A stretch of 40,920 nt of DNA from an uncultured Oscillibacter sp. Lineage in GTDB: Bacteria > Bacillota > Clostridia > Oscillospirales > Oscillospiraceae. A program made the position numbers and the translations under genes. Positions 1-40,920 of this stretch are shown here, piece after piece. The number at the start of each line of letters is the position of its first letter. Position 1 is the stretch's first letter. The stretch lies in assembly GCA_947644365.1 (NCBI GenBank), contig CANRYZ010000010.1:1-40920 (forward strand), in the 5' to 3' direction. A model generated the notes under the pieces. The model worked only from the letters and a program-made list of their open reading frames with translations. It was not told the origin of the DNA and ran no database searches.

Positions 1-399
1 ATCCGCACCGCCGAGTGCGCCGGGGCCCACGGGGTCATCATCCCCAAGCGCCGCAGCGCGGGGCTGACGGCCATCGTGGCCAAGACCTCCGCCGGGGCCG
101 TGGCCCACGTGCCGGTGGCCCGGGTGCCCAACATCCCCTCCCTTTTGAAGGATCTGAAAAAACAGGGCGTGTGGGTCTTCGGCACGGCGGCGGACGGCGG
201 CACCGCCCTCTACGCCGCCGACCTGAAGGGCCCCGCCGCCATCGTCATCGGCAGCGAGGGAGACGGCATGACCCGCCTGGCCGCGGAGAGCTGCGACTTT
301 TTGGTGAGCATCCCCATGCAGGGAAAGCTCTCCTCCCTGAACGCCTCCGCCGCGGCGGCCATTTTGCTCTACGAGGCGGTCCGCCAGCGGATCGGCTGA
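1..399 (+). CDS. SpoU-family rRNA 2'-O-methyltransferase, RlmB/TrmH-like (3' part)
   Basis: The frame is open from the first base, so the window holds only the last 132 residues. They carry the C-terminal SpoU (SPOUT) motifs: GSEGDGM near residue 82 of the fragment, then the IPMQGKLSSLNASAAAAILLYE stretch matching the family's 'I-P-M ... S-L-N-x-S-x-A ... L-Y-E' motif 3. This trefoil-knot part binds S-adenosylmethionine. Family members methylate a ribose 2'-OH in 23S rRNA (RlmB, G2251) or tRNA. The length and the LNASAAAA motif favour the RlmB/YacO type, but the N-terminal RNA-binding domain lies outside the window, so the exact target is inferred. It ends 13 bases before the next gene, suggesting cotranscription. 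An ATG at 76 is internal and is not the real start. Confidence 0.88.
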   Translation: MRTAECAGAHGVIIPKRRSAGLTAIVAKTSAGAVAHVPVARVPNIPSLLKDLKKQGVWVFGTAADGGTALYAADLKGPAAIVIGSEGDGMTRLAAESCDFLVSIPMQGKLSSLNASAAAAILLYEAVRQRIG

Positions 400-412
400 G
401 GAAAGGAAGCCT

Positions 413-2638
413 ATGGACTCCAAGGACAAAAACATGCCATACGGCCTTGAGAACGCCACAGACGTTCCCGCCGACCAGGACGACTACTCTCTGGAGGAAA
501 TCCTGGCGGAGTTCGGCGGCAGCCTGGAGCACATGCTCCTAAAGGGCACGGCGGCGGCCCCGCCGGAGGAGGAGACGCCCCCTCCCCCGCCGGACCCGGT
601 GCCTCCGCCGCCCCAGCCGGTGGTCCCCAAGGCCCAGCCCCTTCCGCCGGAAAACCCGCCCGTTCCCCCCCAACAGGAGATTGTTCCGCCTCCTCTGCCG
701 GAGGAGCCTCCCCCGGAGGAGGAGGAACCCAAATTGGAGGACATCCTGGCGGACCCCTCTCTGAGAGAGCCCGCCGCTCCCTCCATAGAGATGGACATTC
801 TGGATATGGCTCTGCCCAAGGCCCCCCGCCCCGTGTCCCTGGAGGACATGGTGGGCAGCACCGTCAGCTCCGTGATGGAGGAGGCCGCCGCGGAGGAGCG
901 GGAGCCCCTCCTGCCCCCCAAGCGGCGAGGCCTGTTCTCCCGGAAGCCCCTGGAGGAGACGGAAACGCTCTACGGCCCTCCGGAGCCGGAGCCCGAGCCG
1001 GACCCGGAGCCCATCGGCCCGGAGCCGGAGCTGTTCCGGGAGGCCGCGGAGTGCCGGGCGGCCTTCCACCTCCGCAGGCGCCTCCTGCTGCCGGCGGCCC
1101 TGGTCTCTCTGGTCCCCACCCTGCTGCTGCTGTTGGAGCGCCTGGGCGTCGCCGTACCCGGCTGGAGCGGCGACGTCCGGCGGCAGACCTATGTGCTGCT
1201 GGCATGTCTGGCCATGACGGCCCTGCTCTGCCGCCACGTCTTTGTCAAGGCGGCGGCGCTGCTGGCCCGGGGCCGCTGCTCCGGGGAGCTGCTGCTGTGC
1301 CTGTCCGCCCTGGTGTCGGCGGGGGACTGCGTGTGCCGCCTGATGGAAAACCGGCGCACGGACGCCATGCCCTACGCCGCCGTCAGCTGCCTGGGTCTGG
1401 TCTTCGCCCTGTGGGCCTGCAAGCGGGAGAGCGGCGGCATGTACGACACCTTCCGCTCCGCGTCCCTGGACGACGAGCCCCCCTACCTGGTGACGGATAC
1501 CCCCCAGGGGGCCTGCAAGCAGCGGGGCGCCGTCCGGGGCTTTTACACCGCCGCCGCCCGGGACAACGGCGCGGTGATGTGGCAGGCGGCCTTTCTGCCC
1601 CTGGTGCTGGCGGCCTCCGTGGTGTTCGCGGGCCTCAGCTCCCTGGGCCAGGGCCGGGGGGCCGACTTCTTTCTCAACTGGTCCGCCATCCTGGCGGCGG
1701 GAGCCGCCTTTGCCCTGCCCCTGGGGTGGGGGCTGGCCTACGGCAACCTGGCCCGGCAGCTGCAGAAGGCGGGCTGCGCCGTGGCGGGCTGGTCCGGCGC
1801 GGAGCGCATCAGCCGGAGAAAAAAGATGATCCTGACGGACGCCGACCTCTTTCCCCCCGGCACCATTCAGCTGGGAGGGGTAAAGGTCTTCGGCGAGGTG
1901 CTGTCCGCGGCGGTCTCCTACGCCGCCTCCATGGCCCGGGCCGCCGGCAGCGGTCTGGAGCGCCTGTTTGACGAGCTGCTGCGCAGTGAGCTTGGCAGCT
2001 ACGAGGAGGTCTCCGATTTTGCCTTCTACGAGGAGGGAGGCTGGTCCGGCACCATCCGGGGAGAGACCGTCCTCATGGGCACCGCCTCCTTCATGCGGAA
2101 GATGGACGTGCGCCTCCCCGGGGACATCAATCTGAAAACCGGGCTGTTCCTCTCCGTGGACCGCCGCCTCACCGCCGTGTTCGCCGTAAAGTACAACGCC
2201 TCGGAAAATGTGGACTTCGCCCTGCGGATGATGGCCCGGAGCCGCGTGTGCCCCATTCTGGCCGCCCGGGACCCCAACATCGTGCCGGAGCTGCTGCGGC
2301 GGAAGTTCCACAAAGGCGTAAAGGTGGAATTCCCGGACCTGACCGCCCGGGTGGCCCTCAGCGAGGCGGAGAGGGACCGGGGGCTGCCCCGGGCCCTGAT
2401 CTTCCGGGAGGGCCTGCTGCCCTATGCCGGGACGGTGGTGGGTAGCCGCCGGATGTGCCGGGCGGTGCGCCGCTCCGCCGTCTTCTCCCTGCTGGGCAGC
2501 GCGGCGGGGACGCTGCTGGCCTTCTACCTGGTGTTTTTGCAGCAGTACGCCCTGCTGACCCCCCTGGCCCTGGAGCTCTTTCTGCTGCTGTGGACGCTAC
2601 CGGTACTGCTGATGGTGGACTGGGCGGGCCGGTACTGA
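413..2638 (+). CDS. P-type-ATPase-like membrane protein lacking catalytic motifs
   Basis: 741 residues; start ATG 413 follows AGGAAAGG. Residues 45-210 are Pro/Glu-rich and probably disordered. Hydrophobic segments follow at roughly 220-240, 255-275, 285-335, 387-411 and 419-445, with a final pair near 690-735. The second half follows the order of a P1B-type ATPase. LPL (435-437) sits where the CPC ion motif would be. About 40 residues later comes ILTDADLF (D476), where DKTGTLT should be. A segment near 549-562 (GETVLMGTASFMRK) resembles the nucleotide-domain 'G-x-x-V-x-x-G-N-x-x-x-M' motif, and a terminal two-helix hairpin closes the protein. The KTGT residues after the aspartate, the CPC cysteines, an HP motif and the GDGxND hinge are not seen. 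Seen: the order and motif remnants. Inferred: a pseudo-ATPase, possibly a scaffold or sensor. It could instead be an unrelated multi-pass protein. It is followed 12 bases later by another unknown gene. Confidence 0.7.
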   Translation: MDSKDKNMPYGLENATDVPADQDDYSLEEILAEFGGSLEHMLLKGTAAAPPEEETPPPPPDPVPPPPQPVVPKAQPLPPENPPVPPQQEIVPPPLPEEPPPEEEEPKLEDILADPSLREPAAPSIEMDILDMALPKAPRPVSLEDMVGSTVSSVMEEAAAEEREPLLPPKRRGLFSRKPLEETETLYGPPEPEPEPDPEPIGPEPELFREAAECRAAFHLRRRLLLPAALVSLVPTLLLLLERLGVAVPGWSGDVRRQTYVLLACLAMTALLCRHVFVKAAALLARGRCSGELLLCLSALVSAGDCVCRLMENRRTDAMPYAAVSCLGLVFALWACKRESGGMYDTFRSASLDDEPPYLVTDTPQGACKQRGAVRGFYTAAARDNGAVMWQAAFLPLVLAASVVFAGLSSLGQGRGADFFLNWSAILAAGAAFALPLGWGLAYGNLARQLQKAGCAVAGWSGAERISRRKKMILTDADLFPPGTIQLGGVKVFGEVLSAAVSYAASMARAAGSGLERLFDELLRSELGSYEEVSDFAFYEEGGWSGTIRGETVLMGTASFMRKMDVRLPGDINLKTGLFLSVDRRLTAVFAVKYNASENVDFALRMMARSRVCPILAARDPNIVPELLRRKFHKGVKVEFPDLTARVALSEAERDRGLPRALIFREGLLPYAGTVVGSRRMCRAVRRSAVFSLLGSAAGTLLAFYLVFLQQYALLTPLALELFLLLWTLPVLLMVDWAGRY

Positions 2639-2650
2639 GGAGGCGGCGCT

Positions 2651-3235
2651 GTGACGGATTTTCAAAGATACGAAAAATTGGACCTGGACGGATCGCGGAT
2701 CAACCTGGAAAAAGGGGAGCCCAAGGGCGGCTATTTCTGCACGCCCAAGGGAGCCCGGGTCATCGGCTGGGAGAACGGCATTCACTACTGCTTTATCCGG
2801 GGATATGGTCAGATGGTCTTCGCCGTGAATCCGGAGAGCTGCGCGGAGGAGTACGTCTATCCCCTGGCGGCCAATTTCCGGGACTTCCTCCGCCTCCTGC
2901 TCTCCTGCGGCACCACCACCGCCATAGAACAGATCGTGTGGTGGACGGAGGAACAATTTCAGAAATTCATAGCGGAGGACGAAACCCCGCCGGAGCGGGC
3001 GGCGGTGCTGCGGCAGATCCAGGAGGCCTTTCACCTGGAGCCTATGGAGGCGCCCTTCCAATATGTCAAGGCCCTCCAGGCCGGCTTTGACCGGAGCAGG
3101 CTCCGCTATGCGGACGCGTTCTACGAGGCGACGGGCCGTGCCCGGCCGGACGGGACATATGTAGAGTCCCAGGGCTTTGCATTTTCCCCGGTGACCTTCA
3201 CCGTTACCGATCGGGACGAAAACTCCGAAACATAA
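2651..3235 (+). CDS. Hypothetical protein, 194 aa, soluble
   Basis: The frame starts at GTG 2651, with GAGGAGGCGG 7-16 bases upstream overlapping the previous stop region. It has no signal peptide or membrane segment. Visible character: a Gly/aromatic-rich N-terminal half, the segment YPLAANFRDFLRLLLSCG near residues 75-92, a Trp-rich stretch (IVWWTEEQFQKF) and an acidic, charged C-terminus. 'Y-P-L-A-x-x-F-x-D-F-L' is weakly reminiscent of SMI1/KNR4 (SUKH)-like proteins, but I cannot assign a family. It is probably the last gene of the transcription unit carrying the P-type-ATPase-like gene, since a terminator follows directly. Confidence 0.72.
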   Translation: MTDFQRYEKLDLDGSRINLEKGEPKGGYFCTPKGARVIGWENGIHYCFIRGYGQMVFAVNPESCAEEYVYPLAANFRDFLRLLLSCGTTTAIEQIVWWTEEQFQKFIAEDETPPERAAVLRQIQEAFHLEPMEAPFQYVKALQAGFDRSRLRYADAFYEATGRARPDGTYVESQGFAFSPVTFTVTDRDENSET

Positions 3236-3243
3236 TATAAAAA

Positions 3244-3274
3244 GGCGGCATGGCGCTGGCCATGCCGTCTTTTT
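3244..3274. terminator. Bidirectional intrinsic terminator
   Basis: Arms 3244-3254 and 3259-3269 form an 11-bp stem (one G-U) with loop GCTG, flanked by an A run at 3239-3243 and a T run at 3270-3274. It can therefore end both the rightward unit finishing at 3235 and the leftward ABC operon finishing at 3290. Confidence 0.88.
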
Positions 3275-3289
3275 GGAAGTTTCCAGCTC

Positions 3290-5191
3290 TCACGCCAGCT
3301 CCGCCTGACCGGTGTACAGCTGGTAGTACCTTCCCCGCTGTTCGATCAGGTCGTCGTGGTCGCCCCGCTCAATGATCCTGCCCTGCTCCAGCACAATGAT
3401 GGCCTTGGCGTTGCGGACCGTAGAGAGGCGGTGGGCGATGACGAACACCGTCCGCCCGGCCATGAGCCGGTCCATGCCCTGCTCGATGAGCTTCTCCGTC
3501 CGGGTGTCGATGGAGCTGGTGGCCTCGTCCAGGATCAGCACCGGCGGGTTGGCGCAGGCCGCCCGGGCGATGTTGAGGAGCTGCCGCTCCCCCTGGCTCA
3601 GGCTGCCGCCGTCGCCGGAGAGCACGGTGTCGTAGCCCTTGGGCAGGTGGCGGATAAAGGCGTCCGCTCCGGCCAGCTTCGCGGCGGCCTCCACCTCCTG
3701 GTCGGTGGCGTCCAGCCGGCCGTATCGGATGTTGTCCGCCACGGTGCCGGTGAAGAGGTGGGTGTCCTGGAGGACCACGCCCAGGGACCGGCGCAGGGCC
3801 TCCTTGGAGATGTCCCGCACATCGATGCCGTCATAGGTGATGGTCCCGCTCTGGATCTCATAGAACCGGTTGATGAGGCTGGTGATGGTGGTCTTCCCCG
3901 CGCCGGTGGAGCCCACGAAGGCGATTTTCTGCCCGGGCTTGGCGAAGAGGGAGACGTCGTTGAGAACGACGCGCTCCTGGCTGTATCCGAACACCACGTG
4001 GTCGAACCGAACGTCCCCCCGGAGGGGGACCAGCGTCCCGTCGGGCTTCAGCCAGGCCCAGGCGTTGTTGTCGTAGTGGACCCGGGTGACGCCGCCGGAG
4101 CCGTCCTCCGCCGCCCGCACCAGCGTGATTTTGCCCTCGTCCGTCTCCGGCCGGGCCTCCATCACCTCAAAGACCCGCTCCGCGCCGGCCGCGGCGGAGA
4201 GGATGGTGTTCATCTGCTGGGAGATCTGGGTGATGGGCTGGCCCACCTGCCGGGTATACTGGAGGAACGCCCCCAGGTCTCCCAGCCGGAAGGCCCCGCC
4301 GCTGTGGATGGCGAACATGGCGCCCAGGCAGCAGCTGAGGGCATAGTTGATATAGTTCAGGTTGCCCATGGCGGGCATCATGGCCCCGGCGTAGGCGTGG
4401 GCCCGGGAGGCCGCCTGGCGGTAGGCCTCGTTCCGGGCGTAGAAGCCCTCCTTGGCGGCGCTCTCGTGGTTGAAGACCTTGATGACCTTCTGGCCCTCGA
4501 TCATCTCCTCGATATAGCCGTTGACCTCGCCCAGGGCCCTCTGCTGGGCGGCGAAGTACCGCCGGCTGCGGCCGCCGATGGTCCGCACCACCAGCAGCAT
4601 CACCCCCAGCACGGCGAAGGTGATGAGGGTCAGCAGGGGGCTGAGCACCAGCATCATGGCGATGGTGCCCGCAAAGTTCAGCGTGCAGGAGACCACGCTG
4701 CCGAAGCTGTTGTTCAGCGCCTCGGAGATGGTTTCAATGTCGTTGGTATACCGGCTCATGAGCTCGCCGTGGGTGTGGGCGTCGAAGTATTTCAGCGGCA
4801 GGGTCTGCATCCGGGCGAACAGGTCCTCCCGAATCCTGGCGATACAGTTTTGGGACACGTGGACCATGATCCTGGCATAGCCGAAGGAACACGCCGCCCC
4901 CGTCACATACACCGCCGCCATGAGGCACAGCATCCTGGCAAGGCCCGGGAAGTCCCCGGGAATGATATAGTCGTTGATGAGGGGCTTAATCAGGTAAGAC
5001 CCCCCTACGGTGCAGGCGGAGCTGACGCACAGCAGCGCCACCACCGCCGCCAGCAGCGCCTTGTAGCGCCCAAGGTATCCCATGAGCTTCCCCAGGGTGC
5101 CCCGGAGATCCCTGGGCTTCTGGAAGCCGCCTCTGGGGCCGTGGTGGGGTCCCGGTCCGCCGGGGCCCATGGGTCTCTTATTCTCAGCCAT
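3290..5191 (-). CDS. ABC exporter, fused permease-ATPase, catalytically complete subunit
   Basis: 633 residues: Pro/Gly-rich start, six-helix ABC exporter transmembrane domain (about 30-330), then a nucleotide-binding domain. Motifs: Walker A GSTGAGKTT (~425), Q-loop VLQDTHLF, signature LSQGERQ (~530), Walker B VLILDEATSSID with the catalytic Glu (~553), and H-loop IAHRLST (~585). Between the two domains lies an extra ~38-residue segment (about 345-385, containing NNAWAWLKPDGT) seen in a clostridial subgroup of these exporters. Its start overlaps the end of the companion exporter gene by 8 bases, so the two are translationally linked and should form a heterodimer. The substrate is unknown; the MarR gene in front suggests export of toxic small molecules such as drugs. 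Confidence 0.93.
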   Translation of the reverse strand: MAENKRPMGPGGPGPHHGPRGGFQKPRDLRGTLGKLMGYLGRYKALLAAVVALLCVSSACTVGGSYLIKPLINDYIIPGDFPGLARMLCLMAAVYVTGAACSFGYARIMVHVSQNCIARIREDLFARMQTLPLKYFDAHTHGELMSRYTNDIETISEALNNSFGSVVSCTLNFAGTIAMMLVLSPLLTLITFAVLGVMLLVVRTIGGRSRRYFAAQQRALGEVNGYIEEMIEGQKVIKVFNHESAAKEGFYARNEAYRQAASRAHAYAGAMMPAMGNLNYINYALSCCLGAMFAIHSGGAFRLGDLGAFLQYTRQVGQPITQISQQMNTILSAAAGAERVFEVMEARPETDEGKITLVRAAEDGSGGVTRVHYDNNAWAWLKPDGTLVPLRGDVRFDHVVFGYSQERVVLNDVSLFAKPGQKIAFVGSTGAGKTTITSLINRFYEIQSGTITYDGIDVRDISKEALRRSLGVVLQDTHLFTGTVADNIRYGRLDATDQEVEAAAKLAGADAFIRHLPKGYDTVLSGDGGSLSQGERQLLNIARAACANPPVLILDEATSSIDTRTEKLIEQGMDRLMAGRTVFVIAHRLSTVRNAKAIIVLEQGRIIERGDHDDLIEQRGRYYQLYTGQAELA

Positions 5192-6935
5192 CGATGCTCA
5201 CCCCCTCCAGCTGGGACTGATACACGTCCCGGTAGATCTCGCAGCTCTCCATCAGCTCCGCGTGGGTCCCCTGGGCGGCAATGCGTCCCCCGTCCATCAC
5301 CAGGATCATGTCCGCGTCCCGCACGGAGGCCACCCGCTGAGCGATGATGAGCTTGGTGGCCTCTCTCAGCTCATTGGCAAAGGCCGAGCGGATCTTGGCG
5401 TCCGTGGCCGTGTCCACGGCGCTGGTGGAGTCGTCCAGGATCAGCACCTTGGGCTTTTTCAAAATGGCCCGGGCGATACACAGCCGCTGCTTCTGTCCGC
5501 CGGAGACGTTGACGCCCCCCTGGCCCAGGTCGGTATCCAGGCCGTCGGGCATCCGCTCCAAAAACTCGTCGGCGCAGGCGGCCCGGCAGGCCGCCCACAG
5601 CTCCTCCTCCGAGGCGTTGGGATCGCCCCAGAGGAGATTTTCCCGGATGGTGCCGGAGAAGAGGGTGTTCTTCTGCAGCACCATGCTCACCGCGTCCCGC
5701 AGGTGCTCCATGGTATAGGCCCCCACGGGCCGCCCGCCCACGGACACCGTGCCCTCGCCGGCCTCGTAGAGCCGGGGGATCAGGGACACCAGCGTGGTCT
5801 TGGCGCTGCCGGTGCCGCCCAAAATTCCCACGGTGGCGCCGGAGGGAATATGGAGGTTCACGTCCCGCAGGATCCACTCCGGGCTCTCGCTGTTGTACTT
5901 GAAGGAGACATGGTCAAAATCGATGCTGCCGTCCCGCACGGCGGCGGGAGCGCCGTCCGCGTCCGTCTCCGCGCCCCCGTCGGTGATGGCGGGCCGCTCC
6001 TCCAGCACCTCCACAATGCGGCGGGCGCAGGCCACGGAGCGGCTGAGCATCATGAACATCATGGACACCATCATCAGCGACATCATGATCTGGCTGATAT
6101 AGGTGAAGTAGGTCAGGAGCTTGCCGTCCCCCAGGGTCCCGGCGAAAACCATGTGCCCGCCGAACCACATGACGGCGATGATGGTGCCGTTGACAATGAG
6201 CATCATGATAGGCATATTGATGACCACCATGCCGAAGGCCCGCAGGGAGGTGTCCTTCAAATCGCGGTTCCGGGCGGCGAATTTCTCCTTCTCGTGCTCC
6301 TCCCGGACAAAGGATTTCACCACCCGGATCCCCGCCAGATTCTCCTGCACCACCAGGTTCAGTGCGTCGGTCTTCTCCTGGAGGGAGCGGAACATGGGCC
6401 CTACCCGGGTCAGGATCAGCGCCACCGCGATGAGCAGCAGGGGCATGGCCGCCAGAAACACGCTGCTCAGCCGCAGGCTGATGCGGATGGACAGGACCAG
6501 GGCGGACACCAGCATCACCGGGGCCCGCACCAGCAGCCGCATCCCCATCATCAGCGTCATCTGCATGGCGTTGACGTCGTTGGTGAGCCGGGTGACCAGG
6601 GAGGCGGTGGAGAATTTCTCGATGTTGGAGAAGGCGAACTCCTGGATATGGTCGTACTCCGCCCGCCGGAGGTTCGCGCCGAAGCCCTGGCCCGCCACGG
6701 AGGAGAACACCGCCGCCCCCAGGCCGAAGGCCAGGGACACCATGGCCATGGCCACCATCAGCCCGCCCTCCCGCAGGATGAACGCCTGGTCGGCGTTCTT
6801 GATGCCGACGTCCACAATGTCGCTCATCACCAGGGGAATCAGCAGCTCAAACACCGCCTCCAGGGCGCTGCACGCAACGCCGGCGGCGATCCACTTACCG
6901 TATGGCCTGGCGTGGGGCCACAGCTTTTTCATCAT
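5184..6935 (-). CDS. ABC exporter, fused permease-ATPase, degenerate-site subunit
   Basis: 583 residues: exporter transmembrane domain (about 15-310) and ATPase domain. Walker A is GGTGSAKTT (~370; Ala in place of the last Gly), signature NVSGGQKQR (~475), Walker B VLILDDSTSAVD (~498) with Asp where the catalytic Glu should be, and the H-loop reads IAQRVAS (~531) with Gln for His. These are the known hallmarks of the non-catalytic subunit in heterodimeric exporters of the BmrCD/TM287-288 type, so with the downstream gene it should make a transporter with one active and one degenerate ATP site. Its start overlaps the end of the MarR gene by 41 bases, giving one operon marR-exporter-exporter. 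Confidence 0.93.
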   Translation of the reverse strand: MMKKLWPHARPYGKWIAAGVACSALEAVFELLIPLVMSDIVDVGIKNADQAFILREGGLMVAMAMVSLAFGLGAAVFSSVAGQGFGANLRRAEYDHIQEFAFSNIEKFSTASLVTRLTNDVNAMQMTLMMGMRLLVRAPVMLVSALVLSIRISLRLSSVFLAAMPLLLIAVALILTRVGPMFRSLQEKTDALNLVVQENLAGIRVVKSFVREEHEKEKFAARNRDLKDTSLRAFGMVVINMPIMMLIVNGTIIAVMWFGGHMVFAGTLGDGKLLTYFTYISQIMMSLMMVSMMFMMLSRSVACARRIVEVLEERPAITDGGAETDADGAPAAVRDGSIDFDHVSFKYNSESPEWILRDVNLHIPSGATVGILGGTGSAKTTLVSLIPRLYEAGEGTVSVGGRPVGAYTMEHLRDAVSMVLQKNTLFSGTIRENLLWGDPNASEEELWAACRAACADEFLERMPDGLDTDLGQGGVNVSGGQKQRLCIARAILKKPKVLILDDSTSAVDTATDAKIRSAFANELREATKLIIAQRVASVRDADMILVMDGGRIAAQGTHAELMESCEIYRDVYQSQLEGVSIDG

Positions 6936-7368
6936 AGGTCCGATCCTCCTCCAAATTCTGAATCACCCGGGCCAGCAAAACGCGGAGCGCCTCTTTTTCC
7001 TCCGGGGCAAAATCCCGGACCATCATGGCCTCCACCTCGCCAAACCGCTGGCGGAACAGCTCCAGCTGCTCCCGGCCCTTCTCCGTGAGGCTGATGAGCC
7101 TCCGCCGGGCGTCATGGCCGCTGACGGACCGGAGGATCATGTCCTTCTCCTCCAGCCGGTCCAAAATGCCGTTGGCGGTAGAGGGCTTCACCTTCAAAAA
7201 CTCCGTCACGGCCCGCTGGTCCATCTCCCCGCCGTGGTCCTGGAGGCACAGCAGCAGATGCGTCTGGGCCGGCGTCACCTCGTACCGGGACAGCCGGGCG
7301 TCCAGCCGCTCCCGGCACAGGTGACCCGCCCGTCCCAGCGTCGGCCCCAGGGCATATGGCCTGCACAT
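6895..7368 (-). CDS. MarR-family transcriptional regulator
   Basis: 157 residues with a winged helix-turn-helix: TEFLKVKPSTANGILDRLEEKDMI is the recognition region (about residues 55-78), followed by the wing with the family's 'D-A-R-R-R-L-I-S-L-T-E-K-G' sequence. Start ATG 7366-7368 has GGAGGG upstream on the minus strand. Family members are dimers that repress neighbouring efflux genes until a ligand binds. The first gene of the operon, it overlaps the exporter gene by 41 bases. Tandem palindromes lie directly on its promoter (7387-7414), so repression of its own operon is the likely job. Confidence 0.92.
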   Translation of the reverse strand: MCRPYALGPTLGRAGHLCRERLDARLSRYEVTPAQTHLLLCLQDHGGEMDQRAVTEFLKVKPSTANGILDRLEEKDMILRSVSGHDARRRLISLTEKGREQLELFRQRFGEVEAMMVRDFAPEEKEALRVLLARVIQNLEEDRTYDEKAVAPRQAIR

Positions 7369-7386
7369 GAGAATCCCTCCTCATTA

Positions 7387-7414
7387 TTTAGTCTACTAAA
7401 TATTAGCAGGCTAA
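7387..7414. promoter_or_regulatory. Tandem palindromic operator, probable MarR binding sites
   Basis: Two palindromes lie 15 bp centre to centre: TTTAGTCTACTAAA (7387-7400) and TTAGCAGGCTAA (7403-7414). A longer perfect 9-bp repeat (7383-7391 with 7411-7419) spans both. They sit between the -10 box and the start codon of the MarR gene, where a bound repressor would block transcription. Confidence 0.75.
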
Positions 7415-7444
7415 ATAATAACACATGTCTCCCTGTCCTGTCAA
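7415..7444 (-). promoter_or_regulatory. Promoter of the marR-exporter operon
   Basis: On the minus strand TTGACA (7439-7444), an 18-bp spacer and TATTAT (7415-7420), close to the sigma-A consensus. The -10 box abuts the second operator palindrome. Confidence 0.8.
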
Positions 7445-7539
7445 TGTGCAAAATGCCAATCATTTTTGAACGAATTGTAAATGAAAATCGCTGAAATTGA
7501 TTTGGTTGTAAACAAATTGTGAAGGATAGCGGCAAGAGG

Positions 7540-7568
7540 TTGACTTTTCCCGCCGCCTCGGATATAAT
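7540..7568 (+). promoter_or_regulatory. Consensus sigma-A promoter of a candidate small RNA
   Basis: TTGACT (7540-7545), 17 bp, TATAAT (7563-7568). One of the best promoters in the window, yet no credible start codon with a ribosome binding site follows it before the terminator at 7633. Confidence 0.78.
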
Positions 7569-7574
7569 GAACCC

Positions 7575-7679
7575 ATCAAGCAGAGAGCTTGATCTACACA
7601 CACCATTTTCCCTCTCCTTTCTCTATAATCATACGGGGAAGCGGGCAGTCCGGAAGGATTGCCCGCTTCCCCGTTTTTG
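7575..7679 (+). ncRNA. Candidate small RNA, about 105 nt
   Basis: Transcription from the promoter at 7540-7568 should begin near 7575. The RNA would start with a 7-bp hairpin (7575-7581 with 7587-7593). A ~40-nt unpaired pyrimidine-rich stretch follows, containing CCCTCTCCTTTCTC (7610-7623), which is complementary to purine-rich ribosome binding sites. The RNA ends in a 15-bp perfect terminator stem (7633-7647 with 7660-7674), extendable to 19 bp around a GGAA tetraloop, then TTTTT. An ATG overlapping the -10 box opens a frame with no ribosome binding site. The layout (5' hairpin, C/U-rich seed, terminator) is that of trans-acting regulatory RNAs. I do not recognise the family. Confidence 0.62.
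7633..7678 (+). terminator. Strong intrinsic terminator of the candidate small RNA
   Basis: Perfect 15-bp stem (7633-7647 with 7660-7674); the loop can extend it by four pairs to a GGAA tetraloop. T run at 7674-7678. Confidence 0.9.
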
Positions 7680-7754
7680 CCCTCCGCCGTCCCGCCGGGC
7701 GTGATCTTTTTTCTGAATATCATATTATTTTTATCGAAAAACAATAAATCCTTA

Positions 7755-7783
7755 TTGACAATCGCTGTAGCGCGTGGTAGGAT
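7755..7783 (+). promoter_or_regulatory. Promoter of the small membrane protein/DUF2975 unit
   Basis: TTGACA (7755-7760), 17 bp, TAGGAT (7778-7783), 24 bases before the ATG at 7808. Confidence 0.72.
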
Positions 7784-7807
7784 ACCAGAAAAAGGAGGTG
7801 TCCCGCC

Positions 7808-7987
7808 ATGAGCTTGACTATGTTTCTCATTCCCACCGGGCTGGCGCTGTTCATCCTGGCCGTGGTGCTGCTGGTCCAGGGGGCGCGGCAGGGCCACAGG
7901 GGGAAGCTCTTCTCCTCGGTGGGGATTCTGGCAATTCTGGCGGCCGGGTGCGCGGTGATGATGGAGTTCATCACCCGGCCGCTGTGA
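7808..7987 (+). CDS. Small two-helix membrane protein, 59 aa
   Basis: Start ATG 7808 with an excellent AAAGGAGGTG ribosome binding site and a promoter just upstream. The 59-residue product has two hydrophobic segments (about 5-22 and 35-52) joined by a short basic loop (RQGHRGK). It ends 16 bases before the DUF2975 gene, so both are probably made together. I recognise no family. The strong initiation signals and the two-helix pattern argue that it is real. Confidence 0.75.
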   Translation: MSLTMFLIPTGLALFILAVVLLVQGARQGHRGKLFSSVGILAILAAGCAVMMEFITRPL

Positions 7988-8003
7988 GAGGGGGAGAAGC
8001 GCT

Positions 8004-8585
8004 ATGGAAAAATTCTCAGTGCAGAAAATCGCCTCGGTCTTGCGTATATCCGTACTGATCACTTTTATCTGTAACATCCTGGCCCTGTTTCTGGTGCCGG
8101 GTCTGGTGTACTTCCGCTCCGACATCGCCCGCAGGATGGAATTCTCCCAGCTCCAGCGCATCTTCGATTACGATTTTGATGACGGTCTCGGTAATCTCCT
8201 GGGCATTTACCTGACGGAAGTCTGGAAGGAGCCCTACACAGCGGTGCTGACGCTGTTCCTATTGTTTTCCGGGATGTGCACAGCGGTGATTCTGTTACAG
8301 GCCATCCGCGTCCTGTGCACCATTGTGGAGGGAAACCGAAATCCCTTCTCCATAGAGAACGCCGCCAGCCTTCGCCGTGCCGCCGTGTGCTGCTTCCTCA
8401 TCGCCGCCGCGGCCTTGGCCCGGGTGATTTTCAGCGTCTGCTACTACCGCTCCCCCCTGCCCCTGGCCACCTACAACGCCCTCTTCGTCCCCATGTTCGC
8501 CATGGGCGGGCTGCTGTGCCTGGTCATGTCCGCCCTCTTCCGCCAGGCGGCGGAGATGAAGGCGGAGAACGACCTGACGATTTGA
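8004..8585 (+). CDS. DUF2975 membrane protein
   Basis: 193 residues with four predicted membrane segments (about 12-32, 70-95, 125-147, 155-177). The segment GNRNPFSIENAASLRR (about 113-128) and the ending ENDLTI are typical of DUF2975 proteins, which usually precede a small YozG-like HTH gene, as here. The function of the family is unknown; a membrane partner of the adjacent regulator is the usual guess. The regulator starts 8 bases after its stop. Confidence 0.85.
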   Translation: MEKFSVQKIASVLRISVLITFICNILALFLVPGLVYFRSDIARRMEFSQLQRIFDYDFDDGLGNLLGIYLTEVWKEPYTAVLTLFLLFSGMCTAVILLQAIRVLCTIVEGNRNPFSIENAASLRRAAVCCFLIAAAALARVIFSVCYYRSPLPLATYNALFVPMFAMGGLLCLVMSALFRQAAEMKAENDLTI

Positions 8586-8593
8586 GGTGGGCC

Positions 8594-8812
8594 ATGATTG
8601 TGGTGAATTTGGACGTGATGATGGCAAAGCGGAAGATGACCCTCTCCCAGCTGTCGGAGAAGGTGGACGTGACATTGGCAAACCTGTCCATCCTGAAAAA
8701 CAACAAGGCCAAGGCGGTGCGCTTCTCCACCCTGGAGGCCGTCTGCGCCGCCCTGGACTGCCAGCCGGGGGACATCCTGGAATTTGTGCCGGACCGGGAA
8801 GCCGGCCGGTAA
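8594..8812 (+). CDS. Small HTH regulator (Cro/CI, YozG-like)
   Basis: 72 residues, start ATG 8594 after GAGGTGGG. The product is essentially one helix-turn-helix: MTLSQLSEKVDVTLANLSILKN is helices 1-3 (about 13-34), then FSTLEAVCAALDCQPGDILEF closes the domain. This matches the short YozG/XRE proteins encoded with DUF2975 genes. It probably autoregulates this cluster; an inverted repeat lies just after the gene (8823-8843). Confidence 0.88.
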   Translation: MIVVNLDVMMAKRKMTLSQLSEKVDVTLANLSILKNNKAKAVRFSTLEAVCAALDCQPGDILEFVPDREAGR

Positions 8813-8822
8813 ATGAAATAAC

Positions 8823-8843
8823 CTGTCCACAGACAGTGGACAG
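8823..8843. repeat. 8-bp inverted repeat, possible operator
   Basis: CTGTCCAC (8823-8830) and GTGGACAG (8836-8843) around AGACA, in the 51-bp gap between the HTH gene and the DUF4173 gene. There is no T run, so a terminator is unlikely. The position fits an operator or an mRNA hairpin in front of the next gene. Confidence 0.5.
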
Positions 8844-8863
8844 TCCGAACAGGAGAATCTGAT

Positions 8864-10384
8864 ATGGACAACATGGAAAAGGCCCTCGTTCCCGAGGGCG
8901 CGGCGAAGCCTGCCCAAACTGCGCGGAAAATCTACGAGACCTCCCCTCACGGCCGTCTCCTCCTGGCGGGGACGCTGGCCTTCTGTCTCCTCCTGGTGAA
9001 CGCCCTCTCCTGGCCCTGGGGCATGGGGAACACGGCGGCGGTCTTCGCCTGGTACGCCCTGCTGCTTCCGGCCATGGGCCGGGAGGCCCTGCTCCGCCGC
9101 CGGGAGAGCCGGGTGCTGCTGATATACAATCTGCTGCTGGCGGCCTCCTTCGCCCTGACCTCCAACCCCTGGTTCCGCCTCTGGAATTTCCTGGCCCTGA
9201 CGCTGCTGGTCCCCCTCCACGCCGCCTCTCTGGCCTCCGGGGACCTGCTGCCCTGGTGGCGGCCCGCCATGGCGGGGGAGCGGCTGGGACTGCTGTGCCG
9301 CGGCGTCTTCTGCCACCTGGGGGCGGCCCCCGCGGCCCTCTCCGCCGGACGGGAGAAAAAGAGCCTCAGCCTCGCCGTGATCCTGGGGGCGGCCGCCGCC
9401 CTGGGGCTGGTGTCCGCCCTTCTGCCCATTCTGGCCTCCGCCGACGCCCTGTTTGCCGCCGCCACCCGGGGGCTGACGGAGTTCATCCGCCTCCACTTCG
9501 CCCGGGGGCTCTGGAAGCTCCTCTGGGCCCTGGTGCTGACCCCCTTCTTATCCGGGATGCTGTACTGTCTGCGGCGCGTGCCCGTCAAGCCCAGGGTCCG
9601 TACGCTCTACACGGTGGACAGCGCCCTCTTCGCCATCGTCCTGGGGGCCCTGGACGTGCTGTACCTGCTGTTTCTGGCGGTACAGTCCGCGGGGCTCTTC
9701 GGCGGGCCGAAGTACCTGGCCCAGCGGGGCGTCTCCTACGCCGAGTGGGCCCGCAGCGGCTTTTTCCAGATGGTGGGCGTCGCCGTCTTGAATCTGGCGG
9801 CGGTCATGGCGGCCCTGACCATCGCCCAGCAGGAGGACCGGAGCTGGCGGGCTGTCCGGGCCCTGGCGGCGGCGCTGGTGGGGGAGAGCCTGGTGCTCCT
9901 GGCCTCCGCCGCCTGGCGCATGACCCTGTATGTCTCCGCCTACGGCCTCAGCTTCAAGCGGTTCATGACCTACTGGGGCATGGTGATGACGGCTCTGTTC
10001 CTGCTGGCGGCCCTGGAGAAGGTCTGGAAGCCGGACCGCTCCTTTTTCCGCCGGGCCGTCCCCCTGGCTCTGGCGGGGTGGCTGGTGATCAACTGCATCC
10101 CCGTGGACTATCTGGTGGCGAAGAATCAGGTGGACCGGTACCTCTCCGGTGAGAGTCCCACACTCAGCGTCCACTATCTGGCCTATTCCCTGTCCTATGA
10201 TACGCTCTCTCAACTGGAACGGCTGGACCCCGCGCTGCCCCTGGCCGCCTGTGAGGGAGACTGGTGGGGCACTACCAAAACAGCAGGCAGTTTGCTGCTG
10301 GGACGCCGGGCCCAGGCCCGGCAGGACTGTGCCGACTGGCGCGGCTGGAATCTCTCCGCCTGTCTGGCCGCCGGCAGAGACTGA
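8864..10384 (+). CDS. DUF4173/DUF4153 polytopic membrane protein
   Basis: 506 residues with about eleven hydrophobic segments. The middle carries features of the DUF4153/DUF4173 family: an LFGG-type turn (SAGLFGGPKYLAQRG, ~275), YAEWARSGFFQMVGVAVLNL (~290) and the later AYGLSFKRFMTYWGMV (~365). The last ~100 residues form a soluble tail after NCIPVDYLVAKNQVDRY. Function is unknown; members often sit beside small HTH regulators and DUF2975 genes, as here. Start ATG 8864 has AGGAG nearby. A terminator follows the stop directly. Confidence 0.82.
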   Translation: MDNMEKALVPEGAAKPAQTARKIYETSPHGRLLLAGTLAFCLLLVNALSWPWGMGNTAAVFAWYALLLPAMGREALLRRRESRVLLIYNLLLAASFALTSNPWFRLWNFLALTLLVPLHAASLASGDLLPWWRPAMAGERLGLLCRGVFCHLGAAPAALSAGREKKSLSLAVILGAAAALGLVSALLPILASADALFAAATRGLTEFIRLHFARGLWKLLWALVLTPFLSGMLYCLRRVPVKPRVRTLYTVDSALFAIVLGALDVLYLLFLAVQSAGLFGGPKYLAQRGVSYAEWARSGFFQMVGVAVLNLAAVMAALTIAQQEDRSWRAVRALAAALVGESLVLLASAAWRMTLYVSAYGLSFKRFMTYWGMVMTALFLLAALEKVWKPDRSFFRRAVPLALAGWLVINCIPVDYLVAKNQVDRYLSGESPTLSVHYLAYSLSYDTLSQLERLDPALPLAACEGDWWGTTKTAGSLLLGRRAQARQDCADWRGWNLSACLAAGRD

Positions 10385-10419
10385 AAAAAGAGCGTGGACA
10401 GTCGTCCACGCTCTTTTTT
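10384..10419. terminator. Bidirectional intrinsic terminator
   Basis: A run 10384-10389, stem GAGCGTGGAC (10390-10399) with 10404-10413, loop AGTC, T run 10414-10419. Serves the convergent DUF4173 and SGNH-hydrolase genes. Confidence 0.93.
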
Positions 10420-10429
10420 ATCGGCCTCT

Positions 10430-11290
10430 CTATTTTCCGCTCTCTATACTGTGGGTCCGCAGGTACTCCAGCCAGACCTTACACCCAGCCGTATTCAGGT
10501 GGATGCCCTCAAAGGTCAGCTCCGGCGGCAGGCATCCGTCCTCGCCCGTCAGGGCCTCCGCCACGTCCACCAGGGCGCAGTCCTTCTCCTCCGCCAGGGT
10601 CCGGATCACCTCGTTGTACACGCCGATGCGCTCGTTGTTCACATAGCTACCCTTGGCGTCCTGCCCGGCGCTCACCGGCAGGATGGTCTGGAGGACGATC
10701 TCCGCGTCCGGATGGTCCTCCCGGACCCGGTCAATCACCTTGGCGTACTGGTCCTGGAAGGTCTCCTTTTTGCTCCAGCCCAGCTCGTTGACCCCCAGCA
10801 TCAGGTAGACCTTGCCGCACTCGCTCTCCGCCAGGGCGTCCAGCAGGGGGACCTTCTCTCCCCGGCCCTCCGCCGGCCAGACCTTCTTGGTGAACACGGA
10901 CTCCACCGTGGCTCCCACGCCGTAGAGGTAGGCGCCGGTCTTCAATCCGCTGTACAGGTGGAACCCCTCCGTGCGGGAATCCCCCAGGAACACGGCGTCC
11001 TCGAAATATGTATCCTCCACGGCCTCGCTCTCCGGCACAGGGCCGAAGGACTCCTCCGAAACTACCATAGTAGTTTTTATCTGCGCGCGTTTCACTATTG
11101 CGGCAGTACCGCGATTCGTATTCGTCTCGCTGCGCACTATCGCAATAGTGTCTCCGGCTTTCGCCGCCGCCAGCTCCTGAACGGCGCCCGCCGGTCCTCC
11201 CGGCGTCAGCAGCTCCGCGGACACCACCAGCATCGCCAGCACCGCCGGCGCTTTTTTCCAATTCCGTCTCCTCTTCCGCTCTCCCGCCAT
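10430..11290 (-). CDS. SGNH/GDSL-family hydrolase, membrane-anchored or secreted
   Basis: 286 residues from ATG 11288-11290, chosen because GGGGGAG precedes it; an upstream ATG at 11314 has no ribosome binding site. A basic N-terminus (ERKRRRNWKK) and a hydrophobic segment make a signal peptide or anchor. The catalytic domain has block I VFLGDSRTEG (nucleophile Ser), block III LMLGVNELG (Gly/Asn) and block V GIHLNTAG (His). The family includes extracellular lipases and acetylesterases acting on cell-wall or polysaccharide acyl groups; the substrate is not predictable. Between the signal and the catalytic domain, residues ~45-80 use codons (ATA, ACT, AAT, GTA) uncommon in this genome and contain inverted repeats. 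Confidence 0.87.
   Translation of the reverse strand: MAGERKRRRNWKKAPAVLAMLVVSAELLTPGGPAGAVQELAAAKAGDTIAIVRSETNTNRGTAAIVKRAQIKTTMVVSEESFGPVPESEAVEDTYFEDAVFLGDSRTEGFHLYSGLKTGAYLYGVGATVESVFTKKVWPAEGRGEKVPLLDALAESECGKVYLMLGVNELGWSKKETFQDQYAKVIDRVREDHPDAEIVLQTILPVSAGQDAKGSYVNNERIGVYNEVIRTLAEEKDCALVDVAEALTGEDGCLPPELTFEGIHLNTAGCKVWLEYLRTHSIESGK
11060..11150. repeat. Two inverted repeats in an AT-richer insert within the SGNH gene
   Basis: AAACTAC/GTAGTTT (11060-11066 with 11071-11077, followed by TT) and the perfect 10-bp pair CACTATTGCG (11093-11102) and CGCAATAGTG (11141-11150). They fall in the linker-coding part of the hydrolase gene. Composition differs from both flanks. Confidence 0.55.
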
Positions 11291-11333
11291 ATGACTCCCC
11301 CGCTCCCGCGCCATGGTTTTTCGATACGCTCTT

Positions 11334-11363
11334 ATTATACATCATCCCGTCGAAAAATGTCGA
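11334..11363 (-). promoter_or_regulatory. Promoter of the SGNH hydrolase gene
   Basis: Minus strand TCGACA (11358-11363), 18 bp, TATAAT (11334-11339), 44 bases before the chosen start at 11290. Confidence 0.65.
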
Positions 11364-11456
11364 AACAAATCAGTAAAAAATTGATGACAAATTCTTTACA
11401 ATTCTTACAAAAGCAGGGGAATTTTTTTACCGTTTCCGCCTGCGCCGGCAGGCAAA

Positions 11457-11484
11457 CGCCCGCGGCCTTGTACGGCCGCGGGCG
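11457..11484 (-). terminator. Terminator-like hairpin after the nucleotidyltransferase gene
   Basis: Perfect 11-bp GC stem (11457-11467 with 11474-11484), loop of six, 9 bases past the stop of the leftward gene. Only a short T run (CGTTTG) follows on the minus strand. Confidence 0.7.
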
Positions 11485-11492
11485 CTTAGGCA

Positions 11493-12410
11493 TTATTCCC
11501 GCAAATTCTCAGGGTAGGCGCCCGCCTGGTGGAGCTTCCGCAGCTCCTCCGACACGCTCTCCCGGTCCTCCCGGTAGGTCATGCCGAACCACTTGTCGGC
11601 GGAGCGGAGGACGGAGACCTCCAGCTCCCCGGCGCGCAGCAGGTCGTCCACCATAATGGGCAGCAAACACTCGGACTTCGGGTCCCGGCCCCCCTCGCCC
11701 CGGAGGAACCTGGCGAAATAACTCTCCAGCACCGGGAAGATGGAGGGCATAAACCCCCAGTAGTTCATGGACACCGGGGACTCCGGGTCCAGAGGGCGGT
11801 CCGCCGCCAGGTCCCGCAGCGTTCCGTCGGGATAGAGCTGAATCCTCTTCGTCTCCTTGACGGACCGCAGCTCCCCGCCCTCCACGGCGCAGATCCCCCG
11901 GGAGACGGTGCCGTGGAGGCTGGCGGTGTTTTTCAGAAGATACCCCACCATGGCGGCCCTTCCCGCCGCGGGAAGGCGGGTCAGCTCCTCATACATGGTC
12001 CGGTAGGCGTCTATGCCGTAGTAGTCGTCGGCGTTGATGACACAGCAGGGCTCCCGGACCACGTCCGCCGCGCACAGCAATGCGTGGACGGTGCCGAAGG
12101 GCTTGGTCCGCTCCGGCGGCACCGTGTAAAACGAGGGCAGGGAGGAGAAGTCCTGAAAGGCGTAGGCCACCTCCACCGGGGAGCCGTCTCCGGCGGTCCG
12201 CCGCTCCAGATAGTCCCCGCAGAGACGGCGCACCAGCTCCTCCATCTCCGGCTTGATGATGAACACCACCTTGCCGAACCCCGCCCGCAGGGCGTCATAG
12301 ATGGAATACTCCATCAGGATCTCCCCGTTGGGGCCGATGCCGTCCACCTGCTTGCTGCCGCCGTAGCGGGACCCCAGGCCCGCTGCCATGATGACCAGGG
12401 AAGCCTTCAT
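11493..12410 (-). CDS. Sugar-phosphate nucleotidyltransferase family protein
   Basis: 305 residues. The N-terminus MAAGLGSRYGGSKQ is the G-x-G-x-R/S-K nucleotide-binding loop of NDP-sugar pyrophosphorylases, and VINADDYYG (~130) is the metal-binding Asp motif. The rest is a Rossmann-like transferase domain with no left-handed-helix acyltransferase or CBS extension. It probably activates a sugar phosphate with an NTP, or a similar phosphorylated alcohol, for polysaccharide or wall synthesis. No sugar-modifying genes are adjacent, so the substrate is unknown. The start has AGGATATT upstream on the minus strand. Confidence 0.85.
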   Translation of the reverse strand: MKASLVIMAAGLGSRYGGSKQVDGIGPNGEILMEYSIYDALRAGFGKVVFIIKPEMEELVRRLCGDYLERRTAGDGSPVEVAYAFQDFSSLPSFYTVPPERTKPFGTVHALLCAADVVREPCCVINADDYYGIDAYRTMYEELTRLPAAGRAAMVGYLLKNTASLHGTVSRGICAVEGGELRSVKETKRIQLYPDGTLRDLAADRPLDPESPVSMNYWGFMPSIFPVLESYFARFLRGEGGRDPKSECLLPIMVDDLLRAGELEVSVLRSADKWFGMTYREDRESVSEELRKLHQAGAYPENLRE

Positions 12411-12459
12411 AATATCCTCCGTATGCGGGCCGCCGGCAGCGGCCCTGTTTGATAATCAT

Positions 12460-12488
12460 ACTATAGCCCATCCTCCCCAGTTTTTCAA
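12460..12488 (-). promoter_or_regulatory. Promoter of the nucleotidyltransferase gene
   Basis: Minus strand TTGAAA (12483-12488), 17 bp, TATAGT (12460-12465). It is back to back with the divergent Fur-gene promoter (12495 on). Confidence 0.7.
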
Positions 12489-12494
12489 CCACCC

Positions 12495-12522
12495 TTGACT
12501 TTTTCTCCTGGTGATTTATAAT
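12495..12522 (+). promoter_or_regulatory. Promoter of the fur-ABC operon
   Basis: TTGACT (12495-12500), 16 bp, TATAAT (12517-12522). The likely start point lies inside or just before the Fur-like box. Confidence 0.8.
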
Positions 12523-12534
12523 AGAGCCATAATC

Positions 12535-12549
12535 TGAGAATGATTTTCA
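12535..12549. promoter_or_regulatory. Fur-family box (7-1-7 palindrome)
   Basis: TGAGAATGATTTTCA fits the 7-1-7 palindrome TGAnAATnATTnTCA used by Firmicute Fur-family repressors, closer to Fur than to PerR or Zur versions. It lies 12 bp past the -10 box, so a bound repressor would block the operon that encodes it. Confidence 0.78.
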
Positions 12550-12564
12550 AATTGGAGATGTCAT

Positions 12565-12978
12565 ATGCCTTACAACACCAAACAGCGGCAGGCCGTTCTC
12601 CGCTGCCTGGAGCAGCGGCCGGAGGAGGCCCTCACCGCCTGCGAGATTGCGGAGACCCTGCGGCAGGCCCAGCGCCCGGTGGGGCTGGCCACGGTATACC
12701 GCCAGCTGGAGCAGCTGGAGCAGACCGGCCAAATCCACCGGGTGGACACCGGAGAGGGGGCGCTGTATCAGTTCTGCGTCCACGGCGGCGCCCGGTCATG
12801 CTTTCTGCTCCGGTGCCGGAGCTGCGGCCGCATGGTCCACCTGGACTGCTCCCACCTGGAGGCGCTCTGCCGCCACCTGGCGGCGGACCACCGCTTTCAG
12901 GTGGATCCCCGCCGGACCATTCTCACCGGGCTGTGCGAGGCCTGCGGCGGAGAGGAGGCGTCCCATGGAGCGATCTGA
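12565..12978 (+). CDS. Fur-family metal-responsive repressor
   Basis: 137 residues. The N-terminal winged helix contains RPVGLATVYRQLEQLEQTG (about 37-55), the Fur recognition helix. The dimer domain has the structural-zinc pairs C84-C87 (CRSC) and C124-C127 (CEAC), typical of Fur, Zur and PerR. Start ATG 12565 has TTGGAGATG upstream. It heads an operon with a Zn/Mn-type ABC ATPase and permease, which favours Zur (zinc) or a manganese-sensing role, although the promoter box looks Fur-like. The next gene starts 14 bases before its stop. Confidence 0.9.
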   Translation: MPYNTKQRQAVLRCLEQRPEEALTACEIAETLRQAQRPVGLATVYRQLEQLEQTGQIHRVDTGEGALYQFCVHGGARSCFLLRCRSCGRMVHLDCSHLEALCRHLAADHRFQVDPRRTILTGLCEACGGEEASHGAI

Positions 12979-13678
12979 GCTGCTGGCCTGCCGGGACGTA
13001 TCCCTGGGCTACGAGGGTCAGAACGTCCTGACCCACCTGAACCTCTCCATCCGGGCGGGGGACTACCTCTGCGTGGTGGGGGACAACGGCTCCGGCAAGT
13101 CCACTCTCCTGCGGGGCCTGCTGGGCCTGCTGGTGCCCCAGTCCGGGGAGATCTGGCGGGCCCCGGAGCTGCGGCGGGGGGCCATCGGCTACCTGCCCCA
13201 GCAGACCCGGGCCCAGCGGGACTTTCCCGCCACGGTGTACGAGGTGGTGCTCTCCGGCTGTCTCAGCCAGCGGGGAAGCCGGTTCTTCTACTCCGCGGCC
13301 CAGAAGTCGGCGGCCCTGATGAACATGGGCAAGCTGGGAGTCCTGGAGCTGAAAGACGAGAGCTACCGGAACCTCTCCGGCGGCCAGCAGCAGCGGGTCC
13401 TGCTGGCCCGGGCCCTGTGCGCCGCCGGGCGGCTGCTGATTCTGGACGAGCCCATCACCGGCCTGGACCCCGCCGCCGCGCAGGACCTGTACAAGACCCT
13501 GTCCTACCTCAACGAAAAAGAGGGCATGGCCGTGGTGATGGCGACCCATGACCTGGGTCCCGCCCTGCGCCAGGCCCACATGGTGCTGCACATCGGCCGC
13601 GGCGGATTCTTCTACGGCGCCGCGGCGGAGTATCTGGCCTCTCCCCAGGGGCGGCGCTTTAAGGAGGCGGAGCTATGA
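12965..13678 (+). CDS. Metal ABC transporter ATP-binding protein (ZnuC-like)
   Basis: 237 residues from ATG 12965 (AGAGGAGG before it). It is a complete ABC ATPase: Walker A GDNGSGKST (~40), Q-loop YLPQQ, signature LSGGQQQR (~138), Walker B LLILDEPITGLD and H-loop ATHD. It resembles the zinc/manganese ATPases of the ZnuC/MntB group in length and in the short spacer after the Q-loop. It overlaps the Fur gene by 14 bases and the permease gene by 4 (ATGA). The metal is inferred from the context only. Confidence 0.9.
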   Translation: MERSELLACRDVSLGYEGQNVLTHLNLSIRAGDYLCVVGDNGSGKSTLLRGLLGLLVPQSGEIWRAPELRRGAIGYLPQQTRAQRDFPATVYEVVLSGCLSQRGSRFFYSAAQKSAALMNMGKLGVLELKDESYRNLSGGQQQRVLLARALCAAGRLLILDEPITGLDPAAAQDLYKTLSYLNEKEGMAVVMATHDLGPALRQAHMVLHIGRGGFFYGAAAEYLASPQGRRFKEAEL

Positions 13679-14484
13679 GCCTTCTCCAGATGTTCTCCTT
13701 CCCCTTCATGCAGCGGGCGCTGCTCGCCGGGGTGCTGGTGTCCCTGTGCTGCGCCCTGCTGGGGGTGTCTCTGGTCCTAAAGCGCTATTCCATGATCGGC
13801 GACGGGCTGAGCCATGTCTCCTTCGGGGCGCTGGCCATCGCCGTGGCCCTGGGGTTCACGCCGCTGTACTTCTCCATCCCCGTGGTGGTGCTGGCGGCCT
13901 TCTTCCTGCTGCGCATGGCGGGCAATCCCCGCTGGAACAGCGACGCGGCCATCGCCGCCGTCAGCGCCTCGTCCCTGGCCGTGGGCATCATGGTGATCTC
14001 CCGCACTACCGGCATGACCACCGATGTGGACAACTATATGTTCGGCAGCGTCCTGGCCATGTCCCGGGCGGACGTGGCGCTGTCGGTGCTGGTGTCCGCC
14101 GCGGTGCTGGTGCTGTTTGTGCTGTTCTACCACAAGCTGTTCGCCGTCACCTTTGACGAGAGCTTCTCCCGGGCCGCCGGGTTGAACGTGGACCGCTACA
14201 ACACCCTGCTGGCCGTTCTCACCGCCCTGACCATCGTCCTGGGAATGCGGATGATGGGGGCCATGCTGATCTCCTCCCTGGTGATCTTCCCCGCTCTGAC
14301 GGCCATGCGGCTCTTCAAGAGCTTTCGGGGCGTGGTCCTCTGCGCCGCCGCGGCCTCGGTGGCCTGCTTCTGCGCGGGGCTGACGGCGTCGTTTGTGTGT
14401 TCCACCCCGGTAGGGGCCACGGTGGTATGCGCCAACCTGGCGCTGTTTCTCCTCTCCTGCCTCATCGGCGCTCTGCGGCGCTGA
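13675..14484 (+). CDS. Metal ABC transporter permease (ZnuB/ABC-3 family)
   Basis: 269 residues with about eight hydrophobic segments. Family signatures: LVLKRYSMIGDGLSHVSFGALA (about 32-53, quoted here as the 'R-x-S-M-I-G-D-G-L-S-H' motif), and LGMRMMGAMLISSLVIFPALTA near 195-216 with its 'G-A-M-L-I-S-S-L-V-I-F-P' core. Translationally coupled to the ATPase (ATGA at 13675). No substrate-binding lipoprotein gene is in the operon, so the transporter needs one encoded elsewhere. A strong terminator closes the unit at 14546. Confidence 0.92.
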   Translation: MSLLQMFSFPFMQRALLAGVLVSLCCALLGVSLVLKRYSMIGDGLSHVSFGALAIAVALGFTPLYFSIPVVVLAAFFLLRMAGNPRWNSDAAIAAVSASSLAVGIMVISRTTGMTTDVDNYMFGSVLAMSRADVALSVLVSAAVLVLFVLFYHKLFAVTFDESFSRAAGLNVDRYNTLLAVLTALTIVLGMRMMGAMLISSLVIFPALTAMRLFKSFRGVVLCAAAASVACFCAGLTASFVCSTPVGATVVCANLALFLLSCLIGALRR

Positions 14485-14545
14485 CGCTGGGCTTTGCATC
14501 ATCTGCTCACAGCCCCCGCGTACAACTCCTGAAAACATGAGAAAA

Positions 14546-14581
14546 CCCCCGCCGCTCATTCAAGCGGCGGGGGTCTTTTTT
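14546..14581. terminator. Intrinsic terminator, probably bidirectional
   Basis: CCCCCGCCGC (14546-14555) pairs with 14564-14573; T run 14576-14581 for the plus strand and TTTTC on the minus strand. It lies between the metal-transport operon and the convergent gene ending at 14581. Confidence 0.92.
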
Positions 14582-15204
14582 CACGCGCGGGGCGTAAAGA
14601 GATTCCGGTTGTTCTCGTCCACTACCTCCACCAGCTGGCCCCGCTCAAAGAGGCCGATGGTCCCCAGGGGCAGGGGCATCAGGGCCAGCGCCGCCTCGCA
14701 GAAGGACAGGAGCTGGTAGGTCTGGATGCGGGTGTAGTCGGCGGGATCGTCGGAGCCCTCCTCGCCGATGACGCCCATGTACCAGCCGGAGTCCCCCTCG
14801 CAGGTGGGCTCCAGCCGCTGGAGATAGACGGTATTGGCCGTCCTGGCGGTGTTCTTCATGAGCATGGTGTCCTGGAAGGAGGTGGTCACCGCCTGCTCCT
14901 GGATCTGGGCTTTGTTCAGGATTTCCGTCTGCTCGTGGAAGATCCGCAGGCTGAGGGACAGGTCCTCCTCCGTGTCGGAGAAGGGGTCCCCCACATAGTC
15001 AAACGTCACCATCCGGAGCTCCGGGCCCTGCTTGACGAACTTGTAAAAGCTCCAGCCGATCTGGATGATGCTGCCGTCCTCCAGCACGCCGCCGGCCCTC
15101 TCCTCCTCCAGCAGGACGCCCGCCAGAAAATCCGCCGTGCACTTCCACTCCTCCCGGCAGGAAAGGGATATGAGCTTTCCGTTGATATTATATGTGTACT
15201 TCAT
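14581..15204 (-). CDS. Hypothetical protein, 207 aa, soluble
   Basis: Start at 15204 with GGGAGG upstream on the minus strand and a promoter at 15287-15315. It has no signal or membrane segment. The N-terminal half is β-rich; the C-terminal half (about 135-207) contains DSGWYMGVIGEEGSDDPADY and ends with a barrel-like LPLGTIGLFERGQLVEVV. The Gly-Trp ... acidic pattern is loosely like DUF2185 (Imm33-like immunity) proteins, but no toxin gene is nearby and I do not assign it. It appears to be a single-gene unit. Confidence 0.75.
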   Translation of the reverse strand: MKYTYNINGKLISLSCREEWKCTADFLAGVLLEEERAGGVLEDGSIIQIGWSFYKFVKQGPELRMVTFDYVGDPFSDTEEDLSLSLRIFHEQTEILNKAQIQEQAVTTSFQDTMLMKNTARTANTVYLQRLEPTCEGDSGWYMGVIGEEGSDDPADYTRIQTYQLLSFCEAALALMPLPLGTIGLFERGQLVEVVDENNRNLFTPRA

Positions 15205-15286
15205 ACGCTGCCTCCCAAATCATATTTTGAGCCCGAGCGGCATTTTCCCGGAGGTGCTGTCCCACGCTCTTCACTCTTTGTCTCTC

Positions 15287-15315
15287 ATCATATCAGATTC
15301 CGGCCTCCGGCGCAA
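15287..15315 (-). promoter_or_regulatory. Promoter of the hypothetical gene ending at 14581
   Basis: Minus strand TTGCGC (15310-15315), 17 bp, TATGAT (15287-15292), about 83 bases before the start codon. In the rest of the gap 15205-15528 I see only AT-rich sequence near 15400-15480 and no gene. Confidence 0.5.
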
Positions 15316-15528
15316 TCCCCTGTGTAGCCCGCGGCGGGCCGCAAACCGGGAAAATCAGCCATAACCCGCGGTTTTTCGCTGAAACCCCCGCCCAATCTCC
15401 GGCCTTTTATATTTTTTTTCAGATTCCCGTTCCCATCGACAAATTAAGACAAGTTTTCCGCATGATTTTGTGTATCATAAGGACGCTCCAATCCACATTT
15501 TGTGTTCGTTTAGAAAGGACGAAGAAAA

Positions 15529-15687
15529 ATGCACACGATTGCCAAAGAATATCTCTTGCTCTTTAACGCACTGACAGACGCGGAAGAGACGCTTCGCAAG
15601 CTGGAGGCCCGACTGATGGAAGTACAGCGGCAGGCCGAGGAACTCTTTTTGGAAGGCGCGGATCCCGGTACGCTAAACCCGGATTAA
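15529..15687 (+). CDS. Small coiled-coil-like protein, 52 aa
   Basis: ATG 15529 follows AGAAAGGACG, and an intrinsic terminator follows the TAA by only 4 bases, so it looks like a complete one-gene unit. The product is mostly one charged amphipathic helix (about 5-44: LTDAEETLRKLEARLMEVQRQ and beyond), likely coiled coil, with a short Gly/Pro tail. It has no cysteines and no membrane segment. No family recognised. Codon use matches the neighbours. Confidence 0.68.
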   Translation: MHTIAKEYLLLFNALTDAEETLRKLEARLMEVQRQAEELFLEGADPGTLNPD

Positions 15688-15691
15688 ATAC

Positions 15692-15721
15692 AGCGGTCTC
15701 GCCGGCGCGGGACCGCTTTTT
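15692..15721 (+). terminator. Intrinsic terminator of the 52-aa gene
   Basis: 11-bp stem (15692-15702 with 15707-15717, one G-U), loop CGGC, T run to 15721. Confidence 0.88.
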
Positions 15722-16440
15722 CACGGAGCCTTCTCCCTTTGCTCCGGCCGGGTGCTCCACAGCGCCGCGCCGAAAAGGACGAATATCACCGGGAGGCAGC
15801 CGCTTACATGCACCTGCACCCAGAGCCAGGCCCGCCGCCACCACTGGGGAGGCGCGATGTTCAGGTCCAAAGAGGCCTCCGGTCCGCAGAAAAGCAAACA
15901 GCCGGCCTGATAGAGCGCCGTGACCAGCACCGGCGACTCCAAGCCCAGCCAGAGAATGAGGCAGGCCAGCACCGCCCGCCGCAGGGGCTTTGCCCACCTC
16001 CGCGCCAGAGGCCTCGCCCCCAGAAAGGTCCCGCAGGCCCGGAGAAGGACCCAGCCCAGCAGCATACAGAGCATCGGAAGGGCCACGAACCGGGTCAGGT
16101 ACATGAGCGAAGCCACGCCCATCCGCTTGACAAGACGTTCCGCCCATCTCCCCAGCAGAAAGACGCCGGCTCCCAGGACCAGCAGCGCCGCCCCCTCTGC
16201 CAGCAGCAGGCGCATCTCCCGCCGCCGCTCCGGTCGGAGAGGCTCGCCGTACAGCAGAACCTGGACGTCCTCCTCCAGCTGCTCCGCCATGGAGAGAAGC
16301 ATCTCCACATCCGGCCGGGACCGGCCGGTTTCGTAGTTGCTCACCGTCTGGCGGCTGACATGGAGCCGCTCCGCCAGCTCGTCCTGGGTCATGCCCCGCC
16401 GGAGACGGGCCGCCCGGATGTTCTTCCCAATGTCGCGCAT
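15721..16440 (-). CDS. XRE-family regulator with C-terminal membrane domain
   Basis: 239 residues from ATG 16438-16440, chosen because GGGGTGATTG precedes it and the family starts at 'M-R-D-I-G-K-N-I-R'. The HTH domain (about 5-58: MTQDELAERLHVSRQTVSNYE) is followed by three to four hydrophobic segments (about 78-95, 115-140, 152-175, 205-225). This DNA-binding-plus-membrane layout is common in Firmicutes and suggests a regulator responding to an envelope signal or partner. Its target is unknown. It is convergent with the 52-aa gene, whose terminator it abuts. Confidence 0.87.
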   Translation of the reverse strand: MRDIGKNIRAARLRRGMTQDELAERLHVSRQTVSNYETGRSRPDVEMLLSMAEQLEEDVQVLLYGEPLRPERRREMRLLLAEGAALLVLGAGVFLLGRWAERLVKRMGVASLMYLTRFVALPMLCMLLGWVLLRACGTFLGARPLARRWAKPLRRAVLACLILWLGLESPVLVTALYQAGCLLFCGPEASLDLNIAPPQWWRRAWLWVQVHVSGCLPVIFVLFGAALWSTRPEQREKAP

Positions 16441-16551
16441 CTCAATCACCCCGCCTCTATGATACCCCCGCGCCGCGCCGCCGTCACGCAAAGATTCTTT
16501 GCGCCCGGGAATTTCGCGGCACAAACCGGAGCGAAGCCGGCCACCAAACAG

Positions 16552-16580
16552 CAGCGGGGACGCATGGAGCGTCCCCGCTG
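16552..16580 (-). terminator. Terminator hairpin of pta
   Basis: Perfect 12-bp stem (16552-16563 with 16569-16580), loop ATGGA, followed on the minus strand by TTTGG; 20 bases past the pta stop. Confidence 0.75.
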
Positions 16581-16599
16581 TTCTATGTATCGTGTATCC

Positions 16600-17580
16600 T
16601 CAGTCCTCGCAGAGGCCGGCGGTGATCAGGGCCATGGAGTAGACCTCCTGGCCGTTGCAGCCCCGGGAGAGGTCGTTGATGGGGGCGTTCAGGCCCTGGA
16701 GGATGGGCCCGTAGGCCTCGAAGCCGCCCATGCGCTGGCAGATCTTGTAGCCGATATTGCCGGCGTTGATGTCCGGGAAGATGAAGGTGTTGGCCCGGCC
16801 CGCCAGGGGGGACTCGGGGCACTTGGTCTCCGCCACGCGGTGGGACACGGCGGCGTCAAACTGCAGCTCGCCGTCGATGACGATGTCGGGGGCCTGGGCC
16901 TTGGCCTTGGCGCAGGCGCTGCGCATCTTGTCCACGTCCTCGCCGGAGCCGGAGCCGTGGGTGGAGTAGCTCAGGAAGGCCATCCGGGGGTCGATGCCGA
17001 AGAGGCGGGCCGTGCCGGCGGTCTCCAGGGCGATCTCCACCAGCTCGTCCTCGCTGGGCTTGATGTTGATGGCGCAGTCCGCCATGGCGATAACCTCCCG
17101 GTCGCCCACGGTGGTGGAGCGGACCAGAATGAAGCAGGAGGACACGATCTTGCAGCCGGGCTTGGTCTTGATCAGCTGCAGGGCGGGGCGGACGGTGTCG
17201 GCGGTGGAGTAGGTGGCGCCGCCCAGCAGGGCGTCGGCGTAGCCCATCTTCACCAGCATGGTGCCGAAGTAGTTGCCCTGCTTCAGCATGGCGCGGCACT
17301 GGTCCTCGGTCATCTTGCCCTTGCGCAGCTCCACCATGGCGGAAACCATCTTGTCCATGTCCTCAAAGGCCTCGGGGTCCACGATCTCCGCGCCCCGGAT
17401 GTTGAAGCCGGCCTCCTCCGCGGCGGCAAAGACTTCGCCGGGCTTGCCCACCAGGACGGGGGTCAGGAACGTACCGGACAGCAGGCGGGCGGAGGCCTCC
17501 AGGATGCGGGGGTCCGTGCCCTCGGTGAACACGATCCTGCGGGGATGGGCCTTCAACTTTTTGATAAGAAATTCAAACAT
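16600..17580 (-). CDS. pta: Phosphate acetyltransferase
   Basis: 326 residues from ATG 17578-17580 (TTGGAGG upstream on the minus strand); an in-frame ATG at 17625 lacks a ribosome binding site. It is a single PTA_PTB domain of the usual ~330 residues, with no DRTGG or DeoR-like extension. Family signatures include IVFTEGTDPRILEAS near the start, YADALLGGATYSTADTVRPA (~120) and the C-terminal NTFIFPDINAGNIGYKI (~260). It interconverts acetyl-CoA and acetyl phosphate in the acetate/ATP pathway. The usual partner ackA is not next to it; the gene stands alone with its own promoter and terminator. Confidence 0.95.
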   Translation of the reverse strand: MFEFLIKKLKAHPRRIVFTEGTDPRILEASARLLSGTFLTPVLVGKPGEVFAAAEEAGFNIRGAEIVDPEAFEDMDKMVSAMVELRKGKMTEDQCRAMLKQGNYFGTMLVKMGYADALLGGATYSTADTVRPALQLIKTKPGCKIVSSCFILVRSTTVGDREVIAMADCAINIKPSEDELVEIALETAGTARLFGIDPRMAFLSYSTHGSGSGEDVDKMRSACAKAKAQAPDIVIDGELQFDAAVSHRVAETKCPESPLAGRANTFIFPDINAGNIGYKICQRMGGFEAYGPILQGLNAPINDLSRGCNGQEVYSMALITAGLCED

Positions 17581-17616
17581 AGTACGATACCTCCAAATAT
17601 GGATCAAATTAACTTC

Positions 17617-17644
17617 ATTATACACCTCTGTCCCGCCGGGTCAA
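17617..17644 (-). promoter_or_regulatory. Promoter of pta
   Basis: Minus strand TTGACC (17639-17644), 16 bp, TATAAT (17617-17622), 37 bases before the start codon. Confidence 0.78.
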
Positions 17645-17793
17645 TTGAAAAATGAAAATCCCCACAAAAAAATTTACATTTATTCCGCCGCCCCATGGGG
17701 AAAATATGCAAACTGTACAAAAATTCCCCCGTCCTTCTGGAGACACAGCCTCTTTCCCGCCTCCAAAATACTCATTTTCGGCGTTTTCCAGGG

Positions 17794-17822
17794 TTGACGG
17801 AAGCGGGGAAACGCGGTATGAT
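17794..17822 (+). promoter_or_regulatory. Promoter of the M23 peptidase gene
   Basis: TTGACG (17794-17799), 17 bp, TATGAT (17817-17822), about 47 bases before ATG 17869. Confidence 0.75.
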
Positions 17823-17868
17823 ACCAACGGTAACAAATTGTAACTTTTATGCCTTTATCAGGAGTGTT

Positions 17869-19773
17869 ATGAGTCAACGATCAAGATCTAAAAAACCGGC
17901 CTCCGGCGGGCGGCGCATCGCAAAGCCCAAGGAGGAGCGCCGGGAGGAGCGCCGCCTGGACCCCTCGGTGAGCACGGGGGCCACGGCGAGCCTCTACTCC
18001 CGGGGCCTGGCGCCGGAGCCCCCCGCGGTGACGTCGGAGACCGCTCCCCAGGAGCACGCGGTAGAGGACCGCCTCCGCCGCACGGCCAGACGCCGGGCCG
18101 CCATCCCCGCCTGGGAGGAGCCTGATCCCAGGAGCGCCGCCGGAAAGGACGCCTCCGCCCGCCGCAGGGCCGGAGACTCCCGGCCCACGGTGACGTGGTA
18201 TCAGGCCATTCTCTGGAACCTCAAGCGGGTCAGGCGCCGCTGGCGCCACATCCTGCGGGAGAAACAGGCCTCCCACTTCCCGGAGTCCAACCGCCTCCCC
18301 ATCCAGATCCTGCTGCTGATCTGGGGTATCTTCCCCATGTGGGGCAGCCTTTTGCAGGAGCGCCTCTGGGGCCGCCGGAAAAAGGCCATCAACCGGGGCT
18401 CCTCCCGCCAGGAGCGGCCGGAGCGGTCCGGACACCGGATCCTGTATCCCCTTCTGTTCCTGGGGGGCACCGCCTGCATCGCCCTGGCGGCCCTGTTCTT
18501 CTCCACCTATACCTACGGCACCACGGTCAGCTACGACGGCGAGGTGATCGCCGTCATGAGCTCTCAGTCCGCCGCCGAGGAGGTGCGCCGGGACCTGGAG
18601 CAGGTCACGGCCCGCACCCTGGGGGAGAGCTTCACCATTGACGACTCCCTGATCCAATACTCCTCCGGCCTGCTGCGCCGGCAGGATCTGGTGGACCCGG
18701 AGACCTATGCCGAGGACCTCTCTCAGGAGGTGGGCCTGGTGACCGCCGCCTACTGCCTGTATGTGGAGGGGGAATTTATCGGCGCCACGCCCTACCCGGG
18801 GGCCCTGGATGAGCTCTTGAAGCAGCTGAAGGCCGCCGGCACCGACAAAGACACCATCTTCTCCGACTTCACCGAGAACGTGGAGATCAAGGAGGAGTAC
18901 GTCCCCAGCGACGAGATCATGAACCTGGGGTATCTGGCGGAGACGCTGTACAGCACCAAGACCGCCGAGGTCACCTACGAGGTGAAAAAGGGCGACACCT
19001 GGTCCGAGATCGCCGAGGACCACGGCATGACCTCCAAGGAGCTGGAGGCCCTGAACCCCGGCTACGACATCAACCGCCTCTCCATCGGCGAGATTCTGAC
19101 CATGTCCGCCTCCGTACCCTACCTGACCCGGACGGTGGTCCAGAAGGAGCGGTACGTGGCGGAGGTCAACTACGACATCGAGTACACCGACACCCCGGAC
19201 CTCTACAAGGGCGACTACAGGATCACTTCCCCGGGCCAGTTCGGCGCCGCCGACGTGGTGGCCAATGTCACCTATGTCAACGGCGAGGAGACCGAGCGCA
19301 CCGTCCTCTCCTCGGTGACGCTGCGCCAGCCTGTGACAGAGCAGCGGCTCCAGGGCACCAAGGAGCGGCCCACATGGCATCCCACCGGCACCTTCCGCTG
19401 GCCCATCACGGGCCGCATCACCTCCCGCTTCGGCGGGCGGAAGTCCCCCGGCGGCATCGGCTCCACCAACCACAAGGGCATCGACATCGCGGCGCCCCGG
19501 GGCACGCCGGTCTACGCCGCCGACGGCGGCACCGTCACCTACGCCGGCTGGATGGGCGGCTACGGCTACCTGGTGCGCATCCGCCACGAGAACAGCGGCT
19601 ACGAGACCTACTACGGCCACAACAGCAGCCTGACGGTCTCCGTGGGCCAGCACGTCTACAAGGGCCAGCAGATCGCCCGGGTGGGTTCCACCGGCAACTC
19701 CACCGGCAACCACTGTCACTTTGAGGTGCGCTACAACGGCGTGGCCCGGAATCCCCTGAACTATCTGCCCTAG
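17869..19773 (+). CDS. Membrane-anchored LysM-G5-M23 peptidase
   Basis: 634 residues from ATG 17869 (AGGAG before it). Order: a long basic cytoplasmic region (1-190), one membrane segment (about 192-214), an extracellular region with a LysM domain (about 368-412, KKGDTWSEIAEDHGM), a G5-like β segment (about 416-500) and a C-terminal M23 domain with the zinc ligands HKGIDIA (~535) and HCHFEV (~615). M23 enzymes cut peptidoglycan cross-bridges; LysM and G5 hold the enzyme on the wall. The layout resembles SpoIIQ/DipM-like wall remodelling proteins, but the ~190-residue cytoplasmic tail is longer than usual. It stands alone between a promoter and a terminator. Confidence 0.9.
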   Translation: MSQRSRSKKPASGGRRIAKPKEERREERRLDPSVSTGATASLYSRGLAPEPPAVTSETAPQEHAVEDRLRRTARRRAAIPAWEEPDPRSAAGKDASARRRAGDSRPTVTWYQAILWNLKRVRRRWRHILREKQASHFPESNRLPIQILLLIWGIFPMWGSLLQERLWGRRKKAINRGSSRQERPERSGHRILYPLLFLGGTACIALAALFFSTYTYGTTVSYDGEVIAVMSSQSAAEEVRRDLEQVTARTLGESFTIDDSLIQYSSGLLRRQDLVDPETYAEDLSQEVGLVTAAYCLYVEGEFIGATPYPGALDELLKQLKAAGTDKDTIFSDFTENVEIKEEYVPSDEIMNLGYLAETLYSTKTAEVTYEVKKGDTWSEIAEDHGMTSKELEALNPGYDINRLSIGEILTMSASVPYLTRTVVQKERYVAEVNYDIEYTDTPDLYKGDYRITSPGQFGAADVVANVTYVNGEETERTVLSSVTLRQPVTEQRLQGTKERPTWHPTGTFRWPITGRITSRFGGRKSPGGIGSTNHKGIDIAAPRGTPVYAADGGTVTYAGWMGGYGYLVRIRHENSGYETYYGHNSSLTVSVGQHVYKGQQIARVGSTGNSTGNHCHFEVRYNGVARNPLNYLP

Positions 19774-19801
19774 GGATCATACCGCACTATATCGCGCTGA
19801 A

Positions 19802-19835
19802 ACGGGCCTTCCCTGCCGGGGGAGGCCCGTCTTTT
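19802..19835 (+). terminator. Intrinsic terminator after the M23 gene
   Basis: 12-bp stem (19802-19813 with 19819-19830, one G-U), then T run 19832-19835. Confidence 0.85.
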
Positions 19836-19963
19836 CCGCCTCCGGACGCCGCCGCCCCGTGCGGCGGGACAGCCCGCGGCGCCCTCTCCAAAAAATTTCA
19901 CGAAAAATTGAAGAAATTCCGGCTCCTGTCCCGTAATATAGACGTCAGGCGCACGGGAGGGAG

Positions 19964-20497
19964 GTGGCGGCAGGAGGCATGACGAGAGAACAGTTTTCAG
20001 AGCTGGTCGCCCAGTACGAGCGGCTGGTCTACACCATCTGCTTCCAGCTGGTGCGGGACGCCTCCGCCGCCGAGGACCTGACACAGGAGACGTTTCTGGC
20101 CGCCTGGCTCCACCGGGACAACCTTCCCCGGGGCTATGAGCGCCAGTGGCTGGGGCGCATCGCCGCCAACAAGGCCAAGGACCACCTGCAAAGCGCCTGG
20201 ATCCGCCGCAGCGTGCTGCCGGGGGACGAGGCCATGCCCCCGGGCTTGGCGCCGCCCGCCGAGGAGGTGGCCCTCCAGAAAACCGGGGCGGCCTCCATCG
20301 CGGCGGAGATCGAATCTTTAAAGGAGCCCTACCGGCCCGTGTGCCGCCTGTGCCTGCTGGAGGAGAAATCCCCGGAGGAGGCGGCCCTGGCCCTGGGCAG
20401 GCCGGTGAAGACGGTACATACACAGCTCTCCCGGGGCAAGCGGCTGCTGCGGGAGCGATTGGAAAGGAGCGGAGGATATGGAACGGTTCCGCGCTGA
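19964..20497 (+). CDS. RNA polymerase sigma factor, ECF-like
   Basis: 177 residues from GTG 19964, or 172 from ATG 19979; both have purine-rich sequence at poor spacing, so the start is uncertain (MTREQF is the more typical opening). Region 2 is the DASAAEDLTQETFLAAW segment (core binding and -10 recognition). Region 4 is the HTH EKSPEEAALALGRPVKTVHTQLSRG (about 138-162). The short two-domain form is that of extracytoplasmic-function sigma factors. It overlaps the anti-sigma gene by 20 bases and heads a four-gene operon encoding membrane proteins, presumably its targets or partners. Confidence 0.9.
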   Translation: MAAGGMTREQFSELVAQYERLVYTICFQLVRDASAAEDLTQETFLAAWLHRDNLPRGYERQWLGRIAANKAKDHLQSAWIRRSVLPGDEAMPPGLAPPAEEVALQKTGAASIAAEIESLKEPYRPVCRLCLLEEKSPEEAALALGRPVKTVHTQLSRGKRLLRERLERSGGYGTVPR

Positions 20498-20948
20498 CGG
20501 ACATCTGACAAACGAGGCACTGGCCGCCCTGGTCCGGGACGGCGGTCTGGATGAGCTGGGCCGGCTGGAGATGGCGGAGCACCTGTCCTTCTGCGACGCG
20601 TGCCTCCAGCGGTACACGGACCTGCTGGCCGGCGCGGAGCTCCTCACGCCGGAGCGGTCCTGCCAGGAGACCCTTTGGGCCCGCGTCAGGACGCGGACCC
20701 TCCGGCTGGTCACCAGCCGGTACGCCACGGCCGCCGCCGCCGTGGCCCTGGCGCTGACGGTGCTGTGGAGCGGCCAGGAGGTCCAGTTCTCCCGTCCCGC
20801 CCTGCCGGAGACCCGCCCCGCCGCGGAGCGTCTCCACGCCTGGCCGGAGCGCTGGAACGACGCCCTCAACGAGACGCTGTCGGGTGTCACAGACTTTTTT
20901 GACGGCCTCAGGCCGGGAAATAACGCTCGAGGAGGAGTTCACTCATGA
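20478..20948 (+). CDS. Anti-sigma factor with zinc-finger motif
   Basis: 156 residues. The N-terminus carries EHLSFCDAC (about 34-42), the H-x3-C-x2-C motif of zf-HC2/ZAS anti-sigma factors. One membrane segment follows near 81-97 (ATAAAAVALALTVLW), then a ~55-residue extracytoplasmic tail. It should hold the upstream sigma factor at the membrane until a signal releases it. Translation is coupled to the sigma gene (20-base overlap, GGAGGATATG) and to the next gene (ATGA). Confidence 0.88.
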   Translation: MERFRADGHLTNEALAALVRDGGLDELGRLEMAEHLSFCDACLQRYTDLLAGAELLTPERSCQETLWARVRTRTLRLVTSRYATAAAAVALALTVLWSGQEVQFSRPALPETRPAAERLHAWPERWNDALNETLSGVTDFFDGLRPGNNARGGVHS

Positions 20949-21628
20949 GACTGATTCGAGGCATTCTGTTTTTCATCTTTTCCTGTATCCCCGGGTGCGG
21001 GCAGATGCACCAGGGGCACATGAAGCGGGGAATCTCCCAGACCATTCTGTTCTGCGGCGTGCTGGCCGTGGCGGTCTTTCTGGAGCTGGGGGCGCTGTCC
21101 ATCCTGCTGGTCCCCCTGTGGCTGTACTCCTTCTTTGACAGCTACAACCTCCGCCGCCAGCGGATGGACGGCACCGAAGACGAGGACACCTACCTCTTCG
21201 GCATATCGGACCTGGACAGCCGGCGGCTCTCAGAGCTCTTTTCCAGACGCCACAGCCTTATCGGCTGGGTGCTGGTGCTGCTGGGCCTCTACACCCTCTA
21301 TCGGACCGTGGCGGGACAGCTGATGGGCTGGCTCTGCGACCTGTTCCCCTGGATGGACTGGCTGTACCGCCTGCTGGTGTGGGACGCCCCCCGCATCCTG
21401 GGCACGCTGCTGATCATCGCCCTGGGCCTGTGGTTTATCCGGGGACCCAGAAAACGGCCCCCGGAGGACATTCCCGCCTTCACCCCCGGTCCTCAGGCGG
21501 AGGGCCCGGTCTATCAATCGGAGTTTTTCCAGGAAGCCCCCCACGCACCGGACGTCCCCGGCGGAGAGCCCGTGACAGACGCTCCCGCCCCGGAGACGGA
21601 AGAGGAGGACGCCCATGGAGACGACTGA
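20945..21628 (+). CDS. Four-helix membrane protein of the sigma operon
   Basis: 227 residues with hydrophobic segments near 5-17, 28-62, 98-120 and 145-165, then a Pro/Glu-rich cytoplasmic tail. The start resembles a TM2-like fold: a helix, a short CIPGCGQMHQGHMKRG turn and another helix. No catalytic motif is visible. It is coupled to the anti-sigma gene by ATGA and overlaps the next gene by 14 bases, so it belongs to the sigma operon and is probably part of an envelope stress response. Confidence 0.75.
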   Translation: MRLIRGILFFIFSCIPGCGQMHQGHMKRGISQTILFCGVLAVAVFLELGALSILLVPLWLYSFFDSYNLRRQRMDGTEDEDTYLFGISDLDSRRLSELFSRRHSLIGWVLVLLGLYTLYRTVAGQLMGWLCDLFPWMDWLYRLLVWDAPRILGTLLIIALGLWFIRGPRKRPPEDIPAFTPGPQAEGPVYQSEFFQEAPHAPDVPGGEPVTDAPAPETEEEDAHGDD

Positions 21629-22334
21629 GCAGACCGTACAGGCGGTCCGGACCCCGGAGCCCCGGCAACGCCGGGTGGGCACCTTTACTCTGGGAATCGT
21701 TCTGGTCATCGCCGGGGCAGGAATGCTGGCCTCGATGTTCTGGCCCCAATTCCGGCCGGAGTGGCTGCTGAAAGCCTCCCCCTGCATCCTGATTCTCCTG
21801 GGCATCGAGACCCTGCTCTCCGCCCGGAGCGGCGGACGGGTAAAGTACGACTGGCTGGGGATGTTCCTCTGCTTCATTCTCACCGGGGCGGCGCTGTGCA
21901 TGTACGCCGCCGCCTGGTGGGTGGTCAACATGGACTACCAGTCCCTGTGGGACGCCTCCCGCTGGGCCAATGAGGACGTCTACGAGATGACCTACAGCCG
22001 CTTCGACGGCGGAGACTCCCACACCATGCGCCTGGAGGCGGGGGACGTCCTCCGGGTGGAAGCCGCCACCTACGGCGGCTGGCTGGAGGCGGAGATCATC
22101 GACGAGAACGGAAACACCATCTTCGAGGCCTCCCCCGTCAGCGGAGACCAGGACATCCCCATTCCCCGGACCGGGGACTACACCATCATGGTCTGGGGGC
22201 ACCGTGCCGGCGGGGGCTTCTCCTTCGTCCGGGTGCCCGCGGAGGCCGAGCCGCTTCCGGAGGAGGCGGCTCCGCCGGAAATCGAGCCCTATTCCGACAC
22301 AGAGACTGCCCCGGAGGCGGAGGAGCTTTCATAA
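21615..22334 (+). CDS. Membrane protein with LiaF/DUF5668-like N-terminus
   Basis: 239 residues. Three to four hydrophobic segments in the first 105 residues (GTFTLGIVLVIAGAGMLAS, then WLLKASPCILILLGIETLL and others) match the small-helix bundle seen in DUF5668 and LiaF-type proteins. An extracytoplasmic β-rich domain of ~100 residues and an acidic Pro/Glu tail follow. LiaF-type proteins sense or dampen envelope stress, consistent with a place in a sigma/anti-sigma operon. A terminator follows. Confidence 0.75.
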   Translation: METTEQTVQAVRTPEPRQRRVGTFTLGIVLVIAGAGMLASMFWPQFRPEWLLKASPCILILLGIETLLSARSGGRVKYDWLGMFLCFILTGAALCMYAAAWWVVNMDYQSLWDASRWANEDVYEMTYSRFDGGDSHTMRLEAGDVLRVEAATYGGWLEAEIIDENGNTIFEASPVSGDQDIPIPRTGDYTIMVWGHRAGGGFSFVRVPAEAEPLPEEAAPPEIEPYSDTETAPEAEELS

Positions 22335-22351
22335 ATCCATATGGCATATGA

Positions 22352-22384
22352 CGGGAGGCCGCTTATGCGGCCTCCCGATTTTTT
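22352..22384 (+). terminator. Intrinsic terminator of the sigma operon
   Basis: Perfect 11-bp stem CGGGAGGCCGC (22352-22362) with 22367-22377, loop TTAT, T run 22379-22384. Confidence 0.93.
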
Positions 22385-22466
22385 ACGCTCCGCCCGCCTT
22401 CCCAAACGCCGCGGAGTGTGGTATACTTGTCCGGGAAAATTTTCTTTATGAAGGGGGAGCTCTCTC

Positions 22467-23951
22467 ATGGCGGCCATCGGCTTTGACAACAACCTGTATC
22501 TCACCACCCAGTCGGAGCAGATCAAAAAACGGATCGCCCAGTTCGGCGGCAAGCTGTATCTGGAGTTCGGCGGCAAGCTCTTTGACGACTACCACGCCTC
22601 CCGGGTCCTGCCCGGCTTCGAGCCGGACAGCAAGATCCGGATGCTCCAGCAGCTGCGGGGCGATGTGGAGATCGTCATCGCCATCAACGCGGCGGACATC
22701 GAGAAGAACAAGATCCGGGGGGACCTGGGCATCGCCTACGACGACGACGTGCTGCGCCTCATCGACATCTTCCGGGGCCTGGACCTGTACGTGGGCAGCG
22801 TGGTGCTGAACCGCTACAACGGCCAGGCCGCCGCCGACGCCTTCCTAAAGCGCCTGACGGCCCTGGGCATCCGGTGCTACCGCCACTACCCCATCGCCGG
22901 CTACCCCTCCGACGTGCCCCACATCGTCAGCGACGACGGTCTGGGGAAGAATGACTACATCGAGACCACCCACCCCCTGGTGGTGGTGACGGCCCCCGGC
23001 CCCGGCAGCGGCAAGATGGCCACCTGCCTCAGCCAGCTCTACCACGACCACAAGCGGGGCATCACCGCCGGGTACGCCAAGTACGAGACCTTCCCCATCT
23101 GGAACCTGCCGTTGAAGCACCCGGTGAACCTGGCCTACGAGGCCGCCACGGCGGACCTCAACGACGTGAACATGATCGACCCCTTCCACCTGGAGGCCTA
23201 CGGCGAGACCGCCGTAAACTACAACCGGGACGTGGAGATCTTCCCGGTGCTCAGCGCCATCTTCGAGAAGATCCAGGGGGCCTCCCCCTACCGCTCCCCC
23301 ACGGACATGGGGGTGAACATGGCGGGAAACTGCATCGTGGACGACGAGGCCTGCCGGGAGGCCTCCCGGCAGGAGATCCTCCGCCGGTACTACACCGCCT
23401 GCGTGGAGAAGATCCAGGGCAAGGCCGGGGACGAGCCGGTGCGCAAGCTGGAGCTGGTGATGAACCAGGCCGGCGTCACGCCGGAGATCTGCCCCGCCGT
23501 GTCCGCCGCCCTCTTGAAGGCCGAGGCCACCGGGGCCCCGGCGGGGGCCATGGTCCTGCCGGACGGCCGGGTGGTGACGGGCAAGACCTCCGAGACCCTG
23601 GGGGCGGCCTCCGCCCTGCTGCTGAACGCGTTGAAGGCCCTGGGGGACATCGACCACCACTTTGAGCTCATCTCCGCCCAGGTCTTAGAGCCGGTGTGCC
23701 GCCTGAAAACCGGGTATCTGGGCCACAAGAACCCCCGCCTCCACACCGACGAGGTGCTGCTGGCCCTGACCATCTCCGCCCTGACCAACCCCCTGGCGGA
23801 CCTGGCCCAACGGCAGATGCCTAAGCTCCGGGGCTGCGACGCCCACTTCTCCGTGATTCTCAGCGACGAGGACGAGAAGCTCCTGCGGCAGCTGGGCATC
23901 AACGTGAGCTTTGAGCCCAAGTACGAGACAAAGAAGCTGTACCACAAGTGA
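22467..23951 (+). CDS. DUF1846 family protein
   Basis: 494 residues from ATG 22467 (AAGGGGGAG upstream, TATACT at 22422 as a possible -10). It is soluble and full length for DUF1846 (about 490-505). The N-terminus IGFDNNLYLTTQSEQIKKRI and the later VVTAPGPGSGKMATCLSQLY (~171) with its G-x-G-S-G-K loop are typical of the family. The loop suggests nucleotide or phosphate binding, but the biological role is not established. It is probably cotranscribed with the following acyltransferase-like frame, which starts 9 bases after its stop. Confidence 0.92.
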   Translation: MAAIGFDNNLYLTTQSEQIKKRIAQFGGKLYLEFGGKLFDDYHASRVLPGFEPDSKIRMLQQLRGDVEIVIAINAADIEKNKIRGDLGIAYDDDVLRLIDIFRGLDLYVGSVVLNRYNGQAAADAFLKRLTALGIRCYRHYPIAGYPSDVPHIVSDDGLGKNDYIETTHPLVVVTAPGPGSGKMATCLSQLYHDHKRGITAGYAKYETFPIWNLPLKHPVNLAYEAATADLNDVNMIDPFHLEAYGETAVNYNRDVEIFPVLSAIFEKIQGASPYRSPTDMGVNMAGNCIVDDEACREASRQEILRRYYTACVEKIQGKAGDEPVRKLELVMNQAGVTPEICPAVSAALLKAEATGAPAGAMVLPDGRVVTGKTSETLGAASALLLNALKALGDIDHHFELISAQVLEPVCRLKTGYLGHKNPRLHTDEVLLALTISALTNPLADLAQRQMPKLRGCDAHFSVILSDEDEKLLRQLGINVSFEPKYETKKLYHK

Positions 23952-23959
23952 GGAACGCT

Positions 23960-24999
23960 ATGGAAAAAGAACTGCTTCGTGTCTCCGGCTACGGACTGCT
24001 CAGCCAGTACCGCGGCGAGCTGATGGGGCTGGCTATGCTGTGGATCATGCTGTTCCACGCCTATGAGCTGCGCTTTGGCGTTCTTCTGCTGGACGGCCTC
24101 AAGGCCGCCGGCTTTGCCGGCGTGGACATCTTTCTCCTGCTATCGGGCACGGGGCTGTACGTCTCTCTGTCAAAGACAATTAGTGTGGATAATTGTCCGT
24201 CTACTACGGACACAGGGTGGCCCGTATCCTGCCAGCCTATTGGCTGGTGGTGGGAGTCTACAGCCTGTGGCTACGCCTTAACGGCCGCATCTCCCTGAAA
24301 ACGGCGGCATGGAGCATGTCCGCCCTGCACTACTGGTTCCATATCCCAAACGCCTTCAACTGGTATGTGCCCGCCCTGCTGGCCTTTTATCTCCTCTCTC
24401 CCCTCTGGGCTCGGGCGCTCCGCCGCTGTCCCTGCCCGCTGGCGCTGACGCTGGCCGTCCTCCCCGTTTCCTATGGCCTGTACCGCCTCTCCATCCCCCT
24501 GGGGCTGAACTACATGGAGGACTTTCTCTACCGGCTCCCCACCTTCGCCCTGGGATGCTTTGCCGGACGCTGTCTGGTGGAGGGCCGTCCGCTCACCTGC
24601 CGCCACGCGGCGGTGTGGGCCCTTCTCGCCGCCTGCGGAGCCGTTACGCTGGCCCTGCTGTGGGCCGGAGTCCTCTACATAAACCTCTGCTACGTCATAA
24701 TCTCCATTCTGATGCCCCTCTGCCTGCTGCTGAGCTGGCTGCTGGACCGCCTCCGGTGGAGCGGGTTGAACCGGTTCCTCCGTCTGCTGGGGGAAAACAG
24801 CCTGGAGATCTACCTTCTCAACGTCGTATTCACCCGGGAGTTTGACGCCCTGGCCCCGCTGCTGGACCACGGCCCCAGACACCTCTTCTATTATCTCACC
24901 GGATGGACCCTCAACATTCTGCTGGCCGCGGCCCTCCACCGGGCAATTAACGCCGGGCGGACCTGTCTGGCAATCCGGCGCTCTCAGAAAGGACAATGA
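23960..24999 (+). pseudogene. Acyltransferase-3 family membrane protein, frameshifted
   Basis: The first frame from ATG 23960 (GAGGAA before it) encodes the family N-terminus: a helix with LWIMLFHAYELR (catalytic-type His), then DIFLLLSGTGLYVSLSK. After ~73 residues the conserved continuation (SVYYGHRVARILPAYW) is in the -1 frame, open from 24193 to the stop at 24999, with about eight more membrane helices. The break lies at 24175-24197, a 23-bp inverted repeat (GACAATTA/TAATTGTC) much richer in AT than its flanks. Removing those 23 bases would rejoin the frames. Intact homologues acylate wall or surface sugars. It is most likely inactive unless the break is a sequencing error. tex starts 1 base after its stop. 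Confidence 0.8.
24175..24197. repeat. 23-bp inverted repeat at the acyltransferase frame break
   Basis: GACAATTA (24175-24182), GTGTGGA, TAATTGTC (24190-24197). The element is AT-rich inside a GC-rich gene, and its length (3n+2) accounts exactly for the change of frame. Confidence 0.65.
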
Positions 25000-25000
25000 A

Positions 25001-27169
25001 ATGGACCCAATCATCTTACAACTCGCCCAGGAGCTGGACAAGCGCCCGGAACACGTGGAGAACGTGGCGCGCCTCCTGGACGAGGGCAACACCATCCCCT
25101 TTATCGCCCGGTACCGCAAGGAGCTCCACGGCGCTATGGACGACACCGCCCTCCGCACCCTGGAGGAGCGGCTCCAGTACCTCCGGGGCCTCCGGGAGCG
25201 GCGGGAGGCGGTGAAATCCGCCATTGACGAGCAGGGCAAGCTCACCGGTGAGCTTGCCGCCGCCATCGACGCCGCGCAGACGCTGGCGGAGGTGGAGGAC
25301 CTGTATCGCCCCTATCGGCAAAAGCGCCGCACCCGGGCCACCATGGCGAAGGAGAAGGGGCTGGAGCCCCTGGCGGAGCTCCTCTTCGCCCAGGGGCCGG
25401 ACTGCCCGGACCTCCTGGAGGAGGCGGCAAAGTACGTCGATCCCGAAAAGGGCGTGGAGACGGCGGAGGAGGCCCTGGCGGGAGCCTCCGACATCATCGC
25501 CGAAACCATCAGCGACGACGCGGAGCTCCGCAAGCGCCTGCGGGAGCTGCTGGAGAAAAACGGCCTTCTCCGCAGCGCCGCCCAGACGGAGGAGGACAGC
25601 GTCTACCGCCTGTACTACGACTTCTCCCAATCGCTCTCCAAGCTCCAGGGGCACCAAATCCTGGCCATCAACCGGGGGGAAAAGGAGGAGGTCCTGAAAG
25701 TCTCCATTGAGCTGGACCGGGAGCTGGCCCTGCGGACCGTCCGCCGCCATGTGGTAAAACCCGGCAGCCGGGCCATGGAGTTTGTCAAGGCCGCCGCGGA
25801 GGACGCCTACGACCGCCTGATCTTCCCCTCTCTGGAGCGGGAGGCCCGCTCCGCCCTCACCGACCGGGCCAACGAGGGAGCCATCGGCCAGTTTGCCCTG
25901 AACCTGCGGCCCCTGCTGATGCAGCCCCCCGTCAAGGGCAAAGTGACCATGGGCCTGGACCCCGGGTACCGCATGGGCTGCAAGGTGGCGGTGGTGGACG
26001 GCACCGGCAAGGTGCTGGACACCGCCGTGGTCTACCCCACCTACGGCCAGCGGCAGAAGGAGGAGGCCATCGCCGCGCTGTCGAAGCTGGTCAAAAAGCA
26101 CGGCGTGGAACACATCGCCATCGGCAACGGCACCGCCAGCCGGGAGACGGAGCAGATGGCGGTGGAGCTCATCCGGCAGGTCAACGGCGCCGGGGCCCAT
26201 GTCAGCTACATGATCGTCTCCGAGGCCGGGGCCTCGGTGTACTCCGCCTCCAAGCTGGCGGCGGAGGAATTTCCCCAGTTCGATGTGAACCTCCGCTCCG
26301 CCGTGTCCATCGCCCGGCGGCTCCAGGACCCCCTGGCGGAGCTGGTAAAGATCGACCCCAAGGCCATCGGCGTGGGGCAGTACCAGCACGACATGCCCCC
26401 CAAGCAGCTGGGAGAGGCCCTGGACGGCGTGGTGGAGGACTGCGTCAACGCCGTGGGCGTGGACGTGAACACCGCCTCCCCCTCCCTCCTCCAGCGGGTG
26501 GCCGGCCTCAACGCCTCCACCGCCAAAAACGTTGTGGCCTACCGGGAGGAAAACGGCCCCTTCACCGCCCGCAAACAGATTCTCAAGGTCCCCAAGCTGG
26601 GCCCCAAGGCCTTTCAACAGTGCGCCGGCTTCCTGCGGGTGCCGGAGAGCAGGTCCGTGCTGGACAACACCGCCGTCCACCCGGAGAGCTATGCCGCCGC
26701 CGAAAAGCTCCTGGCCCTCACGGGCCACTCTCTGGCGGAGGTGGGGGCCGGTACTCTCCGGGACCTGCCCGCCCAGGTGAGGTCCTACGGCGAGGAGCAG
26801 GCCGCGGCGGCGTGCGGCGTGGGCGTGCCCACCCTGCGGGATGTGGTGGAGGAGCTGATGAAGCCGGGCCGGGACATCCGGGACGACCTGCCCCAGCCCA
26901 TTCTCCGCACCGACGTGCTGGAGATCAAGGACCTCAAGCCCGGCATGGTGCTGACGGGCACCGTCCGGAATGTCATCGACTTCGGCGCCTTTGTGGATGT
27001 GGGCGTCCACCAGGACGGCCTGGTTCACATCTCCCAGGTGGCGGACCGGTTCGTTAAACACCCCTCCGAGGTGGTGTCCGTGGGGGACGTGGTGAAGGTG
27101 GTGGTGCTGGAGGTGGACGAGCGGAAAAAGCGCATCAGCCTCTCCATGCGCCAGGCGCCCAAGGGCTGA
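25001..27169 (+). CDS. tex: Tex-family S1 RNA-binding protein
   Basis: 722 residues from ATG 25001, which follows GAAAGGACA; upstream codons in frame have no such signal. Domains in order: helical N-terminal Tex domain (1-~300), YqgF-like RNase H fold (about 315-440, VTMGLDPGYRMGCKVAVVD), helix-hairpin-helix pair (about 487-546, with the LGPKAFQQCAGFLR end) and a C-terminal S1 domain (about 648-719). Length and order are standard for Tex, a conserved cytoplasmic nucleic-acid-binding protein implicated in transcription and RNA metabolism. It starts 1 base after the acyltransferase stop, so is probably in the same transcript. Confidence 0.95.
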   Translation: MDPIILQLAQELDKRPEHVENVARLLDEGNTIPFIARYRKELHGAMDDTALRTLEERLQYLRGLRERREAVKSAIDEQGKLTGELAAAIDAAQTLAEVEDLYRPYRQKRRTRATMAKEKGLEPLAELLFAQGPDCPDLLEEAAKYVDPEKGVETAEEALAGASDIIAETISDDAELRKRLRELLEKNGLLRSAAQTEEDSVYRLYYDFSQSLSKLQGHQILAINRGEKEEVLKVSIELDRELALRTVRRHVVKPGSRAMEFVKAAAEDAYDRLIFPSLEREARSALTDRANEGAIGQFALNLRPLLMQPPVKGKVTMGLDPGYRMGCKVAVVDGTGKVLDTAVVYPTYGQRQKEEAIAALSKLVKKHGVEHIAIGNGTASRETEQMAVELIRQVNGAGAHVSYMIVSEAGASVYSASKLAAEEFPQFDVNLRSAVSIARRLQDPLAELVKIDPKAIGVGQYQHDMPPKQLGEALDGVVEDCVNAVGVDVNTASPSLLQRVAGLNASTAKNVVAYREENGPFTARKQILKVPKLGPKAFQQCAGFLRVPESRSVLDNTAVHPESYAAAEKLLALTGHSLAEVGAGTLRDLPAQVRSYGEEQAAAACGVGVPTLRDVVEELMKPGRDIRDDLPQPILRTDVLEIKDLKPGMVLTGTVRNVIDFGAFVDVGVHQDGLVHISQVADRFVKHPSEVVSVGDVVKVVVLEVDERKKRISLSMRQAPKG

Positions 27170-27225
27170 GTCCGCGGAAATTTCAGCCATTAGAGAAAAT
27201 AATATCGAGTATTATCATTTTGCGC

Positions 27226-27254
27226 TTTACTTATAGTTTTCACCCCGTTATAAT
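27226..27254 (+). promoter_or_regulatory. Promoter of purA
   Basis: TTTACT (27226-27231), 17 bp, TATAAT (27249-27254). Transcription would begin near 27261, giving a ~190-nt leader. A small AT palindrome (27199-27215) lies just upstream. Confidence 0.72.
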
Positions 27255-27257
27255 AGG

Positions 27258-27418
27258 AAAGGTTGAGCGCATAATTCCACGAGAGGTCAACCTTTACATC
27301 ACATTGTGAAACTAGGCTTTGTTTGATAAATGGCGAAATGCCCAACGGCGGGAGATTTTTACGCCAATCAAGGCAAATTTCCGCAGGCGGGCTGTCGCCC
27401 GGGCGTTTTGCCATTTTT
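27258..27418 (+). promoter_or_regulatory. Structured purA leader with terminator-like hairpin
   Basis: Near the transcript start, AAAGGTTGA (27258-27266) pairs perfectly with 27287-27295. Further on, ATGGCGAAATGCCC (27330-27343) can pair with 27401-27414 (two G-U pairs), enclosing a long imperfect hairpin. A competing shorter terminator-like hairpin uses 27372-27377 with 27407-27412 and CGGGC/GCCCG inside, followed by ATTTTTC (27413-27419). The two pairings share the 3' arm and exclude each other, as in attenuators. I cannot match it to a known purine, PRPP or ppGpp riboswitch. It could instead be a palindromic repeat element. Confidence 0.5.
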
Positions 27419-27452
27419 CAAACGGGTCCTAAAAAACCGGGAGGTTTTCAAA

Positions 27453-28727
27453 ATGTCAAATTGCGCCATTGTAGGCATCAACTGGGGCGACGAGGGCAAG
27501 GGCCGCATGGTGGACCTGCTGACCCAGGACTACGACGTGGTGGTTCGCTACCAGGGCGGCGGCAACGCCGGACACACGGTGATGAACGAGAGGGGCAAGT
27601 TCGCCCTGCACCTGCTGCCCTCCGGCATCTTCCGGGAGGGCGTTGTGAACATCCTGGGCAACGGCGTGGCCGTGGACTGCGAGAGCCTGTGGACGGAGAT
27701 GCGGGACGTGGCGTCCAAGGGCGTGTCCATCACCCCGGAGAATCTGAAAATCAGCGACCGGGCCAGTCTGCTGCTGCCCTGGCACCGGGATCTGGACGGC
27801 CTGGAGGAGGCCCGCCTGGCCGACAAGAAATACGGCTCCACCAAGCAGGGCATCGCCCCCTTCTACTCCGACAAGTACCAGAAGAAGACGGTCATGGCCG
27901 GGGAGCTCCTATACCCGGACAAGCTCTGGGAGCACCTGGAGGGCATCCTGGAGTGGAAGAACCTGACGTTGGAGAAGGTATACGGCGCGAGGCCCTATAC
28001 CATGGAGGACCTGCGGAGCTGGTTTGCGGACTTCGGCGAGAAGATCAGACCCTTTGTCTGCGACACCGGCGCCTTTTTGCGCCAGGCCCAGGCCGGCGGG
28101 AAGAATATCCTCTTCGAGGCCCAGCTGGGCTCCCTGCGGGACCTGGACTACGGCATCTACCCCTACACCACCTCCTCCAACCCCATCGCCGCCTACGCCC
28201 CGGTGGGCTCCGGCCTGCCCTCTGTGAAGATCGACGAAATCGTGGGCGTGGTGAAGGCCTACTCCTCCTGCGTGGGCGAGGGGCCCTTCACCTGCGAGTG
28301 GTTCGGCGAGAGGGCGGAAAAGCTCCGGGAGGCCGGGAACGAGTACGGCGCCAAGACGGGCCGCCCCCGCCGGGTGGGCCCCATCGACATTGTGGCCACC
28401 CGCTACGGCGTGGAGTGCCAGGGCGCCACCAGCATCGCCCTGACCAAGCTGGACGTGCTGAGTTATCTGGACGAGATCCCCATCTGCGCCCGCTATGAGC
28501 TGGACGGGAGGGAGACCGACCGCTTCCCCTTCCCCGCCGTCCTGCCGGACGCCAGGCCGGTGGAGACCTCCATGCCCGGCTGGAAGTGCGACATCTCCGG
28601 CGTGCGGAAGTGGGAGGACCTGCCCCAGGCCGCCCGGGACTATGTGGAGTACATCGAGAAGGCCATCGGCTGCCCCATCGGCTACGTGTCCGTGGGCCCG
28701 GAGCGGGACGCCATCATTCTGCGTTGA
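27453..28727 (+). CDS. purA: Adenylosuccinate synthetase
   Basis: 424 residues from ATG 27453 with GGGAGG upstream; normal family length (~425-430). The N-terminal GTP loop GINWGDEGKGRMVD and the GGGNAGHT motif (~38) are diagnostic, as are the QLGSLRDLDYGIYPYTTSSNP region (quoted as the Y-P-Y-T-T-S-S-N motif, ~237) and the C-terminal GPERDAIIL. It joins aspartate to IMP using GTP, the first step from IMP to AMP, in the cytoplasm. purB, the next enzyme, lies about 280 bases downstream, with a small membrane protein gene between. Confidence 0.96.
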   Translation: MSNCAIVGINWGDEGKGRMVDLLTQDYDVVVRYQGGGNAGHTVMNERGKFALHLLPSGIFREGVVNILGNGVAVDCESLWTEMRDVASKGVSITPENLKISDRASLLLPWHRDLDGLEEARLADKKYGSTKQGIAPFYSDKYQKKTVMAGELLYPDKLWEHLEGILEWKNLTLEKVYGARPYTMEDLRSWFADFGEKIRPFVCDTGAFLRQAQAGGKNILFEAQLGSLRDLDYGIYPYTTSSNPIAAYAPVGSGLPSVKIDEIVGVVKAYSSCVGEGPFTCEWFGERAEKLREAGNEYGAKTGRPRRVGPIDIVATRYGVECQGATSIALTKLDVLSYLDEIPICARYELDGRETDRFPFPAVLPDARPVETSMPGWKCDISGVRKWEDLPQAARDYVEYIEKAIGCPIGYVSVGPERDAIILR

Positions 28728-28740
28728 GGAGGGTGTTGTC

Positions 28741-28929
28741 ATGTTCTTTGCGGCTTGTGGCTTGGCGTCTCTCTTAGGTGCAATTGCGGCCCCCTTTCTT
28801 CTGTACAGTCTCGTGGTTAAGGCTTCCCGGCAGCAGCCCGCTGTCGCGGAATGTATCGCCCTGTCTGTCTTTGGGCTGGTATTTTGCCTATGGCTGCTGT
28901 CCGTGTTCACCGCGCTTCCAGCGCGTTAG
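28741..28929 (+). CDS. Small two-helix membrane protein, 62 aa
   Basis: ATG 28741 follows GAGGAGGG at good spacing, 13 bases after the purA stop. The 62-residue product has two hydrophobic segments (about 5-24 and 38-57) joined by a short basic loop (VKASRQQP). No family recognised. It sits between purA and purB and ends before a GC-rich hairpin. Its strong ribosome binding site and topology support a real gene. Confidence 0.7.
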   Translation: MFFAACGLASLLGAIAAPFLLYSLVVKASRQQPAVAECIALSVFGLVFCLWLLSVFTALPAR

Positions 28930-28951
28930 GTCCGCCGTTGTCTGAAAACCC

Positions 28952-28979
28952 GGCGGGGAGGCTCAACTGCCTCCCCGCC
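28952..28979 (+). terminator. GC-rich hairpin before purB, weak terminator
   Basis: Perfect 11-bp stem GGCGGGGAGGC (28952-28962) with 28969-28979, loop TCAACT, then TTACT rather than a long T run. It may reduce read-through from purA or protect the mRNA end. Confidence 0.55.
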
Positions 28980-29003
28980 TTACTAAAAGAAAGGTTGATT
29001 GTT

Positions 29004-30422
29004 ATGCCGAAAAACCGCTACGAATCTCCCCTGTCCTCCCGGTACGCGTCGGAGTTCATGCTGCGATTGTTCTCCGCCGATACGCGAATCCAGACCTGGC
29101 GGCGGCTGTGGGTGGCCCTGGCCCGGGCGGAGCACAATCTGGGCCTGCCTGTCACCGCGGAACAGGTGGCGGAGCTGGAGGCTCACATCACCGACATCGA
29201 CTTCGACGCGGCGGCACAGCGGGAAAAGGAGGTGCGCCACGACGTCATGGCCCACGTCTATGCTTACGGCAAGGCCGCTCCCTCCGCGGCCGGCGTCATC
29301 CACCTGGGAGCCACCAGCTGCTACGTCACCGACAACGCGGACCTGATCCTCTACCGGGAGGGCCTGCGGTATCTCCGGGGAGAGCTGATCGCCGTGCTGG
29401 CCAACCTCTCCCGGTTCGCGGAGACCTACAAGGCCACGCCCACCCTGGGCTATACCCACTACCAGCCCGCCCAGCTGGTGACCGTGGGCAAGCGGGCCAC
29501 GCTGTGGATGCAGGACCTGCTGGCGGACCTGGAGGAGCTGGATTTTGTCCTGGAGAACCTGAAATTCCTGGGCTGCCGGGGCACCACCGGCACCGAGGCC
29601 AGCTTCATGGACCTCTTCGACGGAGACGGGGAGAAGATCGACGAGATGAACCGGCAGATCGCCGGGGAGTTCGGCTTTGACAGGTGCTTTCCCGTCTGCG
29701 GCCAGACCTATCCCCGGAAGGTGGACAGCCGCATCCTGAGCTGCCTCTCCGCCATTGCCCAGAGCTGCTGCCGCATGGCCAACGACATCCGCCTTCTCCA
29801 GCACGACCGGCAGGTGGAGGAGCCCTTCGAGAAAAACCAGATCGGGTCCTCCGCCATGGCCTACAAGCGCAATCCCATGCGCTCCGAGCGCATCTGCTCT
29901 TTGAGCCGCTACCTCATGGCCGACGCCATGAACGCGCCCATGACCGCCTCCGTCCAGTGGCTGGAGCGGACCCTGGACGACTCCGCCAACCGGCGCATCT
30001 CCATGCCGGAGGGCTTCCTCTGCGCCGACGCCATCCTGCGCCTCAGTCAGAATGTCACCGACGGCCTCCACGTCAACGAAAAAGTGGTGGACCGCACGGT
30101 GCGGGAGTACCTGCCCTTCATCGCAACGGAAAACCTGATGATGGAGGGGGTCAAGCGGGGCGGCGACCGGCAGGCGCTCCACGAGATCATCCGCACCTGC
30201 TCCATGGCCGCTACCGCCAGGATGAAGGAGGGGGAGCCCTGCGACCTGCTCTCGCGCCTGGCGGCGGAGCCGGCCTTCGGCCTGACGGAATCGGAGATGG
30301 AGGCCGTACTGGACCCCGCTCTCTACACCGGTCGCTGCCCGGAGCAGGTGGACGCGTTCCTCCTGACCGTGCGCCCCCTGCTGGCGGGCGCCTCCACGGA
30401 AAAGCCCGAGATCAACCTTTAG
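29004..30422 (+). CDS. purB: Adenylosuccinate lyase
   Basis: 472 residues from ATG 29004 (AAAGAAAGG upstream). Fumarase/aspartase superfamily: THYQPAQLVTVGKR (~151), a cluster around GCRGTTGTEASFMDLF (~191) and the signature GSSAMAYKRNPMRSE (~282) with the flexible catalytic Ser loop. It removes fumarate from adenylosuccinate (to AMP) and from SAICAR in purine synthesis. With purA just upstream this is an AMP-making pair; no other pur gene is in the window. Length matches the ~475-residue type rather than the ~430-residue type. Confidence 0.95.
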   Translation: MPKNRYESPLSSRYASEFMLRLFSADTRIQTWRRLWVALARAEHNLGLPVTAEQVAELEAHITDIDFDAAAQREKEVRHDVMAHVYAYGKAAPSAAGVIHLGATSCYVTDNADLILYREGLRYLRGELIAVLANLSRFAETYKATPTLGYTHYQPAQLVTVGKRATLWMQDLLADLEELDFVLENLKFLGCRGTTGTEASFMDLFDGDGEKIDEMNRQIAGEFGFDRCFPVCGQTYPRKVDSRILSCLSAIAQSCCRMANDIRLLQHDRQVEEPFEKNQIGSSAMAYKRNPMRSERICSLSRYLMADAMNAPMTASVQWLERTLDDSANRRISMPEGFLCADAILRLSQNVTDGLHVNEKVVDRTVREYLPFIATENLMMEGVKRGGDRQALHEIIRTCSMAATARMKEGEPCDLLSRLAAEPAFGLTESEMEAVLDPALYTGRCPEQVDAFLLTVRPLLAGASTEKPEINL

Positions 30423-30473
30423 GCCAAAATGCGGATCAGGGGCCGAAACAAAACCCAGATAAAGCTTTTTGAT

Positions 30474-30711
30474 CAAACTTTTTCTCGAAAAAGTTTGTGG
30501 GGTCCAGGGGCAAAGCCCTTGGGCGCGGCGCGCACGCCGCGAAATTTCCCGCGCTCCAATTCGCGAAGCGTAACCCCCCCAGATACAAAGAGCGTCTTCG
30601 CCGAAGGCGAACAGCGTCCCCCCAGTCATCGCCGTTCAACCCCTGATCCACATGAAAAAACTGCCCTCCGGCGGGCGGCTGTTCTCACAAAAAGGACAGC
30701 TGTCCGCCGCT
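30474..30711. repeat. Hairpin-rich intergenic block, likely dispersed repeat
   Basis: No gene in 30423-30772. Seen: CAAACTTTTT/AAAAAGTTTG (30474-30483 with 30488-30497), then a 'GGGGTCCAGGGGCAAAGCCC' block with CCAGGGGC pairing to GCCCTTGG (30504-30522), TTCGCC/GGCGAA (30597-30611) and the palindrome GGACAGCTGTCC (30697-30708). From memory, similar 'AAAAAGTTT...GGGGTCCAGGGG' stretches recur between genes of gut Clostridia, but only a genome search can confirm that here. Confidence 0.5.
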
Positions 30712-30772
30712 GGTTTACCCTTTTTCCAAAAAGGTTTCGAAAAATCGCCTTGGGATTTTGTACGTTTTGACG

Positions 30773-30802
30773 TTGACAAACGACCGCCCGCGGTGATAGA
30801 CT
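30773..30802 (+). promoter_or_regulatory. Promoter of the T-box/asnB/glnN unit
   Basis: TTGACA (30773-30778), 18 bp, TAGACT (30797-30802), about 35 bases before the T-box Stem I. Confidence 0.7.
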
Positions 30803-30836
30803 GCAAATATCAATTGAACATCATCAAGGCGTTGAT

Positions 30837-31096
30837 GGAGAAAAGTACCGCGGACGTTCCGGGCCAGTGAGCGGGGGATGGTGGAAACCCCGTACCAAAG
30901 AATCCGCGTGAAGAACACTCCGGAGCCGCAATCTGAACGCGGAGGTTCCGCCAGTAAGTGCGACGGGCTGTGACCGTTACATCACACGGGCTTGTTGGAG
31001 CCTTGAGAGGTGGCGTCCCATTGGGAGGCAAATTAGGTGGCACCGCGGATAGCAGCTATTCGTCCTAAAATTTTTAGGATGTAGCTGCGTTTTTTT
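30837..31096 (+). promoter_or_regulatory. T-box riboswitch, probable Asn specificity
   Basis: Stem I holds AGTA (30844-30847) opposite GAAGAAC (30911-30916 region), the loop-E type specifier loop; the apparent specifier codon is AAC (Asn) at 30914-30916. The T-box sequence AGGTGGCACCGCGG is at 31035-31048. Its UGGC bulge would pair with a tRNA ending GCCA, as expected for a G73 discriminator such as that of tRNA-Asn. The terminator is GCAGCTA/TAGCTGC (31052-31058 with 31082-31088) enclosing TCCTAAAA/TTTTAGGA, with T run 31090-31096. Uncharged tRNA-Asn should stabilise the antiterminator and turn on asnB and glnN. Asp (GAC) is the main alternative, but the downstream genes favour Asn. Confidence 0.9.
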
Positions 31097-31187
31097 GTTA
31101 TGCGCCGCATAACGAAAATCCTATGCGCAGGCTCTCCGCCCCTTCCGGGCAGGAGCGCGGACGCGCGAATTTATTGGAGGTGCGCTT

Positions 31188-32774
31188 ATGTGTACGATCA
31201 TGGGATTCTCTCAAAAGACGCTGACCCGGCAGGAGATCGCCCCTTTCCTGGACCGCACCGCCTCCCGGGGCCCGGATATGAGCCGGATCGCGGAGACCCC
31301 CTCCGGCTGGCTCTGCTTCCAGCGCCTGGCCATCATGGGTCTTACGGAGGCGGGGATGCAGCCCTTCTCCCTGGACGGGGACATGGTGGTTTGCAACGGC
31401 GAAATCTACGGCTTCCGCCCCCTGAAGCGGCAGCTGGAGGAAAAGGGCTACCAATTCCAAAGCGGCAGCGACTGCGAGGTTCTGCTCCCCCTGTTCCACG
31501 AGTACGGGCTGGGGATGTTCTCCCGGCTGGACGCGGAGTTCGCCCTGGTGATCTACGACGCCGGCACCGATTCCCTCATCGCCGCCCGGGACCCCATCGG
31601 CATCCGTCCCCTGTTCTACGGGTATGACCGGGCCGGGGCCATCGTCTTTGCCAGCGAGGCCAAGAACCTGGTGGGGCTGTGCGGCGACATCCGCCCCTTC
31701 CCCCCGGGCCACTACTACGCCTACGGCAAGTTCGTCCGCTACGCCGACCTCACCACCGTCCGGGAATACTGCCATGACGGCCTGGAGACGGTGTGCCGGG
31801 GCATCCGGAACAGGCTCATCGCCGCCGTGGACAAACGGCTGGACGCCGACGCCCCGGTGGGCTTCCTCCTCTCCGGCGGGCTGGACTCCTCCCTGGTGTG
31901 CGCCATCAGCTCTATCGTGCTGGGGAAGAAGATCCGCACCTTCGCCATCGGCATGGACACCGACGCCATCGATCTGAAATATGCCCGGGAGACCGCCGAT
32001 TTCATCGGCGCCGACCACACGGAGGTCATCATGACCCGGCAGCAGGTGCTCAGCTCCCTGGACGGCCTCATCGCCCTCCTGGGCACCTGGGACATCACCA
32101 CTATCCGGGCCAGCATGGGCATGTACCTTTGCTGCAAGGCCATCCACGAGCAAACGGATATCCGGGTGATCCTCACCGGCGAGATCAGCGACGAGCTCTT
32201 CGGCTACAAATACACCGACTTCGCCCCCGACGCCGAGGCCTTCCAGGCCGAGACCAAGAAGCGGGTGGACGAGATCTATATGTACGACGTTCTGCGGGCG
32301 GACCGCAGCATCTCCGTCAACTCCCTGGAGGCCCGGGTGCCCTTCGGCGACCTGGACTTTGTGAAGTACGTCATGGCCATCGACCCGGAGATGAAGATGA
32401 ACACCTACCACATGGGCAAGTACCTGCTGCGCCACGCCTTCGAGAAGGACTGCCTTCTGCCGGAGCACATCCTCTGGCGCCAGAAGGCCGCCTTCTCCGA
32501 CGCCGTGGGCCACTCCATGGTGGACGACCTCAAGGCCTACGCGGAGGAGACTTACACCGACGCGGAGTTTGAGACGGCGCGGCACAAATACGATTACCAC
32601 TGTCCGCCCTTTACCAAGGAGAGCCTTCTGTACCGGGAGATCTTCGAGCGGCACTACCCCGGCCAGGCAAAAATGATCAAGGACTTCTGGATGCCCAACA
32701 GGTCCTGGGAGGGCTGCGACGTAGACGACCCCTCGGCCCGGGCCCTCAGCAACTACGGGGCCAGCGGGGATTGA
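31188..32774 (+). CDS. asnB: Asparagine synthase, glutamine-hydrolysing (class B)
   Basis: 528 residues from ATG 31188 (TTGGAGG upstream). The protein begins M-C, so Cys2 is the class II glutaminase nucleophile after Met removal; the glutaminase domain runs to ~190 (NGEIYG near 66). The synthetase domain has the pyrophosphate loop FLLSGGLDSS (~226-235) and SLEARVPFGDLDF (~378). It makes asparagine from aspartate, ATP and glutamine amide nitrogen. Length matches the bacterial AsnB type. It is preceded by an Asn-type T-box and followed after 57 bases by glutamine synthetase, which supplies its amide donor. Confidence 0.95.
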   Translation: MCTIMGFSQKTLTRQEIAPFLDRTASRGPDMSRIAETPSGWLCFQRLAIMGLTEAGMQPFSLDGDMVVCNGEIYGFRPLKRQLEEKGYQFQSGSDCEVLLPLFHEYGLGMFSRLDAEFALVIYDAGTDSLIAARDPIGIRPLFYGYDRAGAIVFASEAKNLVGLCGDIRPFPPGHYYAYGKFVRYADLTTVREYCHDGLETVCRGIRNRLIAAVDKRLDADAPVGFLLSGGLDSSLVCAISSIVLGKKIRTFAIGMDTDAIDLKYARETADFIGADHTEVIMTRQQVLSSLDGLIALLGTWDITTIRASMGMYLCCKAIHEQTDIRVILTGEISDELFGYKYTDFAPDAEAFQAETKKRVDEIYMYDVLRADRSISVNSLEARVPFGDLDFVKYVMAIDPEMKMNTYHMGKYLLRHAFEKDCLLPEHILWRQKAAFSDAVGHSMVDDLKAYAEETYTDAEFETARHKYDYHCPPFTKESLLYREIFERHYPGQAKMIKDFWMPNRSWEGCDVDDPSARALSNYGASGD

Positions 32775-32831
32775 GCCCTCTCCCATCATTCGACACCATT
32801 GACCTTTCACATATTTTGAGGAGGAACAACT

Positions 32832-34919
32832 ATGAAAACAAAGCTGCATCTGCCCGAGCTGTTCGGCAGCCAGGTCTTCAACGAGGGGACCATGAAGGAG
32901 CGCCTCTCCTCCGCGTCCTACGGCGCGTGGAAACGGTGCGTCACCGAGGGCACGTCCCTGGACATCTCCACCGCCAATGAGATCGCCGAAGCCATGAAAC
33001 AGTGGGCCGTGGAGCGGGGCGCCACCCACTTCACCCACTGGTTCCAGCCCATGACCGGCGTCACCGCCGAAAAGCACGACAGCTTCATCTCCCCCGCCGG
33101 CGGCGGCAAGATCATCATGGAGTTCTCCGGCAAGGAGCTGGTCCGGGGCGAGCCCGACGCCTCCTCCTTCCCCTCCGGCGGCCTGCGGGCCACCTTTGAG
33201 GCCCGGGGCTACACCGCCTGGGACCCCACCTCCTTCGCCTTCATCAAGGAGGACTCCCTCTGCATCCCCACCATCTTCTGCTCCTACTCCGGCCACGCGC
33301 TGGATAAGAAGACCCCCCTCCTGCGGTCCATGGACGAGGTGAGCCGCCAGGCCATCCGCATCCTGCGCCTCTTCGGCGACACGGAGACCAAGCGGGTCAC
33401 CGCCCAGGTGGGCCCGGAGCAGGAGTACTTCCTCATCGACAAGGAGCTCTACCGCCAGCGCAGGGACCTCCAGATGACGGGCCGAACCCTGTTTGGCGCC
33501 AAGCCCCCCCGGGGCCAGGAGCTGGAGGACCACTACTTCGGCGCCATCAAACCCCGGGTGGCCGCCTACATGAAGGACCTGGACGAGACCCTCTGGGCCC
33601 TGGGCGTCCTCTCCAAGACCAAGCACAATGAGGTGGCCCCCTCCCAGCACGAGATGGCCCCCATCTACTCCGACGCCAACACCGCCTGCGACCACAACCA
33701 GCTGGCCATGGAGATGATGAAAAAGGTGGCGGACCGCCACGGCCTGGTGTGCCTGCTTCACGAGAAGCCCTTCGCCGGCGTCAACGGCTCCGGCAAGCAT
33801 GACAACTGGTCCCTGGGCACCGACACCGGCCACAACCTCTTCAAGCCCGGCTCCACTCCCAGCCAGAACGCCCGGTTCCTGCTGTTCCTGTCCGCCTTTA
33901 TCAAGGGCGTGGACGAATATCAGGACTTCCTGCGCACCACCGTGGCCACCGCCGGCAACGACCACCGCCTGGGCGCCCAGGAGGCCCCGCCCGCCGTCCT
34001 CTCCATTTTCCTGGGCGACGAGCTCAACGCCGTGGTGGAGTCCATCATCCACGACACCCACTACACCGACGCGGAGAAGAAGATGCTCAAGGTGGGCGTG
34101 GACGTGTTGCCCGCCATCCGCCAGGACAACACCGACCGCAACCGCACCTCCCCCATGGCCTTCACCGGCAACAAGTTTGAATTCCGGATGCCGGGCTCCT
34201 CCCTGTCCGTCTCCGGTCCCAACATCGCCCTGAACACCATCATGGCCGAGGAGCTGGAGCAGTTTGCCGACATCCTGGAGAAGTCCACCGACTTCCAGGC
34301 CGACCTGCACCATCTGGTGAAGAAGACCCTCACCGAGCATCAGCGGATCATCTTCAACGGCAACGGCTACGACGGCGCCTGGCTCCAGGAGGCGGAAAAG
34401 CGGGGCCTGTGCAACCTGAAATCCACCGCCGACGCCCTGCCGGCCTATATCGCCCCCAAGAACATCGATCTCTTCGTCAAGCACGGCATTTACACCGAGG
34501 CGGAGGTCCGGGCCCGGTACGAGATCCACGTGGAGAACTACGCCACCGTCATCTCCATCGAGGCCAAGACCATGATCGACATGATCCGCCACGACATCCT
34601 CCCCGCCGTCTCCCGGTACGCCGCCGACCTCTGCGCCCGGGCGGACAGCAAGAAGCGCATGGACATTCCTTGCGCCTACGAGACCGGCACGGCCAAGGAC
34701 GTAGCCACGATCACTGACGGCCTGATGGAACAGTGCCGCGTCCTGGCCTCGGATCTGGAGAAGATGCCCGCCGGGCCGGAGGAGGCCATGCGCTACTGCC
34801 ATGACACCCTGATCCCCGACATGGACAAGGCCCGGGCCTCCGCGGACGCTCTGGAGGTCCTCACCGCCGCGGATTACTGGCCCATGCCCGTGTACAGTCA
34901 GCTGCTGTTCTCCGTTTGA
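32832..34919 (+). CDS. glnN: Glutamine synthetase type III
   Basis: 695 residues from ATG 32832 (GAGGAGGAAC upstream), the ~700-residue length of GSIII rather than the ~450 of GSI. Family motifs: the GSIII N-terminal FGSQVFNEGTMKERL, THWFQPMTGVTAEKHDSF (~72), VGPEQEYFLIDKELY (~195, metal-binding Glu) and the ATP loop NGSGKHDNWSLGT (~317). It makes glutamine from glutamate, ammonia and ATP; GSIII enzymes are dodecamers common in Bacteroides and Clostridia. No separate terminator or promoter parts it from asnB, so the T-box probably controls both. Confidence 0.95.
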   Translation: MKTKLHLPELFGSQVFNEGTMKERLSSASYGAWKRCVTEGTSLDISTANEIAEAMKQWAVERGATHFTHWFQPMTGVTAEKHDSFISPAGGGKIIMEFSGKELVRGEPDASSFPSGGLRATFEARGYTAWDPTSFAFIKEDSLCIPTIFCSYSGHALDKKTPLLRSMDEVSRQAIRILRLFGDTETKRVTAQVGPEQEYFLIDKELYRQRRDLQMTGRTLFGAKPPRGQELEDHYFGAIKPRVAAYMKDLDETLWALGVLSKTKHNEVAPSQHEMAPIYSDANTACDHNQLAMEMMKKVADRHGLVCLLHEKPFAGVNGSGKHDNWSLGTDTGHNLFKPGSTPSQNARFLLFLSAFIKGVDEYQDFLRTTVATAGNDHRLGAQEAPPAVLSIFLGDELNAVVESIIHDTHYTDAEKKMLKVGVDVLPAIRQDNTDRNRTSPMAFTGNKFEFRMPGSSLSVSGPNIALNTIMAEELEQFADILEKSTDFQADLHHLVKKTLTEHQRIIFNGNGYDGAWLQEAEKRGLCNLKSTADALPAYIAPKNIDLFVKHGIYTEAEVRARYEIHVENYATVISIEAKTMIDMIRHDILPAVSRYAADLCARADSKKRMDIPCAYETGTAKDVATITDGLMEQCRVLASDLEKMPAGPEEAMRYCHDTLIPDMDKARASADALEVLTAADYWPMPVYSQLLFSV

Positions 34920-34926
34920 TCCGCGC

Positions 34927-34965
34927 AAGGTCCCGCCCCGGCCGGAGGCCGGGGCGGGACCTTTT
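34927..34965 (+). terminator. Strong intrinsic terminator of asnB-glnN
   Basis: 17-bp perfect stem (34927-34943 with 34947-34963), loop GGA, ending in CTTTT. Confidence 0.95.
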
Positions 34966-35040
34966 GTCCGGCAGAGCGCCTCTCGGCTGGAAAGTCCTTC
35001 CTGCCCCGCCTTTTCTGCCCAAAATGTTCAAAATTTTCTC

Positions 35041-35069
35041 TTGCGTCCTCCGGCGCCCTGTGGTATACT
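35041..35069 (+). promoter_or_regulatory. Promoter of the phospholipase C-like gene
   Basis: TTGCGT (35041-35046), 17 bp, TATACT (35064-35069), 38 bases before the GTG start. Confidence 0.68.
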
Positions 35070-35106
35070 GATACCCGCTGAAATCCAAAAACCGGAGGTG
35101 CCCGCG

Positions 35107-35655
35107 GTGAAAAAGCGCAGCCACAAGCTCCTGGCCTCCACCCTGCTGGAGTGCGAACACGGATTCCAGGCCCGGCGGTACGAGTGGGCCTTTCTCTTCG
35201 GCTCCTTCCAGCCGGACTGCAATCCCCTGACCTACCTCAAGGGCTCCCTGCGGGCCTACAAATTCCGGGGTCACAACTTCTCCAACTCCCAGGCCTACAT
35301 AAACAGCCATATCCTGCGGCTCCAGCGGCGGGCCCGCTGGAACATCTGGCAGTATTACACCCTGGGCAAGCTGACCCACTACCTGGCCGACGCCTTCACC
35401 TTCCCCCACAACGAAAACTACCCCGACAGCCTCATCGCCCACCGGGAGTACGAGGACGCCCTGCGGGTATATCTGGCGGAGTACCTCCAAAACCGCACTC
35501 TGCGGCTGGAGCAGGACCGCCGGGACCTGACCCTGGCCATTGACGAGCTACACCGCCGGTACATGGAGACCCAGGCGGACGTGGACCAGGACGCCCGGTT
35601 CATCCTGGAGGCCAACCTGCTCCTGATGTCGGGATGCCTGCCGGTCCCCGCCTGA
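35107..35655 (+). CDS. Zinc-dependent phospholipase C family protein
   Basis: 182 residues from GTG 35107, chosen because GGAGGTG lies upstream and the promoter -10 box is only 38 bases away. The central GKLTHYLADAFTFPHNE motif (about 86-102: H-x3-D ... H-x-x-E) and the upstream HNFSNSQAYINSH give the metal ligands of the zinc-dependent phospholipase C/S1-P1 nuclease fold. There is no signal peptide, unlike secreted clostridial α-toxins, so this is one of the small cytoplasmic members of unknown substrate. It is a single gene with its own promoter; no clear terminator follows. Confidence 0.82.
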   Translation: MKKRSHKLLASTLLECEHGFQARRYEWAFLFGSFQPDCNPLTYLKGSLRAYKFRGHNFSNSQAYINSHILRLQRRARWNIWQYYTLGKLTHYLADAFTFPHNENYPDSLIAHREYEDALRVYLAEYLQNRTLRLEQDRRDLTLAIDELHRRYMETQADVDQDARFILEANLLLMSGCLPVPA

Positions 35656-35715
35656 ATTTGGGCAGTATTTATAATTTTTCCCGCGTCAACTTCTCGCATT
35701 TATGAGAATTGTCAA

Positions 35716-35744
35716 TTTTCATTTTCCCGCCATCGTGTTATTCT
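35716..35744 (+). promoter_or_regulatory. Possible promoter of the aroF leader
   Basis: TTTTCA (35716-35721), 17 bp, TATTCT (35739-35744), just before the leader-peptide gene. The match to consensus is weak; an overlapping TTGTCA at 35709 has poor spacing. Confidence 0.42.
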
Positions 35745-35779
35745 TTTTACATATTCCAGAACCGAAAGGGACATCCGAC

Positions 35780-35878
35780 ATGATCAACCTCACCCGCAGC
35801 GCTGAATACCGCTACTTTAGCTTTACCTATTTTTATGGTAAGGCTTATTTGGGTTTGGCTGAAAGCGTGCGCGTGTAA
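35780..35878 (+). CDS. Tyr/Phe-rich leader peptide, 32 aa
   Basis: ATG 35780 with GAAAGGGA upstream; stop TAA 35876-35878. Residues 9-23 read EYRYFSFTYFYGKAY: five Tyr and three Phe in a 14-residue stretch (10-23), far above chance. The peptide precedes a strong terminator (35913-35942) that lies just in front of aroF, the first enzyme of aromatic synthesis. This is the arrangement of ribosome-mediated transcription attenuation: shortage of charged tRNA-Tyr or tRNA-Phe would stall translation and prevent termination. The aromatic codons 17-19 fall in the loop of a hairpin (35819-35827 with 35837-35845). I recognise no named homologue. Confidence 0.8.
   Translation: MINLTRSAEYRYFSFTYFYGKAYLGLAESVRV
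35819..35845 (+). promoter_or_regulatory. Hairpin within the leader peptide gene
   Basis: AGCTTTACC (35819-35827) pairs with GGTAAGGCT (35837-35845; one G-U) around a loop holding the TAT-TTT-TAT codons. A ribosome stalled on the Tyr/Phe codons would open it, so it is a good candidate for the 1:2 pause hairpin. Confidence 0.6.
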
Positions 35879-35912
35879 CCTTTGGTTTTGTTGGAACCAT
35901 TCGTACATGATG

Positions 35913-35942
35913 ACCCGCGGCCGAACCGGCCGCGGGTTTTTT
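35913..35942 (+). terminator. Attenuator terminator in front of aroF
   Basis: Perfect 11-bp stem ACCCGCGGCCG (35913-35923) with 35927-35937, loop AAC, T run 35937-35942. It lies after the leader-peptide stop and 32 bases before aroF, so it must be bypassed for aroF expression from the upstream promoter. Confidence 0.92.
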
Positions 35943-35973
35943 GTACCACTCTAAACATCAGGAGGATCACGCC

Positions 35974-36981
35974 ATGATTGTCATTCTGAAACACGACCCC
36001 AACCGCGAACAGCTGGAGAGCCTCATCAACTGGCTCCAGGAGAAGGGCATCGCCATCCACACCAGCATCGGCGAGGCGCACACCATCCTGGGCCTGGTGG
36101 GCGACACGTCCAAGCTGGACATCGACCTCATCGCCGCCCTGGACATCGTGGAGGACGTCAAGCGCGTCCAGGAGCCCTATAAGAACGCCAACCGGAAATT
36201 TCACCCGGAGGATACCATCATCCCCGTGGGCAACACCCAGATCGGCGGCGGCACCCTGACCATCATGGCCGGTCCCTGCTCCGTGGAGAGCGAGGAGCAG
36301 GTGGTGGCCATCGCCAAGGCGGTGAAGGCCAGCGGCGCCACCATGCTCCGGGGCGGCGCCTTCAAGCCCCGCACCTCTCCCTACGCCTTCCAGGGTCTTG
36401 GTGCCCGGGGACTGGAGTACCTGAAAATCGCCCGGCAGGAGACGGGCCTGCCCATCGTCACCGAGCTGATGGACCTGAGCCAGCTGCCCCTTTTCAAGGA
36501 TGTGGACGTGATCCAGATCGGCGCGCGGAATATGCAGAATTTTGACCTCTTAAAGGCCGTGGGCCACCAGGACCGGCCCGTGATGATCAAGCGGGGCATG
36601 TCCGCCACCTATGAGGAATGGCTCATGAGCGCCGAGTACGTCATGTCCGGCGGCAACGAAAACGTGATCCTCTGCGAGCGGGGCATCCGCACCTTTGAGC
36701 ACTACACCCGCAACACCCTGGACCTGGCGGCCATCCCCGTGCTGCGGCGGCTGACCCACCTGCCCGTCATCATCGACCCCAGCCACGCCACCGGAAAGAA
36801 CTGGCTGGTGGAACCCATGGCCATGGGCGCCGTGGCCACCGGGGCCGACGGCCTCCAGATCGAGGTCCACAACGACCCCGCCCACGCCCTGTGCGACGGT
36901 CCCCAGTCCCTCAAGCCAGAGGATTTCGATCCCCTGGCAAAGAAGCTGCTGGCCCTCCACGAGGCGGTGAAGAAACTGTAA
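35974..36981 (+). CDS. aroF: 3-deoxy-7-phosphoheptulonate (DAHP) synthase
   Basis: 335 residues from ATG 35974 with AGGAGGATC upstream. An N-terminal ferredoxin-like regulatory domain (1-~70) precedes the TIM barrel with IMAGPCSVESEEQ (~95), LRGGAFKPRTSPYAFQG (~125), PVMIKRGMSATYEEW (~205) and the C-terminal IIDPSHATGKNWLVEPMA. This is the type Iβ DAHP synthase form; the N-terminal domain usually binds Tyr or Phe as feedback inhibitor. It condenses PEP with erythrose 4-phosphate. Controlled by the Tyr/Phe leader and attenuator just upstream, and followed after 112 bases by tyrA. Confidence 0.95.
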   Translation: MIVILKHDPNREQLESLINWLQEKGIAIHTSIGEAHTILGLVGDTSKLDIDLIAALDIVEDVKRVQEPYKNANRKFHPEDTIIPVGNTQIGGGTLTIMAGPCSVESEEQVVAIAKAVKASGATMLRGGAFKPRTSPYAFQGLGARGLEYLKIARQETGLPIVTELMDLSQLPLFKDVDVIQIGARNMQNFDLLKAVGHQDRPVMIKRGMSATYEEWLMSAEYVMSGGNENVILCERGIRTFEHYTRNTLDLAAIPVLRRLTHLPVIIDPSHATGKNWLVEPMAMGAVATGADGLQIEVHNDPAHALCDGPQSLKPEDFDPLAKKLLALHEAVKKL

Positions 36982-37093
36982 CGGAGACCGGAGGCGGAAA
37001 ATCGTGGCATCCGGCAGCGCCGGACGCGCCCCGTCTCCCCTCTTCTCAGCATTGGAGCTTCCCATTTCCAATTGAATGAAAGGCTGTATCCAT

Positions 37094-37930
37094 ATGAATG
37101 TTGGTATTGTGGGCCTGGGCCTCATCGGTGGCTCCATGGCCAAGAGCATCAAGGCCCGCACGGGCCACACCGTCTTCGGCGCCGATCTGGATGCCGAGAC
37201 CATGACCCTGGCCCGGATGTGCGGGGCCATCGACGCTCCCCTGACGGAGGACAACCTGCCCCTGTGCGATTTGGTCCTGATCGCCATCCGCCCCGGCGCG
37301 GCGGTGGAGTGGGTCCGCGCCCACGGGGCGCAGATCGCCAAGACCGCCATCGTGGTGGATCTGTGCGGCGTAAAGCGGGTGGTGGTGGAGGCCATCGCCC
37401 CTCTGGCGGAGCAGCACGGCTTCGCCTACATCGGCGGGCACCCCATGGCCGGCCGGGAGCGGGGCGGCTTTACCGCCTCCAGCGAGGACCTGTACGCGGG
37501 GGCCTCCATGATCCTCACGCCGGACAAACGGACAGACATGAAGCTGCTGGAGACCCTCCAGGCCTTCTTCCTGGACCTGGGCTTTGCCGGGCTCACCTTC
37601 TCCCAGCCGGAGGAGCACGACCGGATCATCGCCTTCACCTCCCAGCTGGCCCACATCGTCTCCAGCGCCTATGTCAAGTCGCCGGAGGCCCAGCGGCGGC
37701 GGGGCTTCTCCGCCGGGAGCTTCCAGGACATGACCCGGGTGGCCCGGCTGGACGAGGATATGTGGACGGAGCTGTTTCTGGACGACGCCGATTACCTTGT
37801 CAAGGAGCTGGATATTCTCATCCGTCATCTGACGGATTACTCCGAGGCGCTGACGGCCCGCGACGAGGAGAGGGTGAGGGCCCTCTTGAAAGAGGGCCGG
37901 GAGTTGAAGGCTGCCGCCGGGGGGAATTGA
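37094..37930 (+). CDS. tyrA: Prephenate dehydrogenase
   Basis: 278 residues from ATG 37094 (AAAGG upstream); an in-frame ATG at 37076 has no such signal. It has an N-terminal Rossmann NAD(P) loop GLGLIGGSMAKS, the PDH motif GGHPMAGRERGGF (about 115-127) and an all-helical C-terminal part with HDRIIAFTSQLAHIVSSA (~177). There is no C-terminal ACT domain and no chorismate mutase fusion. It converts prephenate to 4-hydroxyphenylpyruvate for tyrosine; arogenate use cannot be excluded. It lies between aroF and a long repeat-filled gap before aroB. Confidence 0.93.
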   Translation: MNVGIVGLGLIGGSMAKSIKARTGHTVFGADLDAETMTLARMCGAIDAPLTEDNLPLCDLVLIAIRPGAAVEWVRAHGAQIAKTAIVVDLCGVKRVVVEAIAPLAEQHGFAYIGGHPMAGRERGGFTASSEDLYAGASMILTPDKRTDMKLLETLQAFFLDLGFAGLTFSQPEEHDRIIAFTSQLAHIVSSAYVKSPEAQRRRGFSAGSFQDMTRVARLDEDMWTELFLDDADYLVKELDILIRHLTDYSEALTARDEERVRALLKEGRELKAAAGGN

Positions 37931-38005
37931 TATTTGCCCTCCCGGGCGGGGGAGGATGGTGCGTGCGGCTGGCGCCGCGGGGAGCGGGATTCAGCCATGA
38001 TGATG

Positions 38006-38565
38006 GCTGGGCAGATGCACCCCCCATTTCTCTTTTCTCTGTCTTGCCAGAGAAAAGAGAAACGGGCCGTGCACGGTCCAAAGAGAAAAGAGAACGCCGG
38101 GCACGAATTTGACCGCGAGGGTCAAATTGTGCCCAAAGTACGGGGGCTGGCCTGAATCGGTGCCAATGTGAATTGCCACCCCTCTACCGGCTGCGTCTGA
38201 CAGCGTACTTTGCGGGGGGCGCTCTGCCGCATTTGCAAGTACCTCAGAGGGTGTTTTGCTGCTTTGACGCATCGTCCCCAGCTTCTCTTCCCGCGCTTCG
38301 CGCCTGGTCTGGCACGTTTGGGCAGGCCTGCCCTTCTACCGCCGGTAGACGAACCCTCTTCCCCGCACGGAGCCAGCCAGGCGCGAAGCGCGGGAAGAGA
38401 AGAACGTCTATGCGTCCACGCAGCAGGTTTCCTGCGCGCCCTTCCATCGAAGCGTGAGGCTCCCGCGACCTCCAAAAGCGCCTCTCTTTTCTCTTCCACC
38501 GTGCACGGCGCATTCTCTTTTCTCTGGCAAGACAGAGAAAAGAGAATGGGGGGTGCATTCCCAGC
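38006..38565. repeat. 560-bp element of nested inverted repeats
   Basis: Outer arms 38006-38098 and 38478-38565 are inverted copies (about 85-90 bp, nearly identical over TGCACCCCCC to the second AAGAGAAAAGAGA block, with a 1-base indel). Each arm contains its own perfect 14-bp hairpin (left: 38028-38041 with 38048-38061) and the palindrome CCGTGCACGG. Between the arms: a 15-bp hairpin with one bulge (38099-38114 with 38120-38134); CAAAGTACG/CGTACTTTG (38134-38142 with 38204-38212); and a perfect 26-bp pair (38282-38307 with 38377-38402) enclosing GGGCAGGCCTGCCC and TCTACC/GGTAGA. No credible gene lies inside. It could be a non-autonomous mobile or dispersed repeat, or a large structured RNA. 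Confidence 0.85.
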
Positions 38566-38732
38566 ACGGGCAAAGCCCGTGCGCCGTCCCGCGCCCGAGG
38601 CGCGACGCCCCTCGTCCCCGGCCCGTGGCCGGTTTCCCCCGTCCCCGCCCGCGGCGGGAAACCCCCCGTCCCGCCCCCGTGGGGCGGATTCCGTAAGGAA
38701 TAACAAAATCCCCGTCCCCCTGCCAGGGGGAC
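38564..38732. repeat. GC-rich hairpin cluster in front of aroB
   Basis: Three more perfect 8-bp stems: GCACGGGC/GCCCGTGC (38564-38571 with 38575-38582), GGTTTCCC/GGGAAACC (38631-38638 with 38656-38663) and GTCCCCCT/AGGGGGAC (38714-38721 with 38725-38732). The last ends 17 bases before the aroB ATG and could limit access to the ribosome binding site. I see no gene or clear promoter in 38564-38749. Confidence 0.65.
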
Positions 38733-38749
38733 CCCCAAGGAGGCCCTCT

Positions 38750-39817
38750 ATGTCTGATTGCAAAATCATACAAGTAAACACCTCTCCCGCCTATGCGGTG
38801 ACCATCGCCCCCGGCCTGCTGGCCGGCTGCGGCCCCCGCCTGCGGGAGCTTATGTCCCCCTGCCACATGGCGGTCGTCGCCGACAGCACCGTGGCTCCGC
38901 TGTATCTGGAGACGGTCCAAACCAGCCTGGAGGAGGCGGGCTTCACCGTCAGCACCTGCGTGTTCCCCGCCGGGGAGGCAAACAAGAATTTCACCACACT
39001 GGCGAAGATTCTGGAATTTCTGGCCGAGCGCCGCCTCACCCGCACGGACTGCGTGGCCGCCCTGGGCGGCGGCGTCACCGGGGACATGGCGGGCTTCGCC
39101 GCCGCCGTGTACCTGCGGGGCGTCCGGTATGTGCAGCTGCCCACCACCCTGCTCTCCGCCGTGGACTCTTCTGTGGGCGGCAAGACCGCCGTCGACCTGG
39201 CGGCGGGGAAAAATCTGGCCGGGGCCTTCCTCCAGCCCGCCGCCGTGCTGTGCGACACGGACTGCCTCTCCTCCCTGCCCAGGGACGTGTTCGCCGACGG
39301 AGCCGCGGAGGCCATCAAGACCGGCGTCTTATGCGACGAGAGCCTCTTCTCCCTCTTTGAGGACGGAACCCTCACCGCGGAGCCGGGGGCGGTCATCGCC
39401 CGGTGCGTGGCCTATAAGGCGGGCGTGGTAGAGCGGGATGAAAAAGAGCAGGGGGAGCGCAGGCTCCTGAACCTGGGCCACACTGTGGGCCACGCCATTG
39501 AAAAGTGCAGCGGATACGCCATCCCCCACGGCCACGCCGTGGCGGCGGGATTGGCGGTCATCGCCCGGGCCGCGGAGGCCCTGGGCTGGACGGAGGAGTC
39601 CGTCTCAAAGCGCATCTGCGCATGTCTCGCCCAAAACGGCCTGCCCACCGCCGCGGACTTCTCCCCGGAGGCCCTGGCGGAGGCCGCCTCCGCGGACAAG
39701 AAGCGCTCCGGCGGGGACATCACTCTGGTGGTCCCCAGGAGGATCGGTTTGTGCGAGCTGAAAAAAATGCCCGTCTCGGAGCTTCTGCCCGTGATTCGGG
39801 CGGGATTGGAGGGATAA
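38750..39817 (+). CDS. aroB: 3-dehydroquinate synthase
   Basis: 355 residues from ATG 38750 (AAGGAGG upstream); the same frame stays open far upstream into the repeat block, but without start signals. Family motifs: GGGVTGDMAGFAAAVYLRG (about 104-122, NAD binding), PTTLLSAVDSSVGGKTAV (about 128-145) and the zinc-ligand region NLGHTVGHAIE (~242) plus HGHAVAAG (~260). It closes DAHP to dehydroquinate with transient NAD oxidation, the second shikimate step. aroA starts 6 bases after its stop, so the two form an operon. Confidence 0.95.
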   Translation: MSDCKIIQVNTSPAYAVTIAPGLLAGCGPRLRELMSPCHMAVVADSTVAPLYLETVQTSLEEAGFTVSTCVFPAGEANKNFTTLAKILEFLAERRLTRTDCVAALGGGVTGDMAGFAAAVYLRGVRYVQLPTTLLSAVDSSVGGKTAVDLAAGKNLAGAFLQPAAVLCDTDCLSSLPRDVFADGAAEAIKTGVLCDESLFSLFEDGTLTAEPGAVIARCVAYKAGVVERDEKEQGERRLLNLGHTVGHAIEKCSGYAIPHGHAVAAGLAVIARAAEALGWTEESVSKRICACLAQNGLPTAADFSPEALAEAASADKKRSGGDITLVVPRRIGLCELKKMPVSELLPVIRAGLEG

Positions 39818-39823
39818 CGCCCT

Positions 39824-40920
39824 ATGGACGTCCGTATTCACCCCCGCCGTCTCTCCGGCGTGGTGACGCCGCCCCCCAGCAAGTCCCTGGCCCACCGGCT
39901 GGTGATCGCCGCCTCTCTGGCGGCGGGGACCAGCATCATCCGCAACACGGACTTCTCCCAGGACATCGAGGCCACTCTGCGCTGTATGCAGGCTCTGGGG
40001 GCCCAGTGGGAAACCGCGGGAGACGGGCTGCGGATCACCGGCATCGGCGGCATCCGCCGCCCCTTTGGGGACCTGCCCCGGTTCGACTGCGGGGAATCCG
40101 GGTCCACCCTCCGCTTCCTGATCCCCGTCTCCATGACTGCGGGGCAGGGCGGCGTCTTCACCGGCCGGGGCCGGCTGATGGAACGGCCCCAGCAGCCCTA
40201 CTTCGACCTGTTTCGGGAACGGGGCATCGGCTATGAACAGCGGGATGGCGCTCTCACCGTCCGGGGCCAGCTGACGCCGGGGGAGTACCGTCTGGCGGGG
40301 AACGTGTCCAGCCAGTTCTTCACCGGCCTCCTCATGGCCCTGCCCCTGCTGGAGGGGCCCAGCGTCATCGTCAGCACCACGCCCCTGGAGTCCGCCTCCT
40401 ACATCACCATGACCATGGGCGTGCTGGAACAGTGCGGCATCCGGGTGCGCTACTCGCCCCAGATCAACAGCTTCGGCGTCTCTCCGGGAATCTACTGCCC
40501 CTTTGAGTCCGCCGTGGAGGCGGACTGGTCCCAGGCCGCCTTCTGGTACGCCGCCATCACCCTGGGCAGCGGCCTGCGGCTCCGGGGCCTCAACGGCCGC
40601 TCCTCCCAGGGGGACGCGGCGGTGGTCTCATACTGCAAGAAGCTGTCTCAGGAGGGGACGGTATCCATCGATCTCTCGGACTGTCCGGACCTGCTGCCGC
40701 CTCTGGCGGTGATGGCGGCGGTCCGCCGGGGCACGACGCGCTTTACCGGGGCGGCCCGCCTGCGGCTGAAGGAGAGCGACCGGCTGGCCACCGTCCACCA
40801 AATGCTCTCCGCCCTGGGAGGCGCCGCCTCGGAGGAGGCAGACAGCCTGACGGTCTACGGCGTCTCCACCCTCCCCGGCGGCACGGTGGACGGGGCCAAC
40901 GACCACCGCATCGTCATGGC
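39824..40920 (+). CDS. aroA: EPSP synthase (3' end outside window)
   Basis: The window holds the first 365 codons of an expected ~425. Start ATG 39824 lies 6 bases after the aroB stop. Motifs: PPSKSLAHRLVIAASLAAG (about 17-35, shikimate-3-phosphate binding), the DCGESGSTLRFLIP loop (about 87-100), which carries a Gly-Glu-Ser-Gly sequence in place of the more common Gly-Asn-Ala-Gly-Thr, and NVSSQFFTGLLMALPLL (about 160-176). It joins PEP to shikimate 3-phosphate on the way to chorismate. The reading frame is intact to the window edge. Confidence 0.94.
   Translation, partial: MDVRIHPRRLSGVVTPPPSKSLAHRLVIAASLAAGTSIIRNTDFSQDIEATLRCMQALGAQWETAGDGLRITGIGGIRRPFGDLPRFDCGESGSTLRFLIPVSMTAGQGGVFTGRGRLMERPQQPYFDLFRERGIGYEQRDGALTVRGQLTPGEYRLAGNVSSQFFTGLLMALPLLEGPSVIVSTTPLESASYITMTMGVLEQCGIRVRYSPQINSFGVSPGIYCPFESAVEADWSQAAFWYAAITLGSGLRLRGLNGRSSQGDAAVVSYCKKLSQEGTVSIDLSDCPDLLPPLAVMAAVRRGTTRFTGAARLRLKESDRLATVHQMLSALGGAASEEADSLTVYGVSTLPGGTVDGANDHRIVM

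Follow-up and report, generated by a model that had tools for sequence, protein, structure and literature searches.

The enterobacterial attenuators trpL, pheL, hisL and ilv combine a run of control codons with mutually exclusive antiterminator and terminator structures and with coupled translation. In the Firmicutes, genes for aromatic and branched-chain amino acids are usually regarded as controlled by T-boxes and protein regulators. Leader-peptide attenuators have also been reported in Firmicutes, among them the Leu-rich ilv-leu leader of Staphylococcus aureus (PMC5794164) and several His leaders (PMC2965389, PMC9413887), which share the mode of control with the locus analysed here but serve other amino acids and genes, and for which the consulted parts of these reports describe no shared scaffold. 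At aroF itself, a putative leader peptide with Phe-Tyr-Phe has been proposed as an attenuator in Corynebacterium glutamicum (PMC4046766); it resembles the present leader in being short, in lying at aroF and in its Phe-Tyr-Phe, but it belongs to an actinobacterium, three aromatic residues are named for it, and the comparison covers the peptide. Attenuation has also been proposed in Acholeplasma, where the uORFC-13-1 motif stands upstream of aroF (PMC8632094). Its uORF likewise contains one or more Phe codons and has a terminator next to it, but the motif is represented by 24 sequences from Acholeplasma and environmental sources only, and the part of its description on which our comparison relies mentions no antiterminator. 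A search of the open-access literature, with subscription literature outside its scope, returned no description of a clostridial aroF leader family; the attenuation mechanism is already known, and the clostridial family, its spread and its codon swaps appear to be new.

The locus under study lies in a stretch of 40,920 nucleotides from an uncultured Oscillibacter sp., hereafter the window, in which the initial annotation had proposed a Tyr/Phe leader-peptide attenuator controlling aroF. Analysis of the sequence supports this proposal through the ORF, its codon run, a covarying antiterminator and the terminator, and the leader is very probably a classical ribosome-mediated transcription attenuator sensing the charging of tRNA-Tyr and tRNA-Phe. 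The features of the locus are the following.

35716..35744, forward strand: candidate promoter (TTTTCA, 17 nt, TATTCT), with TATNCT conserved in place
35764..35770, forward strand: Shine-Dalgarno-like GAAAGGG of the leader, 9 nt 5' of its ATG
35780..35878, forward strand: leader peptide ORF, 32 codons, translated as MINLTRSAEYRYFSFTYFYGKAYLGLAESVRV
35807..35836, forward strand: predicted control codons Y10, Y12, F13, F15, Y17, F18 and Y19, from ribosome-mask folding
35819..35827, forward strand: left arm of hairpin A, AGCTTTACC
35837..35845, forward strand: right arm of hairpin A, GGTAAGGCT
35852..35861, forward strand: antiterminator left strand, GGTTTGGCTG, within the ORF
35913..35942, forward strand: intrinsic terminator, 11-bp stem, loop AAC and T6
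35918..35927, forward strand: antiterminator right strand, CGGCCGAACC, comprising part of the terminator left arm, the loop and the first right-arm base
35974..36981, forward strand: aroF, DAHP synthase (NCBIfam PRK08673, TIGR01361)
37094..37930, forward strand: tyrA-like prephenate dehydrogenase, best matches below curated cut-offs
38210..39817, forward strand: frame with aroB, 3-dehydroquinate synthase, the match starting at about residue 195

A short ORF with a start codon and a ribosome-binding site is thus found just 5' of the operon, and its codon run corresponds to the end product or products of that operon. Both the 32-codon frame with its ribosome-binding site and the eight Tyr or Phe residues previously read between residues 10 and 23 were recovered in the translation, the aromatic residues occupying positions 10, 12, 13, 15, 17, 18, 19 and 23 (8 of 14). 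Across 94 aroF-type leaders, Phe and Tyr make up 27.4% of residues in frame vs 5.9% and 15.3% in the other two frames, and both synonyms of each amino acid are used (TAT/TAC 189/179, TTT/TTC 392/99), while Trp accounts for 9 of 3063 residues. All 94 ORFs are preceded by a Shine-Dalgarno-like motif, which itself partly guided the choice of start, and 89 of the 94 begin with ATG under a start choice that favoured ATG and Shine-Dalgarno.

The hairpin noted earlier at the aromatic codons (35819-35845) was confirmed as a stem of 9 bp, one of them G-U, formed by 35819-35827 and 35837-35845 (hairpin A). F15 is encoded in its left arm and Y17-F18-Y19 in its loop, with Y10, Y12 and F13 just 5'. The letters of both arms are nearly invariant in the genus, exceeding what pairing needs, and this near-invariance possibly reflects a role in pausing or in a further pairing. 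The 11-bp terminator with T6 that had been placed shortly before the DAHP synthase start also stands, as a stem of 35913-35923 with 35927-35937 followed by T6 at 35937-35942, and it lies 5' of the first structural gene, with 31 nt left to the aroF ATG. A main aroF transcription start downstream of 35942 is unlikely, because these 31 nt also hold the aroF Shine-Dalgarno sequence (AGGAGG, 35960-35965). The leader region folded better than every one of 200 dinucleotide shuffles (z -6.15).

For the antiterminator, the initial annotation could draw nothing convincing and offered weak pairing of 35866-35876 with the terminator left arm; we replaced this candidate with 35852-35861, the conserved and covarying partner, which forms 10 pairs, two of them G-U, with 35918-35927. 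The pairing is fully Watson-Crick in some relatives, L026 being an example (GGTTTGGCTG with CAGCCAAACC). Because the right strand spans the terminator arm and loop, ACC at 35925-35927 shows little or no variation across the genus alignment. Complementarity and covariation both indicate that this structure and the terminator are mutually exclusive. The leader thereby shares with trpL, pheL, hisL and ilv a codon run, an antiterminator that excludes the terminator and a predicted coupling to translation. It differs from the enterobacterial attenuators in that its antiterminator strand lies inside the ORF and pairs with terminator arm and loop, and in having its control codons covered by a hairpin of their own. 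There is no overlap of hairpin A with 35852-35861, as there would be for a 1:2 protector sharing the antiterminator strand; the two structures have no strand in common, so the textbook 1:2 / 2:3 competition does not literally apply. In folding of the unbound RNA the antiterminator strand is hidden in the window, though not in every relative.

Covariation of the antiterminator was assessed with a swap test, in which the stretch 3' of hairpin A was paired with the terminator left arm and loop of its own leader or of other leaders. The test used 81 representatives of 98 hand-chosen loci; the choice took in 24 of at least 80 pattern-scan loci and left out the near-identical L073, L075 and L084 and four weak matches. 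Own duplexes averaged -15.2 vs -11.4 kcal/mol for swapped ones, own pairing was better than the swap mean in 75 of the 81 representatives, and none of 10,000 permutations gave a mean as low as that of the own duplexes. The same held for 17 divergent representatives (own -14.4 vs swapped -10.3 kcal/mol; 16 of 17 better, 0 of 10,000 permutations), and in the strictest set own pairing was better in 8 of 10. L080, whose terminator was truncated in this test, counts against the result, and the window's own pairing is by itself unexceptional, being equalled by 40% of swaps. Two-sided changes were found at 6 of 9 hairpin A pairs and at all 9 modelled terminator pairs in alignment A4, which holds 88 of the 98 loci (ten were dropped, mostly close relatives, and L080) and was fitted to the model, favouring covariation.

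These elements are consistent with the following sequence of events. RNA polymerase would start near 35750, and a ribosome following it would translate the leader. Under shortage of Tyr or Phe this ribosome would stall at one of Y10-Y19 with its leading edge short of 35852, leaving 35852-35861 to pair with the emerging 35918-35927; the antiterminator would then occupy the left arm and loop of the terminator, and transcription would continue into aroF, tyrA and aroB. When Tyr and Phe are ample, the ribosome would pass codon 23 and cover 35852-35861, and the terminator would form. Hairpin A is probably a pause or timing hairpin.

Folding of the window's RNA ahead of the ribosome only kept 9.4-9.5 of the 10 antiterminator pairs for stalls at Y10-Y19 and none at any tested position from codon 23 onwards, placing the switch between codons 19 and 23, the low value at the stop codon being partly a product of construction. 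When the RNA behind the ribosome was also allowed to pair, the effect weakened in the window, where the pairs retained numbered 9.3 for a stall at codon 10, 2.1 for codon 12, 0-0.1 for codons 13-17, 5.7 for codon 18 and 2.0 for codon 19. Ribosome-mask folding of 94 leaders, including those at tyrA and at the ligase gene described below, gave expected pair numbers of 9.1 for stalled ribosomes, 3.1 for a ribosome on the stop codon and 4.9 for free RNA. Stalls at Phe or Tyr codons raised antiterminator pairing above the stop position in 85 of the 94 leaders and above free RNA in 83; the window itself averaged 1.7 pairs over stalls vs 0.01 at the stop.

A consensus promoter scan made no call at 35716..35744, where the candidate promoter is suggested by a TATNCT hexamer found at this site in 26 of 28 genus-level loci (16 TATGCT, 6 TATTCT, 3 TATCCT and 1 TATACT). 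From its position, the tyrA-like gene would belong to the same operon as aroF. The gene 5' of the leader (35041-35655) has a Pfam Zn_dep_PLPC match.

Within the genus, the query was matched in 30 of 36 other genomes, and leader, hairpin and terminator stand together beside aroF in 27 of these 30. Genome G009 carries a divergent leader, the leader was not seen within the 200 nt examined in G019, and G030 has aroF with no such leader upstream, which counts against the attenuator reading. Within the aligned core of the leader, lengths differ by multiples of three and the aromatic run is kept. The start codon, Tyr/Phe run and covarying stems that had been predicted to be conserved all recur in relatives, and loss of the frame, which had been named as grounds for abandoning the proposal, is confined to G030 and G019 among the 30 matching genomes. 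In genus g92 (L072, L078, L081 and L083) the frame is shifted, with a stop codon in the GGTAAGG of the hairpin right arm; the GKA residues are gone and the aromatic run is kept. The antiterminator strand of the g92 leaders falls outside the ORF, as it does in trpL.

To survey the order, a covariance model (R1) was built from 27 sequences, and it matched 53 sites, spread over 52 of 394 genomes, the window's own included. Of these matches, 46 lie before aroF, two before prephenate dehydrogenase in one genus and one before acetolactate synthase; the other four (L086, L088, L089 and L090) are weak and have no gene assigned to them. The aromatic run and hairpin A recur across the order. A pattern scan of named genomes yielded at least 80 loci, with aroF at most 600 nt away in 65 of the 80 listed; among the 15 listed loci lacking a nearby aroF, L151 was kept and 14, five of which were inspected, were taken as chance. 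Because the pattern loci were selected by exact hairpin letters, the constancy of the hairpin is inflated. A second covariance model (R2) found matches in 47 of 391 class genomes and 22 of 299 phylum genomes, and aroF follows 17 of the 28 best-scoring class loci and 8 of the 9 phylum loci, with seven class loci and one phylum locus left without interpretation. The gene-neighbour check for pattern, class and phylum loci consisted of proximity to aroF only. Locus L117, in a MAG labelled Fretibacterium, carries the leader together with an aroF that shares 71% identity with the window's gene, by mis-binning or transfer.

Such a leader had been expected to be uncommon in clostridia, an expectation that needs revising. 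A strict finder (ATG ORF, Shine-Dalgarno-like motif and at least 6 Phe or Tyr in 12 residues) fired at 18 of 30 aroF loci of the order, these being the loci returned of 51 matches and including some mutually close relatives, vs 1 of 93 control loci (ilvB 1/29, leuA 0/22, hisG 0/30, trpE 0/12). The controls comprised 29 of 30 ilvB, 22 of 23 leuA and 12 of 13 trpE loci, leaving out L276, L300 and L373, and the upstream stretch was approximate for minus-strand loci near contig ends.

Leaders with other codons were found before other genes. Tyr-rich, model-matched leaders precede tyrA at L082 and L087, in one genus. A Phe-only leader (7 Phe, no Tyr) precedes a phenylacetate-CoA-ligase-like gene with an ACT-domain neighbour at L151, and a second, weaker Phe-rich leader lies at such a gene at L222; the ligase matches fall under the curated cut-off, and these genes perhaps represent a route from phenylacetate to Phe. 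Val/Ile-rich leaders precede ilvB at L085 and, in one genus, at L220 and L234, and the class search found a Leu-rich leader before leuA at L216. Leaders rich in Ile, Leu or Val occur at 5 of 29 ilvB loci of the order vs 0 of 94 loci of other genes. One of the five, L273, lies 5' of ilvB in the window's own genome (G000:C8). Its ORF is rich in Ile, Val and Leu and has an in-frame ATG preceded by GGAGGAGG; a terminator-like stem carrying a T run is also present, and the sequence makes L273 a possible second attenuator in that genome.

When run on 81 ilvB, leuA and pheA loci, R2 matched ilvB leaders only at L248, L254 and L271, weakly (E <= 0.0015); its remaining matches were L302, an aroF leader, and a duplicate of the L271 site. 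No R2 match was obtained for the ilvB leaders L273, which has no Rfam match either, L253 or L255, the latter two identified from codon content alone. With R2 weak at three ilvB loci and absent at L273, the ilvB leaders may share ancestry with the aroF leaders or may have converged on them. Trp-rich leaders were absent at 12 of 13 trpE loci, where one ORF with 3 Trp in 10 residues had no Shine-Dalgarno motif; a survey of 30 hisG loci found no His-rich leaders, the three ORFs that reach 3 His in 10 residues being ascribed to chance; and no convincing Leu-rich leader was seen at 22 of 23 leuA loci of the order. We give even chances to the joint reading that these leaders are a single ancestral clostridial chassis, namely control codons in and before a conserved hairpin followed by an antiterminator strand complementary to terminator arm and loop, in which codons have been swapped (Phe and Tyr at aroF, Tyr at tyrA, Phe at the ligase gene, branched-chain at ilvB, Leu at leuA), and that this chassis has spread through the order and beyond, taking the place of T-boxes at aroF and ilvB.

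Other explanations of the aroF leader were weighed against the same data. In arrest-peptide leaders of the TnaC and SecM type the peptide is expected to be conserved independently of the RNA. TnaC arrests the ribosome through its nascent peptide together with Trp (PMC8429421), and a similar arrest acting in the exit tunnel, for which free Tyr or Phe might serve as cofactor, would fit the strong conservation in the genus of the peptide AEYRYFSFTYFxGKAYFGLAES, residues beyond the aromatic run included. We regard it as very unlikely, however, since the conserved residues that follow the run are the ones for which hairpin A and the antiterminator strand code, and distant leaders, chosen by a Phe/Tyr filter, share aromatic content and little else; the g92 leaders, in which the frame has moved and GKA is lost yet the aromatic run is kept, argue against peptide arrest and against conservation of the peptide independently of the RNA. 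A metabolite-binding riboswitch for Phe, Tyr or a shikimate-pathway compound, with the ORF incidental, could account for a hairpin A more constant than its pairing requires, but is still harder to credit and highly improbable: the loci scanned gave no Rfam match, the codon run is kept in frame and by synonymous change, and codon identity tracks the target gene elsewhere. That leader and terminator are conserved yet constitutive and sense no amino acid is extremely improbable, as the covariation of the antiterminator and the pathway-matched codons of other leaders would be hard to explain.

T-box or TRAP-type control, which the initial annotation had given as the expectation for aromatic genes in Firmicutes, has the faintest chance of all, even though T-boxes occur in the window and elsewhere in the order. 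One, at 30823-31070, lies before an asnB-like gene (31188-32774) of the window, placing a T-box and the aroF leader in one genome; others precede aroF in L356 (1 of 20 aroF loci scanned), where the strict finder sees no leader, and were found at 2 of 10 trpE loci and at 5 of 14 Rfam-scanned ilvB loci, none of those five leader-bearing. The T-box covariance model that detected the asnB-like element gave no match at the aroF leader, where the conserved elements are instead the in-frame codon run and the antiterminator. A T-box or other Rfam family at the leader was rejected, as Rfam 15 gave no gathering-score match there in the window and eight relative loci.

Translation-coupled attenuation by a Tyr/Phe leader peptide thus remains the preferred reading of the aroF locus, and R2 provides a covariance model that finds such leaders in unannotated genomes. 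Leaders with other codons before other pathways, recognised by the same covariance models, amount to a natural codon-swap experiment, and how lineages exchange T-boxes for translation-coupled attenuators becomes directly testable.
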